A stretch of DNA of 44,949 nucleotides from a virus, in IMG/VR virus record IMGVR_UViG_3300032820_000021, positions 1 through 44,949 of that record; one strand, written 5' to 3'. Both the position numbers and the translations under genes were made by a program. Shown here one piece after another: positions 1-44,949 of this stretch. The notes beneath the pieces are model-generated. The model saw nothing but the letters and a program-made list of their open reading frames with translations, did not search any database and had not been told where the DNA came from. Within the stretch, counting starts at the first letter, position 1. Each line of letters starts with the position of its first letter.

Positions 1-2303
1 CTACCAATATTATTGATGGGGGCGGTACAGCAGATATAAAAATACAAGACTCTAGTCATACATCTGCTATATTTGATACTTCAGCAGAAGTACAACTCTA
101 TTATGACAATTCTAAGAAATTTGAAACTACTGCTGCTGGAGCAACAATTACAGGCGATTTGACCACTACTTCTATAACAATGTCTAATAATGCCGCTAGA
201 AAGATACTTGGCCCACTAAACGAATCACTACAACTTTACTCTAGACCAAACCAAGCTGGAGAAGGCATTCATTTTTCTGCGGATAATAGTACTGTTCACA
301 TGGCTGTAAACTATGGTGGAAATGTAGGAATTGGACTAAACAACCCTACTTCCATATTAGATATTGTAAAAGAGTCTACAACAGTATGGGATACTTCTAA
401 CTGGTCTGGTGGATATAACCACACAGCCCAACCACACGAACTTGCTATTAGAAATACTACAGATAACACAACTGGAAGCTATGCTGGTATTTTCTTTATG
501 GCGGGTGAAACGTCTGCTAATAGCCAAAAGAATGCGGCTAGAATTGCGGCGATAAGAACTGCCGCATTTGATACTGACATAGCATTTGCTACCCGAACTT
601 CTGATGGGTCAATGAACGAAGTAATGCGTATTCGGGATGATGGTCTTCTTACTTTAACTCCACAGGCAAATGGCGGTACTATATCTATAGATTCCCCTGA
701 TGGTGCATATTTTAAACTTGATAGAGGTGCTACCTCTAATGATGCTACTGTTGAATACTATACTGCTGGGGCTTTAAAGTGGAAAGTTGGAATGGATTCA
801 AGTGGTGGGGCAACTGATGCTTTTGAAATAAAAAGAGTGAATAACGCTACACCAGATTTTATGATTAACTCTAGTGGGGGTGTAGGAATAGGAACTGCTA
901 CTCCTGATTATGCTTTAGAAATAGAGGGCAGTTCCGAAGTTGCTGCAATGGTTCATTATACGAACCAATCTAGAGGAGGTATAGTAGCGTTACAAACACA
1001 GAGAACAGCATTTGCTACTACAGCAACTTCAGACGACCTTGTATTCGGACATTTTACAGGATCAAACTTCGCTAATACCTTTGTTGAAATAATGCGGGTT
1101 GATAATGGTACTTCAAGAGTAGGTATTGGGACTAATGCTCCAAGTACTCCATTCCATGTTGTTGGGAATACTACTCTAGCGGGGCATACATATTTTGGTT
1201 CGCAGGGGTCTAATTATGATGTTGTGTTTTATGGAAGCACTTCAGGACAAAATGCTGTATGGGATGCTAGTGATAAATCTTTAGAATTTGCCGATGCTGC
1301 TTCAGCAACGTTTGGTACTGGCGGCGATATGAAAATATGGCATAACAGTAACGTTAATAGAATTGATTTAACTAGTCCACTTTATATCTATGATGCCAGT
1401 AACTATGTAAGTATTGGAGAACATGCTTCTAGTCCTACTCTTGAAATGAAGATTGTTGGTGCTGCTGACCATGACACAGCCCTATATTTTGGAGACGCAA
1501 ATGACCCAGTAGAAGCAGGGATATGGTGGGATACATCAGCACAAAATCTACATTTCCAAGGTTATAATAATACTACGAGAATGACTATAGATAATGCTGG
1601 ACATGTAGGAATTAATGCAACTCCCGAAACTGATTGGAATAGCAGCTTTCAAGCTATACATCTAGGAAACCAAACTGCTTTTGCAAACTTTACCAATAGG
1701 GGCGGTTACTGGATGAATAACTTACGCTATAACACTAGTCAACAGTTTACATATATAAGAACTGATGAAGCTTCTGTTGTAGATATGGTAGATGGAGCCT
1801 TTAGATTTAGGTCGGCAGCATCTGGTTCAGCAGATGCTAATGCTGCTCCAACAGTTAAATTTTATATAGCTAATAGCGGAAATATAGGGATTGGAGGAAC
1901 AACTACTCCGTCTTACAAATTAGAATTAAGTGGCAATAGTTATTTAGGTGGGGATGTTTATCTAAATCATACTGGGAACAAGATAGAAGCTAGTGCAAGT
2001 TACAACATGATAACTGCTAACGGCTATATGAGGCTTCAATCTAATGGTAGCGTTTATGTCGCTTTAGACCAAGACAATGGTGGTACAGGCGCAGTATTTG
2101 CTGTACGTGCTAATGGGGGAGGAACAGATGTCTTTTCTGTGAGTGAGGCTGGACAAGTAAAAATTACTGGTGGAAGTCCGGGAGCAGATAAAGTATTAAC
2201 TTCAGATGCTAATGGACTTGCGACATGGGAAGAAGCAAGCAGCGGTGGTGGTACAGGAACTGCAATAGCAATGGCACTAATATTCGGTTCCACATATTCT
2301 TAA
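1..2303 (+). CDS. Tail fibre protein, 5' end missing
   Basis: The reading frame is open from the first bases of the window, so the gene starts upstream; the first internal ATG (159) is not a convincing start because the same fibre-like sequence continues in frame before it (for example QLYYDNSKKFETTAAGATIT). The product is rich in Gly, Ser, Thr and Asn. It carries five spaced copies of a VGIG-x-P-like motif (around 318, 871, 1119, 1600 and 1876), each followed by a short beta-strand-like stretch such as SILDIV or YALEIEG. Such repeats are typical of trimeric phage fibres and of the passenger part of S74-type fibres. The C-terminus is a Gly-Ser-rich linker ending in ALIFGSTYS, and no S74 chaperone is seen here. 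Role inferred: host-surface contact in the virion. The exact receptor cannot be told. Confidence 0.75.
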   Translation, partial: TNIIDGGGTADIKIQDSSHTSAIFDTSAEVQLYYDNSKKFETTAAGATITGDLTTTSITMSNNAARKILGPLNESLQLYSRPNQAGEGIHFSADNSTVHMAVNYGGNVGIGLNNPTSILDIVKESTTVWDTSNWSGGYNHTAQPHELAIRNTTDNTTGSYAGIFFMAGETSANSQKNAARIAAIRTAAFDTDIAFATRTSDGSMNEVMRIRDDGLLTLTPQANGGTISIDSPDGAYFKLDRGATSNDATVEYYTAGALKWKVGMDSSGGATDAFEIKRVNNATPDFMINSSGGVGIGTATPDYALEIEGSSEVAAMVHYTNQSRGGIVALQTQRTAFATTATSDDLVFGHFTGSNFANTFVEIMRVDNGTSRVGIGTNAPSTPFHVVGNTTLAGHTYFGSQGSNYDVVFYGSTSGQNAVWDASDKSLEFADAASATFGTGGDMKIWHNSNVNRIDLTSPLYIYDASNYVSIGEHASSPTLEMKIVGAADHDTALYFGDANDPVEAGIWWDTSAQNLHFQGYNNTTRMTIDNAGHVGINATPETDWNSSFQAIHLGNQTAFANFTNRGGYWMNNLRYNTSQQFTYIRTDEASVVDMVDGAFRFRSAASGSADANAAPTVKFYIANSGNIGIGGTTTPSYKLELSGNSYLGGDVYLNHTGNKIEASASYNMITANGYMRLQSNGSVYVALDQDNGGTGAVFAVRANGGGTDVFSVSEAGQVKITGGSPGADKVLTSDANGLATWEEASSGGGTGTAIAMALIFGSTYS

Positions 2304-2311
2304 AAATATGG

Positions 2312-2317
2312 TATAAT
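2312..2317 (+). promoter_or_regulatory. Promoter -10 box (TATAAT)
   Basis: TATAAT lies in the short gap between the tail fibre stop and the next gene. It resembles the other intergenic TATAAT boxes of this window. The -35 region 17-18 nt upstream (TTCCACA) is weak. An AT-only inverted repeat (CATATT 2293-2298 with AATATG 2305-2310) sits just upstream. Confidence 0.5.
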
Positions 2318-2338
2318 AAGAAATAAGGGGTATATTAA

Positions 2339-3580
2339 ATGGCAAATCCAAATATAGCGTCAATCGGAGAATTATATGGTGGTACACTTGCGTGGTCATT
2401 GTCACCTTCACAAGTGGTATATGCATATGGTTCATGGTTTAGTCAAGTTACAACTAGTGGTTGGGGGTCAGGTTCCCAAACTTTTAATTTATCGGCATCA
2501 AATTTTCCTAATGCATTTTCTAATAGGATATTATTTATTGTAGGAACTGCGGGATGGACATGGAGTAATGATTTTGGTACACGTTTATCCAATATGCAAA
2601 TGAGTTTGTCAACCGATGGAGCAGGAACTGTATTTGACGGTAATTATTGGTCTCATGATAGAGGTGGAAGCAAATTATTTTATTGGCTAAATCCAACTGG
2701 AGGGTCAGCCCAAACTTTAACTATATCTTTTGGAGGTAACTGGTCTAATTATAGTAATCGTAGTATTGCATATGGAGGGTACACCCTTTATAACGTGAAA
2801 CAATCTGATCCTTTTACATTACAGTTACATGACGGAGCAACTACAGGGAGTGGTGCTTTTCAAGGTAAATATGCATCGGGCTACCATTATTATGGTAATT
2901 CATCCACTACCAAAGAAATGACAGCAAATCCCGGAGATGCCATTTTGCTTAGTACAGGCCATGAACGATATGTTAATGGTCATTCGTTTTCTACCGCTAA
3001 CCCTTCTGGTGGAGATATAACAGATATAGGCTCTACAGGTTCATATGATGAGAGAAACAGAAATACTTTAGTCCATGCGCCAACAGGAACAACAGGAAGT
3101 GTTGAGGTATCGGCATCTACTACGTCTTTTGGTAGTAGTAGCAATTATGATTATAGCCATACCAGAATGATTGGTTTAAATGGGGCAGATGCAACCGAAT
3201 TACTAGCAGTACCAACAGGGTATATAGCTAAAATTAACCAAATATATGCTACAGGTGAAGGCCCCGGCTTATCTTTAACGGTTCAAGTACAAGGGTTATC
3301 TGCAACTGGAGCCACTCCAAATACAATTCACGATTCTGCTGGGAATGATATTATAACCGCCGCAAGTAATGTTGCAGTTGGCACAATTACAAAAGGATTA
3401 AGCTTGGTAGCTGGTGTGCAAAATAAAATCTTAACCCAGCCTATATGGTTATCTGAAGGCAATAAGTTAGCCGCATCAATTGGCTATAGTGAAGGTAGTA
3501 TGCTAAGTGCAACACAAATGCGACCTACACCAAAATGTAATTTTGTTGTTGCTTTAGATATTATTAAACAGTCGGCATAA
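2339..3580 (+). CDS. Virion-type structural protein, unknown
   Basis: A 413-aa protein rich in Gly, Ser, Thr, Asn and aromatic residues, with no signal peptide or membrane segment, as expected for a beta-structured virion protein. The N-terminal 270 residues alternate aromatic and small residues. The last 130 residues (from about ELLAVPTGYIAKINQIYATG) look like a compact C-terminal beta domain of the kind seen at the ends of phage decoration or fibre proteins. An AAGGGG ribosome binding site lies 8 nt before the ATG, and a TATAAT box lies just upstream. It follows the tail fibre gene, so a role in the tail fibre or as a decoration protein is likely. I do not recognise a family. Confidence 0.6.
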   Translation: MANPNIASIGELYGGTLAWSLSPSQVVYAYGSWFSQVTTSGWGSGSQTFNLSASNFPNAFSNRILFIVGTAGWTWSNDFGTRLSNMQMSLSTDGAGTVFDGNYWSHDRGGSKLFYWLNPTGGSAQTLTISFGGNWSNYSNRSIAYGGYTLYNVKQSDPFTLQLHDGATTGSGAFQGKYASGYHYYGNSSTTKEMTANPGDAILLSTGHERYVNGHSFSTANPSGGDITDIGSTGSYDERNRNTLVHAPTGTTGSVEVSASTTSFGSSSNYDYSHTRMIGLNGADATELLAVPTGYIAKINQIYATGEGPGLSLTVQVQGLSATGATPNTIHDSAGNDIITAASNVAVGTITKGLSLVAGVQNKILTQPIWLSEGNKLAASIGYSEGSMLSATQMRPTPKCNFVVALDIIKQSA

Positions 3581-3596
3581 AGGAGAATTTTATATA

Positions 3597-3839
3597 ATGG
3601 ATATTAGAGAATTAAAAGAATCTGAACAACTTGATGTACTTTCTGAATTTATGTATAATAAATTAAGTGATGCAGATAAAAAAGTAATAGTCATAAATTT
3701 TTTTCGTAATCAAATTGAAGATAGAACAGAGGATGATGAAGGGGATACAGAAAGAGATGCCCATATAGAATCTTTAAAAGAAGAGTTCGATGCTTTATCA
3801 GATAGAGAAAGAAATATTTATTTAGAACCATATAATTAA
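3597..3839 (+). CDS. Small acidic protein, unknown
   Basis: An 80-aa protein with many Asp and Glu residues and a predicted all-helical character (long runs such as RELKESEQLDVLSEFMYNKL). It follows the structural gene by 16 bp with a good AGGAG ribosome binding site, so it probably shares its transcript. There is no cysteine motif, membrane segment or recognisable domain. An independent promoter follows it, so it closes the small unit that begins at 2339. Function unknown. Confidence 0.6.
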   Translation: MDIRELKESEQLDVLSEFMYNKLSDADKKVIVINFFRNQIEDRTEDDEGDTERDAHIESLKEEFDALSDRERNIYLEPYN

Positions 3840-3874
3840 AAGGCCCAAAGGTTTAAATTAGTAAATAAGAAATA

Positions 3875-3903
3875 TTGAAAAACTACAATTAGTATGGTAT
3901 AAT
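3875..3903 (+). promoter_or_regulatory. Sigma70-like promoter with TTGAAA-17-TATAAT
   Basis: TTGAAA (3875-3880) is separated by exactly 17 nt from TATAAT (3898-3903), a near-consensus sigma70 promoter. It lies in a 114-bp gap and is the likely start of the neck/connector transcript beginning at 3954. The -10 box is embedded in a perfect inverted repeat, listed separately. Confidence 0.75.
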
Positions 3904-3910
3904 ACCATAC
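3892..3910 (+). promoter_or_regulatory. Perfect 19-bp palindrome over the -10 box
   Basis: GTATGGTAT-A-ATACCATAC is a perfect 9+1+9 inverted repeat that contains the TATAAT hexamer. A dimeric repressor or activator bound here would cover the promoter. A shorter inverted repeat (AGAAC-5 nt-GTTCT) follows at about 3911-3925. No regulator gene can be assigned from the window; the HTH protein at 14753 is one candidate. Confidence 0.5.
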
Positions 3911-3953
3911 AGAACGTACTGTTCTAGATAAAAAGAAAAGATGGGAGTTTAAG

Positions 3954-4226
3954 ATGACTACTTTAAATGAGACAGATGTACAGACGGATTTAAATGCAGT
4001 TAATGATCAGCTAACAAAGTTAGTAGATGAATTAAACAAAATAAATGCTGCGAGAGAACAATTAGTTACACAGATACAAAATCTAAATGGAGTTTCTATG
4101 TATTTACGTGGAAAACTTCCCGAAGAAGAAGCTGATGTAGCGGATATCATTCCTGATGATAATTCAGAAGCAGCAAATATAGAGGGAGAAAACCTAGACC
4201 GTAGTGTTGAACACCCCTCTACTTAG
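3954..4226 (+). CDS. Small coiled-coil protein
   Basis: A 90-aa acidic protein. Residues about 5-55 form an amphipathic helix with leucine-heptad spacing (LNAVNDQLTKLVDELNKI), which suggests a short coiled coil. The C-terminal third is acidic and probably disordered. It is the first gene after the TTGAAA/TATAAT promoter and is followed after 8 bp by the connector-like gene, so it may be a small neck or tail accessory protein. A GGGAG ribosome binding site precedes it. The family is not recognised. Confidence 0.6.
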   Translation: MTTLNETDVQTDLNAVNDQLTKLVDELNKINAAREQLVTQIQNLNGVSMYLRGKLPEEEADVADIIPDDNSEAANIEGENLDRSVEHPST

Positions 4227-4229
4227 AGG
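4216..4229 (+). promoter_or_regulatory. Hairpin covering the connector gene RBS
   Basis: CCTCT-ACTT-AGAGG forms a 5-bp stem whose 3' arm is the AGAGG ribosome binding site of the gene at 4235, and the loop/3' arm spans the TAG stop of the preceding gene. This suggests translational coupling: ribosomes finishing the upstream gene would open the hairpin. Inference only. Confidence 0.35.
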
Positions 4230-4234
4230 TAATT

Positions 4235-5350
4235 ATGGCGACTGCTGGAGCCGAATTCACAAAAATATTTACGTATAATGGAAGTAGTTTTACTGATGTT
4301 ACATTAGAAGCACAGTCTCCAGCGGGGACAGTTTTTAGTATACTAGGTGGAACTAACCATTTCTTATATTTAGGTCATGATTCAAAGTTTGACATGGCTA
4401 TTTTTGATTTGGAAACAGCGGGCAATTTAGGTTCAGTTAAATGGGAGTATTATAATGGCTCTGCATGGACTGAATTTGTTCCAGCTTCAGGTCGATACGA
4501 ACTTGATCCTGATGACAACGAAGGTGGCCCATATGAATTTGCTAGGGACGGGGCAGAGATATTTCCGTATAATTTAGTAAATGGTTGGGCAACAACTGCC
4601 GTAAACAGTATTACAAAATATTGGATAAGAGCCTCTTCTCCTACAAGTGTAACTACTGCACCCACAGTTAGACGTATACAAATGCGGGCGTATACAGCAT
4701 ATTGTACAACTAAAGATGTATTTGAATTATTACAACTTGGTAATATAACAAGTACAACAGATTTTACAACTACTACAACTCCTTCACAGGGAACGGTAGA
4801 ACAGTTTATTCTAGAGGCTCAATCAGTCATAGATTTCCAAACTAGGAAGTCATGGCGACCAGCGTACACACAAAACGAATACCATCAATTTAATTTAAAT
4901 GGTTTTCAATTAGATAGACCAGACCCCTATAAAATATTACGTTTACAGGTATGGAATGGAGCAACGTGGGATGATCGTACACAAGGTCGTAGTAAAGATT
5001 ATTTCCTTGTCCCTGATACAGGGTTAGTACATTTTTCCAGATATTTCCTTCTTCCTGCACGTTTTACGTCATATAATGCTCCAGTATGGAGATGGGGTGG
5101 TGGTGAATTCACAATGCCAGTAAAAGTAACTTATTTATCTGGTAGAGATATAAATACAGACTATAGACAAGGCGGTATAGTGCAGGATTTAGCAAAAAAG
5201 CTTGCCGCAATAGACATAGTTAGAAGTTCAGATTTTGGTAATTTAGTCGTAAGTGGTACAGACAGAGTACAATTAGCACAAAAAATAGACGGTTGGCAAG
5301 CAGAAATAGAAGATCGTCTAGATTCTTTGCGTTCTTTTGAGGTGTTTTAA
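4235..5350 (+). CDS. Head-tail connector-like protein with decoration domain
   Basis: A 371-aa protein of two parts. Residues about 1-148 form a beta-rich domain (VKWEYYNGSAWTEFVP, YWIRASSPTSVTTAPTV) resembling carbohydrate-binding or Ig-like adornment modules of virion proteins. Residues about 150-371 are helical at both ends (TKDVFELLQLGNI; a C-terminal helix ending in RLDSLRSFEVF) with a central DYFLVPDTGLVHF segment, as in gp6/gp15-type head-tail connector (adaptor) proteins. The position just upstream of a tail terminator-like gene and the tail tube gene fits a neck role. The fusion is unusual because connectors of this kind are normally 100-200 aa. Connector assignment is by pattern and context, not by a diagnostic motif. 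Confidence 0.6.
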   Translation: MATAGAEFTKIFTYNGSSFTDVTLEAQSPAGTVFSILGGTNHFLYLGHDSKFDMAIFDLETAGNLGSVKWEYYNGSAWTEFVPASGRYELDPDDNEGGPYEFARDGAEIFPYNLVNGWATTAVNSITKYWIRASSPTSVTTAPTVRRIQMRAYTAYCTTKDVFELLQLGNITSTTDFTTTTTPSQGTVEQFILEAQSVIDFQTRKSWRPAYTQNEYHQFNLNGFQLDRPDPYKILRLQVWNGATWDDRTQGRSKDYFLVPDTGLVHFSRYFLLPARFTSYNAPVWRWGGGEFTMPVKVTYLSGRDINTDYRQGGIVQDLAKKLAAIDIVRSSDFGNLVVSGTDRVQLAQKIDGWQAEIEDRLDSLRSFEVF

Positions 5351-5778
5351 TGCCTGAACCTATACCAATTACGACTGTATTAGCAGATTTAGATGGGCAA
5401 TGGAATGGTAGTAATGTTGCTGAACCATCTTTTATTGAAGTTAATGGAGCAAATGAACCATTACGCTTTGATTTAAATGTCGGTGATCATGTAATAGGTC
5501 GTTCTGGAAGCTTTGATGAAGAACCTATTGGAAATTGGAAATACGGTAACAGAACGTATAATATAGAGTTGGAAGTATTTACAAATGTAAGTAGGCAACG
5601 TTTATACGATCTTATGGCAGAAATTAGGCGACTTTGCCATAATAGAATGCATAGCCTAACAAATTTTCAAAGACAACAATTTATGGGATTTAACGAAGAA
5701 ACTGCTGAACAAGTAAACATGTGGACAGGCACGGTAGATATACAGCTAGTAAATAATGCCGTCCTATTAGAAACTTAG
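5350..5778 (+). CDS. Tail terminator/completion-like protein
   Basis: A 142-aa protein whose ATG overlaps the stop of the connector-like gene (TAATG), so the two are translationally coupled. It has an alpha/beta layout: an N-terminal extended region, a strand (YNIELEVFTN), a helix (RQRLYDLMAEIRRLCHNRMH) and a final strand pair (MWTGTVDIQLVNNAV). That order is typical of small tail-terminator or neck proteins placed between the connector and the tail tube gene. The name is inferred from position, size and secondary-structure pattern. A promoter for the tail tube gene follows immediately. Confidence 0.5.
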   Translation: MPEPIPITTVLADLDGQWNGSNVAEPSFIEVNGANEPLRFDLNVGDHVIGRSGSFDEEPIGNWKYGNRTYNIELEVFTNVSRQRLYDLMAEIRRLCHNRMHSLTNFQRQQFMGFNEETAEQVNMWTGTVDIQLVNNAVLLET

Positions 5779-5795
5779 TTGTTTTTTAGTATAAT
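5767..5795 (+). promoter_or_regulatory. Promoter TTAGAA-17-TATAAT before the tail tube gene
   Basis: TTAGAA (5767-5772) and TATAAT (5790-5795) are 17 nt apart. The -35, spacing and -10 match the promoter before the scaffold/capsid genes at 39453-39481, suggesting coordinated expression of the two most abundant virion proteins. The surrounding TTTAGTATAATAA is the motif that recurs through the window. Confidence 0.7.
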
Positions 5796-5815
5796 AATAT
5801 ACATGGAGGAACGAT

Positions 5816-7549
5816 ATGGCTGTATATAGAAGTGATCAAGCACAATTAACATTTGCAACAGAAGCCGCCCAAGGCGGTGACCCTGAAATGATGGAAGGAA
5901 CCCCAGAAACTTCAAGTGGGGGGTCTACTACAATTAATGCCGCATTTGATGCGGGTTCTCGTTCTATTACTGTAGCAAGTGCTACTAACTTCACAGTTGG
6001 GGATCAGATTCGTATTGGAACGGTAGCTGGATCAGCTGCTTCAACTGTACACGAACATGAAGTACGTAGAATTGAATCAATTAGTGGTACAACATTTATT
6101 TTAGATAGACCAACAGCTTTTTATCATCCATCAGGGCAAGACGTTAAAGAAATTAATGCGATTGGTGGGGCGGGCGGACGTAATGATGATAATAAATTTA
6201 TTACTTATATTCCCGGTGTGTACGAAACTGTAGATACCCCCGATCCAGAAATGTCAATAGAAGGTAGACGTTTCTTAGGGACACAATCAAAACGTAACTG
6301 GTCAGTTGCGTATCCCGGTCAACAGACTCTTTCAGGATCAGTTAGCGGGATTGTATTACTTAATGGGTGGCCTTTAAGGTTCCCAATTGGTAAAGTCGTA
6401 ACGACACCATCTTCTCTTACAGGCGGATCATTAACAATGGCGGCTGCAAAGAAGGGGGATATATATATTACGGCATCTGCTGGTACTGGTTTAGCTGTAG
6501 GAGATTATATTAATATTGATGATGGGTCTACTACAATATCTGAAGTACGAAGACTTATTGCGAACCCTACTGGTAATACGTGGAAATTAAATGCCCCGTT
6601 GCAATTTAATCATGATTCAGGTACTACTTCTATTGATGAAGTAAGTGCTGGTGCTACATATACCCATACAATTGAAGAGACAGTTGATTTAGATACTGTT
6701 TCTTGGCATATACATATGAGAGATAGTTCTGAGACAGCAGCTAATGATTTTGATAGAAGATATGTTGGTGGCATGATAGGGTCTTCGACAATATCTGCTG
6801 AAGAAGGCGGACTTGTTACAATGTCATGGGATTCAGTAAACTTCCTAGACATGGTACATAACCAACAACTTCAAACAAATTCACAATTATTTAGTGGTGC
6901 TAATCCAACTGCTAATATGCCTAGATTTGGATTAATGCAAAAAATTGATTCAGATGATGTTGGAGAACCCGGCAAAAATGATGCCACAGGTTATCCAACA
7001 ACTGAACCTTATTACTTTTCTAATGGAACAGTTAAATTCTATGGACAAGAAGTTGCTAGAATGCGAAGTTTCTCATTGTCAATAGCTAACGGTGAAGAGC
7101 CTAGATACTACATAGGTAGACAAGGTGATCGACATCGTGGGCCATATGAAATCAGAGAAGGAGCAAGAGAGTATTCTATGAGTGCTTCATTGGCTCTTCC
7201 TGATACAGTTGCCGCAAATTCTAATTCCCAAGCAGGGGCGTTAGAATTATTTAAGCAATTGTTATTAGAGGGTCACTACGGTGGAGGCGCAGCTAATAAT
7301 GCTCGCACGGGCTTTACGGCTTCTCTAGTATTTGAAAGAGGCGCAAACGATAAAATTACAATAGATATACCGGGGAGTACTACTGCGGGTAGTCCAACGA
7401 CACCCTCACATGCATTAAACTCTCAAGGTTTATTTATAAATTCTGCACCACATAACTTGACTACGGATAATCCGTTCCAAGTAGACGCAGATTTAATATT
7501 TAGAAAACTAAAAATTACTATAGAGGATAGTGTACCAGTATATCCATAA
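5816..7549 (+). CDS. Major tail (tube) protein with two repeated beta modules
   Basis: A 577-aa, Gly/Ser/Thr-rich protein with its own promoter and a GGAGG ribosome binding site, located between neck genes and the tail assembly chaperone, the standard place for the tail tube gene. It is longer than a minimal tube subunit (about 150-250 aa). The excess includes two related modules, residues about 46-112 and 212-275, sharing the pattern ITV-x-S-A, VGD-x-I-x-I, EVRRI, a Leu-Asp or Leu-Asn strand, then F-x-H-x-SG and a closing D-x-V/EV. These look like duplicated surface-exposed beta domains. A Trp/Tyr-poor C-terminal half with FSLSIANGEEPRYYIG and KLKITIEDSVPVYP is likely the tube core. Strong expression is expected. 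Confidence 0.75.
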   Translation: MAVYRSDQAQLTFATEAAQGGDPEMMEGTPETSSGGSTTINAAFDAGSRSITVASATNFTVGDQIRIGTVAGSAASTVHEHEVRRIESISGTTFILDRPTAFYHPSGQDVKEINAIGGAGGRNDDNKFITYIPGVYETVDTPDPEMSIEGRRFLGTQSKRNWSVAYPGQQTLSGSVSGIVLLNGWPLRFPIGKVVTTPSSLTGGSLTMAAAKKGDIYITASAGTGLAVGDYINIDDGSTTISEVRRLIANPTGNTWKLNAPLQFNHDSGTTSIDEVSAGATYTHTIEETVDLDTVSWHIHMRDSSETAANDFDRRYVGGMIGSSTISAEEGGLVTMSWDSVNFLDMVHNQQLQTNSQLFSGANPTANMPRFGLMQKIDSDDVGEPGKNDATGYPTTEPYYFSNGTVKFYGQEVARMRSFSLSIANGEEPRYYIGRQGDRHRGPYEIREGAREYSMSASLALPDTVAANSNSQAGALELFKQLLLEGHYGGGAANNARTGFTASLVFERGANDKITIDIPGSTTAGSPTTPSHALNSQGLFINSAPHNLTTDNPFQVDADLIFRKLKITIEDSVPVYP

Positions 7550-7567
7550 ATTAAAAGAGAGGATTTT

Positions 7568-7966
7568 ATGACAACAGCAAAGAATAGTAAACCCAGAGCA
7601 GGACAGTCATTTGATTTAAGCAAATATCAAATACAGAATGTCCCTATAGAAAAAACGGTAACGATAGACGAAACAGGAGAAAGTTTTAGCATTACGGTAA
7701 AACAATTATCTTGGAGTAGACGAAACCAGTTAATTTCTAAGTGCCTTAATTGGTCAGATGGTGGTAAAACATCATTTAGTGGGGATGTCTATGTAAGAGA
7801 ATGCTTGAAAGAAATGATTCTTGAGGCTCCTTGGGGGAAAACTACAGAAGCTTTTCTACTGTCAATTGATGGAAGATTAGGAGCAGCTTTAGAAGCTTTA
7901 GTTCCGCAAGCTTTTGGTAGCGATGGTAATCAATTAAACCCCGATGATGTAAAAAAAGGGTCTTAG
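7568..7966 (+). CDS. Tail assembly chaperone, short form (gpG-like)
   Basis: A 132-aa cytosolic protein directly between the tail tube and tape measure genes, the invariant position of the siphophage tail assembly chaperone. The frame ends GTA-AAA-AAA-GGG-TCT-TAG, so a run of seven A residues lies three codons from the stop. This short product would be made when no frameshift occurs. In lambda-like tails the two forms bind tape measure and tube protein during assembly and are absent from the finished virion. The sequence has an N-terminal strand-rich half and a helical C-terminal half, as is usual for the family. Confidence 0.8.
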   Translation: MTTAKNSKPRAGQSFDLSKYQIQNVPIEKTVTIDETGESFSITVKQLSWSRRNQLISKCLNWSDGGKTSFSGDVYVRECLKEMILEAPWGKTTEAFLLSIDGRLGAALEALVPQAFGSDGNQLNPDDVKKGS

Positions 7967-8187
7967 TCTTTCTAAGAGGCGCAGGAGAATTCCCTCCTGA
8001 AGAAGGACGATTATACTATTATTGGGTTACTATACTTCAACTGTTAAAGCGGGGGATTCCGTGGAATGCTATACAAGAATTCTCGGAAAATGAAATTAAT
8101 TTAGTTATTGGCATAGATATTGCTATAGAGCAAAAACAAGCCGAGGATCAAGCCCGTCAAACGGCTCCTCACATGCCAACAATATAG
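7568..8187 (+). CDS. Tail assembly chaperone, -1 frameshift product (gpGT-like)
   Basis: A -1 slip on A-AAA-AAA (7951-7957) joins the short chaperone to a 76-codon frame that runs to TAG at 8185-8187, giving about 206 aa. The extension has no start codon of its own near its beginning and reads RVLVFLRGAGEFPPEEGRL, then YYWVTILQLLKRGIPWNAI, and ends in a helical, Gln-rich tail. This frame fills what would otherwise be a 230-bp gap, ends 11 nt before the tape measure ATG, and so is almost certainly expressed. The size and arrangement match gpG/gpGT of lambda and its many analogues. The T-domain would recruit the tape measure protein. Confidence 0.8.
7951..7999 (+). other. -1 frameshift site with two downstream hairpins
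   Basis: The slippery heptamer A-AAA-AAA (7951-7957) is in the correct phase for a -1 slip. After GGG comes a 6-bp hairpin (TCTTAG 7961-7966, loop TCTTT, CTAAGA 7972-7977) that includes the zero-frame stop. A second 6-bp hairpin follows (CAGGAG 7982-7987, loop AATTCC, CTCCTG 7994-7999). Such structures can stimulate slippage. Confidence 0.75.
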
Positions 8188-8198
8188 GAGAATTATAA

Positions 8199-9902
8199 AT
8201 GCCAGACGGTCAAACAGTTGGAAGTATATTTATGAATACTTTGAATACAGTAGGTCTAATGACTAGTGCTGTATCTCAAGCTAAACAATATGTTTCTGAC
8301 AAGAAAGATCAAGGTGTTCAAAAAGCTACAAACATAGCTAATTCCGTTTATAATTCTAAAATAGGTAAACTTGCCCGAACTGGAACCAAAATGGGTATTA
8401 CTAGCATGAAGATGGCTAATAAGGCTAGTAGTGTTATGGTAGGAGGGTTAAGTAGTGTTGCTAAAAGCGTCATAGGTATGCCTAAACTCGCCAAAGGATT
8501 ACTGAGTAAGGGTATGGGTATATTAGGTATTAATATTGGTATTAGTGCCTTATTACGTCAATCACAGATATTTACCAGTACGTTAGGTGCATTATTCCAA
8601 ATCTTAGGCGGATTTGTAGATGTAATTCTAGCACCTTTCATGCCCCTATTCGCAAAAGTTATTCAAACACTTGGTGATAAAATACCTTGGGTAGCAGAAA
8701 TGGCCCAAAAAGGGTTTGATTGGTTAGAAGGAAATGTATTCCCTATAATAAAGAATTTATTTGGAATTATAATCGGTAAATTTGCAGGGATGGGCGATTG
8801 GTTATCAGAAAAATGGGCTTTACTACAGGAAATTTTTGGTATAATTCAAGATAACTTCCCCGCAATTAAGACTTGGTTTTTAACAGAAGTTTGGGGTAGA
8901 ATAAAGCCCGTCTTAGATTTTATATGGAATGAACTTGAAAAGACCTATGAATGGTTTAAAAACGATATGCTTCCGATATTTTCGGATATATTTGATTGGT
9001 TAGTTCCTACTTTAGATGATGTATATAATTTTATAGTAGATGATATGTTTCCAATAGTTTCTCGAATGTATGATGAGGTTAGAGATTTCTATAAAAATTT
9101 TCTTGAGACTACATTTAATATAGTTCATAGTCTATGGGATATAGCATGGCCTCTAGTGAAACCTATTATAGTATCTTTAGGTGAGATTGCTGTAGAATTT
9201 ATGGATTGGGTTAATAACGAGTTATTCCCAATAGTTAATAAAATAGTTGATACTTTTATGCCTCATCTTGAGGATATTTTAAAAATTGTAAGGGATACTA
9301 TACAACCAATTCTTGACGAATTTATGGATGAAATATTTCATCCAATGTGGGAAGCAGTTAAACCGTGGATTGATCTTATAATACGTGCATTTGACAATAT
9401 AATTCTTCCAGTTGGCAAAATGATTTTATGGGTCATAGGTAAAGTAATTGTTAAGCTTATTTGGCCTTTAATTAAAGCAATTTTTGATGTAATAACATTT
9501 ATTTTAAAGGCTCCATTCTGGATTTATAATAAAATTTTAGACCCATTTTTTGGTTGGATCAAAACTGGGTGGGATTGGATAGCCCCAAAAGTCGCAAATA
9601 TGATGGCTTGGGGGCTTAATTTTATGGCAGACGTTTTGGATGTCTTAAAACCATTTGGGGATCACAAGAGTTCCCCAGCTTTGAGAATGGCAGCAACGGA
9701 GTTGCAGAGTTGGGCGGAACAAAAACAACAAAAGCCTCAAGAAGTAAGTGTAAATGTTCATATTACAGGGGATCAAATAAGTGAACACGACAAATATATG
9801 TCTAACGAAGCTGGTTTAGCTAGACAGTTTGGTTTATCAAGCTTTGATACTTCAGGAATGACATTGAATCCATCCTCACCGTCTGGTGGATACTATAGTT
9901 AG
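8199..9902 (+). CDS. Tape measure protein
   Basis: A 567-aa protein following the chaperone. The N-terminal 110 residues are Ala/Ser/Lys-rich helix; residues about 110-160 are strongly hydrophobic, as expected for the segment that enters the host membrane. From about 165 to 465 the chain is helical with recurring Asp/Glu-hydrophobic-Phe-Pro-Ile motifs (NVFPII 179, DNFPAI 218, DMLPIF 256, DMFPIV 282, ELFPIV 341). These look like degenerate repeats of a helical unit. The C-terminal 70 residues are more polar and could bind the tail tip. If about 0.15 nm of tail per residue applies, as in other siphophages, the tail would be near 80-90 nm. No lysozyme or peptidase domain is seen. Confidence 0.85.
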   Translation: MPDGQTVGSIFMNTLNTVGLMTSAVSQAKQYVSDKKDQGVQKATNIANSVYNSKIGKLARTGTKMGITSMKMANKASSVMVGGLSSVAKSVIGMPKLAKGLLSKGMGILGINIGISALLRQSQIFTSTLGALFQILGGFVDVILAPFMPLFAKVIQTLGDKIPWVAEMAQKGFDWLEGNVFPIIKNLFGIIIGKFAGMGDWLSEKWALLQEIFGIIQDNFPAIKTWFLTEVWGRIKPVLDFIWNELEKTYEWFKNDMLPIFSDIFDWLVPTLDDVYNFIVDDMFPIVSRMYDEVRDFYKNFLETTFNIVHSLWDIAWPLVKPIIVSLGEIAVEFMDWVNNELFPIVNKIVDTFMPHLEDILKIVRDTIQPILDEFMDEIFHPMWEAVKPWIDLIIRAFDNIILPVGKMILWVIGKVIVKLIWPLIKAIFDVITFILKAPFWIYNKILDPFFGWIKTGWDWIAPKVANMMAWGLNFMADVLDVLKPFGDHKSSPALRMAATELQSWAEQKQQKPQEVSVNVHITGDQISEHDKYMSNEAGLARQFGLSSFDTSGMTLNPSSPSGGYYS

Positions 9903-9910
9903 GAGATAAA

Positions 9911-10090
9911 ATGAACTTTTTAAAAGCTTATTTTCCAATACCATTAATATTATTTGGTGGAATTATAGCTGATCTTTCTAGGCATGGTTTTGGAGAAGAT
10001 ATACTTACTCTACAAATCGTTGCATGGACTTCAGTAGTTGTTGGTGGAATTGGACTAGCCCGTATAATATGGTATAAGGTTAAGAAATAG
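9911..10090 (+). CDS. Small two-helix membrane protein
   Basis: A 59-aa ORF with an AGGAG ribosome binding site just after the tape measure stop. Two hydrophobic segments (about residues 8-20 and 38-54) flank a short charged loop (DLSRHGFGED), and the C-terminus is basic (WYKVKK). This is the layout of small class II holin-like or tail-associated membrane proteins. The position between the tape measure and a distal tail gene is unusual for a holin, so either role is possible. It was not reported as a long ORF because of its size, but spacing, start site and membrane character support it. Confidence 0.6.
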   Translation: MNFLKAYFPIPLILFGGIIADLSRHGFGEDILTLQIVAWTSVVVGGIGLARIIWYKVKK

Positions 10091-10100
10091 GAGATGAATA

Positions 10101-10631
10101 ATGGATTCACCATTAGCAGTATTACTTAGAAATGGCACTCATGGAGCCGCCACAGTTCGACTTGCATTAAAAGCCGAACAATTTTCTGTATCTATTGCTA
10201 AAACTCCTATTCAGATTCCAATACCCAGAAGAAATCCTGAATTATTAGATTTAGGTATTTTTAGACCCGCAATAACATTATCTGGTATAATAGATACTGA
10301 AGCAACATATATTGCTACAACAGGTAATAGCCCAGCGGGGACAAGAGGAATGGAAACATTAAATGTAAGTGGTGAAACATATTTCATCCCATATAAAAAT
10401 TACTTAGAAGAAGTAGCTATGAAATGGGTTACTGATACTTCTACTACATTACAAATAGAGTGGGGCGATACCACAACTCCTGTATCAACTAATAGTGCTA
10501 ACGCTACGGGTGGGGCTTTGTATCATGTTGCAATTCAACAGGCACAATTTTCAGTTCTACCAGCCCAAGAGGATAGATGGCAGTACACAATGCAATTTAT
10601 CGCCAAGGGTCGTAACGATATTACATTCTAG
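10101..10631 (+). CDS. Distal tail-like minor tail protein
   Basis: A 176-aa protein with a good AGGAG ribosome binding site. It starts 10 bp after the small membrane protein gene and ends 8 bp before the large tail-tip gene, so it occupies the position of distal tail (Dit) or a similar baseplate ring protein. Sequence features are beta-rich with PIQIPIPRRNPELLDLGIFR and a segment ISGIIDTEATYIATTG-like pattern followed by a C-terminal strand (WQYTMQFIAKGRNDITF). That resembles the N-terminal galectin-poor core of short Dit proteins. The assignment rests mainly on gene order. Confidence 0.55.
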   Translation: MDSPLAVLLRNGTHGAATVRLALKAEQFSVSIAKTPIQIPIPRRNPELLDLGIFRPAITLSGIIDTEATYIATTGNSPAGTRGMETLNVSGETYFIPYKNYLEEVAMKWVTDTSTTLQIEWGDTTTPVSTNSANATGGALYHVAIQQAQFSVLPAQEDRWQYTMQFIAKGRNDITF

Positions 10632-10639
10632 GAGTTTAA

Positions 10640-13600
10640 ATGGCTTATCAACGTTCTATTTTACAATATTGGAATGGATCAGCATGGACTACTGCTTATG
10701 TAACAGGTACGTCTAATGCGTTAATATCTTTTAGTATACGAGAAACAATGGGTTCTCCTAGAAATGGTGTTGCTACATTAAGTAACCGTTCTTCCGATCC
10801 GTATCATGCAAGTGCAAGTTCACGAAAAGGCCCATTTACAGGAGTCTTTACGGACTTTATGCAGATTCGTATACGAGATGAAGAATCTTATTCCATCCTA
10901 TTTTCGGGTAGAGTATATGGAGTTAAAGAAGTATATGATGCTCAATATGGAAATGTAATGGAATTAACGTGTAGGGACGCTATGTCGGAACTACGTGATA
11001 ATATGACCGATGGAAATGCTGGATTTACTATAAATACTTCAGCAAGTGTTGGTACAAATATTGGCCCCGGAGCAGCTTTAGATAGTGAAGGAAAATATTA
11101 CGCAACGGCTCATGCAGATAGAAGCGGAATAATTAAATCTTTGATTAGATTGTATTCTCGTGACGGTAATATTACCGTTCTTAACGGGGGAACTAAGTTT
11201 GTTGAATCTAATCAGAAATTTAGACAAGATGGTAAGTATGAATTAGGGACACAATCCCAAAAATCTCCATTAGGACATATTGCAAATCTTTCAGCAGCTG
11301 AACCATTAGATAGTTCAGGAACAAGTTTTTCGTATGATTATTATGTAGATTCAAATATAACTTCTACAGCTACTAATCATAATCCAGCAGCCTTTTTTAA
11401 TTATTTCCCAAGAGGAACCCGACCAAATGCGGCTCCTCAAACGTATGGATTACGGGTAGAATATCCTCAAAGTGGTGGATTCACAACAGATGGGCGTACC
11501 GAAGTCATGCTACAAGATTTTGATTTTGAACGCCCGAAAGAAGATTTATATTCAAATGCTTTAGTTCATTATTCTGACGCAGGAGATTTTGAAACTGGAA
11601 ATGAGAACGAACTATTTGAAAAAACCATAAATATGGAATTATGGAAAATAAAAAGTATTAATGGCGGATCAAGTTTTAGTTGTTACCCTAATAGTATGCA
11701 GCAATCACTATTAACAGGTGATACACTTGAATTAACTAATGGAACAGATGTAGGTAAATTACATTATTTAAGTGCTACTAGTGGTGGTTCTGATTCAAGT
11801 CCTGAGTATGCTATTGTATCAGGAGTAACATCTGATATGGTAGAAATGCCGGGAACAACGTTTAGGAGTACTGCAAACAGCGGGCGTAATTTCCAATTAG
11901 TTTCCAGACAATCAGCGGCGTATGGTATAAATAGAACATTTCGTATAAATGCTTCTAATGAAACACGCCCATCACAAATAATAGAAAGTGTAGTTTCTAG
12001 ATTAATGAGAACAGCCTCTCAAGTAGTTAGGGGTAAAGTTCGTATGTTACGAAAACCCCATTTCTATATAGATAATACAAATGTTAGTATTACTAGTGGA
12101 GTTATAACTTGGACAAATATAGTTAATTATGGCGTAAAATCTGGAATGACAGTTGTTAAACTAGATGCTAATAATGAACCTACAACTACATATGGTTATA
12201 TTAGTTCTTGTACTAATAATGATATTACTGTTTCTAACTGGTCTACTGGTTCTGTCTCTAATGGGGATAAAGTAAGACTTTACATTCCAGTACGAGCAGG
12301 AGATATGGTATATGTTCGTAATGATCTAGTTGGTGTTACAGGAATGCGGTCTATTGTTACAGGTATATCCTATAGCGAACAACCCGGCGTTTCTAGTACA
12401 GAATTAGATGTAGTAGGATCAGAGGCTCGTGATGAGGGCGGTTGGGCAAGACCAAGTATACAAGCAAGTATTGCAAATGCTGTAAGCCAAAAGATTGAGT
12501 TACCAAAACAAGTTGAACCAAGCCAACAACCAAAAGGAAACCAAACCTTTTCTACAGATTTAAATATTATTGCAACAGGGGCTACCACAGGAAATGCTCA
12601 TAGACATGTTAAATGGGGAAGTAAGGGTGCAAACTCTAATGCTACAATAACAACTGCTGATGGTATTGCTGCTGCTATTGTTGCTGGAGGGGATCATGAC
12701 GCTAATAACTCAGGTTCATATGCTATATATGGAGCGGGGACTATATCCGAATTAGCAGAGAATACAACATATTATGCTTTCATAGATTACTCATTACAAA
12801 AAGGTACATCAAATAAAACATTATATTTCACTACTACTGGTGCTATTATGGCGGATAAAAATAGAGTACCTCTTGCTGAAATAAGAGTTACGGAAATCGG
12901 AGATGGTTTTGCACCATCTATTATGCCATTAGGTAGTGGATCAATGTCTGTAAACGGCTTTGATATAACCGCAGGAAGTATTAAAACTGGGTATCTTCAA
13001 TCAAATGTGGTTGATACAGATCAACTTGTAGCAGATGCTATAGACGTAAAACATACGATTACTGGTTCGACTATACAAACAACAGCCACAGACTATAGTG
13101 GAATTAAGTTAAATACTTCAGGAAATCAGAGACTTGATTTGTGGAGTGGTACTGGAAATATAGGAGCCGCTACGGAAAGAATGAAAGTATATGATTATAA
13201 TAATAATCCTAGAATGCGCCTCAGAACATATAATAATAGAGATTTTGGGCTTAATATTTTACAGGAAACTTCAGGTTTTATGTTAAGTGTATCTGGTTCA
13301 GTAAGTGGGACTTCAACACCCTATGGACTTTTTTCACAAAGTGGCGCACATGCAAATACTTCTACACATGGTCATCATTTAGGATATATACGTGGGTACA
13401 TGGGTAGCGGTGGTAATGAGGAAGTTGATGAAACTTTTTGGGGGACAGGTAATGCTCCCACACAAATTAATAATGAGCATGGGGTTTATGGTTGGGCTGG
13501 TTTATTATTATCTAAAGATAACAGACATTTACACTTGTTGCCCGGTGGATCAGAGAACTACAAAATTAAGTTTCCTAATTCTCAACCCGCCGTGAATAAA

Positions 13601-14416
13601 TTTCTAAAAGTTAATACCGTAACTGAGATTGATGGAACCGCAGGGGCTGGGCTGGCTACTTTAACATGGGCTGATGGTGGGGGTGGTGCTTCTGTGACTG
13701 TAGGAAGTACTACTACAGGAAATGCTGGAACTAACGCTATTGTTACAGACGGTGATTCTGGTGATGATGTTCAATTAAACTTCGTTATTCCCCGTGGAGA
13801 TACGGGACAGCAAGGGATACAGGGAATCCAAGGAATACAAGGGCCAGCTGGTGATGATGGAGAGGTTACAGGTAATGGAACAGGCAATAGAATGGCTTGG
13901 TGGACAAGTTCTACCAATATAACCGAAGGAGATTATTACGCTTCTACAGGGTCTATAGGGAGCGAAAATGGTACGTATCCTGATATTACTGCGGGCGTTT
14001 TAAAAGCTGAAAGTTCAGTAAAATTAAAATCCGTTACTACTGGAACTGGTGATTATGATTTACAGATTAATACTAATGGGTACTTGCGTAAGACAAGTTC
14101 ATCCCAGCGATATAAAGAAAATATTGCTGCATTATCTATAGACTCTGCTAAAATATATAATCTGACAGCTAAATCATTTAAATGGATTGATACAACAGAT
14201 CAGGATTCAAATGAAGATGTTACCTCGACAGTAACTGTAACGGGGAAAAATGATTTTGGATTAATAGCAGAAGAAGTACATTTAGAACTTCCTGAATTAA
14301 TAACCTATGATGATCAGAATAGACCTGATGCAGTTAATTATAAAATGCTTTCAGTATTATTAATAGAAGAATTGAAAAAGTTAGAAGCTAGAGTAAAGAC
14401 CTTAGAAGGAGGATAA
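10640..14416 (+). CDS. Tail tip/fibre protein with collagen-like repeat and S74 chaperone
   Basis: A 1258-aa protein, the largest gene here. The N-terminal third (YWNGSAWTTAYVTGTSNALI onward) resembles tail-hub or baseplate proteins, with an early section of MQIRIRDEES and GRVYGVKEVYD. The middle is Gly/Thr/Asn-rich fibre. Residues about 1050-1075 are collagen-like (GDTGQQGIQGIQGIQGPAGD). The end is a Peptidase S74 intramolecular chaperone: SSQRYKENI gives Ser1154 and Lys1159 with the S-x4-K spacing of the self-cleaving dyad, followed by FGLIAEEVHLELPELI and a C-terminal coiled coil (LIEELKKLEARVKTLE). Known S74 domains trimerise fibres and then cut themselves off. The usual residue after the catalytic Ser is Asp, here Ser, so cleavage efficiency is uncertain. 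Likely receptor-binding device. Confidence 0.8.
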   Translation: MAYQRSILQYWNGSAWTTAYVTGTSNALISFSIRETMGSPRNGVATLSNRSSDPYHASASSRKGPFTGVFTDFMQIRIRDEESYSILFSGRVYGVKEVYDAQYGNVMELTCRDAMSELRDNMTDGNAGFTINTSASVGTNIGPGAALDSEGKYYATAHADRSGIIKSLIRLYSRDGNITVLNGGTKFVESNQKFRQDGKYELGTQSQKSPLGHIANLSAAEPLDSSGTSFSYDYYVDSNITSTATNHNPAAFFNYFPRGTRPNAAPQTYGLRVEYPQSGGFTTDGRTEVMLQDFDFERPKEDLYSNALVHYSDAGDFETGNENELFEKTINMELWKIKSINGGSSFSCYPNSMQQSLLTGDTLELTNGTDVGKLHYLSATSGGSDSSPEYAIVSGVTSDMVEMPGTTFRSTANSGRNFQLVSRQSAAYGINRTFRINASNETRPSQIIESVVSRLMRTASQVVRGKVRMLRKPHFYIDNTNVSITSGVITWTNIVNYGVKSGMTVVKLDANNEPTTTYGYISSCTNNDITVSNWSTGSVSNGDKVRLYIPVRAGDMVYVRNDLVGVTGMRSIVTGISYSEQPGVSSTELDVVGSEARDEGGWARPSIQASIANAVSQKIELPKQVEPSQQPKGNQTFSTDLNIIATGATTGNAHRHVKWGSKGANSNATITTADGIAAAIVAGGDHDANNSGSYAIYGAGTISELAENTTYYAFIDYSLQKGTSNKTLYFTTTGAIMADKNRVPLAEIRVTEIGDGFAPSIMPLGSGSMSVNGFDITAGSIKTGYLQSNVVDTDQLVADAIDVKHTITGSTIQTTATDYSGIKLNTSGNQRLDLWSGTGNIGAATERMKVYDYNNNPRMRLRTYNNRDFGLNILQETSGFMLSVSGSVSGTSTPYGLFSQSGAHANTSTHGHHLGYIRGYMGSGGNEEVDETFWGTGNAPTQINNEHGVYGWAGLLLSKDNRHLHLLPGGSENYKIKFPNSQPAVNKFLKVNTVTEIDGTAGAGLATLTWADGGGGASVTVGSTTTGNAGTNAIVTDGDSGDDVQLNFVIPRGDTGQQGIQGIQGIQGPAGDDGEVTGNGTGNRMAWWTSSTNITEGDYYASTGSIGSENGTYPDITAGVLKAESSVKLKSVTTGTGDYDLQINTNGYLRKTSSSQRYKENIAALSIDSAKIYNLTAKSFKWIDTTDQDSNEDVTSTVTVTGKNDFGLIAEEVHLELPELITYDDQNRPDAVNYKMLSVLLIEELKKLEARVKTLEGG

Positions 14417-14417
14417 A

Positions 14418-14753
14418 ATGGCAATCCAAAAAAGTATTACAGATGAATATGGTGCTACACATGCAGATTCTTATACAATAATCGGTTTTGTACATATATC
14501 TGGTAATAGTAGTAATATACAAATACAGGTTTACCATAATGTTACCGCTAGAAGTAAAGCAGATATATCTCAACAAAAAACACCTTGTTTAGTTTCGCAT
14601 ATAGAGGTGTCTAAAACAGATAATGCAACATATTTTGCAGATAGTGTTTTACTAGGGGAAAATAAAAGCCCCATAAAGCAAGCATATGCATGGTTAAAGA
14701 CACAAACTGATATAGGTGGGTTAGACTTTACAAAAGGTACGACTGATGTCTAA
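14418..14753 (+). CDS. Small tail-associated protein, unknown
   Basis: A 111-aa protein starting directly after the tail-fibre gene, with the end of the latter (AAGGAGGA) serving as its ribosome binding site. It is strand-rich (SYTIIGFVHISGNSSNIQIQ) with one Cys and a final helix (IKQAYAWLKTQTDIGG). Proteins of this size just after the tail fibre gene are often fibre assembly or tail accessory proteins. I do not recognise a family. Its stop overlaps the next ATG by one base. Confidence 0.6.
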   Translation: MAIQKSITDEYGATHADSYTIIGFVHISGNSSNIQIQVYHNVTARSKADISQQKTPCLVSHIEVSKTDNATYFADSVLLGENKSPIKQAYAWLKTQTDIGGLDFTKGTTDV

Positions 14754-15145
14754 TGAGAAAGACAGGCTGGAAAAAGAGGGATATTAAACGGATCAGTATA
14801 TTTAAAGAAGAACATCCGTTAATGACTTTGCAACAAATAGCAGATCATTTTTCAGTATCTCGTCAGTATATTCATAGAGTTTTAAAACAACACGATTTAC
14901 CTACTAATAATAGACTAAAACGACAAACAGCCTATTATTGTTTGCAATGTAAAGAACTATTACCTAAAAAACGGCAGTTTTGTTCTAAAGAATGCTCATT
15001 TAAATACAGACATATTAAGGTTAATTGCTCTGTGTGCCATGTTCCTTTCTATAGAACTAGGGCATATTTGAAGTTTAAATATTCTCAAGGTCAAGAATAC
15101 ATATATTGTAGTAGAGACTGCGTTTATAAACGGGATACTATATGA
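14753..15145 (+). CDS. HTH protein with two zinc-binding motifs
   Basis: A 130-aa basic protein. Residues about 22-48 form a helix-turn-helix (LMTLQQIADHFSVSRQYIHRVL). The rest has paired cysteines: CLQCKELLPKKRQFCSKEC and CSVCHVPFYR followed by CSRDC, which look like two treble-clef or zinc-ribbon knuckles. Such HTH-zinc proteins in phages can be regulators or the DNA-binding parts of homing nucleases, but no HNH or GIY-YIG motif is visible. It overlaps the previous gene by one base (TAATG) and is followed by a strong promoter, so it may be a regulator of the operons around it. Function inferred only. Confidence 0.65.
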   Translation: MRKTGWKKRDIKRISIFKEEHPLMTLQQIADHFSVSRQYIHRVLKQHDLPTNNRLKRQTAYYCLQCKELLPKKRQFCSKECSFKYRHIKVNCSVCHVPFYRTRAYLKFKYSQGQEYIYCSRDCVYKRDTI

Positions 15146-15156
15146 CCTCTGCTACA

Positions 15157-15185
15157 TTGACAGACCAAATAAAATTTAGTATAAT
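15157..15185 (+). promoter_or_regulatory. Consensus promoter TTGACA-17-TATAAT
   Basis: TTGACA (15157-15162) and TATAAT (15180-15185), spaced by 17 nt, are a full sigma70 consensus in the gap before the heat-shock protein gene. Transcription would start near 15192, before the AGGAG ribosome binding site at 15216-15220. Confidence 0.85.
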
Positions 15186-15228
15186 AAGGTATGGCTAAAT
15201 GCCAAAGTATAAGACAGGAGATAAGACT

Positions 15229-15648
15229 ATGACTTTAAGAAAATATGACACGATTCATAACACTATAACGGATTTATTTGATTCCAAATGGTTTAACTTT
15301 GTTGCACCAGAGGAAAGATACCCAATGGATATTATAGAACGTCCAACAGAGTATCAAATCCGAATTGCAATTCCCGGTGCAGAAAAAGATGGAATTTTAG
15401 TTAATCTAGATAACGGATCACTAAAAATATCCGTTGAAGGAAATGCCACTTCAGAGGCTGACTCTGATAACAAATATTTATATAAAGGTATAAAAGCCTT
15501 TAATTATTCTAGGACGATTCCTAATATAGCACAGTACAATGTAGTAATGGACGAGATTAAGTCTGCGTACAAGAATGGCATTCTTAGTATCACAATGCCC
15601 AAGGCTGAAGATGCACAGCCCAAAACTATATCTGTACAGGTAGAATGA
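15229..15648 (+). CDS. Small heat shock protein (Hsp20 family)
   Basis: A 139-aa alpha-crystallin-type chaperone. The core domain spans about residues 32-127: a first strand after PMDIIERPTEYQIRIAIPG, then LVNLDNGSLKISVEG, and the family hallmark near the end, YKNGILSITMPK (A/Y-x-N-G-I-L). The C-terminus has the ISV motif that docks on the neighbouring dimer. ATG 15229 is preferred over ATG 15199 because AGGAG lies 8 nt before it, while 15199 would have almost no leader after the predicted transcription start. Hsp20 proteins hold unfolding proteins without ATP. They occur in many marine T4-like phages and may aid host survival or capsid assembly here. Confidence 0.9.
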   Translation: MTLRKYDTIHNTITDLFDSKWFNFVAPEERYPMDIIERPTEYQIRIAIPGAEKDGILVNLDNGSLKISVEGNATSEADSDNKYLYKGIKAFNYSRTIPNIAQYNVVMDEIKSAYKNGILSITMPKAEDAQPKTISVQVE

Positions 15649-16145
15649 CAACATTATTAGATAATTACATATCCTTCCTGCCCTCTGAAGGGCAGGAGGC
15701 TATTTCTATAGCACGAGAGGAATGTCAAGAGCCGCTATCTATTTTATCTGCTATCCATTGGGTAGCACACCATAAAGATGTAGATGATAAATTAGGTAGA
15801 TTGTTAGTAGGCGAAATAAATAAAATTTTAGATAGACTTGGTAATTCTAATAATTCGTCTTTAACTGTAAAATCGGCTGCTGCATTAACATTAACACCAG
15901 ATAGATGTTTTGATATCTGTTTCCATAATTGGGAAGATTATGAGCAAATACAACAATCGGTAAAAACACTTGAACGATTTTTAGGTAGACGAATGTATAT
16001 ACGTCCTAATCATATAAAATGGCCTACTAAGAAAACTTTAATTACTAGGTTACAAGAAGATTCTGCAAATCGTAAAAAGACCCCGACATCCTCACCCATG
16101 AAAAAATGGAATTACCAGAAGGATGAAAATGCTAATCAACAATGA
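15645..16145 (+). CDS. Unknown protein after Hsp20
   Basis: A 166-aa protein whose ATG overlaps the Hsp20 stop (ATGA). It is mainly helical, with an aromatic-rich middle (CFDICFHNWEDYEQIQQ) and a basic, disordered C-terminal tail. No catalytic motif, zinc ligands or membrane segment is seen. An 11-bp GC-rich hairpin sits inside its first codons (15674-15699), which could limit read-through from the strong Hsp20 promoter. The next gene begins inside its last 20 codons. Function unknown; the position between Hsp20 and a sigma-like factor suggests an early accessory gene. Confidence 0.65.
   Translation: MTTLLDNYISFLPSEGQEAISIAREECQEPLSILSAIHWVAHHKDVDDKLGRLLVGEINKILDRLGNSNNSSLTVKSAAALTLTPDRCFDICFHNWEDYEQIQQSVKTLERFLGRRMYIRPNHIKWPTKKTLITRLQEDSANRKKTPTSSPMKKWNYQKDENANQQ
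15674..15699 (+). promoter_or_regulatory. Strong hairpin, 11-bp stem with CTGA loop
   Basis: CTTCCTGCCCT (15674-15684), loop CTGA, AGGGCAGGAGG (15689-15699) can form 11 bp with one U-G pair. It lies 26 nt after the Hsp20 stop but within the next reading frame, and a 5-bp hairpin (GCTAT/ATAGC) follows. There is no T-run, so it is not a classical terminator. It could protect the 3' end of the Hsp20 message or slow the downstream gene. Confidence 0.45.
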
Positions 16146-16647
16146 TTTAATTAATCAATGGGAACCTAAAGTACAAAAGATATCTTCTACAACATTTATT
16201 AAAGGAATGGATAGAGATGATATTGCTCAAGAATTACGGATAGTTTTAGTTAAAGCAGCTAAAAAATTTGATGAGGCTCGTGGAGTTTCTTTTCATACTT
16301 ATTTACATACAGCTATGATGAATACAATCCGAACTCTTATTTCACAGGCACAGCGAGTACCTAACATAAATAGTTTGGATGAAACCTTTGCGGACTCTGA
16401 GTTAGTACCGTTAGAAATTGTGGAAGCTTTATCGGAAGACCCTGATTTAGATGGTTCAATGTTAGTAGATGATTTAATTAATCAGTATAATATTTCCGAT
16501 GACGAGAGAAGTTTTATTATGTTACGTATGGATGGAATGACGATGGGTGAGATTACTGTTGATTTAGGAGAATCTGCATATAAGATTAGACAATCATTAA
16601 GAGATAAATTGCATGGAAACTCATCAGAAACTACCTTCCACCTATAA
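16129..16647 (+). CDS. Sigma-70-like RNA polymerase sigma factor
   Basis: A 172-aa protein with a sigma region 2 pattern near its N-terminus (RDDIAQELRIVLVKAAKKFD, then GVSFHTYLHTAMMNTIRTLI) and a region 4-like C-terminal helix-turn-helix (DDERSFIMLRMDGMTMGEIT then a second helix). Sigma factors direct RNA polymerase to promoters, and small phage sigmas usually switch on late genes. ATG 16129 is preferred over ATG 16123 since AGAAGG ends directly before 16123 but lies 6 nt before 16129. It overlaps the end of the previous gene by 17 bp. The repeated TTAGTATAAT promoters of this window are possible targets, although they also fit the host sigma70. Confidence 0.75.
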   Translation: MLINNDLINQWEPKVQKISSTTFIKGMDRDDIAQELRIVLVKAAKKFDEARGVSFHTYLHTAMMNTIRTLISQAQRVPNINSLDETFADSELVPLEIVEALSEDPDLDGSMLVDDLINQYNISDDERSFIMLRMDGMTMGEITVDLGESAYKIRQSLRDKLHGNSSETTFHL

Positions 16648-17095
16648 CGCTAAAGATATTTTTAATATTTTCACGACTTTGTATGCGGATAAATTTGGTC
16701 GTGAGTATATCGTGGCTAGATTTATTGGTCATGAAATGCATCTTATTAAAGAAGCTTTGAATGAACATGGGGCATACAAAATGGCTTGTGCAGTATATAA
16801 TGGAGTGAGAGCGAATGATCGTTCCGTTAATATTCCTTATGTAATGGCAGGATTAAGATATTATATTCCTTCTACTAGTGCTAAAATATACTGGTTTGTA
16901 CATACTGAAGGAGATAAAAATATTAAACAAAAGTGGAAACGTAAAGAATTATTAGGGGCGACATGGTTACCATCCGCACCACAGTACCAACAGTTACAAG
17001 AATTAACAAATGATTTAAGGGAATGGGCCGATGAGAAAGAGAAACAATATGAGGGGACATCTGATAAGAAGCCCCGAAAGAGGAAATCTTCCTAA
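16613..17095 (+). CDS. Unknown protein upstream of helicase
   Basis: A 160-aa protein that starts inside the last 12 codons of the sigma gene. It is helical and aromatic-rich, with a Lys/Arg-rich disordered tail (SDKKPRKRKSS), which suggests nucleic-acid contact. It lies two genes before the DnaB-type helicase, a place where helicase loaders or primosome accessory proteins often lie, but no ATPase motif or known loader signature is visible. The call stays unknown. Confidence 0.6.
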   Translation: METHQKLPSTYNAKDIFNIFTTLYADKFGREYIVARFIGHEMHLIKEALNEHGAYKMACAVYNGVRANDRSVNIPYVMAGLRYYIPSTSAKIYWFVHTEGDKNIKQKWKRKELLGATWLPSAPQYQQLQELTNDLREWADEKEKQYEGTSDKKPRKRKSS

Positions 17096-17297
17096 AAATA
17101 TAAAATGGGTTAGGTTAGCTGATGAAGAATTTCGGGTTTTATCAGTCAACCCTAAGACTGATGAAATTAAAGTAGTTGGTATATTTACAGATTTTGCTGA
17201 AGCACGTAAAGAGGTTGACAAGAATATTAACTCTGGGCTATACTTTTACGTACACGGAAAAGAAAATAGGGTTTTATATTCAAGAGAGGCACAATGA
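17031..17297 (+). CDS. Small basic protein, unknown
   Basis: An 88-aa protein overlapping the previous gene by 65 bp and ending in an ATGA overlap with the helicase gene. After a basic N-terminus the core reads NIKWVRLADEEFRVLSV, then FTDFAEARKEVDKNINSG, then YFYVHGKENRVLYS: a compact beta-beta-alpha-beta fold. The start is uncertain, as ATG 17049 would shorten the overlap and remove six residues. Tight coupling to the helicase gene suggests a related role. No family recognised. Confidence 0.5.
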   Translation: MRKRNNMRGHLIRSPERGNLPKNIKWVRLADEEFRVLSVNPKTDEIKVVGIFTDFAEARKEVDKNINSGLYFYVHGKENRVLYSREAQ

Positions 17298-18538
17298 GTA
17301 GTTACGAATACATCGAATCAGCATTAGTTTTTGGGATTAATGATACAACTAGTTTAAGAAAGTTTAAGTATTCAGCAGACGATTTTGCGAAGCATGGAGA
17401 CGCATATAGGTTTATCATGGATTACTATGATAACCATAAAGAATTTCCAAATGATGGTGTTTTGCAAGACAGTTTTCCAACATTAGACTATGAAGCTAGA
17501 GCAACTAACTTTGATTTTGCGTTAGACGCTTTTAAATCTCAGGTTTTACAGCGTAAAATAATAAAGACGATACAAGCACAGAAGGGGTTAGTTGAGGATA
17601 ATCCACATAAGGCATTGACCAATATTATGTCAGGATTAGCCGAAGTAGAAATAGAAGAAGATGATTCCATTATGTATTATGATGGTGGAACATTAGATCG
17701 GTTTGAAGAATATGCTTCTAGAGTTAAGAAACGCCAATTAGGTGACGGCATGATAGGGATACCTACCAGCTTTAAAACACTTAATTCCACAGGAGTAGGA
17801 TGGCAAGCAGGAGAGTTAGTATCAGTTTTTGCTAGACCAACTATTGGAAAGACATGGATGTGTGTAGATGCCGCTGTTACAGCAGTAATGGAGGGATTTA
17901 AAACACTATTAATTTCAACAGAAATGTCAGCAAGGGCTATTAATCTTAGAACAGATGTGGTTATGGCACATAAAATGGGGTATAAACTATCTCATAGTGC
18001 TTTACGTAGAGGGGAAGAGATAGAACAAGACACATATAAGAAATTTTTAAAAGAGTCCAATAATAGACGATTATTAGTTTGTGATCATATTGAAGGACAG
18101 TCTGGTATATCTTTAGAAAGTATAGCGGGGTTGATAAGAAAACACACTCCTGACTTTGTAGTCATAGATGGTGTTTACTTAATATCAACAAATACAAAAT
18201 CAGCTATGTGGGAACAATCTCATGCTCTTTTTTACGGTCTTAAAAATTTATGCACTTCTATGGATACATGTATCTTCGTATCCACTCAGGCTAATAGAGA
18301 TGCTGCGAACATGTTTTCGCCTCCTAGGGCGGATCAAGTAGCATTTGGGGATGCCTTAATAAGGGCTTCTGATGTAGTATTAGCTATGTGTGCTATGGAA
18401 GATGATAAAAATAAGCGATTAGTACAGTTCCAAAAGTATCGTGATGATGACGTTGGAGTTGATCTTGCGGTAATGCAATGGAATATTAATAATGGCGAAA
18501 TTTATGAGGATCAAGATTATGATTGGGGTGACTTTTAA
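17294..18538 (+). CDS. Replicative DNA helicase, DnaB-like
   Basis: A 414-aa RecA-fold helicase. The N-terminal part is helical, as in DnaB-N domains. The motor starts with GWQAGELVSVFARPTIGKTW, where the Walker A is ARPTIGKT (residues 180-187), with Ala instead of the usual first Gly. LLISTEMSA matches the H1a/SLEM element, DFVVIDGVYLIS (287-) gives the Walker B with Asp292, and STQANR is the H3-like sensor motif with Gln. It unwinds the replication fork and works with the primase at 18790. The gene overlaps the upstream small gene (ATGA) and is followed by a new promoter, splitting helicase and primase into adjacent transcripts. Confidence 0.88.
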   Translation: MSSYEYIESALVFGINDTTSLRKFKYSADDFAKHGDAYRFIMDYYDNHKEFPNDGVLQDSFPTLDYEARATNFDFALDAFKSQVLQRKIIKTIQAQKGLVEDNPHKALTNIMSGLAEVEIEEDDSIMYYDGGTLDRFEEYASRVKKRQLGDGMIGIPTSFKTLNSTGVGWQAGELVSVFARPTIGKTWMCVDAAVTAVMEGFKTLLISTEMSARAINLRTDVVMAHKMGYKLSHSALRRGEEIEQDTYKKFLKESNNRRLLVCDHIEGQSGISLESIAGLIRKHTPDFVVIDGVYLISTNTKSAMWEQSHALFYGLKNLCTSMDTCIFVSTQANRDAANMFSPPRADQVAFGDALIRASDVVLAMCAMEDDKNKRLVQFQKYRDDDVGVDLAVMQWNINNGEIYEDQDYDWGDF

Positions 18539-18563
18539 CAGAGTCGTCTAATTTTAGTATAAT
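18535..18563 (+). promoter_or_regulatory. Promoter TTAACA-17-TATAAT
   Basis: TTAACA (18535-18540, overlapping the helicase stop) and TATAAT (18558-18563) are exactly 17 nt apart. This is the likely start of the long replication and recombination transcript. The -10 context TTTTAGTATAATA matches the repeated promoter motif. Confidence 0.75.
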
Positions 18564-18595
18564 ATTTTGTGGGTCTAGAAAATAAGGAGGACAAG

Positions 18596-18790
18596 ATGAG
18601 TCTACTAAATTGGTTTAAATCAGCCCCCACACCTGACCAAGTAGTTGTTAAGACAGCTAATAGTAAGGGTGTAGGAAAACCTCGTGTAGCAGTTACAGCG
18701 GGTGATATCATGCGTGGTACTTGCGTAGACGAGAATGGCTATGTTAACGAAGTAGTTTTGTTTTTAAGAAAAAATAAAAAGGATAGATAA
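18596..18790 (+). CDS. Small protein, unknown
   Basis: A 64-aa protein starting at ATG 18596, which has a strong AAGGAGG ribosome binding site 6 nt upstream; the frame also allows a GTG at 18569 but that would place the ribosome binding site inside the gene. The sequence is basic at the end (FLRKNKKDR) with a VTAGDIMRGTCVDENG segment. It is the first gene behind the replication promoter and its stop overlaps the primase ATG. Function not recognised. Confidence 0.6.
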   Translation: MSLLNWFKSAPTPDQVVVKTANSKGVGKPRVAVTAGDIMRGTCVDENGYVNEVVLFLRKNKKDR

Positions 18791-19644
18791 TGGATTGGAT
18801 TTCTCTACTATTGGATCACGATATAGACGTTCCAGTAGAGAAAACACAGTTTAATATTCCATGCCCATTTCATAACGATACTGTGGCATCCTGTTCAATT
18901 AATACTGAAAAGGGTGTATGGATTTGTTTTGCGGGATGTGGGCAAGGCGGACTGCCGTATTTCATTTTTAAACTTTCTGGAAAATACCCCGAAGAAAAAG
19001 AGATGTTGTTATCTTCATTCTCTTTTTCTTTACTTGATGATATTGAACAAAAGATTGAAATAGAAGAGATTATTCCTCCATCTAATAATTTAAAACCTGT
19101 TCCATCGGGACATTGGATTTATAAAAGGGACTTCTCTTCTGACAGTATTAATAAATGGGATTGTTCTATAAATGAATATGGTGATTTTGTTTTACCTGTT
19201 TTCGACATAGATAAACAAACAAAGGGTTGGATAACTCGTAGACAACAAGCAATTCCTAAATACCTTTATTCTAAAGGTTTTAAAAAATCTCGCTCTTTAT
19301 TTGGTATTCATTTGTTGCCTCCTGTAATAGATAGATTATATGTAACTGAGGGAGCCTTAGATACGATATGGTTAGACTTACATGGCTATTCAAGTGTGGC
19401 TATTTTAGGAGCAATATGTTCTCCAACACAAATTGATTTAATTAGTTCTTTACATCCCTCTGAAGTTGTGCTATGTTTAGATAATGACACAGCGGGGCAA
19501 AAAGGGATAAATAACGCACTACTTGACATGTCCGATAGGTTTCTGGTATCATATATAAAAATACCGAAACAGTATAAAGATGTTCAAGATATTAGACAAG
19601 CAACACAATTACATAAGGTATTAGAAAATAAAACTTATTGGTAA
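18790..19644 (+). CDS. DNA primase (zinc finger plus TOPRIM)
   Basis: A 284-aa primase. The N-terminus carries a CHC2-type zinc finger: Cys25-x2-His28 (CPFH) and Cys46-x3-Cys50 (CFAGCGQGG). The TOPRIM catalytic fold follows, with Glu187 in VTEGALDT and the DND pair Asp231/Asp233 in CLDNDTAGQKG, the metal-binding residues of DnaG-type primases. The protein is much shorter than bacterial DnaG (about 600 aa) and has no helicase part, so it depends on the DnaB-like protein encoded just upstream. It makes RNA primers for lagging-strand synthesis. It starts on a TAATG overlap. Confidence 0.88.
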   Translation: MDWISLLLDHDIDVPVEKTQFNIPCPFHNDTVASCSINTEKGVWICFAGCGQGGLPYFIFKLSGKYPEEKEMLLSSFSFSLLDDIEQKIEIEEIIPPSNNLKPVPSGHWIYKRDFSSDSINKWDCSINEYGDFVLPVFDIDKQTKGWITRRQQAIPKYLYSKGFKKSRSLFGIHLLPPVIDRLYVTEGALDTIWLDLHGYSSVAILGAICSPTQIDLISSLHPSEVVLCLDNDTAGQKGINNALLDMSDRFLVSYIKIPKQYKDVQDIRQATQLHKVLENKTYW

Positions 19645-19659
19645 AAGGAGATAAGAAAC

Positions 19660-20340
19660 ATGAGTGGTATTTCTAGAATACAAAAAATAAGAGAAGATAA
19701 TCGCCGTCCTGCCTTTAATCAAGATCGGGCTAATAACCGTGAGATTTGGTTTAAGGATGGGGATCAAGCCTTCATGAGTCCAGTAGCAACTGGTAAGGAT
19801 GATGACACTTTATTAGACGAAATATATTTGTATGTCTATAGAGTAGGTAACCGATGGGTATCTGTTCTTAAAGATGACTCCATAGATATTTCGGAAGTGC
19901 CTTCGGATACTCGACCTTCTCACAAGTTCGCTTTTTGGGCGTATGTCCACGAGGTTATTCATGCTGAGAAAAGAGTAGATACTTGGGAAGAAGTTGAGGG
20001 GCCAGCAGGTAAAAAGATGTTTAAAGAGACGGTTAATGATTTCCGTGTCGTACCTCTTAGCTTTGGACGAAGCGACTATATTTGGAACCAGTTGGTAGAC
20101 ATTTATAGTGATTGGGGACAACTAGACAAAGGAGTAGTACGAGTTAAACGTACAGGTACTGGAGCCTACGATACTTCTTATATGGTTACTTCTACCCCTA
20201 GAGAAGTAGAAATTCCAGAAGATAAACTTACAGAAATAGGTGATCTTCCTGCTATTAAGGACTATTATCTAGAACGATATAGTGATGTACCTACTTCTGA
20301 CAGTAATGGTACGAGTTCAGAATCTAACGATTTATTCTAA
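19660..20340 (+). CDS. Single-stranded DNA-binding protein-like
   Basis: A 226-aa protein between primase and DNA polymerase. The middle is strand-rich with many aromatic and basic residues (IYLYVYRVGNRWVSVLK, KFAFWAYVHEVIHAEKRV). The last 25 residues are Ser/Asp/Glu-rich and end in SESNDLF: an acidic tail with a terminal hydrophobic aromatic, the protein-interaction tail typical of SSB and T7 gp2.5-like proteins. Position, size and tail make a phage SSB the best reading, though I cannot see a diagnostic OB-fold motif. It would coat single-stranded DNA and recruit replication partners. Confidence 0.65.
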   Translation: MSGISRIQKIREDNRRPAFNQDRANNREIWFKDGDQAFMSPVATGKDDDTLLDEIYLYVYRVGNRWVSVLKDDSIDISEVPSDTRPSHKFAFWAYVHEVIHAEKRVDTWEEVEGPAGKKMFKETVNDFRVVPLSFGRSDYIWNQLVDIYSDWGQLDKGVVRVKRTGTGAYDTSYMVTSTPREVEIPEDKLTEIGDLPAIKDYYLERYSDVPTSDSNGTSSESNDLF

Positions 20341-22304
20341 TGTCAGTCATTACAACGGCAGAAGAATGCGTTTCTGCCCTTGAGAGCCTTAAAGGGCTTG
20401 ATAAGCTAGTTGTTGATGTTGAGACAAATGGTTTACAAGCCTTTGGGTGGAATCAATTATGTGGGGTTGGTATAGCAACTAGCCCCAATGATTCCTTATA
20501 TTTCCCTTTTAGGCATCAATCAGGTGAAAATTTACCCATTGCTTTTGCACATGACTTGATGGCGTTATTATCCGAATGTAAAACATTGATTGGATATAAC
20601 TTAAAATTTGATCTACATTTTCTAGCTAACGATGGTTTAGAGGTTAAAGATCAGCAATTAGTAGATGTTATTGTAATGGTTAGAATGTCTGAACATTCAG
20701 ATACAAAAGACCTTGGATTAACAGATACTTTAATTCGTACTTATGGTTCGGAATATGGACAGTATGATGTAGACACAAAGAAGTTACTTCGCAAGAATAA
20801 ATGGAATAAAGATTTTTCATTAGCCCCACCAGATATTTTAGGGCCATATTGTGAGCAAGATGTCTTAATGACATATAAACTTTATGAAGATCGTTTTGAG
20901 AAATTAAAAGAAACAAAACAATTAGACTTACTTAACATGCAATGTGAGTTAACTAAAGTTTTATACAAGATGGAAAAACGAGGGATTAGTGTAGATCAAA
21001 CTTATGCTACACAAACTAATGAACAGTTGGCTGTCCGATTAGAAGACATTACTAAAGATATTCATCAAATCGCAGGGACAGAATTTAATATAAGTAGTTC
21101 TCAGCAGATTGGAGAAGCTTTTGCAACTTTGGGGATATCTTCTCCAGTTAAAACTGCCAAGGGAGCCGATTCATGGAGTGAGTCAGCTTTAATTCAAATT
21201 GACCACCCAATGGCAGGATTGATAAGGCAATATAGAACTTTATTGAAATTACAATCAACGTATATTGAACCTTATTTAGATATTCCTGACAACACTATGC
21301 ATACTTCTTTTTGTAATTGGGGGGCTGCAACAGGTAGACTGTCTAGTAGAGAACCAAATCTACAAAATATACCCAGAAATCACTTTAAATTAAAGTACAA
21401 TGAATTAACAGATTCAGATTTAGCCGATGTGAAAAATAGAATCGCAGCTACAATGGCTGCTAAAGGGCAAAGTACTGAGAGTACTAACTTGTCTAATGAA
21501 GTTCTACAAACATGGGGTTTTATGGGAGATGAATCTTTTGATGAAGACTCAGGTAAACAGATTGCTATAAGAAGATTGTTTGTACCCCGACCTAATTATA
21601 CTTTAGTCGGTTTTGATTACTCTCAAATGGAAGTTCGTGTTTTTATGTCATACTTTCGTAATGAAGTAATTGATGCTTTATTAAATAAGGATGATGTAGA
21701 TTTTCATGGTGAGGCGGGGAAATTAGCCTTTAATACAACTGAAGATGACGCTGATTATAAATTCTATAGGCAAATGGCGAAGGCAATTACTTTTGGTACT
21801 ATTTACGGTATAGGACGCAATAAATTAGCCTTGCAATTAGGAACTACGCCCCATGAGGCGGGACAGTATAAAAAACGCTATTTCGATGGCCTAGAGGGGT
21901 CTAAAGAGTTTTTTGATAAGGTAGTCGAAACTGTAGAAAGTCGGGGATGGATACGCAATAGATATGGACGAGTATATAAAATTAATCCTAAGTTTGCTTA
22001 TAAGGGAGTAAATTATTTAGTCCAAGGAACTAGTGCCGATATCATGAGTGAACGAATGATTGAGGTAGATAAATATTTAGAAACTACAAAAAGTAATATC
22101 TTATTACAGGTACATGACGAGATTATCTGTGAAATACACGATGATGATCTACGAAATATACCATTTAAGATAAAAGAGTTGTTAGAAATTAATTCCTTAG
22201 ACATTCCATTACAGGTAGATATGGAAGTTTGTACACCTTCTTGGGCAACTAAAAAGGATTACATTAAACCTGACGACTCAGTTGAAAATTATATTGATTG
22301 GTAA
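20340..22304 (+). CDS. polA: DNA polymerase, family A with 3'-5' exonuclease
   Basis: A 654-aa polymerase with both proofreading and polymerase domains and no 5'-3' exonuclease. Exo I is DVETNG (Asp26, Glu28), Exo II GYNLKFDLHFL (Asn87, Asp91), Exo III YCEQD (Tyr170, Asp174). Polymerase motif A is GFDYSQMEVRV (Asp426), motif B RQMAKAITFGTIYG (Lys481, Phe485, Tyr489) and motif C VHDEI (His592-Asp593). Phe485 matches Phe762 of E. coli Pol I, the ancestral residue for nucleotide choice. Between the exonuclease and motif A there is an insert (about residues 355-410) not needed for catalysis. It starts on a TAATG overlap with the SSB-like gene. It is the replicative polymerase of this phage. Confidence 0.95.
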   Translation: MSVITTAEECVSALESLKGLDKLVVDVETNGLQAFGWNQLCGVGIATSPNDSLYFPFRHQSGENLPIAFAHDLMALLSECKTLIGYNLKFDLHFLANDGLEVKDQQLVDVIVMVRMSEHSDTKDLGLTDTLIRTYGSEYGQYDVDTKKLLRKNKWNKDFSLAPPDILGPYCEQDVLMTYKLYEDRFEKLKETKQLDLLNMQCELTKVLYKMEKRGISVDQTYATQTNEQLAVRLEDITKDIHQIAGTEFNISSSQQIGEAFATLGISSPVKTAKGADSWSESALIQIDHPMAGLIRQYRTLLKLQSTYIEPYLDIPDNTMHTSFCNWGAATGRLSSREPNLQNIPRNHFKLKYNELTDSDLADVKNRIAATMAAKGQSTESTNLSNEVLQTWGFMGDESFDEDSGKQIAIRRLFVPRPNYTLVGFDYSQMEVRVFMSYFRNEVIDALLNKDDVDFHGEAGKLAFNTTEDDADYKFYRQMAKAITFGTIYGIGRNKLALQLGTTPHEAGQYKKRYFDGLEGSKEFFDKVVETVESRGWIRNRYGRVYKINPKFAYKGVNYLVQGTSADIMSERMIEVDKYLETTKSNILLQVHDEIICEIHDDDLRNIPFKIKELLEINSLDIPLQVDMEVCTPSWATKKDYIKPDDSVENYIDW

Positions 22305-22318
22305 AATGTGGGGGCTAT

Positions 22319-22798
22319 ATGTTAAAAATTACATTAACAGAAAAACAACTTAGTTATGCTAAAGCTATGGGCAAAAAACGTCATAGCTATGATAAAACTC
22401 TTGGGGTAAAGGGAGCATACAATATTAGTAAAAAAGACAATGATTCTGATCATATTGATATACAGGGATGTATTGCAGAATACGCTGTATCGTTAGCTTT
22501 GGATAAAGAATGGATTGGATTTGCAACTGATTTCCAAAACATTAAGGCAGATGTGGGTTCAAACTTACAAGTACGTAGTACGTATCATCCGTATGGCAAT
22601 CTGATACTACACCCTAAAGATAAAGACGAGCAAATTTTTATTTTAGTTAGATTACATGATCTACCTTGTGTAGATATTATGGGATGGGCATTAGGTAAGG
22701 ATATAAAACAGAAAAGATATTGGTCAGAACCAGTTCCTAATAGACCCTGCTATTTATACCCATACCAATTATTAAATAGTATGGAGGAGTTGGAGTGA
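22319..22798 (+). CDS. Putative PD-(D/E)XK-like protein
   Basis: A 159-aa protein starting at ATG 22319 with GGGGG upstream; a TTG at 22298 in frame would overlap the polymerase end. The core has a helix with a conserved Glu (DIQGCIAEYAVSLAL), an Asp (KADVGSN) followed by LQVRST, then LHPKDKDEQIFILVRL. That Glu-Asp-x(n)-Gln/Glu-x-Arg/Lys order resembles the restriction-endonuclease-like fold of small phage proteins seen in replication operons. The usual Lys is Arg here, so activity is uncertain. It ends in an overlap with the next start codon. Confidence 0.5.
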   Translation: MLKITLTEKQLSYAKAMGKKRHSYDKTLGVKGAYNISKKDNDSDHIDIQGCIAEYAVSLALDKEWIGFATDFQNIKADVGSNLQVRSTYHPYGNLILHPKDKDEQIFILVRLHDLPCVDIMGWALGKDIKQKRYWSEPVPNRPCYLYPYQLLNSMEELE

Positions 22799-23112
22799 GA
22801 CAAAGTAATGGTACATTTGAACAAGCTAGTAAAAATATAGCTTTAGAGATTGCTAGTATTGTAGCATCTAAACATCGAGACTACGGCCCAGATAACATCC
22901 TTATTTTTAAGGAAGAAGGTTTAATTGTTCGTTTATGGGATAAGTTGTGTAGATTAAAACATTTAGTATGGAAAAAGGGAAATCCTCAACATGAATCTAT
23001 AGAAGATAGCTTGATAGATATTGCTGGATATGCTATAATAGGATTAATGTTACAGAGAGAATGTTTCAGTTATCCATTAGAAGAAAAAGGAGAAAAAGAT
23101 GCCAAAAGTTAG
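22795..23112 (+). CDS. DUF1599/Nmad1-like protein
   Basis: A 105-aa helical protein beginning at GTG 22795, which overlaps the upstream stop. It contains the family signature HRDYGPDNI (28-), GLIVRLWDKLCRL (42-) and HESIEDSLIDIAGYAIIGLM (66-): a basic-Asp-Tyr-Gly start, an R-x2-DK-x2-RL helix and an E-x3-D-x3-D-x-AGYA helix. This matches DUF1599, called nucleotide modification associated domain 1 because relatives lie beside phage base-modification genes. In the fold it is related to all-alpha NTP pyrophosphatases, so it may process a nucleotide. No other clear base-modifying enzyme is seen here. Confidence 0.75.
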   Translation: MRQSNGTFEQASKNIALEIASIVASKHRDYGPDNILIFKEEGLIVRLWDKLCRLKHLVWKKGNPQHESIEDSLIDIAGYAIIGLMLQRECFSYPLEEKGEKDAKS

Positions 23113-23317
23113 TATGCATTTAGGGTTCACTTTTAGGGTAGGCCCATTAGATACCAATCAATACGGTAGAATTGATTTAACAGTAGATCAAATAGATACA
23201 GAGTTACCAATTGAGGCCCAATTAACAGATGCAGGAATAGCATCAGATGAAGTATTTACATTTGTGAAGAATAAAATTGACTCACAAATAGATGAGGTAC
23301 TTGATTCTAATGAGTAA
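23099..23317 (+). CDS. Small acidic protein, unknown
   Basis: A 72-aa protein starting 14 bp inside the end of the DUF1599 gene with an AAAAGGAG ribosome binding site. It has a short strand pair (MHLGFTFRVGPL, YGRIDLTVDQI) and an acidic helical C-terminus (VKNKIDSQIDEVLDSNE). The size and coupling suggest a small partner of neighbouring nucleotide-metabolism proteins. No family recognised. Confidence 0.6.
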   Translation: MPKVSMHLGFTFRVGPLDTNQYGRIDLTVDQIDTELPIEAQLTDAGIASDEVFTFVKNKIDSQIDEVLDSNE

Positions 23318-23561
23318 AAAAGTTCCTAGGGCAGATGTTTTAGAAGCAGTTTTAGCAGAAAGAGAACGCCAAGATGTTATGTATGGGGATCAATCCCAAC
23401 ATACTGACGAGTGGTGGTGTGTCATTGCAGCTGAAGAAAATGGGGAAGTTGCAAGAGCAATTTGGGAACATGACGCAGATCAAATGTATAACGAAATTAT
23501 TCAATGTTGTGCTGTTTATTTTGCATGGGCAGAGGCAATTTTGAAGAGGGGAACCAAATGA
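23310..23561 (+). CDS. MazG-like NTP pyrophosphatase family protein
   Basis: An 83-aa all-helical protein. It has ERERQDVMYGDQ near the start, then a MazG-type helix with EE-x2-E (AAEENGEVARAI) and a second helix with Glu (NEIIQCCAVYFAWAEAI). The classical second motif is E-x2-D; here it is E-I-I-Q, so one metal ligand may be lost or supplied elsewhere. The family hydrolyses (d)NTPs to monophosphates. ATG 23310 is chosen because it overlaps the upstream stop (AATGAGTAA); ATG 23292 is the alternative. The RecA-like gene starts within its stop codon region. Confidence 0.65.
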   Translation: MSKKVPRADVLEAVLAERERQDVMYGDQSQHTDEWWCVIAAEENGEVARAIWEHDADQMYNEIIQCCAVYFAWAEAILKRGTK

Positions 23562-24499
23562 AAAATACTCCAGAAGAGGCAGTAGAATCTTTATTAAAAA
23601 ATAAGAATCTAAATTTAATTAGAGGTAATAGTGATGAGTTCTCTTATGGACGGATCGCTTTCGGGATTCCTGCTCTTGATACTCTTACTGGTGGTGGTAT
23701 ACCTAAGAAACGAATGACCTTAGTGTATGGGGCTACCAATGTGGGTAAGTCATATTTAGCATCTCAAGCTGTTGGGAGTGTTCAAAAAGAAGGTGGTGTG
23801 GCAGCTTGGATAGATACAGAGTTATCGTGGGATTCAGATTGGGTAGAACGCTGCGGAGTAGATTCTTCTCAAGTCTTAGTATCTCAACCAACTAATGGTG
23901 AGGACGCAATGAATACTGCTAGAGAGTTAATGCGAGAAGGGGTAGATTTAATTGTTCTAGATAGTATAGCGGGGCTTGTTCCAACAGCAGTACATGATGA
24001 AGATTTTTCATACAATCCAATGGCATGGCAAGCTAGATTTGTTAATACTTCGTTACCCCGAATATTGCCCAATTTAAAAAATGGTTCAGCTTTTATTGCA
24101 ATAAATCAAGTGCGATCTAGTATGGGGCCAGTAGCTTTGGATAATATGCCCGGTGGATTAGCACAATCATTCTTCTCACACTTTCTACTACAGGTACGCC
24201 GTAGTGGATGGATTAAAGAAGGCAATGATAATGTTGGATTCGATATGGAAGTTAGATTACGAAAAAGTAAAGTAGGTGGTGAAAATTGGAAATCAGCTAC
24301 TGTACCTTTTAGAGTAGATGGTGGGATTGATATTATGGAGAGTTTTATACGTGAAGGTGTAGAACGTGGTATTATAAAACAATCTGGCCCGTGGTATAAT
24401 TACGGCGATGATAAGGTTATGGGTATGAATGGGGTAAAGAAATTCTTTACCGAAAATCAGGATATCTATATTAAATTACAGAATGAACTTACCACCTAA
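23558..24499 (+). CDS. RecA/UvsX-like recombinase
   Basis: A 313-aa recombinase. ATG 23558 has a GAGGGG ribosome binding site; the longer frame from 23504 adds residues read from the gene before. IAFGIPALDTLTGGGIPKKR leads to Walker A GATNVGKS (58-65). A RecA-like Glu follows in WIDTELSWD, the Walker B is LIVLDSIAG (Asp135), and AFIAINQVRSSMG is the L1-side motif with conserved Asn-Gln. LRKSKVG and FRVDGGID match the late RecA strands. It pairs homologous DNA during recombination-dependent replication and repair. It lacks the long C-terminal domain of bacterial RecA, like T4 UvsX. Confidence 0.92.
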   Translation: MKNTPEEAVESLLKNKNLNLIRGNSDEFSYGRIAFGIPALDTLTGGGIPKKRMTLVYGATNVGKSYLASQAVGSVQKEGGVAAWIDTELSWDSDWVERCGVDSSQVLVSQPTNGEDAMNTARELMREGVDLIVLDSIAGLVPTAVHDEDFSYNPMAWQARFVNTSLPRILPNLKNGSAFIAINQVRSSMGPVALDNMPGGLAQSFFSHFLLQVRRSGWIKEGNDNVGFDMEVRLRKSKVGGENWKSATVPFRVDGGIDIMESFIREGVERGIIKQSGPWYNYGDDKVMGMNGVKKFFTENQDIYIKLQNELTT

Positions 24500-24836
24500 A
24501 GATCATACACCCCAAGAGCAGATAATTGCTGGTATTCTAAACGAATTCGGTATAAGATATGATCAAGGGAATTATTTTATGAAATACGTGGTAGATTTTT
24601 GGATTCCTGAGATTGGGATGGTTATAGAAGCTGATGGTTTTTATGGTCATTTTAAGAAAAGAGATGTGCAACGAGATATGATTCTCATGAAACATCCTGA
24701 GATAGAACATATTTTACATATTAAAGACAAGACTTATAGAGAAATAAAGGAGACAGTATGGCGGGCATTAAACAAATTGGAGGAACCCCCAAGCCCAGAA
24801 AACAACGAACCGAAAGTCAGAAAGATAGATGGCTAG
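24483..24836 (+). CDS. VSR/DUF559-like endonuclease
   Basis: A 117-aa protein with the compact PD-(D/E)XK layout of DUF559 and Vsr-like proteins: an N-terminal helix (QEQIIAGILNEFGIRYDQ), strand with VVDFWIPEIGMVIEADG, then HFKKRDVQRDMILMKH and a final helix. Asp in VDFWIP and Glu in IEADG are likely metal ligands, with the R-D-x2-R-D segment as in that family. It overlaps RecA by 17 bp and the next gene by 79 bp. In phages such nucleases may repair or process branched DNA. Substrate unknown. Confidence 0.75.
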   Translation: MNLPPKDHTPQEQIIAGILNEFGIRYDQGNYFMKYVVDFWIPEIGMVIEADGFYGHFKKRDVQRDMILMKHPEIEHILHIKDKTYREIKETVWRALNKLEEPPSPENNEPKVRKIDG

Positions 24837-25438
24837 AGGATGAATTAAATTCGTCTTTAAAAGGGTATATGGCTCCTCAAAGAGAGGGCGTGTTCTACCC
24901 ATCTGCTTTAGGTAATCCTTGCGATAGATTCCTTTATTTTGCTTATACTGGACAGTTAAAAGGACAACCCCTTGATCCTACATTACGAAGAATTTTTGAT
25001 ACTGGTAATGCTTTAGAAGAACGGCTTGAAAAATATTTTACAGATATGGGAATTTATATAGACAGAGAAATTCCTGTTAAATTAGAAAATCCGTCTATAT
25101 CAGGACGTATAGACTTTTTAGTTGAACATGATGTCTATGGAGTTCTTCCTATAGAAAGCAAGACAATTAATTCATCAGGTTTTGGAAAACTAAAAAAGCC
25201 TAAAGATGAACACACTATTCAATTACAAATTTATTTAAATCTTGGGCAGTATCCAATGGGTACAGTTTTTTATGAAAATAAAAATGATCAGAAAATTAAA
25301 ACCTTTCTTGTTGAGCAGGATGATAAAGAATGGGATAAGATTTTAACTAGATGTTTTAAAATAATGGATATGTCGGCTAGAGATGTTCCAGAAAAATGTT
25401 CGGGGCCACCGTGGTGTGGATGTAGGAGTGTTGAATGA
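24758..25438 (+). CDS. Cas4/AddB-like PD-(D/E)XK exonuclease with Fe-S cysteines
   Basis: A 226-aa nuclease. The Cys pattern is one N-terminal Cys (Cys55 in GNPCDRFLYF) and three near the end (Cys214, Cys220, Cys222 in KCSGPPWCGC), which is the iron-sulphur arrangement of Cas4, AddB and related exonucleases. The catalytic core has Glu88, Asp119 (GRIDFLV), Glu133-x-Lys135 (PIESKT) and the QLQIYL helix (motif with Gln155/157). It begins 79 bp inside the Vsr-like gene, read in another frame, with GGAGACAGT upstream. Likely role: DNA end resection together with the RecA-like protein. No CRISPR array is nearby, so a recombination role is more likely than adaptation. Confidence 0.85.
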   Translation: MAGIKQIGGTPKPRKQRTESQKDRWLEDELNSSLKGYMAPQREGVFYPSALGNPCDRFLYFAYTGQLKGQPLDPTLRRIFDTGNALEERLEKYFTDMGIYIDREIPVKLENPSISGRIDFLVEHDVYGVLPIESKTINSSGFGKLKKPKDEHTIQLQIYLNLGQYPMGTVFYENKNDQKIKTFLVEQDDKEWDKILTRCFKIMDMSARDVPEKCSGPPWCGCRSVE

Positions 25439-26151
25439 TTGAAAGAGTTACTATAACAGGAGCCGATAATTCGGTTCACCCAAAAGAACTTGTGGGATTA
25501 AGTACAGTATATCCATTCGTTGAATGGGGAATTTTACTGCCTCAATCAGAAGCTACTGGACTATATAGATTTCCAACTAAACAATGGATTTTAGATTTAT
25601 TACATTTATGTACAGAACTAGATGGTGGAGATGTTTATTCTAGTATTAAATTATCTGCCCATATATGTCCTCCATATTCCACAGACATAATTCAGACGGG
25701 AGATATAGATAATGTTTTAGAGGATTTAGATATAGACTTATCTAGTTTCGGACGTATACAACTTAATGTTCATGGTATTCCTTTATCTTCATATTGTTCT
25801 CAATTTGTAGATTGGTGTAAGAATAGTCCACAAGAAATTATTTTACAGGCAGATGGAGTAAATGATTGGATTGCACGAGGCATTCCAAATACCTCAGTTT
25901 TATATGACACTTCTAGCGGTGCAGGAATTTTTCCTGACCAATGGCCTAATCACACTCAATCAGAAAAGTTTTTTGGGTATGCTGGGGGTTTAAATATAGA
26001 TACTTTACCTTCAGCTATACAAGAATGGACAAACAAAGGAATTTCTAAACCTTTTTGGATTGATTTAGAAACAGGAGTTCGTAGGGAAGGTTTATTTAAT
26101 GTCTCTAAAACTCAAGAAATATTAGATTATACGAGATCATATATAGGATAA
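25435..26151 (+). CDS. TrpF-like TIM-barrel protein
   Basis: A 238-aa protein with an (alpha/beta)8 feel and the phosphoribosylanthranilate isomerase-like ending: FFGYAGGLNIDTLPSAIQEW (strand-glycine loop) and FWIDLETGVRREGLFNVSKT, comparable to the phosphate-binding GGL and the D-x-S/E-S/T-G-V-E motif of TrpF. The N-terminus is VTITGADNSVHPKELVGLST. TrpF isomerises phosphoribosylanthranilate in tryptophan synthesis, but no other trp gene is present, and the usual N-terminal catalytic Cys (K-I-C-G) appears to be TITGAD here, so a different sugar or nucleotide substrate is likely. It starts in an ATGA overlap inside the recombination operon. Confidence 0.6.
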   Translation: MIERVTITGADNSVHPKELVGLSTVYPFVEWGILLPQSEATGLYRFPTKQWILDLLHLCTELDGGDVYSSIKLSAHICPPYSTDIIQTGDIDNVLEDLDIDLSSFGRIQLNVHGIPLSSYCSQFVDWCKNSPQEIILQADGVNDWIARGIPNTSVLYDTSSGAGIFPDQWPNHTQSEKFFGYAGGLNIDTLPSAIQEWTNKGISKPFWIDLETGVRREGLFNVSKTQEILDYTRSYIG

Positions 26152-26155
26152 TAAT

Positions 26156-26662
26156 ATGCAAGAACGAGATACAAAATGGACTCCAATGAAAGCTTTAGGA
26201 AAGTCCCAAAAAGAAGTAGCGGATTGGGGGATACCTCCCTTTGAACCCGACTTATCAGAAAAAACTGATTTAGAATTCTCTAATTTAATGAATTATGATA
26301 ATCGACAATTAGAAGAATTTTTAACTATGTTTGGTGGCTATAAAGCTTATTTGGAAACTAAGGTCGCAGATGTGGATGCAAAACTATCAGCCCATGAAGC
26401 TGCTTTTAATGAAAGCTATTCTAAAGCATTGTGGAATTTAGCGTCAGAGTACCAAGAAAGCGGTTCTCGTAAACCAACTAAAGAGGAATTACGAGGGGCT
26501 ATTTTTACTAGGTATCCTGCTCTGCAAGAATTACGAAGAGATGTAATTGATTTAGATACATTAAAACGTCAGACTTCTGGACTTTTGAATACTTACACAA
26601 CTGCGTATAATACAGTAAGTAGGGTAGTTGCCCTAAGAACATACGGAGGTCAGTTGACATGA
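26156..26662 (+). CDS. Helical protein, unknown
   Basis: A 168-aa protein, helical nearly throughout, with coiled-coil-like stretches (NRQLEEFLTMFGGYKAYLET, VDAKLSAHEAAFNESYSKAL) and a C-terminal helix ending in RTYGGQLT. The N-terminal 35 residues are Pro/Asp-rich and loop-like. Its stop overlaps the next start (ATGA). It lies in the recombination operon, just before the small membrane gene and RuvC-like resolvase, and could be a recombination mediator or structural helper. No family recognised. Confidence 0.6.
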   Translation: MQERDTKWTPMKALGKSQKEVADWGIPPFEPDLSEKTDLEFSNLMNYDNRQLEEFLTMFGGYKAYLETKVADVDAKLSAHEAAFNESYSKALWNLASEYQESGSRKPTKEELRGAIFTRYPALQELRRDVIDLDTLKRQTSGLLNTYTTAYNTVSRVVALRTYGGQLT

Positions 26663-26850
26663 GTAAAAAAGGAAATTACATTATCGGAGGAGCAGTAGTT
26701 GGCATAGCAGCGACAGCCGCCCTGTCTGCGTGGATAATTAAAAGATATTATCCTGAGATGACCCCTTGGACTAATGATGCGGAACCTATTCCATATCCCC
26801 CATTGGATAAAGTTGAAAATAAAAAATGGGCGAAAAAATACGCTAATTAA
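26659..26850 (+). CDS. Small single-pass membrane protein
   Basis: A 63-aa protein with one transmembrane segment (about residues 7-28, YIIGGAVVGIAATAALSAWI) followed by basic residues and a Pro-rich, tryptophan-containing tail. It starts in an ATGA overlap with the gene before and ends directly before the RuvC-like start. Whether it is a membrane anchor for replication proteins or a lysis-related protein cannot be told. Confidence 0.55.
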   Translation: MSKKGNYIIGGAVVGIAATAALSAWIIKRYYPEMTPWTNDAEPIPYPPLDKVENKKWAKKYAN

Positions 26851-27318
26851 ATGTATTTAGGAATAGATTGTTCCACTAAAGCGATCCACGGCGTAGTTGT
26901 TGATGACCAAGAAAATATTATTGATCAATTTAAATGGGCGAGTTCTGAAAAAGATTTCGTGGATAGATTCCCCGAAATTCTTGAAAAATTTCGTAATGAT
27001 TTGAGTATAATTAATAATACAGATATGGCAACCGTAGAAGCGGCGATTTATATACAAAATCCTCGTACTACCTTATCAATAGCCTACGTTGTAGGATCGG
27101 TTTGGAGTTCCCTATCTTCCGTTGAAATCTGTACAGAATTAGTAGATAATCGAAGGTGGAAAAAAGATATTTTAGGTAAAGGAAATGCTAAGAAACCCGA
27201 TATAAAGCAGTTCGCTGTAGATAAGTGGGGTGATGTTTTTAAAGAACAAGACTTCGCTGATGCAGCATGTATAGCTTTATGGGGAAAAAGGAGTAAAGAT
27301 GTCAGTAAAGAAAATTAG
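26851..27318 (+). CDS. RuvC-like Holliday junction resolvase
   Basis: A 155-aa RNase H-fold nuclease. Asp6 in LGIDCSTK, Glu63 in TVEAAIYIQNP and the C-terminal Asp134/Asp137 in QDFADAACIAL give the D-E-D-D type metal site of RuvC, and KKPDIKQFAVDKWG precedes the final helix as in the family. It starts directly after the stop of the membrane gene (no gap). Role: resolving branched DNA before packaging, which fits the terminase genes that follow. Length is close to that of E. coli RuvC (173 aa). Confidence 0.85.
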   Translation: MYLGIDCSTKAIHGVVVDDQENIIDQFKWASSEKDFVDRFPEILEKFRNDLSIINNTDMATVEAAIYIQNPRTTLSIAYVVGSVWSSLSSVEICTELVDNRRWKKDILGKGNAKKPDIKQFAVDKWGDVFKEQDFADAACIALWGKRSKDVSKEN

Positions 27319-27808
27319 CCCAGAAATACAGGTTTCGTTTAATCAAAAAGCGGAAAAACCAAAAAGAGAGTATGCAGATAAATTCTCAGAAGAAGTTCCT
27401 GATATAGATGCAATTAAGGAAAAGTATGGTGCAGTTGTTTGGTGTGACTACACCGACTGTCTCTATAATAAAAAGGTTGCAGATGAAGAAGGACTTCAGA
27501 GAACTACGGGTACATTACTTAGGAATAGAACTTATAATCCTATTAGTGAACAAGAAAATATCTGGACAAATCTTTGTGTTAGGGGTGAAATAGCTATTAA
27601 GTATACTAAAGTACTAAGTAATAAAACTAGTACTGCACAACATGTACCATCATGTTTTTGTCCTGCCCAAAGGAAATCCGGGCATGTAGACTTTATGAAT
27701 TTGTTACAACCAGATGGTAGTGCGTTAGGTGGAAATATAGATTCGCAACATCCTTCTGATGCTGGTTATGGGGGATTAGATAGCGGGAATATATATGAAG
27801 GTAGGTAA
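27299..27808 (+). CDS. Cysteine-rich protein, unknown
   Basis: A 169-aa protein with an AAGGAG ribosome binding site, overlapping the RuvC-like gene by 20 bp. Middle cysteines are spaced as C-x4-C-x2-N (VWCDYTDCLYNKK), a single Cys in NLCVRGEIAI and C-x-C in SCFCPAQ. This resembles the small DUF1540-like metal-binding pattern (C-x4-C-x-x-N ... C ... I), but the match is partial. The C-terminus is Gly/Ser/Asp-rich. It lies just before the terminase small subunit, so a packaging-linked role is possible. Confidence 0.55.
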   Translation: MSVKKISPEIQVSFNQKAEKPKREYADKFSEEVPDIDAIKEKYGAVVWCDYTDCLYNKKVADEEGLQRTTGTLLRNRTYNPISEQENIWTNLCVRGEIAIKYTKVLSNKTSTAQHVPSCFCPAQRKSGHVDFMNLLQPDGSALGGNIDSQHPSDAGYGGLDSGNIYEGR

Positions 27809-27810
27809 TT

Positions 27811-28308
27811 ATGCCAAAGACAATACCAGTAGAAGTAAAAGAACGAGCATTTGAACTTTACTTATCAGGAGATAACACAGTTCCTGAAATTGTAAATATA
27901 TTAGATGGAGAGTTTGATGTTAAAGTTAAGGCTCCAACTATATATGCATGGACTAAGCAAGAAGATTGGGTAGGGCAACGAGCGTTAGCAAGAACAAGGG
28001 GTATAGAATCCCTTTCAGAAAATGAGAGTCAACGCTTTGCTAGACTACAAACTGAACAGTTAGATACATATGAACAGATTTCTGCCAAGGCATATAGAGA
28101 GTTAAAAGGTTTAACTTTTGATAATGCCCTTGCAGCAGTACGAGCCATAGATACAGGTATTCGTGGGCAGAGGGATGTGATGGAAGGGATGATTAACCTT
28201 CAATTCGTTCAAGATATCTTAGGAGTCTTGGTCGAAGAAATTAACGATAAGGATACCCTTAATCGTATTGCGGTAAGATTAAAAACTTTAATACAGAGTC
28301 AGGAATAA
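27811..28308 (+). CDS. terS: Terminase small subunit
   Basis: A 165-aa protein. The N-terminal region is a helix-turn-helix (ERAFELYLSGDNTVPEIVNI, then APTIYAWTKQEDW), as in DNA-recognising small terminases. A helical oligomerisation region follows (RFARLQTEQLDTYEQISAKA; LAAVRAIDTGIRGQRDVMEG), then a C-terminal helix. It ends directly before the large subunit start. It would recognise the packaging site and load the large subunit. Confidence 0.8.
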   Translation: MPKTIPVEVKERAFELYLSGDNTVPEIVNILDGEFDVKVKAPTIYAWTKQEDWVGQRALARTRGIESLSENESQRFARLQTEQLDTYEQISAKAYRELKGLTFDNALAAVRAIDTGIRGQRDVMEGMINLQFVQDILGVLVEEINDKDTLNRIAVRLKTLIQSQE

Positions 28309-29976
28309 ATGGCAGAAGAAATAACAACTATTAGAAATGCACTATCAACATTAGCAGACGGATTAACGGAGCAAGAAAAATACGAGGTCGGGTCGTTTCG
28401 TAATTTCGTTCAGAACATTTGGTGCTATGGTTATGATAATCCAGAGTATTTTAACGCTTGGCATGTTTCAGTTATTACTGAAGATGTTGAAGAATGTATG
28501 GAACTCGGTTTAAATTATTGTGCTATTCTTCCTAGATTTCATTTTAAGTCTACTGTATTAGGTCATGCCTTTAGTGTATGGAGATTATTAACTGCCCCAC
28601 GAGATTGCTCTGTGCTTTATTTATCATATGCCGATCATATGGCTAGATACCATATTGCTGAAATAAATAAAACAATTAATAGAAATCCTATGATGGCGGG
28701 GATGCTAGAAAATAGAAATCCAAAAGCAGATTTCTCGGCTAGATTTTATAGAAATAACCAACCAATGGAAATTACACATGGTGGTCTTTTTTCATTTAAA
28801 AGAGGTATGCATGTTAATGGAGCCTTGATAGCAGATGACGTTATGCGTGATCCAGAAAATCCATTAAACATTACTCAGCTTACTAAAGTTGAGGATCATT
28901 TTATGACGGAATCATTGTTTATTCCGTTAAAAGGTGTACCTGTTATAGTACTAGGAACACCTATGTTACCCGGTGATTTATTACATAAATTACAAGAAGA
29001 TACTCGTTTTAAAACTAGAGTTCTTCCCGCACTAGACCCAGCCCCTGATCGAAGGGTGCTGATGCCAGAACTATATACTGAGGAGTGGTTACTAGAACAA
29101 CAGAAAGCACGACCTAAATCATTTGCTTCTGAGTTTATGTTAACGCCTCACTTTGCAACGGAAGCTTATTTTGATGAAGATGACATATCTAAATGTGAAA
29201 ATTCTTCATTAATTAACTATCCGTCTGCTAAACCATTTACAAACATCGAATCAGGTGATCAATTATTTGGGGGGTTTGACGTAGGTAAAAAACGTCACCC
29301 GTCCCATTTAGTAATTTTTAAAAAATCAGGAGAACGAATAGAACAAATTCACTCATCCTTTTTGGATGGCTGGTCGTACTCAGATCAAATTGTTTTCCTT
29401 AATGAAGTAGCTGAGAACTTTGAATTAACTATGGGTTTTATTGATAATACCCGTGGAGAATTAGAAGATAGAGGTTTGGATGCTAGATGGCATTCAATGA
29501 TTTTTTCACGTAAAAGTAAAAATACTATGGCACATGTTTTTGAAGAATTTGTGCATGGAGGTAATTTACACTTATTAGAAGATGAGCGACAGAAACAACA
29601 GATTTTGTCAGTTAGTAATGAACTGAAAGCCCCTGAGACTCCTACAGGTCATGGCGATGCTTTTTTCTCCATAGGAATGGCGTTACAAGCAATCCATGAT
29701 ACAGCATATAAATTTACAGACTTAGGTAGTGCCGTGTCTTGGTTGGATGCGGTATCTCCGGGTGAGACTCCTGAAAGTAGGGCGCAAGCAGTTGACGATC
29801 TGAACATGAAGGATTATACTAAAGAAAAGGTGTTTGGAAAGTTACAGATGGAACCAGCTAATGAGCATTCCATAGCGACAGAAGCCCCTAATCCAAAATG
29901 TCGAGAAGCCGTTTGCAACTCGTCTTTTTGGGTTCCAGAAAATAAATTATGCATTTACTGTGGTGCAAGAGGATAA
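28309..29976 (+). CDS. terL: Terminase large subunit
   Basis: A 555-aa packaging motor. The Walker A is the classic-style PRFHFKST (75-82), with Walker B LIADD (Asp176-Asp177) in GALIADDVMRDPENP. The RNase H-type nuclease shows GGFDVGKKRHPSH (Asp324) and MGFIDNTRGELED (Asp379). The last 25 residues hold a zinc-ribbon-like tail: Cys531-x4-Cys536 and Cys548-x2-Cys551 (NKLCIYCGARG). That tail is not part of the standard fold. It cuts concatemeric DNA and pumps it into the procapsid through the portal (34497). Confidence 0.93.
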   Translation: MAEEITTIRNALSTLADGLTEQEKYEVGSFRNFVQNIWCYGYDNPEYFNAWHVSVITEDVEECMELGLNYCAILPRFHFKSTVLGHAFSVWRLLTAPRDCSVLYLSYADHMARYHIAEINKTINRNPMMAGMLENRNPKADFSARFYRNNQPMEITHGGLFSFKRGMHVNGALIADDVMRDPENPLNITQLTKVEDHFMTESLFIPLKGVPVIVLGTPMLPGDLLHKLQEDTRFKTRVLPALDPAPDRRVLMPELYTEEWLLEQQKARPKSFASEFMLTPHFATEAYFDEDDISKCENSSLINYPSAKPFTNIESGDQLFGGFDVGKKRHPSHLVIFKKSGERIEQIHSSFLDGWSYSDQIVFLNEVAENFELTMGFIDNTRGELEDRGLDARWHSMIFSRKSKNTMAHVFEEFVHGGNLHLLEDERQKQQILSVSNELKAPETPTGHGDAFFSIGMALQAIHDTAYKFTDLGSAVSWLDAVSPGETPESRAQAVDDLNMKDYTKEKVFGKLQMEPANEHSIATEAPNPKCREAVCNSSFWVPENKLCIYCGARG

Positions 29977-29994
29977 ACTTTTAGGAGAAATATA

Positions 29995-31821
29995 ATGACA
30001 ACATTAACAAAACAAGCTGAATTTGTCGCATCCAAGCGATATTATCAAAAAAATTCTGACGGAGAAGTCATAGAAAATGGTGACTCTCTATTTAAACGTG
30101 TAGCCACAGCTATTGCAAGTGTAGAAACTATACACTATGGGGCTATACCAATTCAGTCTGACCTAGTTGCATTAGAGTTTGAAGAAATTATGGCTAGTTT
30201 AGAATTTATACCCAACTCTCCCACATTAATGAACGCAGGAACTGAGCAAGGTACACTATCTGCGTGTTTCGTTTTACCTTTAGAAGATAGTATGGAAGGT
30301 ATTATGAAGGCAGCTACTGATACTGCTATGGTTCAAAAGTTTGGTGGTGGGACAGGATTTTCGTTATCAAAAATACGACCTAAAGGGGATCGTATTAAAA
30401 CAACTCATGGAATTGCCTGTGGCCCTATCGAGGTGTTAAAAACGCTGTCACGAGTTTCTTCTATGATAACACAAGGAGGAAAACGTGATGGGGCTAATAT
30501 GGCTGTTATGGACGTTACACATCCTGATATTATGGACTTTATACGATGCAAGTATGTGGAAGGTGACATACATAATTTTAATATCAGCGTGGCTTGCGAC
30601 TCTAACTGGATTAAGAAAGCGGAAGCGAGGGTAGAGTATGATTTAATCAATCCTACTAATCGACAGGTGGTTGGTTCACTAAATGCGGGAGAAGTACTGG
30701 ATGAAATTATTCAAGGTGCTTGGAGAAACGGTGAACCCGGTATGATATTTATTGATAGGGTAAATAAAGATAACCGAGTTATTAATAGATATGGTGAAAT
30801 GATTGCTACAAATCCTTGTGGTGAACAACCCCTGTTAGGAAATGAATCATGTAACTTAGGTTCCATTAATTTAGCAAAATTTATTCTGGACGTACCTCTA
30901 AATAGTTGGAGTGAACGTGTAGATTGGACACGTTTAGAATACGTAACACGACTTGCTGTACGTTTTTTGGATAACGTAATTGATGCTAATGAGTACGCAA
31001 CTCCTGAAATAGAAAGAATGACAAAAGCAACTAGAAAAATTGGTCTGGGTGTAATGGGTTTTGCTGATGCTTTAGTTAAATTAAACATCCCATATAATTA
31101 TGAAGAAGGTCAAGATGTTGGGACAATAATGATGAGTTTCATTCGTGAATGGGCGGATGACGAATCTAGAAAATTAGCTATTATGCGTGGGCCTTTTCCT
31201 GCGTGGTCAGATAGTGATTATGAAAATCCTATAAGAAACGCTTGTAGAACTACTGTTGCGCCCACAGGTACAATTTCAATGTTAGCAAATTGCTCTAGTG
31301 GAATAGAACCACTATTTGCTTTAGCATGGACGAAACAAAATATTCTAGAAGGTGAATCCCTTACATATGTAAATGAGTTATTTGAGGCTGATGCCAAAGA
31401 AAACGGTTTTTATTCGGAAGAGTTAATGGAGTATCTAGCTAATGGAGGTTCTTTACAAGATAGAGAGGAAGTTCCAAGTTGGGCTAAAGAACTTTATCGA
31501 ACAGCCCCAGAAATTGCTCCCGAAGATCATGTAAAGATGCAAGCAAGTTTTCAACCTTATGTTGATTCAGGAATTTCTAAAACTATAAATTTCGCTAATG
31601 ATGCAACTATAGAAGATGTTAAAGCAGCTTATTTAAATGCTCATGAATTAGGGTGTAAAGGAATTACTGTTTATAGGGCAGGAAGTCGAGAAAAAGAAGT
31701 CTTAGTTAAGGGAACGCAAGAAGCCGAAACATTCGATTGCTGTGATAATCCCAACATAATTTATGAATCTGGTTGTCACAAGTGCTTAACGTGTGATTGG
31801 AGTGCGTGTGAAATTGCTTAG
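29995..31821 (+). CDS. nrdJ: Class II (B12-dependent) ribonucleotide reductase
   Basis: A 608-aa reductase of the adenosylcobalamin type: one polypeptide, no NrdB-like radical subunit gene nearby. NSPTLMNAG and LSACFVLPLEDS (Cys91) start the barrel; NPCGEQPLLGNESCNLGSINL has the radical Cys275 and the partner Cys286; APTGTISML is the late barrel motif. The C-terminal tail has a Cys-rich redox segment (Cys594, 597, 600 and 605 in GCHKCLTCDWSACEIA) that in this family receives electrons from thioredoxin or glutaredoxin. It makes deoxyribonucleotides for phage DNA. The predicted selenoprotein redoxin at 33791 is a natural reductant. Confidence 0.93.
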   Translation: MTTLTKQAEFVASKRYYQKNSDGEVIENGDSLFKRVATAIASVETIHYGAIPIQSDLVALEFEEIMASLEFIPNSPTLMNAGTEQGTLSACFVLPLEDSMEGIMKAATDTAMVQKFGGGTGFSLSKIRPKGDRIKTTHGIACGPIEVLKTLSRVSSMITQGGKRDGANMAVMDVTHPDIMDFIRCKYVEGDIHNFNISVACDSNWIKKAEARVEYDLINPTNRQVVGSLNAGEVLDEIIQGAWRNGEPGMIFIDRVNKDNRVINRYGEMIATNPCGEQPLLGNESCNLGSINLAKFILDVPLNSWSERVDWTRLEYVTRLAVRFLDNVIDANEYATPEIERMTKATRKIGLGVMGFADALVKLNIPYNYEEGQDVGTIMMSFIREWADDESRKLAIMRGPFPAWSDSDYENPIRNACRTTVAPTGTISMLANCSSGIEPLFALAWTKQNILEGESLTYVNELFEADAKENGFYSEELMEYLANGGSLQDREEVPSWAKELYRTAPEIAPEDHVKMQASFQPYVDSGISKTINFANDATIEDVKAAYLNAHELGCKGITVYRAGSREKEVLVKGTQEAETFDCCDNPNIIYESGCHKCLTCDWSACEIA

Positions 31822-31828
31822 AAATTAG

Positions 31829-31834
31829 TATAAT
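31829..31834 (+). promoter_or_regulatory. Promoter -10 box (TTAGTATAATAA)
   Basis: TATAAT in the ATTAGTATAATAA context lies 14 bp before the start of the next gene. The -35 region 17 nt upstream (GTGTGA) matches the consensus poorly, so this may be an extended -10 or a weak promoter. Confidence 0.45.
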
Positions 31835-31848
31835 AAGGAAGAAGGTCT

Positions 31849-32121
31849 ATGAATAGACTAGAAAAAGCTATTAAATATATGGAAGATGCTGAATTATCTT
31901 TAGTATTATTAGGTAGTGATGAAGAGCAAATGGATTTTGCAGATGCTTTTGTAGGAGTAATAGATGATTCTATTGCTGTTTATGAAAGAGATAAAGTAAT
32001 TGAAGTATTTATGAATCGGGATGGGATGAGCGACATTGAAGCTGTAGAATGGTTTGATTACAACGTACAAGGAGCATACATAGGTGAACAAACTCCTTTG
32101 TACATTCAGACAGACTTTTAG
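31849..32121 (+). CDS. Small acidic protein, unknown
   Basis: A 90-aa protein. It is strongly acidic and helical, with a central DDSIAVYERDKVIEVFMNRD segment and a second helix (MSDIEAVEWFDYNVQGAY). It follows a TATAAT promoter and an AAGGAAG ribosome binding site, so it may be the first gene of the membrane/redox segment. Small acidic proteins of this kind occur in many phages; none is recognised here. Confidence 0.6.
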   Translation: MNRLEKAIKYMEDAELSLVLLGSDEEQMDFADAFVGVIDDSIAVYERDKVIEVFMNRDGMSDIEAVEWFDYNVQGAYIGEQTPLYIQTDF

Positions 32122-32135
32122 TCAGAGGTGTTTAA

Positions 32136-33548
32136 ATGTTTAAAAGAATTCTTGAAAAGGTTACTATGCCTAAGATTACTTTACCTACGGTAAAATTTAG
32201 TTTGCCTAGTGTAAAAGTACCTACAATAACTATACCTATTAAGAAAATAGTTACTGTATTAGGGATAATCAATACTTCAATTTTAATTACAATAGGTGGT
32301 TTGGGGTTATTTGTTTCGTATATAAACCCAATTCCTTGGATCACTCCGTACATTCAATTTTCAGTAGCTAATCAGCTATTTGAATATGTTCAATATTTAC
32401 AAGCAAATTCTATGTATACAATTGGAGCCTCTTCAGGTTTAATTGTGTTCGGATTATTGCTTCATGTAGCGAACTTTAAATCGTGGTGGAAAGTAATAAA
32501 AGCCACCCCAATGGCAATTGTTCGATCCCCACTTAACGCATATAGAAAAACGGTTATTTGGAGAAATTGGATTCTTGCAAAAATCAATTATTTAAATGAA
32601 GAATCTGCCAAATGGAAAACATTTTTTAAAGTTGCCATGTCTCCATACTCTTTACTTAGAGCGATGGGATTCAGTCCTCAAATGGCGGTAGGTTTATTAG
32701 CGGTTGGTTCTACAGCTGCGGGTGGTGTCGCAGTCAATGAAACAATATTAGCTGAACGATCCTTTACAAACGGGGATAGCGGTATTTATGCTGCCCCTGC
32801 TCAACAACCGTCTGCTACCCTTGAGCAATCAATGGCGTGGAGAAAAGACAATAAAGAGGACAATACATTACGAATAGTTCTTGGTTCTACTCCAGTAAGA
32901 GAAATTAGAATTGAAAATGTATCCGTAGGAACTGTATATAACGGTTCAGCAATACCTTCATCAGCATACACACCTACTGGTGGTACTGCGGCTTCGGCTA
33001 CAGCAGTATTGATTGGTGGAGTTGATGTCCAAGGAGAAAACACAACTGATACGGTTCTAGAAATCGGTGAATTAATAATTGAAAAATCCCGCTGTACTAT
33101 GATGTATTTTGATAATATCGAGGCTCATACCATAAAAGTTATTGGAAATGCTTCGGACGGTCAAAGTATTAACACTACACCGGGAACCTCACGAATGCGG
33201 GCAATAGGGGGTGGACACCATCAAGCAGAAGCAATGATAACCTCTGGCGGATCATATGACAGAATACATATAGATGCTCCCACAAGTAATGTTAATGGGA
33301 AGATAGATAAACTAACCCTTTCAAATTTATATACGGAAGGTGGTGCTTGTGTATTTGATCGAATGAAGGTCGGCACACTTATAGTTGAATTAAACGAAAT
33401 AGGTGGCGGTGGTAATGCGGGTGCTTCGGATGGATTTGCAACAAAAGAATTTAAAATTAATCAAAGTGTAACTTCCGCTAATTGGACAGTAACGGACAAC
33501 GTTGAAGTTGCTATAGGCGCACCTACTCAAACTTTAACTAACGAATAA
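32136..33548 (+). CDS. Membrane-anchored protein with beta-rich C-terminal domain
   Basis: A 470-aa protein of unfamiliar architecture. The N-terminus holds short Pro-spaced repeats (ITLPTVKFSLPSVKVPTIT). Three likely membrane segments lie at about residues 37-62, 93-112 and 183-203. The C-terminal part (about 240-470) is Gly/Thr-rich and strand-rich (IGELIIEKS, FDNIEAHTIKVIGN, IDKLTLSNLYTEGG, VGTLIVELNEIGGG) with a beta-helix or stacked beta-sheet look. Such a combination (membrane part plus tail-fibre-like outer part) could be a virion protein inserted in the host membrane or a protein displayed on the infected cell. No known family was recognised. It lies between the reductase and the redoxin gene. 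Confidence 0.6.
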   Translation: MFKRILEKVTMPKITLPTVKFSLPSVKVPTITIPIKKIVTVLGIINTSILITIGGLGLFVSYINPIPWITPYIQFSVANQLFEYVQYLQANSMYTIGASSGLIVFGLLLHVANFKSWWKVIKATPMAIVRSPLNAYRKTVIWRNWILAKINYLNEESAKWKTFFKVAMSPYSLLRAMGFSPQMAVGLLAVGSTAAGGVAVNETILAERSFTNGDSGIYAAPAQQPSATLEQSMAWRKDNKEDNTLRIVLGSTPVREIRIENVSVGTVYNGSAIPSSAYTPTGGTAASATAVLIGGVDVQGENTTDTVLEIGELIIEKSRCTMMYFDNIEAHTIKVIGNASDGQSINTTPGTSRMRAIGGGHHQAEAMITSGGSYDRIHIDAPTSNVNGKIDKLTLSNLYTEGGACVFDRMKVGTLIVELNEIGGGGNAGASDGFATKEFKINQSVTSANWTVTDNVEVAIGAPTQTLTNE

Positions 33549-33559
33549 GGTGTATTACG

Positions 33560-33667
33560 ATGGGTTGGAAAAACTCAGAATTATGGGGACTGTTAATACA
33601 ACTGGCAGTCCTCTTCGCCATTGGCGGACTTGTAGCAATTTTATCAATTGGTATAATTAATGGCTAG
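33560..33667 (+). CDS. Very small membrane protein
   Basis: A 35-aa ORF with one transmembrane segment (LWGLLIQLAVLFAIGGLVAI region) and almost no charged residues after Glu7. It sits 11 bp after the long membrane gene, with weak ribosome binding sequence, and overlaps the zinc-knuckle gene by 8 bp (ATGGCTAG). The hydrophobic stretch and tight packing support a real gene, but its function is unknown. Confidence 0.45.
   Translation: MGWKNSELWGLLIQLAVLFAIGGLVAILSIGIING
33630..33657 (+). promoter_or_regulatory. Possible promoter TTGTAG-16-TATAAT
   Basis: TTGTAG (33630-33635) and TATAAT (33652-33657) are 16 nt apart inside the 35-aa gene, directly before the zinc-knuckle and selenoprotein redoxin genes. 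Because it overlaps coding sequence it may be chance. Confidence 0.3.
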
Positions 33668-33791
33668 AAGGAACTGGACAAAATGCCGTTGTGGTGTTAA
33701 ACTAAATGTTAAAAAAGGTCATAAGGTATGTTACCTTTGTGAAAAGAAGATAAGAAAAGGGGAATTAGATTTAACTGTAAGGAGGCGATAA
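33660..33791 (+). CDS. Small zinc-knuckle protein
   Basis: A 43-aa basic protein with C-x-C (KCRCG) and C-x2-C (VCYLC), four cysteines that could bind one zinc. It overlaps the previous ORF by 8 bp and its stop overlaps the ATG of the redoxin gene (TAATG), so the two are translated together. Coupling to a redoxin and to the reductase upstream suggests a role in the same redox step or in metal handling, but this is inference. Confidence 0.55.
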   Translation: MARRNWTKCRCGVKLNVKKGHKVCYLCEKKIRKGELDLTVRRR

Positions 33792-34018
33792 TGCCTGATA
33801 TAACTGTATTTACATCTAAAGGTTGAGGCCCATGTGCAATGACCAAGATGTGGTTATCAGATAGAAATTATGAATTTACTGAATATAATGTTTCCGAAAA
33901 TCTTGAATACGCAGACGATTTATTGCGTATGGGATTTAGAGTTACACCAGTAACCGTAATCGGAGATAATATGATCGTGGGCTTTAGCCCTCAAAAATTA
34001 GAGAAAGCGTTAAGTTAA
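33791..34018 (+). CDS. NrdH/glutaredoxin-like selenoprotein (in-frame TGA = Sec)
   Basis: A 75-aa redoxin read through one in-frame TGA (33824-33826). It has the thioredoxin-fold start ITVFTSKG, then U12-G-P-C15 where NrdH and glutaredoxins have C-x2-C, then the helix AMTKMWL. The cis-proline loop is VTPVTVIGD (Pro53) and the end GFSPQKLEKAL matches the NrdH-type GF-x-P-x-KL tail. AAGGAGG lies 5 nt before the ATG. If TGA were a stop, an 11-residue peptide would result, yet the frame stays open and redoxin-like for another 63 codons. A hairpin with SECIS features follows. TGA ends about ten other genes here, so it is a normal stop elsewhere. The product would reduce the class II reductase. A sequencing error (TGT or TGC) is the main alternative. 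Confidence 0.8.
33839..33857 (+). promoter_or_regulatory. SECIS-like hairpin after the in-frame TGA
   Basis: ATGACCA (33839-33845), loop AGATG (33846-33850) and TGGTTAT (33851-33857) pair over 7 bp (one G-U). The loop begins 20 nt after the TGA and has G as its second base. Bacterial SECIS elements bind SelB through a stem-loop at this sort of distance with a G in the first two loop positions, so the fit is good. Confidence 0.6.
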
Positions 34019-34021
34019 TAG

Positions 34022-34027
34022 TATAAT
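34022..34027 (+). promoter_or_regulatory. Promoter -10 box (AATAGTATAATAA)
   Basis: TATAAT in the same context as the other boxes lies immediately after the redoxin stop and 20 nt before the next ATG. TTAGAG, 18 nt upstream (33998-34003), is a weak -35. Likely start of the portal transcript. Confidence 0.5.
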
Positions 34028-34047
34028 AAAGAACGTAGGAGAGAATT

Positions 34048-34494
34048 ATGCCTATAGGAAGTATGTTAGACGGCATGGATCAACAATATGTCGCTACAAA
34101 AGATGAGAAAGGTACATGGCGCATTTTAAATGCGTGGCATGACGAAGTTAAAATGATGAGTGCGGAAGAGGATGTCCCCGATGATAGTCCTGCTGTAACC
34201 GTCTTAACTGAAGGCGAGTTTATAGCTTTGATTAAAGAAGCTGCTCGTGCTGGAGTTTTAGAGAATGCTAATTTTGGGACAGGGGAAGCAGAATTAGAAG
34301 CAATTATTCTTGATAAAGATCAAGAAATTCAGAAACTTCATGAAGATATTCTTAAATTAAAAGAAGAAAAATCAGAAGTTGTTAGGGATACCTCTCATAC
34401 AGAGCAATATAAATTAAAAGAGAAAGCAATGGAGTCAATCCTTAAAATGGTTTCTATAAGTGATATGGCGAACTTGACTAATTCTGAGGATTAG
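34048..34494 (+). CDS. Coiled-coil protein upstream of portal
   Basis: A 148-aa acidic protein. The N-terminal half includes a small mixed region (YVATKDEKGTWRILNAWHDE); residues about 90-130 are a charged heptad coiled coil (ILDKDQEIQKLHEDILKLKE). It is the first gene after the TATAAT box and is followed after 2 bp by the portal gene. Such a position suggests a head-assembly accessory role. Family unknown. Confidence 0.6.
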   Translation: MPIGSMLDGMDQQYVATKDEKGTWRILNAWHDEVKMMSAEEDVPDDSPAVTVLTEGEFIALIKEAARAGVLENANFGTGEAELEAIILDKDQEIQKLHEDILKLKEEKSEVVRDTSHTEQYKLKEKAMESILKMVSISDMANLTNSED

Positions 34495-34496
34495 AT

Positions 34497-36428
34497 ATGA
34501 AATTATCCGAATACATGCCGCAAGTACCTCAAATGGTACAGCAAATGTCTGATTTAAATAATCAGATAAACATGTTTCAATTAATGAAGTCCGCAGGAGA
34601 AACATCTAAAACTCCTACAATTGGGCTAGACCATATAGTTAATACGTGGGTACGCCACCAGATGGCGTATAGACAACAGCTTGTAATGGATTTACAAACA
34701 GTTGCTATGTCTGTCGAAGAAATTCGTGGCCCACTTAACCATATCACTACTGAAGTATTTAGAAGAGGTCTTGAAATAGTTCCAAAAGTTTCTGACCCTG
34801 ATCCCGAACAAAGGGAAAAGATTTTAGAGTGGTTAGTAGATGCTAACTTATTTGATCAAAGTTTAGAAGAAGTCTTTAGACAATTTCATTTTGACGTAAA
34901 CTCTTTAGATGATGGGTTTTTGTATTTAGCTAAAGAGTACAAAGATATGGGTAATAAAACAGTACGATCTAGAGTAACAGAGATTCGTAGATTGAATCCT
35001 GCTCTGGTTGAATTTGATTTAGATACTCAAGGACTTCCTAAAAATGCCCATTTTATTTGTCCTATTCATAGGGATAATGCAACTGAAACATCTGGGCCAT
35101 GTTCTGAAGATGATTGTGATATACAAAAACTTCCTGCAATGTACACTTATTATCATAGGAATAATAGGATGTATTTATTGGATAATGAAATAATACATCT
35201 AAGTAAATTTTCTCCATCTGAAACATATGGTTGGAGTCCAATCTTAACAATCTTTGAAAAGGCTTTAACACTTATAGGTATGGATAAAAACCTCTATAGG
35301 TATTTCTTTGAAAGAAAAATGCCCGCTGCTATGGTTATGGTAACTACTGATGACCCTGAGTCATTACGTAGAGAAAGAGAACATATTGCGGCACAAACAA
35401 GATTAGACCCGAACTATATCCCAATGGTAGCTGTATCTGCTAGAAACCAAAGAGGTAGAGTTGATATGGTTAGACTATTCCATACTCTACAAGAGATGGA
35501 TTATTTACCTGTTAGGGAAGAAATACGAGAACGTGTTGCTGCAATGTGGGGGGTTACCCCAGCATGGCAAGGCGCACCCGAAGCGTTTGGTGGTCTATCT
35601 ACCCAAACTCAACAATTAGTTGTTATGAGTCGTGTTGTAGAAAGTGACCAAAGACTTTTCCATGAAAAAGTATTTCCCGCTTTGTTGAAAGCTTTTGGTG
35701 TTACAGATTGGGAAATTAAATTACCAAATCCTGAAGAAAAAGCTGAATCTACTAGATTAAGTATGGCACAGCAAAAGGTACAGATTGTTTCACAGTTTGC
35801 CCAATTAGGATTTGATGTAGAATTAAAACAAGAAAATGTTGCTTTAGATGAAGCAGAATTTATAATAAGTGGTTCACCTGTACCAACTGCTCAGATGAAT
35901 GCTGAACAAATGGCTATGGGACTTCAACAACAAAAAGAACAATTTGAAATGCAGGAACAACAACAAGCGATGATGGGAGCCGAACAAGCGGCTGACGAAG
36001 CTGTTCCAGAAGCGGCAGAGGGGGAAGAAGGTGAACCTGTGCAAGCTATGTTGAAGACTATACCACAACATAAAAGAAAATTTAAAGGACGTACTGGTGG
36101 GAGAACACCTGATTGGCATGACAAAGCCCCTAATGAAGAACGTGACATTGACGAATATGCAGAAGCACGATCTAAAAATGATCTAACGCTTAGTTCAGAT
36201 TTTATGACTTCATTATATAATAAGGGTTATACTGCTCCAGAAATTAAGGAAGTCTCTCCAGATTTCTCTAAGATGTGGTTTGCCCAAAATGGTACAGATT
36301 ATGTAGCATCACTTGGCCCATTAGGTGTAGTGGATGTAGAAAAAGCTACTTTTCCTAAACCACCTGAAAGACGGCAAACACCTCCAGCTAGTACACCTAC
36401 AATTGAGGATGATGATGCCGATTACTAA
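34497..36428 (+). CDS. Portal protein with zinc-finger-like insertion
   Basis: A 643-aa portal subunit. Recognisable features are the early helix (QMAYRQQLVMDLQTVAMSVE), ITTEVFRRGLEIVPK, IRRLNPALVEFDLD, the wing region NEIIHLSKFSPSETYGWSPI and the long helix with ALTLIGMDKNLYRYFFERKM. An insertion with Cys188-x2-His191 and Cys202-x4-Cys207 looks like a zinc finger, not a standard portal part. The last 170 residues are Gln/Glu-rich and then loop-like (GRTGGRTPDWHDKAPNEE), so this is longer than a minimal portal. It forms the dodecameric ring through which DNA enters. A strong GAGGA ribosome binding site lies upstream. Confidence 0.85.
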   Translation: MKLSEYMPQVPQMVQQMSDLNNQINMFQLMKSAGETSKTPTIGLDHIVNTWVRHQMAYRQQLVMDLQTVAMSVEEIRGPLNHITTEVFRRGLEIVPKVSDPDPEQREKILEWLVDANLFDQSLEEVFRQFHFDVNSLDDGFLYLAKEYKDMGNKTVRSRVTEIRRLNPALVEFDLDTQGLPKNAHFICPIHRDNATETSGPCSEDDCDIQKLPAMYTYYHRNNRMYLLDNEIIHLSKFSPSETYGWSPILTIFEKALTLIGMDKNLYRYFFERKMPAAMVMVTTDDPESLRREREHIAAQTRLDPNYIPMVAVSARNQRGRVDMVRLFHTLQEMDYLPVREEIRERVAAMWGVTPAWQGAPEAFGGLSTQTQQLVVMSRVVESDQRLFHEKVFPALLKAFGVTDWEIKLPNPEEKAESTRLSMAQQKVQIVSQFAQLGFDVELKQENVALDEAEFIISGSPVPTAQMNAEQMAMGLQQQKEQFEMQEQQQAMMGAEQAADEAVPEAAEGEEGEPVQAMLKTIPQHKRKFKGRTGGRTPDWHDKAPNEERDIDEYAEARSKNDLTLSSDFMTSLYNKGYTAPEIKEVSPDFSKMWFAQNGTDYVASLGPLGVVDVEKATFPKPPERRQTPPASTPTIEDDDADY

Positions 36429-37212
36429 ACGAGATAATGGGTGGTATTGGGGAAGCCAAGGCCCATTTGATTCTGAAGAAAAAGCACAAGAGGTAGCACA
36501 AGCTGCCCATGCGTCAGGATATCAAAAAGCTTGGATAACTAATCCTCGTGGAGATGGTAAAAACGTGAAAGGCGAACAAAAATATACTGAATCAAATAAA
36601 AAACGTTATGATACTGCGTCTGAATTTGTACAGAAAGAAGGCGGTGATGGTGGTGGAGGTGATGGTGGCTCATTCGGAGGTGGTGAAGGAACTGTATTTA
36701 CTTCCGAAAATGCTGGAATATTTACTCCCACCCATTCAGAACGAGGAAAGAAACAAAGAAAAAAGAAGGTTACTGGTGTAGATCGCTTAAATGCCTTCAT
36801 AACAGACAGAAGTCCAGAACGCAAAATGGAAAAAAGTTTTGCTGTAGACTTATTAAATTGGGTGAGGAAAGAATTGAAAAAAGAAGATGAAGCTAAAAAT
36901 CCTGTAGAGTTTGATGCTAAACCTAATAAACAGGCAGCCCAAGAACAACTCGCAGAAGAAGCTAGAATTAAACGATTAAATGATGAAGGGGATGATAATA
37001 CCCCAACTACTGCACATGCATCCGAAGCTGCTCCAGCGGGAGTTAATATACAATTCGGTTGGGATGCTGGTGAATCTCAAAATGATTCATTACATGCTGG
37101 AGGTAGTCAAGATACTTTATACGAAGATGAGGACGAGAAACGAATTGATCGTGAACTGCGTAAAGAACACGGGCTTTTTCTCAAGAGTATTTTAGACGAT
37201 CTAGATAGTTGA
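36415..37212 (+). CDS. Unknown protein with Gly-rich middle
   Basis: A 265-aa protein. ATG 36415 has GAGG 6 nt upstream and is preferred to TTG 36403. It overlaps the portal stop by 14 bp. The N-terminal 40 residues form a small domain (NGWYWGSQGPFDSEEKAQEV) similar in style to short phage substrate-tag or DUF domains. The middle is a Gly/Asp run (GGDGGGGDGGSFGGGEG), the remainder charged and helical (FAVDLLNWVRKELKKEDEAK). It could be a head-assembly or internal virion protein. Family not recognised. Confidence 0.6.
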   Translation: MPITKRDNGWYWGSQGPFDSEEKAQEVAQAAHASGYQKAWITNPRGDGKNVKGEQKYTESNKKRYDTASEFVQKEGGDGGGGDGGSFGGGEGTVFTSENAGIFTPTHSERGKKQRKKKVTGVDRLNAFITDRSPERKMEKSFAVDLLNWVRKELKKEDEAKNPVEFDAKPNKQAAQEQLAEEARIKRLNDEGDDNTPTTAHASEAAPAGVNIQFGWDAGESQNDSLHAGGSQDTLYEDEDEKRIDRELRKEHGLFLKSILDDLDS

Positions 37213-37517
37213 CAGCCCCACGGTTATCTGGTAATATATGCCCTAAGTGCGAAGGTCGCATGTTTAGAAATGATGATGAAGATTTGCAATGTATTACGTG
37301 TGGCAAGATAATAGTATTAAAGGTCAGGAGACAATATGATTCCAGAACAGGCAAAATCAGAGATAATAAAAAGACGGGAGGCGGGGGCAACTTGGACGGC
37401 GATAGCCAAATGGTTAGAGAGTTCCTTCGGAGTTTCAGTCCACAGGACAACGATCCAAAGATGGCACGACAGAAACGTTTTGGAACTTGGAAACGCCCAT
37501 TTGGATTCTTTCGATGA
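37209..37517 (+). CDS. Zinc-ribbon protein overlapping the next gene
   Basis: A 102-aa protein starting at TTG 37209, inside the stop of the gene before (TTGA). Residues about 10-34 make a zinc ribbon: CPKCEGRMF and CITCGK. The rest is basic and Gly-rich (KKTGGGGNLDGDSQMV) and overlaps the next gene by 182 bp in a different frame. The zinc-ribbon start lies in otherwise unassigned sequence and looks real; whether the full C-terminal half is used is uncertain. TTG start and weak ribosome binding sequence lower confidence. Confidence 0.45.
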   Translation: MTAPRLSGNICPKCEGRMFRNDDEDLQCITCGKIIVLKVRRQYDSRTGKIRDNKKTGGGGNLDGDSQMVREFLRSFSPQDNDPKMARQKRFGTWKRPFGFFR

Positions 37518-38649
37518 TGACAACGCCCGAATTAAACTTGATAAAAAAGTAGAAACCTATAAACATGAAGCCTACTTTTATAAGAAACTGTATAATGCTT
37601 CATTACGAGATAATGCTAAAAAAGAACTTGTAGTTGATGCAATTAAAGAATATGCTCCTAATTTTGAAAATATTGAACCTGTTAAATATTTACCCCCAAC
37701 TGGAGATACTCAAGGTAGTAGTACTCAAACAGTAGTGGCTCCTTTAACCGACACCCATATCGGTGAGTATGTAGATAAAGAACAAATGTTGGGAATGAAT
37801 GTGTATAGCTTTGATATCTTTAATCGAAGATTATACGGGTGGGCAACTCAATTATTAACTCTTGTAAATCTTAGACGTAACTCTGTACCGATTGATGATA
37901 TTGTTATTCCAATGTTAGGAGATATGATTAGTGGTGATATTCATGAAGAACTTGCCCGCAGCAATTTAGATAATTGTATGGAGCAAATGATTCGTGGAGC
38001 AAACTTAATTGCTCAAGCATTAATGTATTTAGCCCCCCATTTTAAATCTGTAAGAGTCCCATGTGTTGTAGGTAATCATGGTCGAATGACTAGAAAACCT
38101 CCGATGAAAGATAAATATATGGATTGGGATTTTATGTTATACCAATGGGTAGCAGCATTTTGTAAGAATCAGGATAATATTTCTTTTAGTATTCCTAAGA
38201 GTTATGTGAATATGGTAGAAGTTAATAAGAACCGAATCCTTTTAATGCACGGAGATAGTATTTCTGGGGCGGGTTCTAACATGTCTATTACAAAAGCTAT
38301 AACTAGTTTGCGTGGTGTGTTTCAATACAAAAAGAATTATGAAGTTGAGACAGGGTTAGGTTACTTAACTGATGGAGAACCTTTAAATTTCGACTCAGCA
38401 ATGATTGGACACTTTCACCGTATAGATGAAATTGATATTGGAACAGGTGAATTACATATCTGTGGTTGTATGAAAGGCCCAGATGAGTTTGCTTTACAAC
38501 GCTTACATACAGCAACAAAACCAAAACAGATAGTTACTTACTGGCATCCAAAATATGGTAGTATCGGTAAGGAAATTATATATTTAAACATCTACGATAA
38601 AACCGTCAGTAAATTTAAAGACTCCTTACCAGAAGTCTGGGCTTCTTAA
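37336..38649 (+). CDS. HTH-metallophosphoesterase fusion
   Basis: A 437-aa protein. Residues about 5-45 are a helix-turn-helix (EIIKRREAGATWTAIAKWLE, then VHRTTIQRWHD). From about 130 a calcineurin-like phosphoesterase follows with the full motif set: DTH (Asp139, His141) in LTDTHIGE, GD (Asp196) in MLGDMISG, GNH (246-248), H305 in LMHGD and GHFH (358-361). It therefore binds two metals and hydrolyses phosphoesters, perhaps a DNA strand end or a cyclic nucleotide. The HTH suggests DNA targeting. The gene starts 182 bp inside the zinc-ribbon ORF, with AGGAG upstream. Its position among head genes is odd for a nuclease. Confidence 0.85.
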   Translation: MIPEQAKSEIIKRREAGATWTAIAKWLESSFGVSVHRTTIQRWHDRNVLELGNAHLDSFDDDNARIKLDKKVETYKHEAYFYKKLYNASLRDNAKKELVVDAIKEYAPNFENIEPVKYLPPTGDTQGSSTQTVVAPLTDTHIGEYVDKEQMLGMNVYSFDIFNRRLYGWATQLLTLVNLRRNSVPIDDIVIPMLGDMISGDIHEELARSNLDNCMEQMIRGANLIAQALMYLAPHFKSVRVPCVVGNHGRMTRKPPMKDKYMDWDFMLYQWVAAFCKNQDNISFSIPKSYVNMVEVNKNRILLMHGDSISGAGSNMSITKAITSLRGVFQYKKNYEVETGLGYLTDGEPLNFDSAMIGHFHRIDEIDIGTGELHICGCMKGPDEFALQRLHTATKPKQIVTYWHPKYGSIGKEIIYLNIYDKTVSKFKDSLPEVWAS

Positions 38650-38666
38650 TAGAATATTTCTATTAA
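38646..38666 (+). promoter_or_regulatory. AT-rich perfect palindrome at the phosphoesterase stop
   Basis: TTAATAGAA (38646-38654), spacer TAT, TTCTATTAA (38658-38666) is a perfect 9-bp inverted repeat spanning the stop codon and lying just upstream of a -10 box at 38672. An operator or a weak hairpin is possible. No T-run is present, so it is not a terminator. Confidence 0.4.
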
Positions 38667-38671
38667 CTTAG

Positions 38672-38677
38672 TATAAT
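38672..38677 (+). promoter_or_regulatory. Promoter -10 box (CTTAGTATAATAA)
   Basis: TATAAT in the recurring motif lies 28 nt before the gp10-like start, after the palindrome. The -35 region (ATAGAA-like) is weak. Confidence 0.5.
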
Positions 38678-38705
38678 AATTTATTAAGATTTATAGGTAG
38701 GGACT

Positions 38706-39224
38706 ATGCCGTCTGCAAAATCTGTTCAAAAGAAGATCGCTAAAGCCGTGGATATGACTATGGTAAAAGTTATAAGTGATTTCGGTAAAGAGGTTTTCGA
38801 TGAATGTCAGAGAACGGTTCCCACTAGGTCAGGGGTTTTAAAAGAGTCTGGGTCTGTGAAAACGATAGGGGAAAAGGGAGTGGAAATTAGATATTCTGCA
38901 CCCCATTCGTGGGATGTCCATAACGGAACATATGGGATACCAGATTTTAAATGGACTTCCGATATAAGGCAACATAAAAGACGTTTACCATCTGGAGGTA
39001 CTACAACTGTTAAGCGTCATAAGAAGCATTATACGGGATATAAACCATCCGTATCTTTAGCACATAAAGAAAAAGCTGTTAATGAAAGGTGGTATATGAG
39101 AAATATGAAAGACCCTTATGTAAGTAAACCGTGGATTGAAGTGGCTTACTCAACAGTTAAAAGCAAACAACCTAGATGGCTTCGTAGACTCCTACCCAGA
39201 AAAATTAATATATATGAGGAGTAA
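38706..39224 (+). CDS. HK97 gp10-like neck protein
   Basis: A 172-aa basic protein. The N-terminal helix (KKIAKAVDMTMVKVISDFGK) leads to TVPTRSGVLKESG, the hallmark T/V-P-x-R-T/S-G-x-L-x-x-S of HK97 gp10-type tail completion proteins, followed by strands VEIRYSAPHSWDVHNGTYG with the conserved surface loop ending in V-x-N-G-T. The C-terminus is Lys/Arg-rich. This protein would join head and tail in assembly. It is placed before the scaffold/capsid pair rather than after, which departs from the standard order. Confidence 0.75.
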   Translation: MPSAKSVQKKIAKAVDMTMVKVISDFGKEVFDECQRTVPTRSGVLKESGSVKTIGEKGVEIRYSAPHSWDVHNGTYGIPDFKWTSDIRQHKRRLPSGGTTTVKRHKKHYTGYKPSVSLAHKEKAVNERWYMRNMKDPYVSKPWIEVAYSTVKSKQPRWLRRLLPRKINIYEE

Positions 39225-39228
39225 AGAA

Positions 39229-39447
39229 ATGGCTGAGACAAAAATGAAAATAACCCCCGTACAAGAATATATTATAGCAAAACATTCTCGTATGGTAGGA
39301 AAGATATTAGACTTAGTAGAAGCTACTATGCCAGAAGGCAATCAATGCGAAAAAATGAAGAAGTTAGTACAGGTTCCATTGTACGATTTTAGGAACGAAA
39401 TGCTTCAATTAGAAGCCAATGGGATACCCGAAGATACGGACGTATAA
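39229..39447 (+). CDS. Small protein, unknown
   Basis: A 72-aa protein starting at ATG 39229 with GAGGAG 7 nt upstream (the frame is open further up but those residues belong to the gp10-like gene region). It is helical with YIIAKHSRMVGKILDLVEAT and a second helix (YDFRNEMLQLEANGI). It probably forms a small helical hairpin partner of the neck or head proteins. No family recognised. Confidence 0.6.
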   Translation: MAETKMKITPVQEYIIAKHSRMVGKILDLVEATMPEGNQCEKMKKLVQVPLYDFRNEMLQLEANGIPEDTDV

Positions 39448-39452
39448 TCTTT

Positions 39453-39481
39453 TTAGAATTTTTCGATTATCTTAGTATAAT
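39453..39481 (+). promoter_or_regulatory. Promoter TTAGAA-17-TATAAT before scaffold and capsid genes
   Basis: TTAGAA (39453-39458) and TATAAT (39476-39481), 17 nt apart, repeat exactly the -35, spacing and -10 of the promoter before the tail tube gene (5767-5795). A run of overlapping AT inverted repeats (AGTATAATACT 39474-39484; ATACTATAGTAT 39480-39491) covers the -10 and start region, so a regulator may bind here. Confidence 0.7.
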
Positions 39482-39499
39482 ACTATAGTATAACGTCTT

Positions 39500-39570
39500 C
39501 TTAGAGTCGGAGGTGGCTTAGACCAACTTTAAGGGCATTATAAAATAATAACCAAAAGTTCGACTCTAGG
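39500..39570 (+). promoter_or_regulatory. Structured 5' leader pairing with the RBS
   Basis: CTTAGAGTCG (39500-39509) pairs with CGACTCTAGG (39561-39570) over 10 bp (one G-U), closing a 51-nt loop; the 3' arm covers the first bases of the AGGAGG ribosome binding site (39568-39573) of the scaffold-like gene. The inner part is AT-rich without a clear second stem. It could limit translation until assembly or an inducing signal, or stabilise a highly expressed message. Confidence 0.5.
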
Positions 39571-39579
39571 AGGTATGGA

Positions 39580-40374
39580 ATGGATAACAATGAACGATTG
39601 GAAAAGCAGATTGAGGGAACTAATCTAGCCCTCGCTGCGGTTGCTGAAGTTCTTCAGAAAATGGACACTCGTCTTTCTAAGGAAGAAGAGGAAGAAAAAG
39701 AAGAAGAAATTCAAAAGGCCGCAGACGCATCAAGAGCAGATTTGGTAAAGTCTATTGCTAACGAAGTTATTGGAGTGCTAAAAGCAGAATTCAATGGCAT
39801 GGATGTTAGTGGTGACGAGAGAAAAGCAAAGGGAACAGGTGGAACGCCTACTGACGCTGATGATTCAGAAGCAGCAGTAACGCCTACTACCAAGATAGAA
39901 GATCAGCAAAACACTATTCAGGCTATGTTAAAAGAAGACGATGAAAAGCCTGAAGACGATGCAGATGCTGATATTGAGGAAAAGGGTGGATATGGTAAAG
40001 AGGACGATGAGTATCCGACTCCCGAACCCGCAACGGAAGAGGAAGACGATGACTCAGACGAGATGAAGGCTATGAAGTCTCAACTAGATGCCATGAAAAA
40101 GCAGCTAGAGGCTTACGAAGCTGGAATGCAAAAAGCGGTAGCGGACGAGGCAGAGGGTCGCCTACGAAAGATGGGATTCTCCGAATCTGACTCGCTAAAG
40201 GCTCCAGAAATGATTACCCCAACATTGGGAACAGATGGAGTAGCACCTATTCAGAAGTCTGACAGCACAGAAGTCGCTGACGAATTGGTAAACATTTCAT
40301 ATGGTGAACTACGAAAGTGGCAACATCAGATTGAGATGGGACAAACAGACGGAGTTCCAAGAGAACTTCTCTAA
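39580..40374 (+). CDS. Scaffold-like acidic protein
   Basis: A 264-aa very acidic protein directly before the major capsid gene. It has an N-terminal helix (LEKQIEGTNLALAAVAEVLQ), a Glu run (SKEEEEEKEEEIQKAADASR), a coiled-coil stretch at about 160-190 (MKAMKSQLDAMKKQLEAYEA) and a C-terminal helix (SYGELRKWQHQIEMG) that could bind the capsid shell. Helical, charged, weakly conserved proteins in this place are usually capsid scaffolds. Codons here and in the capsid gene are visibly more GC-rich than in neighbours, a sign of selection for high expression. A strong AGGAGG ribosome binding site follows the structured leader. Confidence 0.7.
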   Translation: MDNNERLEKQIEGTNLALAAVAEVLQKMDTRLSKEEEEEKEEEIQKAADASRADLVKSIANEVIGVLKAEFNGMDVSGDERKAKGTGGTPTDADDSEAAVTPTTKIEDQQNTIQAMLKEDDEKPEDDADADIEEKGGYGKEDDEYPTPEPATEEEDDDSDEMKAMKSQLDAMKKQLEAYEAGMQKAVADEAEGRLRKMGFSESDSLKAPEMITPTLGTDGVAPIQKSDSTEVADELVNISYGELRKWQHQIEMGQTDGVPRELL

Positions 40375-40416
40375 AAATTAATCATATCCTAAAATAGGAA
40401 AGAGGTAAAAACTATT

Positions 40417-41757
40417 ATGGCTAACCCAAGTTTGAGCGAATATCTTGCTCAGTCTCAACGTGGTCTGTATCAGTCAGTATTCGGCCCTGAATACTTACAG
40501 AAGCAGTCCTATTTTACTGTTGATACTGCAACAGGTATATTCAATACAACATATGGGCGTAAAGTCTGGCAAGCCTTGAATAACCAGACTCGTTTTTTCA
40601 ATGCCATACCAAGAGTTGTGTGGGGCAACACAGCTGGTTGGAGGGTCAGGACAGACAGAGGTTCCAACAGGAGCCGACCTGTAACTGAAACTGGCGCACT
40701 TCCAACAGTTGATGTGTCTAACATTGCTACGGTAAGTTCACTACCACGAATTGTATCGACCACCTTTGGTGCATCGGTCAAGTCGGTCTTCACAGCACAG
40801 CTTGAAGGTGGCGTAGGGGACGTATTGGCACTTGAGAACGAGAACGCTCAAGTAGACCACATCAAGGAAATGAACGAAGAACTACTCGCTGGTTCTGCGT
40901 ACATAGCATCAGCAGGATCAGGAACAGCCTTTACTGTTCCAGCTGCTATAGCTAAACACTTTAAAGTCGGGGACGCAGTTTCTCAAAGAGACATCTCCGC
41001 TGGTGGATTTGACAGGACTTCTGGTTCCGTTGTTTCCGCTGTAAATGAGTCCACAGGTGTTGTTACTGTTGCTAGCGGTACTACATTTGCCGATGGTGAC
41101 CTAGCCTTCATATACAGCAGGGCTGGTCTTACATCCATTGACGACATTGTTAACGAAGACGGAGTCACCTATGGTGGTGTGTCTGGTGGTGGACAAGCCC
41201 GTGCATATGACCTATCTTATGGTGGTCGTACTGCTGGTGGCTGGAACGCTGCTGCCAACGTTGACATGAACGGTGGAACTGGACGAGCATTGACTCTCCA
41301 GATGGTTGATACAGCTATTCAGAAAATAAGAGAGAATGGTGGTGAACCAAAACTTATTGTTATGGGTCATGATCAGTATTTCAACATGAACAGACTGTTG
41401 AATGCCAACCAAAGGTATATGGGTCAGGAAGAGTACCAAGTTGGAGTTGGTTCCGAAAGGACTTTCCCCGGTACACGAACTGGTCTAGTACTCGCTACTT
41501 ATCAAGGAATTCCAATTCTACCAGATGCGGATACTCCTAAGTCAGTAGCATCCAATGACGCTGTACTAGGTTCAAACATTTATGTTTTGGATACAGACTA
41601 TCTAGAAATCGCAGTTGCTCAACCTACTCAGTATGTTGAGAACCGTGACTACTTCGCAGCAAATGCTCTAGTTGTTAGAGGATTACTCTACACTATGGCT
41701 GAGATGCGATGTAAGAACATCTGGGTTCAAGCAAAAATTGGCGACCTGAACGCTTAA
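40417..41757 (+). CDS. Major capsid protein (HK97-like fold)
   Basis: A 446-aa capsid protein. The N-terminal arm contains an aromatic start (LYQSVFGPEYLQKQ) and WGNTAGWRVRTDRG; the E-loop/spine region includes TETGALPTVDVSNI. A domain rich in VGD and T/V repeats (about 160-235, with AIAKHFKVGDAVSQ and VNESTGVVTVASGTTF) appears inserted and resembles the beta modules of the tail tube protein. The axial part carries NGGEPKLIVMGHDQYFNMNR, typical of the A-domain, and the end RGLLYTMAEMRCKNIWVQAK is the final strand. It is preceded by the scaffold-like gene and followed by a terminator, as for the most abundant virion protein. Confidence 0.85.
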   Translation: MANPSLSEYLAQSQRGLYQSVFGPEYLQKQSYFTVDTATGIFNTTYGRKVWQALNNQTRFFNAIPRVVWGNTAGWRVRTDRGSNRSRPVTETGALPTVDVSNIATVSSLPRIVSTTFGASVKSVFTAQLEGGVGDVLALENENAQVDHIKEMNEELLAGSAYIASAGSGTAFTVPAAIAKHFKVGDAVSQRDISAGGFDRTSGSVVSAVNESTGVVTVASGTTFADGDLAFIYSRAGLTSIDDIVNEDGVTYGGVSGGGQARAYDLSYGGRTAGGWNAAANVDMNGGTGRALTLQMVDTAIQKIRENGGEPKLIVMGHDQYFNMNRLLNANQRYMGQEEYQVGVGSERTFPGTRTGLVLATYQGIPILPDADTPKSVASNDAVLGSNIYVLDTDYLEIAVAQPTQYVENRDYFAANALVVRGLLYTMAEMRCKNIWVQAKIGDLNA

Positions 41758-41764
41758 TTTCTCT

Positions 41765-41797
41765 GGGGGTGGGGGATAAAATCCCTACCCCCATTTT
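41765..41797 (+). terminator. Rho-independent terminator after capsid gene
   Basis: GGGGGTGGGGG (41765-41775) pairs with the TCCCTACCCCC side (about 41782-41792) around an ATAAAA loop to give a stem of about 11 bp with two G-U pairs, followed by TTTT. It is 8 nt after the capsid stop, so the scaffold/capsid transcript ends here. This is the only clear terminator of the window. Confidence 0.85.
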
Positions 41798-41799
41798 AA

Positions 41800-41828
41800 T
41801 TGTATTTAATTTAATAATGTGGTAAACT
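41800..41828 (+). promoter_or_regulatory. Possible promoter TTGTAT-17-TAAACT
   Basis: Just after the terminator, TTGTAT (41800-41805) and TAAACT (41823-41828) are 17 nt apart. The -10 is a 4-of-6 match and the start codon follows closely, so this is weak; some promoter is needed here for the genes after the terminator. Confidence 0.3.
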
Positions 41829-41832
41829 ATTT

Positions 41833-42099
41833 ATGACTACAAAAGTTACGGATCAAGAAATGTCAGTAAATCTAGCCATCTATATGGAACGACTCGATAA
41901 TTACATTGCAAGTCAAACTGTAATTAATGAGAGTATTAATGCCACATTGTCTAATATGAACACTCAAATGGATGATATAAATGATTGGCGTTCTAAAGTT
42001 TATGGTGCAAAATCTGGACTTATGGCGGTTGCCTTTTTAGTAATGCATACAACCGCAGTACTGGCAAGCTTTGCCGCAATAACAAAATGGATTAATTAG
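41833..42099 (+). CDS. Holin-like coiled-coil membrane protein
   Basis: An 88-aa protein. The N-terminal 55 residues form a coiled coil (MERLDNYIASQTVINESINA; SNMNTQMDDINDWRSKVYG) and are followed by a single membrane helix of about 20 residues (GLMAVAFLVMHTTAVLASFA). This coiled coil plus C-terminal membrane helix resembles XhlA-type haemolysin proteins found in phage lysis modules and virions. No endolysin lies beside it, so a virion-membrane role is also possible. It follows the capsid terminator. Confidence 0.6.
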   Translation: MTTKVTDQEMSVNLAIYMERLDNYIASQTVINESINATLSNMNTQMDDINDWRSKVYGAKSGLMAVAFLVMHTTAVLASFAAITKWIN

Positions 42100-42113
42100 G
42101 AGTACCTTTAACT

Positions 42114-43043
42114 ATGGCTAATGAACGACATACAGATATACGACAATGGGAAGTAGATTCCTCTACTCGTCAATCTGTACATCCCTACACAAAATATGCC
42201 CCATTTAGAACAGCAACCTCAACAACTGCATCAACATTGAAAGCAGTTGGACAAGGGGAAGTGGCTGTTAATTTAATAACAAATCCAAGTGTTGAATCAT
42301 CTGACATTACAATGTTTACTGCGGCTGGTTCAGCTATATCTCAATCAACTGATCAAGCATCTCATGGAACTAATTCTTTATTAGTTAATCCTGCGAATAG
42401 TGCGGCTGGTGAAGGTTTTTATTGGCAATCACCAACTATACCATTTAGTGTTAATGTTCAACATATCACAGTTCAATGTGAACATCGTGGTGCATCCGCT
42501 TCGGGTAATGCTACTATTGAAATACGAGATGCAGATGGAAGTACTGTCTTGGCATCTTCAGCCGATGATAATTTAGCTACATCCTTTAGACGTATCACAA
42601 CTACCTATGCCGTTCCTGCTCAAACAGCAGGGGCATCCTATAGAATGTATGTAACAACTGGAACTCAACACAATATAAATATGTATATTGATAAGATGGG
42701 ATTTGAAATACGAGAAGATACTACTGCGGTATCTACATATGTAGATGGTAATCAAGGAGTTAATTACGAATGGACGGGAACTGCTAATGCTTCTACATCT
42801 ATTAAGAAACCTGATATGTCAGTTATACGAGGTATTCAAATTAAAAATGAATCAAGTTCAGCTGGAGAAATTGTATATGTGGCATTTGATTCAACAGCTT
42901 CATCAAGTACTGGAATTGCGGTACTTGCAGGAGAAACATTTGAGACTAACTTTCCTATAGATTTTAGGGATAAAGTATCTGTTGTTTCAGCTTCTGGAAC
43001 TCCTACAGTTAAAGGAGTTATCTGGGGTATAGCAGGATATTAA
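42114..43043 (+). CDS. Virion protein with carbohydrate-binding-like domain
   Basis: A 309-aa protein with an AGGAG ribosome binding site. Residues about 57-190 resemble a jelly-roll carbohydrate-binding module: NLITNPSVESSD, then SHGTNSLLVNPANS, ATIEIRDADGSTVLASSAD, RRITTTYAVPA and a strand ending in YRMYVTTGTQHNIN with MYIDKMGFE. The C-terminal 100 residues form another beta domain (GIQIKNESSSAGEIVYVAF; AVLAGETFETNFPIDF). Such proteins decorate capsids or tail fibres and may bind cell-surface sugars. Location between the capsid gene and protease suggests a head decoration role, inferred from context. Confidence 0.6.
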   Translation: MANERHTDIRQWEVDSSTRQSVHPYTKYAPFRTATSTTASTLKAVGQGEVAVNLITNPSVESSDITMFTAAGSAISQSTDQASHGTNSLLVNPANSAAGEGFYWQSPTIPFSVNVQHITVQCEHRGASASGNATIEIRDADGSTVLASSADDNLATSFRRITTTYAVPAQTAGASYRMYVTTGTQHNINMYIDKMGFEIREDTTAVSTYVDGNQGVNYEWTGTANASTSIKKPDMSVIRGIQIKNESSSAGEIVYVAFDSTASSSTGIAVLAGETFETNFPIDFRDKVSVVSASGTPTVKGVIWGIAGY

Positions 43044-43044
43044 A

Positions 43045-44436
43045 ATGACCACGACCACTATCGAGACTGCAATAGGAGAACTTCCTAATCCTACAAATTG
43101 GGGAACTACCTACATGTCCGATATTCAAGAAGACCTTTCTATCATGCCTTTAGAAAAAGCCGCTGATGGAAGAGTCACACTTGAAGATATTACAGATGCT
43201 TTGGAAGAATATAAGAGACTGTATAAAGCAGGGCTTGCTTCTGGAGCAGAATTACTCACACTTCATAGAGCATATCCAGATGATAAAACATATGCAAAAG
43301 CTGTCCAAGATTATGGGTTAATAGATAAAGACCCTATGGTTTTAGGTGGCCCAGCATCGGTGGAACTAGTAGACAGAGAAGGACATCTCATTACTACTGG
43401 TGCGATGGATAGAGCCTTTAAGAAATACATGAAGAATTTCCGAACTAGGAATACAATGGTTCTTCATTCAGACGTTCAAGTAGGCTGGGCATTACCAGCA
43501 TACATTAGTAAAGGCGGACAGATATTTAAATCTGGTGTTGATGAACATGGACTTTTCTTTATTACTGAGTTACGTGATGATACTAAAATTGCGGACAAGG
43601 TTATGGAACAAGTCAAAGAAGGAAAATTAAAGAGTTATAGTATTGCGGGAAGTGCAACTAAAACTCAGAATATAACCAAAGGATTACAAACCGTATTACA
43701 AGTAGATGATATGGAATTAGCAGAAGTAACTGTATGTGAAAAAGGTGTAAACCAAGCAGCTAATTTCGATATAATTAAATCAGAGGTACACCATACAGGT
43801 TCATGTGCTGATGGTAGTTGTCTTATAACTAAAGAGGATATTCCTCAATGGGAGGTCAAACTTACAATGACTAATAAAGGTGATGTAGATTTTACTAAAT
43901 CGTTCTTTCAATTTATGAAAGAGGAAGTAGAACCGCTACAAAAAATAGTAACAGTAGACGGAGAGTATGGAGCATCTTTTCCAACTCTACACAACACGCA
44001 GGGAAGACAACAGGAACACCATCGTTTGTTGGATGAATATGGATTTCCAGCAGAAGTGGAATCTGAAATGGCTAGGTACACTCCCGTACTTGAAGAAGAC
44101 CCCTCTCCGTTTGCCCATAAGAAAGTTCCGTGGGCAGTAAATGAAGCGGGACAAAACTTGGGAATAAGACATTATGATGATGCTCTAACACCACCAGTTG
44201 TAGGTGGGGAATACGTTAAACCGGGAGTTGTCCAAGGGGCGAATTCTAAGGAGATTCCTGTATCTTCCCTCACTAAATCATTTTTAGGATGGGTAGCGGA
44301 AGAAGGAATCACAGTAAAAAAAGAAGTAAAGGGTGAGGCGCATAACCCTTCGCTCTGTAAGTGCGAGAAGTGCTTTGTCATTAAGACAAATAAACAAGGA
44401 ACTTGGCAGGAGGATTCAAATATCATAAGTGTTTAA
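43045..44436 (+). CDS. XkdF-type capsid protease-like protein
   Basis: A 463-aa protein. The central part (about 100-225) resembles phage capsid-maturation serine proteases of the XkdF kind: SVELVDREGHLITTGAMDRA, then MVLHSDVQVGW with a candidate catalytic His141, then VKEGKLKSYSIAGSA with a candidate Ser197/Ser199, and MELAEVTVCEKGVNQAA. The C-terminal 200 residues are unfamiliar and end with a C-x-C-x2-C knuckle (LCKCEKC). The protease would cut scaffold and capsid during maturation. Its place after the capsid gene is unusual since this gene normally lies between portal and scaffold. Confidence 0.65.
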   Translation: MTTTTIETAIGELPNPTNWGTTYMSDIQEDLSIMPLEKAADGRVTLEDITDALEEYKRLYKAGLASGAELLTLHRAYPDDKTYAKAVQDYGLIDKDPMVLGGPASVELVDREGHLITTGAMDRAFKKYMKNFRTRNTMVLHSDVQVGWALPAYISKGGQIFKSGVDEHGLFFITELRDDTKIADKVMEQVKEGKLKSYSIAGSATKTQNITKGLQTVLQVDDMELAEVTVCEKGVNQAANFDIIKSEVHHTGSCADGSCLITKEDIPQWEVKLTMTNKGDVDFTKSFFQFMKEEVEPLQKIVTVDGEYGASFPTLHNTQGRQQEHHRLLDEYGFPAEVESEMARYTPVLEEDPSPFAHKKVPWAVNEAGQNLGIRHYDDALTPPVVGGEYVKPGVVQGANSKEIPVSSLTKSFLGWVAEEGITVKKEVKGEAHNPSLCKCEKCFVIKTNKQGTWQEDSNIISV

Positions 44437-44536
44437 ATGGCTTCGTAAGATAAAGAAAAAATTTAAATACCATAAGTATGAAGAATCAATCAAGTATTGG
44501 GAACAAATAGAGTTCCGAGAATACAAGGGGAAGTAA
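44429..44536 (+). CDS. Very small basic protein
   Basis: A 35-aa ORF starting at GTG 44429 within the end of the protease gene, with AGGAGG 15 nt upstream, a little far. The product is Lys/Tyr/Glu-rich and helical (FKWLRKIKKKFKYHKYEESI). It ends directly before the next ATG (TAA-ATG), which favours a real, coupled gene. It may bind nucleic acid. Low certainty because of size and start codon. Confidence 0.4.
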   Translation: MFKWLRKIKKKFKYHKYEESIKYWEQIEFREYKGK

Positions 44537-44689
44537 ATGATAGGAAAACTTAGACCGCAGATATTTTTATCAATAATAGTTTTAGGAGTATTAGCGGGAA
44601 TCGGTGCGATGCAAGGGATACCTGAATTAGCAACAGCTACAATAGGTGGAATCATCGCATTGGGAATGAAAGTTCTGGAAAACGAATAG
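44537..44689 (+). CDS. Small hydrophobic protein, holin-like
   Basis: A 50-aa protein with two hydrophobic segments (about 9-25, IFLSIIVLGVLAGIGAM; 31-45, LATATIGGIIALGMK) separated by a short loop with Pro-Glu, and charged ends. This two-helix pattern is seen in small class II holins and other phage membrane peptides. An AAGGGGAAG ribosome binding site precedes it. It is one of several small membrane proteins in the window, so the identity of the true holin remains open. Confidence 0.55.
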   Translation: MIGKLRPQIFLSIIVLGVLAGIGAMQGIPELATATIGGIIALGMKVLENE

Positions 44690-44695
44690 AGGTAT

Positions 44696-44902
44696 ATGTT
44701 AGAATTTAAAAAAGATTTCAACGATAATTGGAAAATTGTAGATGAATCTGGATTAATTTCTATAAATGTACGACCTGATAAAGTTAAAGTATTCCATACA
44801 AGAATGGAAGAGTTTGATGAGTTTATTGACGTATTAGATTATGTCGAAACATTAACAGGTGAAGTAGTTAAGTTAAATACGGAGGAACCCTTCAATGTGT
44901 GA
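44696..44902 (+). CDS. Small protein, unknown
   Basis: A 68-aa protein with an AGAGG ribosome binding site, starting six bp after the membrane gene stop. It is acidic and mixed in structure (LEFKKDFNDNWKIVDESG, then VRPDKVKVFHTRMEEFDE). It ends in a TGA that overlaps the next frame. No family recognised. Confidence 0.55.
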   Translation: MLEFKKDFNDNWKIVDESGLISINVRPDKVKVFHTRMEEFDEFIDVLDYVETLTGEVVKLNTEEPFNV

Positions 44903-44949
44903 TTGTTTAGAAGATGGCGAATGTATTTGTATAGATGACGATTTTTGCA
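44895..44949 (+). CDS. Small Cys-rich acidic protein, cut by window end
   Basis: A frame starting at ATG 44895 with GGAGG upstream, overlapping the end of the previous gene by 8 bp and running off the window. The visible part (MCDCLEDGECICIDDDFC) has C-x-C pairs and many acidic residues, suggesting metal binding. Only 18 residues are visible. Confidence 0.45.
   Translation, partial: MCDCLEDGECICIDDDFC

Follow-up and report, generated by a model that had tools for sequence, protein, structure and literature searches.

Results

The redoxin gene and its product

The DNA analysed here, hereafter the window, is the whole stretch of 44,949 nucleotides of the IMG/VR virus record IMGVR_UViG_3300032820_000021. 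It carries a short gene for an NrdH/glutaredoxin-like redoxin, whose features are collected in Table 1 together with those of the neighbouring genes. The redoxin frame opens with the ATG at 33791, closes with a TAA at 34016–34018 and has a TGA as its sole interruption; the first-pass annotation had described an AAGGAGG site, an ATG and an NrdH-like frame broken at this codon only, and the sequence reads exactly so. A strong Shine-Dalgarno sequence likewise precedes the redoxin in the sister contigs.

Table 1. Features of the redoxin locus and of its surroundings in the window
Feature	Position (nt)	Strand	Remarks
Terminase large subunit	28309–29976	+	Conserved upstream neighbour
Class II (adenosylcobalamin) ribonucleotide reductase NrdJ	29995–31821	+	TIGR02504; presumed redoxin client
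Conserved gene of unknown family	32136–33548	+	Between reductase and redoxin; no family match
Four-cysteine zinc-ribbon-like ORF	33660–33791	+	43 codons, CxC...CxxC; stop overlaps redoxin start (TAATG)
Shine-Dalgarno AAGGAGG	33779–33785	+	5 nt 5' of redoxin ATG; read directly
NrdH/glutaredoxin-like redoxin gene	33791–34018	+	75 codons, UGA read as residue 12 (G-U-G-P-C)
In-frame TGA	33824–33826	+	Replaces first Cys codon of UxxC motif
SECIS-type hairpin AUGACCA-[AGAUG]-UGGUUAU	33839–33857	+	Apical loop 33846–33850, 19 nt past UGA
Conserved unknown gene	34048–34494	+	Just 3' of redoxin
Portal protein	34497–36428	+	

With the TGA read as selenocysteine (Sec, U) the gene translates as MPDITVFTSKGUGPCAMTKMWLSDRNYEFTEYNVSENLEYADDLLRMGFRVTPVTVIGDNMIVGFSPQKLEKALS, and the TGA falls on the first, catalytic Cys of the CxxC motif. 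The read-through protein is matched by the Pfam family Glutaredoxin (PF00462, E=3.4e-12) over residues 4–62 of 75, on both sides of the TGA, and an AlphaFold2 model, built on 30 family members, displays a thioredoxin-like fold with a pLDDT of 96. The top PDB match was E. coli NrdH (1h75), and the top NCBIfam match was the NrdH-redoxin family (TIGR02194), with which the phage protein shares length, fold, a single thioredoxin-like domain, the cis-Pro TPV, the C-terminal GF/GYxP stretch and the location beside a ribonucleotide reductase. It differs from that family by a Sec codon where NrdH has its first Cys (giving GUGPC), by a score under the curated cut-off (63.6 vs. 85.75 bits) and by its client, which would be a class II NrdJ instead of the class Ib NrdEF. 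A weak profile match (48.3 bits, under the curated cut-off of 66) was also obtained with NF041212, which belongs with its relatives to the UXX-star family, small glutaredoxin-like selenoproteins with Sec first; the phage redoxin, unlike these, retains the second Cys (UxxC).

Linkage to a class II reductase

The glutaredoxin/NrdH fold and the CxxC-type site go together with a genomic link to a ribonucleotide reductase. The gene starting at 29995, proposed at first pass to be a class II reductase, indeed scored 639.8 bits with the NrdJ_Z profile (TIGR02504, cut-off 399.95), and a reductase lies near the redoxin wherever a contig reaches that far, the divergent G029 group included. In sister contigs that are long enough and outside the G029 group, the order terminase, class II reductase, at least one small gene, redoxin, conserved unknown gene and portal recurs, and the four-cysteine ORF that overlaps the start of the redoxin is kept in several sister phages but not in all. 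The C-terminal tail of the reductase is rich in Cys, with six cysteines in all 23 sequences compared and the pattern CC...GCxxCxxCxWSAC in the examples seen. NrdH-redoxins accept electrons from thioredoxin reductase and in turn reduce a ribonucleotide reductase. This tail is inferred to be what the redoxin would reduce, there being no biochemistry on the electron transfer.

Nature of the host

Genes for a sigma-70 region 2 protein (nt 16123–16647, Pfam E=1.7e-11), a RecA of bacterial type, a DnaG-type primase, a family A polymerase and a DnaB-type helicase are present in the window, and this gene content indicates a bacterial host. No isolated phage showed a DNA match to the window. At the protein level, the portal and the major capsid protein (nt 40417–41757) matched, among isolates, only haloarchaeal siphoviruses, with 26–30% identity. 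The major capsid protein also matched one Methanofastidiosa virus; the replication genes look bacterial.

Conservation of the TGA codon

Relatives of the redoxin were fetched from IMG/VR with patterns that did not ask for a TGA, one describing the C-terminal motif and another the N-terminal motif written with a Cys codon, which returned 34 loci. A search for homologues in related phage contigs had been proposed by the first-pass annotation. At the critical codon, 33 of the loci carried TGA within an intact frame; the remaining one (L133) encodes a distant Cys protein with 30% identity. A DNA pattern including the TGA retrieved 46 stretches, 44 of which were redoxins of the family (44 contigs overall). 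The same pattern with TGT or TGC retrieved 18 stretches, comprising two redoxins (L095 and L099) and one thioredoxin-like protein (L098), none of them close. A close Cys version of the redoxin was thus not found in IMG/VR, either with the patterns free of the TGA requirement or with the TGT/TGC pattern; if the redoxin is indeed a selenoprotein, the lack of such a revertant implies that Sec is worth keeping over Cys in this protein. Bacterial genome contigs searched with Cys codons at the site gave a single match, a chance similarity of 12 residues in another gene; homologues with TGA in bacteria are not excluded by this search.

All of the family records are metagenome assemblies, several of them from what we take to be deep-ocean or oxygen-minimum-zone viromes, and a sequencing or assembly error, or else a decayed gene, had to be considered. 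However, the same codon recurs in dozens of contigs, which come from over 20 metagenomes, DNA identity around it averages only 51–67% between relatives, protein identity to the window redoxin goes down to 38%, and the frame downstream is under protein and RNA constraint. The presence of TGA in 33 of 33 close relatives at such levels of divergence denotes an old, selected conservation and no error. We therefore regard error or pseudogenisation as refuted by the relatives, with a residual probability that is negligible, and the first-pass view that the gene is not decayed holds, as the sister phages keep the frame intact around the TGA. On the comparison of these sequences, the recurrence of TGA in the redoxin is far above chance expectation.

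TGA as an ordinary stop elsewhere in the genome

Nothing was found in favour of a genome-wide reassignment of TGA in the phage (code 4 or 25). TGA terminates 11 of the 53 ORFs on the list of likely genes in the window, and the sister phages close those genes with TAA or TAG at nearly the same point. A scan for conserved in-frame TGA gave, unfiltered, only shadow reading frames; in the frame-filtered comparison of TGA-containing frames over 34 contigs, no gene other than the redoxin had an internal TGA that was broadly conserved. The sister stops and the absence of any other such gene rule out a genome-wide reassignment, which we likewise consider refuted and as good as impossible, in agreement with what had been claimed from the window alone.

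One of the genes ending in TGA in the window encodes an HSP20 small heat-shock protein (nt 15199–15648, Pfam E=1.5e-14), and its stop is TAG or TAA in sister phages.

A conserved SECIS-type hairpin downstream of the UGA

In bacteria, the SECIS element lies inside the coding sequence, 3' of the UGA. The first-pass annotation had suggested a SECIS prediction as a check, and a hairpin of the bacterial type was found after the TGA in every member of the family, that of the window beginning 12 nt past the UGA. The published geometry of bacterial SECIS elements comprises a spacing of 16–37 nt between UGA and apical loop, a loop of 3–9 nt, a stem of 4–16 bp, a G among the first two nucleotides of the loop and an energy limit of -7.5 kcal/mol (PMC13188914). 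A hairpin meeting this geometry was present in all 32 distinct family sequences, with a spacing of 19–23 nt, a stem of 6–8 bp, a loop of 3–5 nt and the G as first or second loop nucleotide; the loops start with GUC, GGC, GAU or GUG, the hairpin of the window and three others having AGNNN. The family hairpins thus agree with the consensus in spacing, loop, stem and loop G, whereas their energies mostly do not reach the limit: in isolation they are weak, from -3 to -9 kcal/mol with most above -7.5 kcal/mol, and 36-nt folds range from -5.9 to -10.7 kcal/mol, only some passing the limit. Folding energies of single sequences did not separate the hairpin from shuffles, so that the case for it rests on comparison and not on energy.

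The comparison was made in several ways. Ordinary TGA stops of the same contigs were followed by a hairpin reaching -3 kcal/mol in no more than 8 of 99 cases (8%), and resampling with synonymous codons gave one in only 5.6% of 3200 sequences. Codon choice within the stem is biased, Thr18 being encoded by ACC in 29 of 32 sequences (ACC usage among the Thr codons of the window is 9%) and Lys19 by AAG in 31 of 32 (usage 26%). The stem fixes rare or non-preferred codons, which is a constraint at the level of synonymous codons. Over 30 aligned sequences 88.3% of the helix is paired, compared with 47% at most when the partner strand is slid, and columns 17 and 33 show compensatory changes between C-G and U-A, with at least four switches on a portal-protein tree. 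In a tree-based paired test the independent pairs were not numerous enough for the sign test to reach significance. A covariance model of the SECIS found one strong site per genome, always at the redoxin, in the window and in five long sister genomes, and only a weak match in the divergent G029. No Rfam family matched the hairpin, and a relaxed pattern search with it gave just six further matches, all non-homologous.

A divergent group of phages (L044, L048, L054 and L065; contigs of about 24–106 kb, G+C 0.42–0.44) carries the same Sec redoxin near a reductase. The hairpin is kept in this group with other letters (CGAAAGC-GUG-GCUUUCG in L044), unrelated in sequence to the others and located 4 nt further out, and these phages may have a different host and a different SelB.

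Search for decoding machinery

No tRNA was found in the window, no tRNA-Sec above the cut-off in the 44 phage records (many of which are fragments) and no SelA or SelB in the 12 longer ones. A bacterial selenoprotein requires SelA, SelB, SelC and SelD in the cell; as the phage records yielded none of the genes for SelA, SelB or tRNA-Sec and the host has not been identified, decoding by host SelB and tRNA-Sec is an inference. Four weak Rfam matches that could have represented a phage-borne tRNA-Sec were rejected, as they proved to be tRNA-Tyr. These tRNA-Tyr genes (GTA), which score weakly as tRNA-Sec, occur one each in G004 (20768–20849), G021 (1395–1480), G029 (25886–25969) and G033 (10247–10330), corresponding to loci L067–L070.

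A suppressor or otherwise unusual tRNA might decode the UGA as Cys or another standard amino acid, the product being an ordinary CxxC redoxin; Cys would work in principle and is present in most phage NrdH relatives. Scanning the loci revealed no suppressor tRNA, however, tRNA-Tyr being the only species, and TGT or TGC, one base away, is used by none of the 33 relatives. Moreover, this mechanism needs no SECIS, yet the hairpin is conserved at the level of synonymous codons. We consider it unlikely.

Still less likely, in our opinion, is that the UGA is a true stop with partial read-through, for instance a switch sensing selenium or redox state and gating the redoxin, in which case it would matter little which residue is inserted. 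The UGA codons for Sec are inefficient in bacteria, and the first 11 codons of the redoxin do not form a domain by themselves. A regulatory stop would nevertheless be free to sit anywhere, whereas in every relative the UGA coincides precisely with the catalytic Cys, and the family has retained the second one. Such a switch is in any case compatible with a selenoprotein, and both can hold.

Discussion

Selenoproteins have been described in bacteria, archaea, eukaryotes and a few eukaryotic viruses, and their genes are missed or truncated by gene callers. We consider it very probable that the redoxin described here is a phage selenoprotein, a Sec-NrdH decoded by the SelB and tRNA-Sec of the host and feeding the phage reductase, there being no data on the host, on Sec insertion or on activity. 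The conserved gene, its UGA, the hairpin, the codon constraint, the neighbouring reductase and the use of TGA as a stop elsewhere are observed; decoding by SelB, insertion of Sec, the reductase as client and electron transfer to it are inferred from established knowledge on selenoproteins and NrdH. The interpretation put forward at first pass is thus supported overall, all of its computable checks that yielded a result being in agreement with it, and its host-decoding part remaining inferred. According to the proposed mechanism, when the ribosome reaches the UGA of the redoxin the hairpin would serve as a bacterial SECIS element, to which host SelB carrying Sec-tRNA would bind, leading to insertion of selenocysteine at the UGA; the pairing of SelB with SECIS elements is specific to each lineage. 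The resulting UxxC redoxin would pass electrons to the C-terminal cysteines of the phage class II reductase, which belongs to the same cluster of genes, and the reductase so reduced would sustain the dNTP supply. That Sec would make the redoxin a more reactive electron donor is plausible, with no activity data at hand.

Bacterial Sec glutaredoxins (UxxC) are known, for example from Clostridium sp. OhILAs (PMC13188914, PMC9312934), and share with the phage redoxin the UxxC motif within a PF00462 protein and a UGA decoded by means of a downstream SECIS. They are, however, encoded by chromosomal genes of Sec-using bacteria and have not been described in phages, whereas the redoxin reported here is phage-borne. 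Sec glutaredoxins were also recorded in seawater by the GOS survey, with no assignment to phages (PMC2398784). A tRNA-Sec, called the first in phages, has been reported for Basilisk-like Bacillus phages, with no selenoprotein named (PMC6145125); in contrast to these, the family of the window has a selenoprotein gene and no tRNA-Sec was found in it. Beyond the Basilisk-like phages, no other link between phages and selenocysteine emerged from the literature searched, and phages and viruses are not mentioned in two recent reviews of prokaryotic selenoproteomes (including PMC13188914) or in a paper on selenoprotein prediction. The trait had been presumed at first pass not to be commonly described for phages and, in agreement, no description of a phage selenoprotein was found in the open literature, subscription papers and preprints being outside the scope of the search. 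What is new is thus the phage carrier, the subfamily and the linkage to the reductase; the decoding mechanism and the protein fold are known.

If the interpretation as a selenoprotein is true, the nucleotide supply of these phages depends on selenium and on the SelB and tRNA-Sec of the host, their host range is predicted to include Sec-decoding bacteria only, which offers a clue for locating the hosts of uncultured phages, and the family provides a natural set of very compact SECIS elements evolving over dozens of genomes. It is probable, in our judgement, that these redoxins constitute the first family of phage selenoproteins to be recognised, in a lineage of uncultured phages that has kept a Sec redoxin, equipped with a SECIS of its own, next to a class II reductase, by which phage DNA synthesis would be tied to the selenium metabolism of the host and the phages confined to Sec-decoding hosts.
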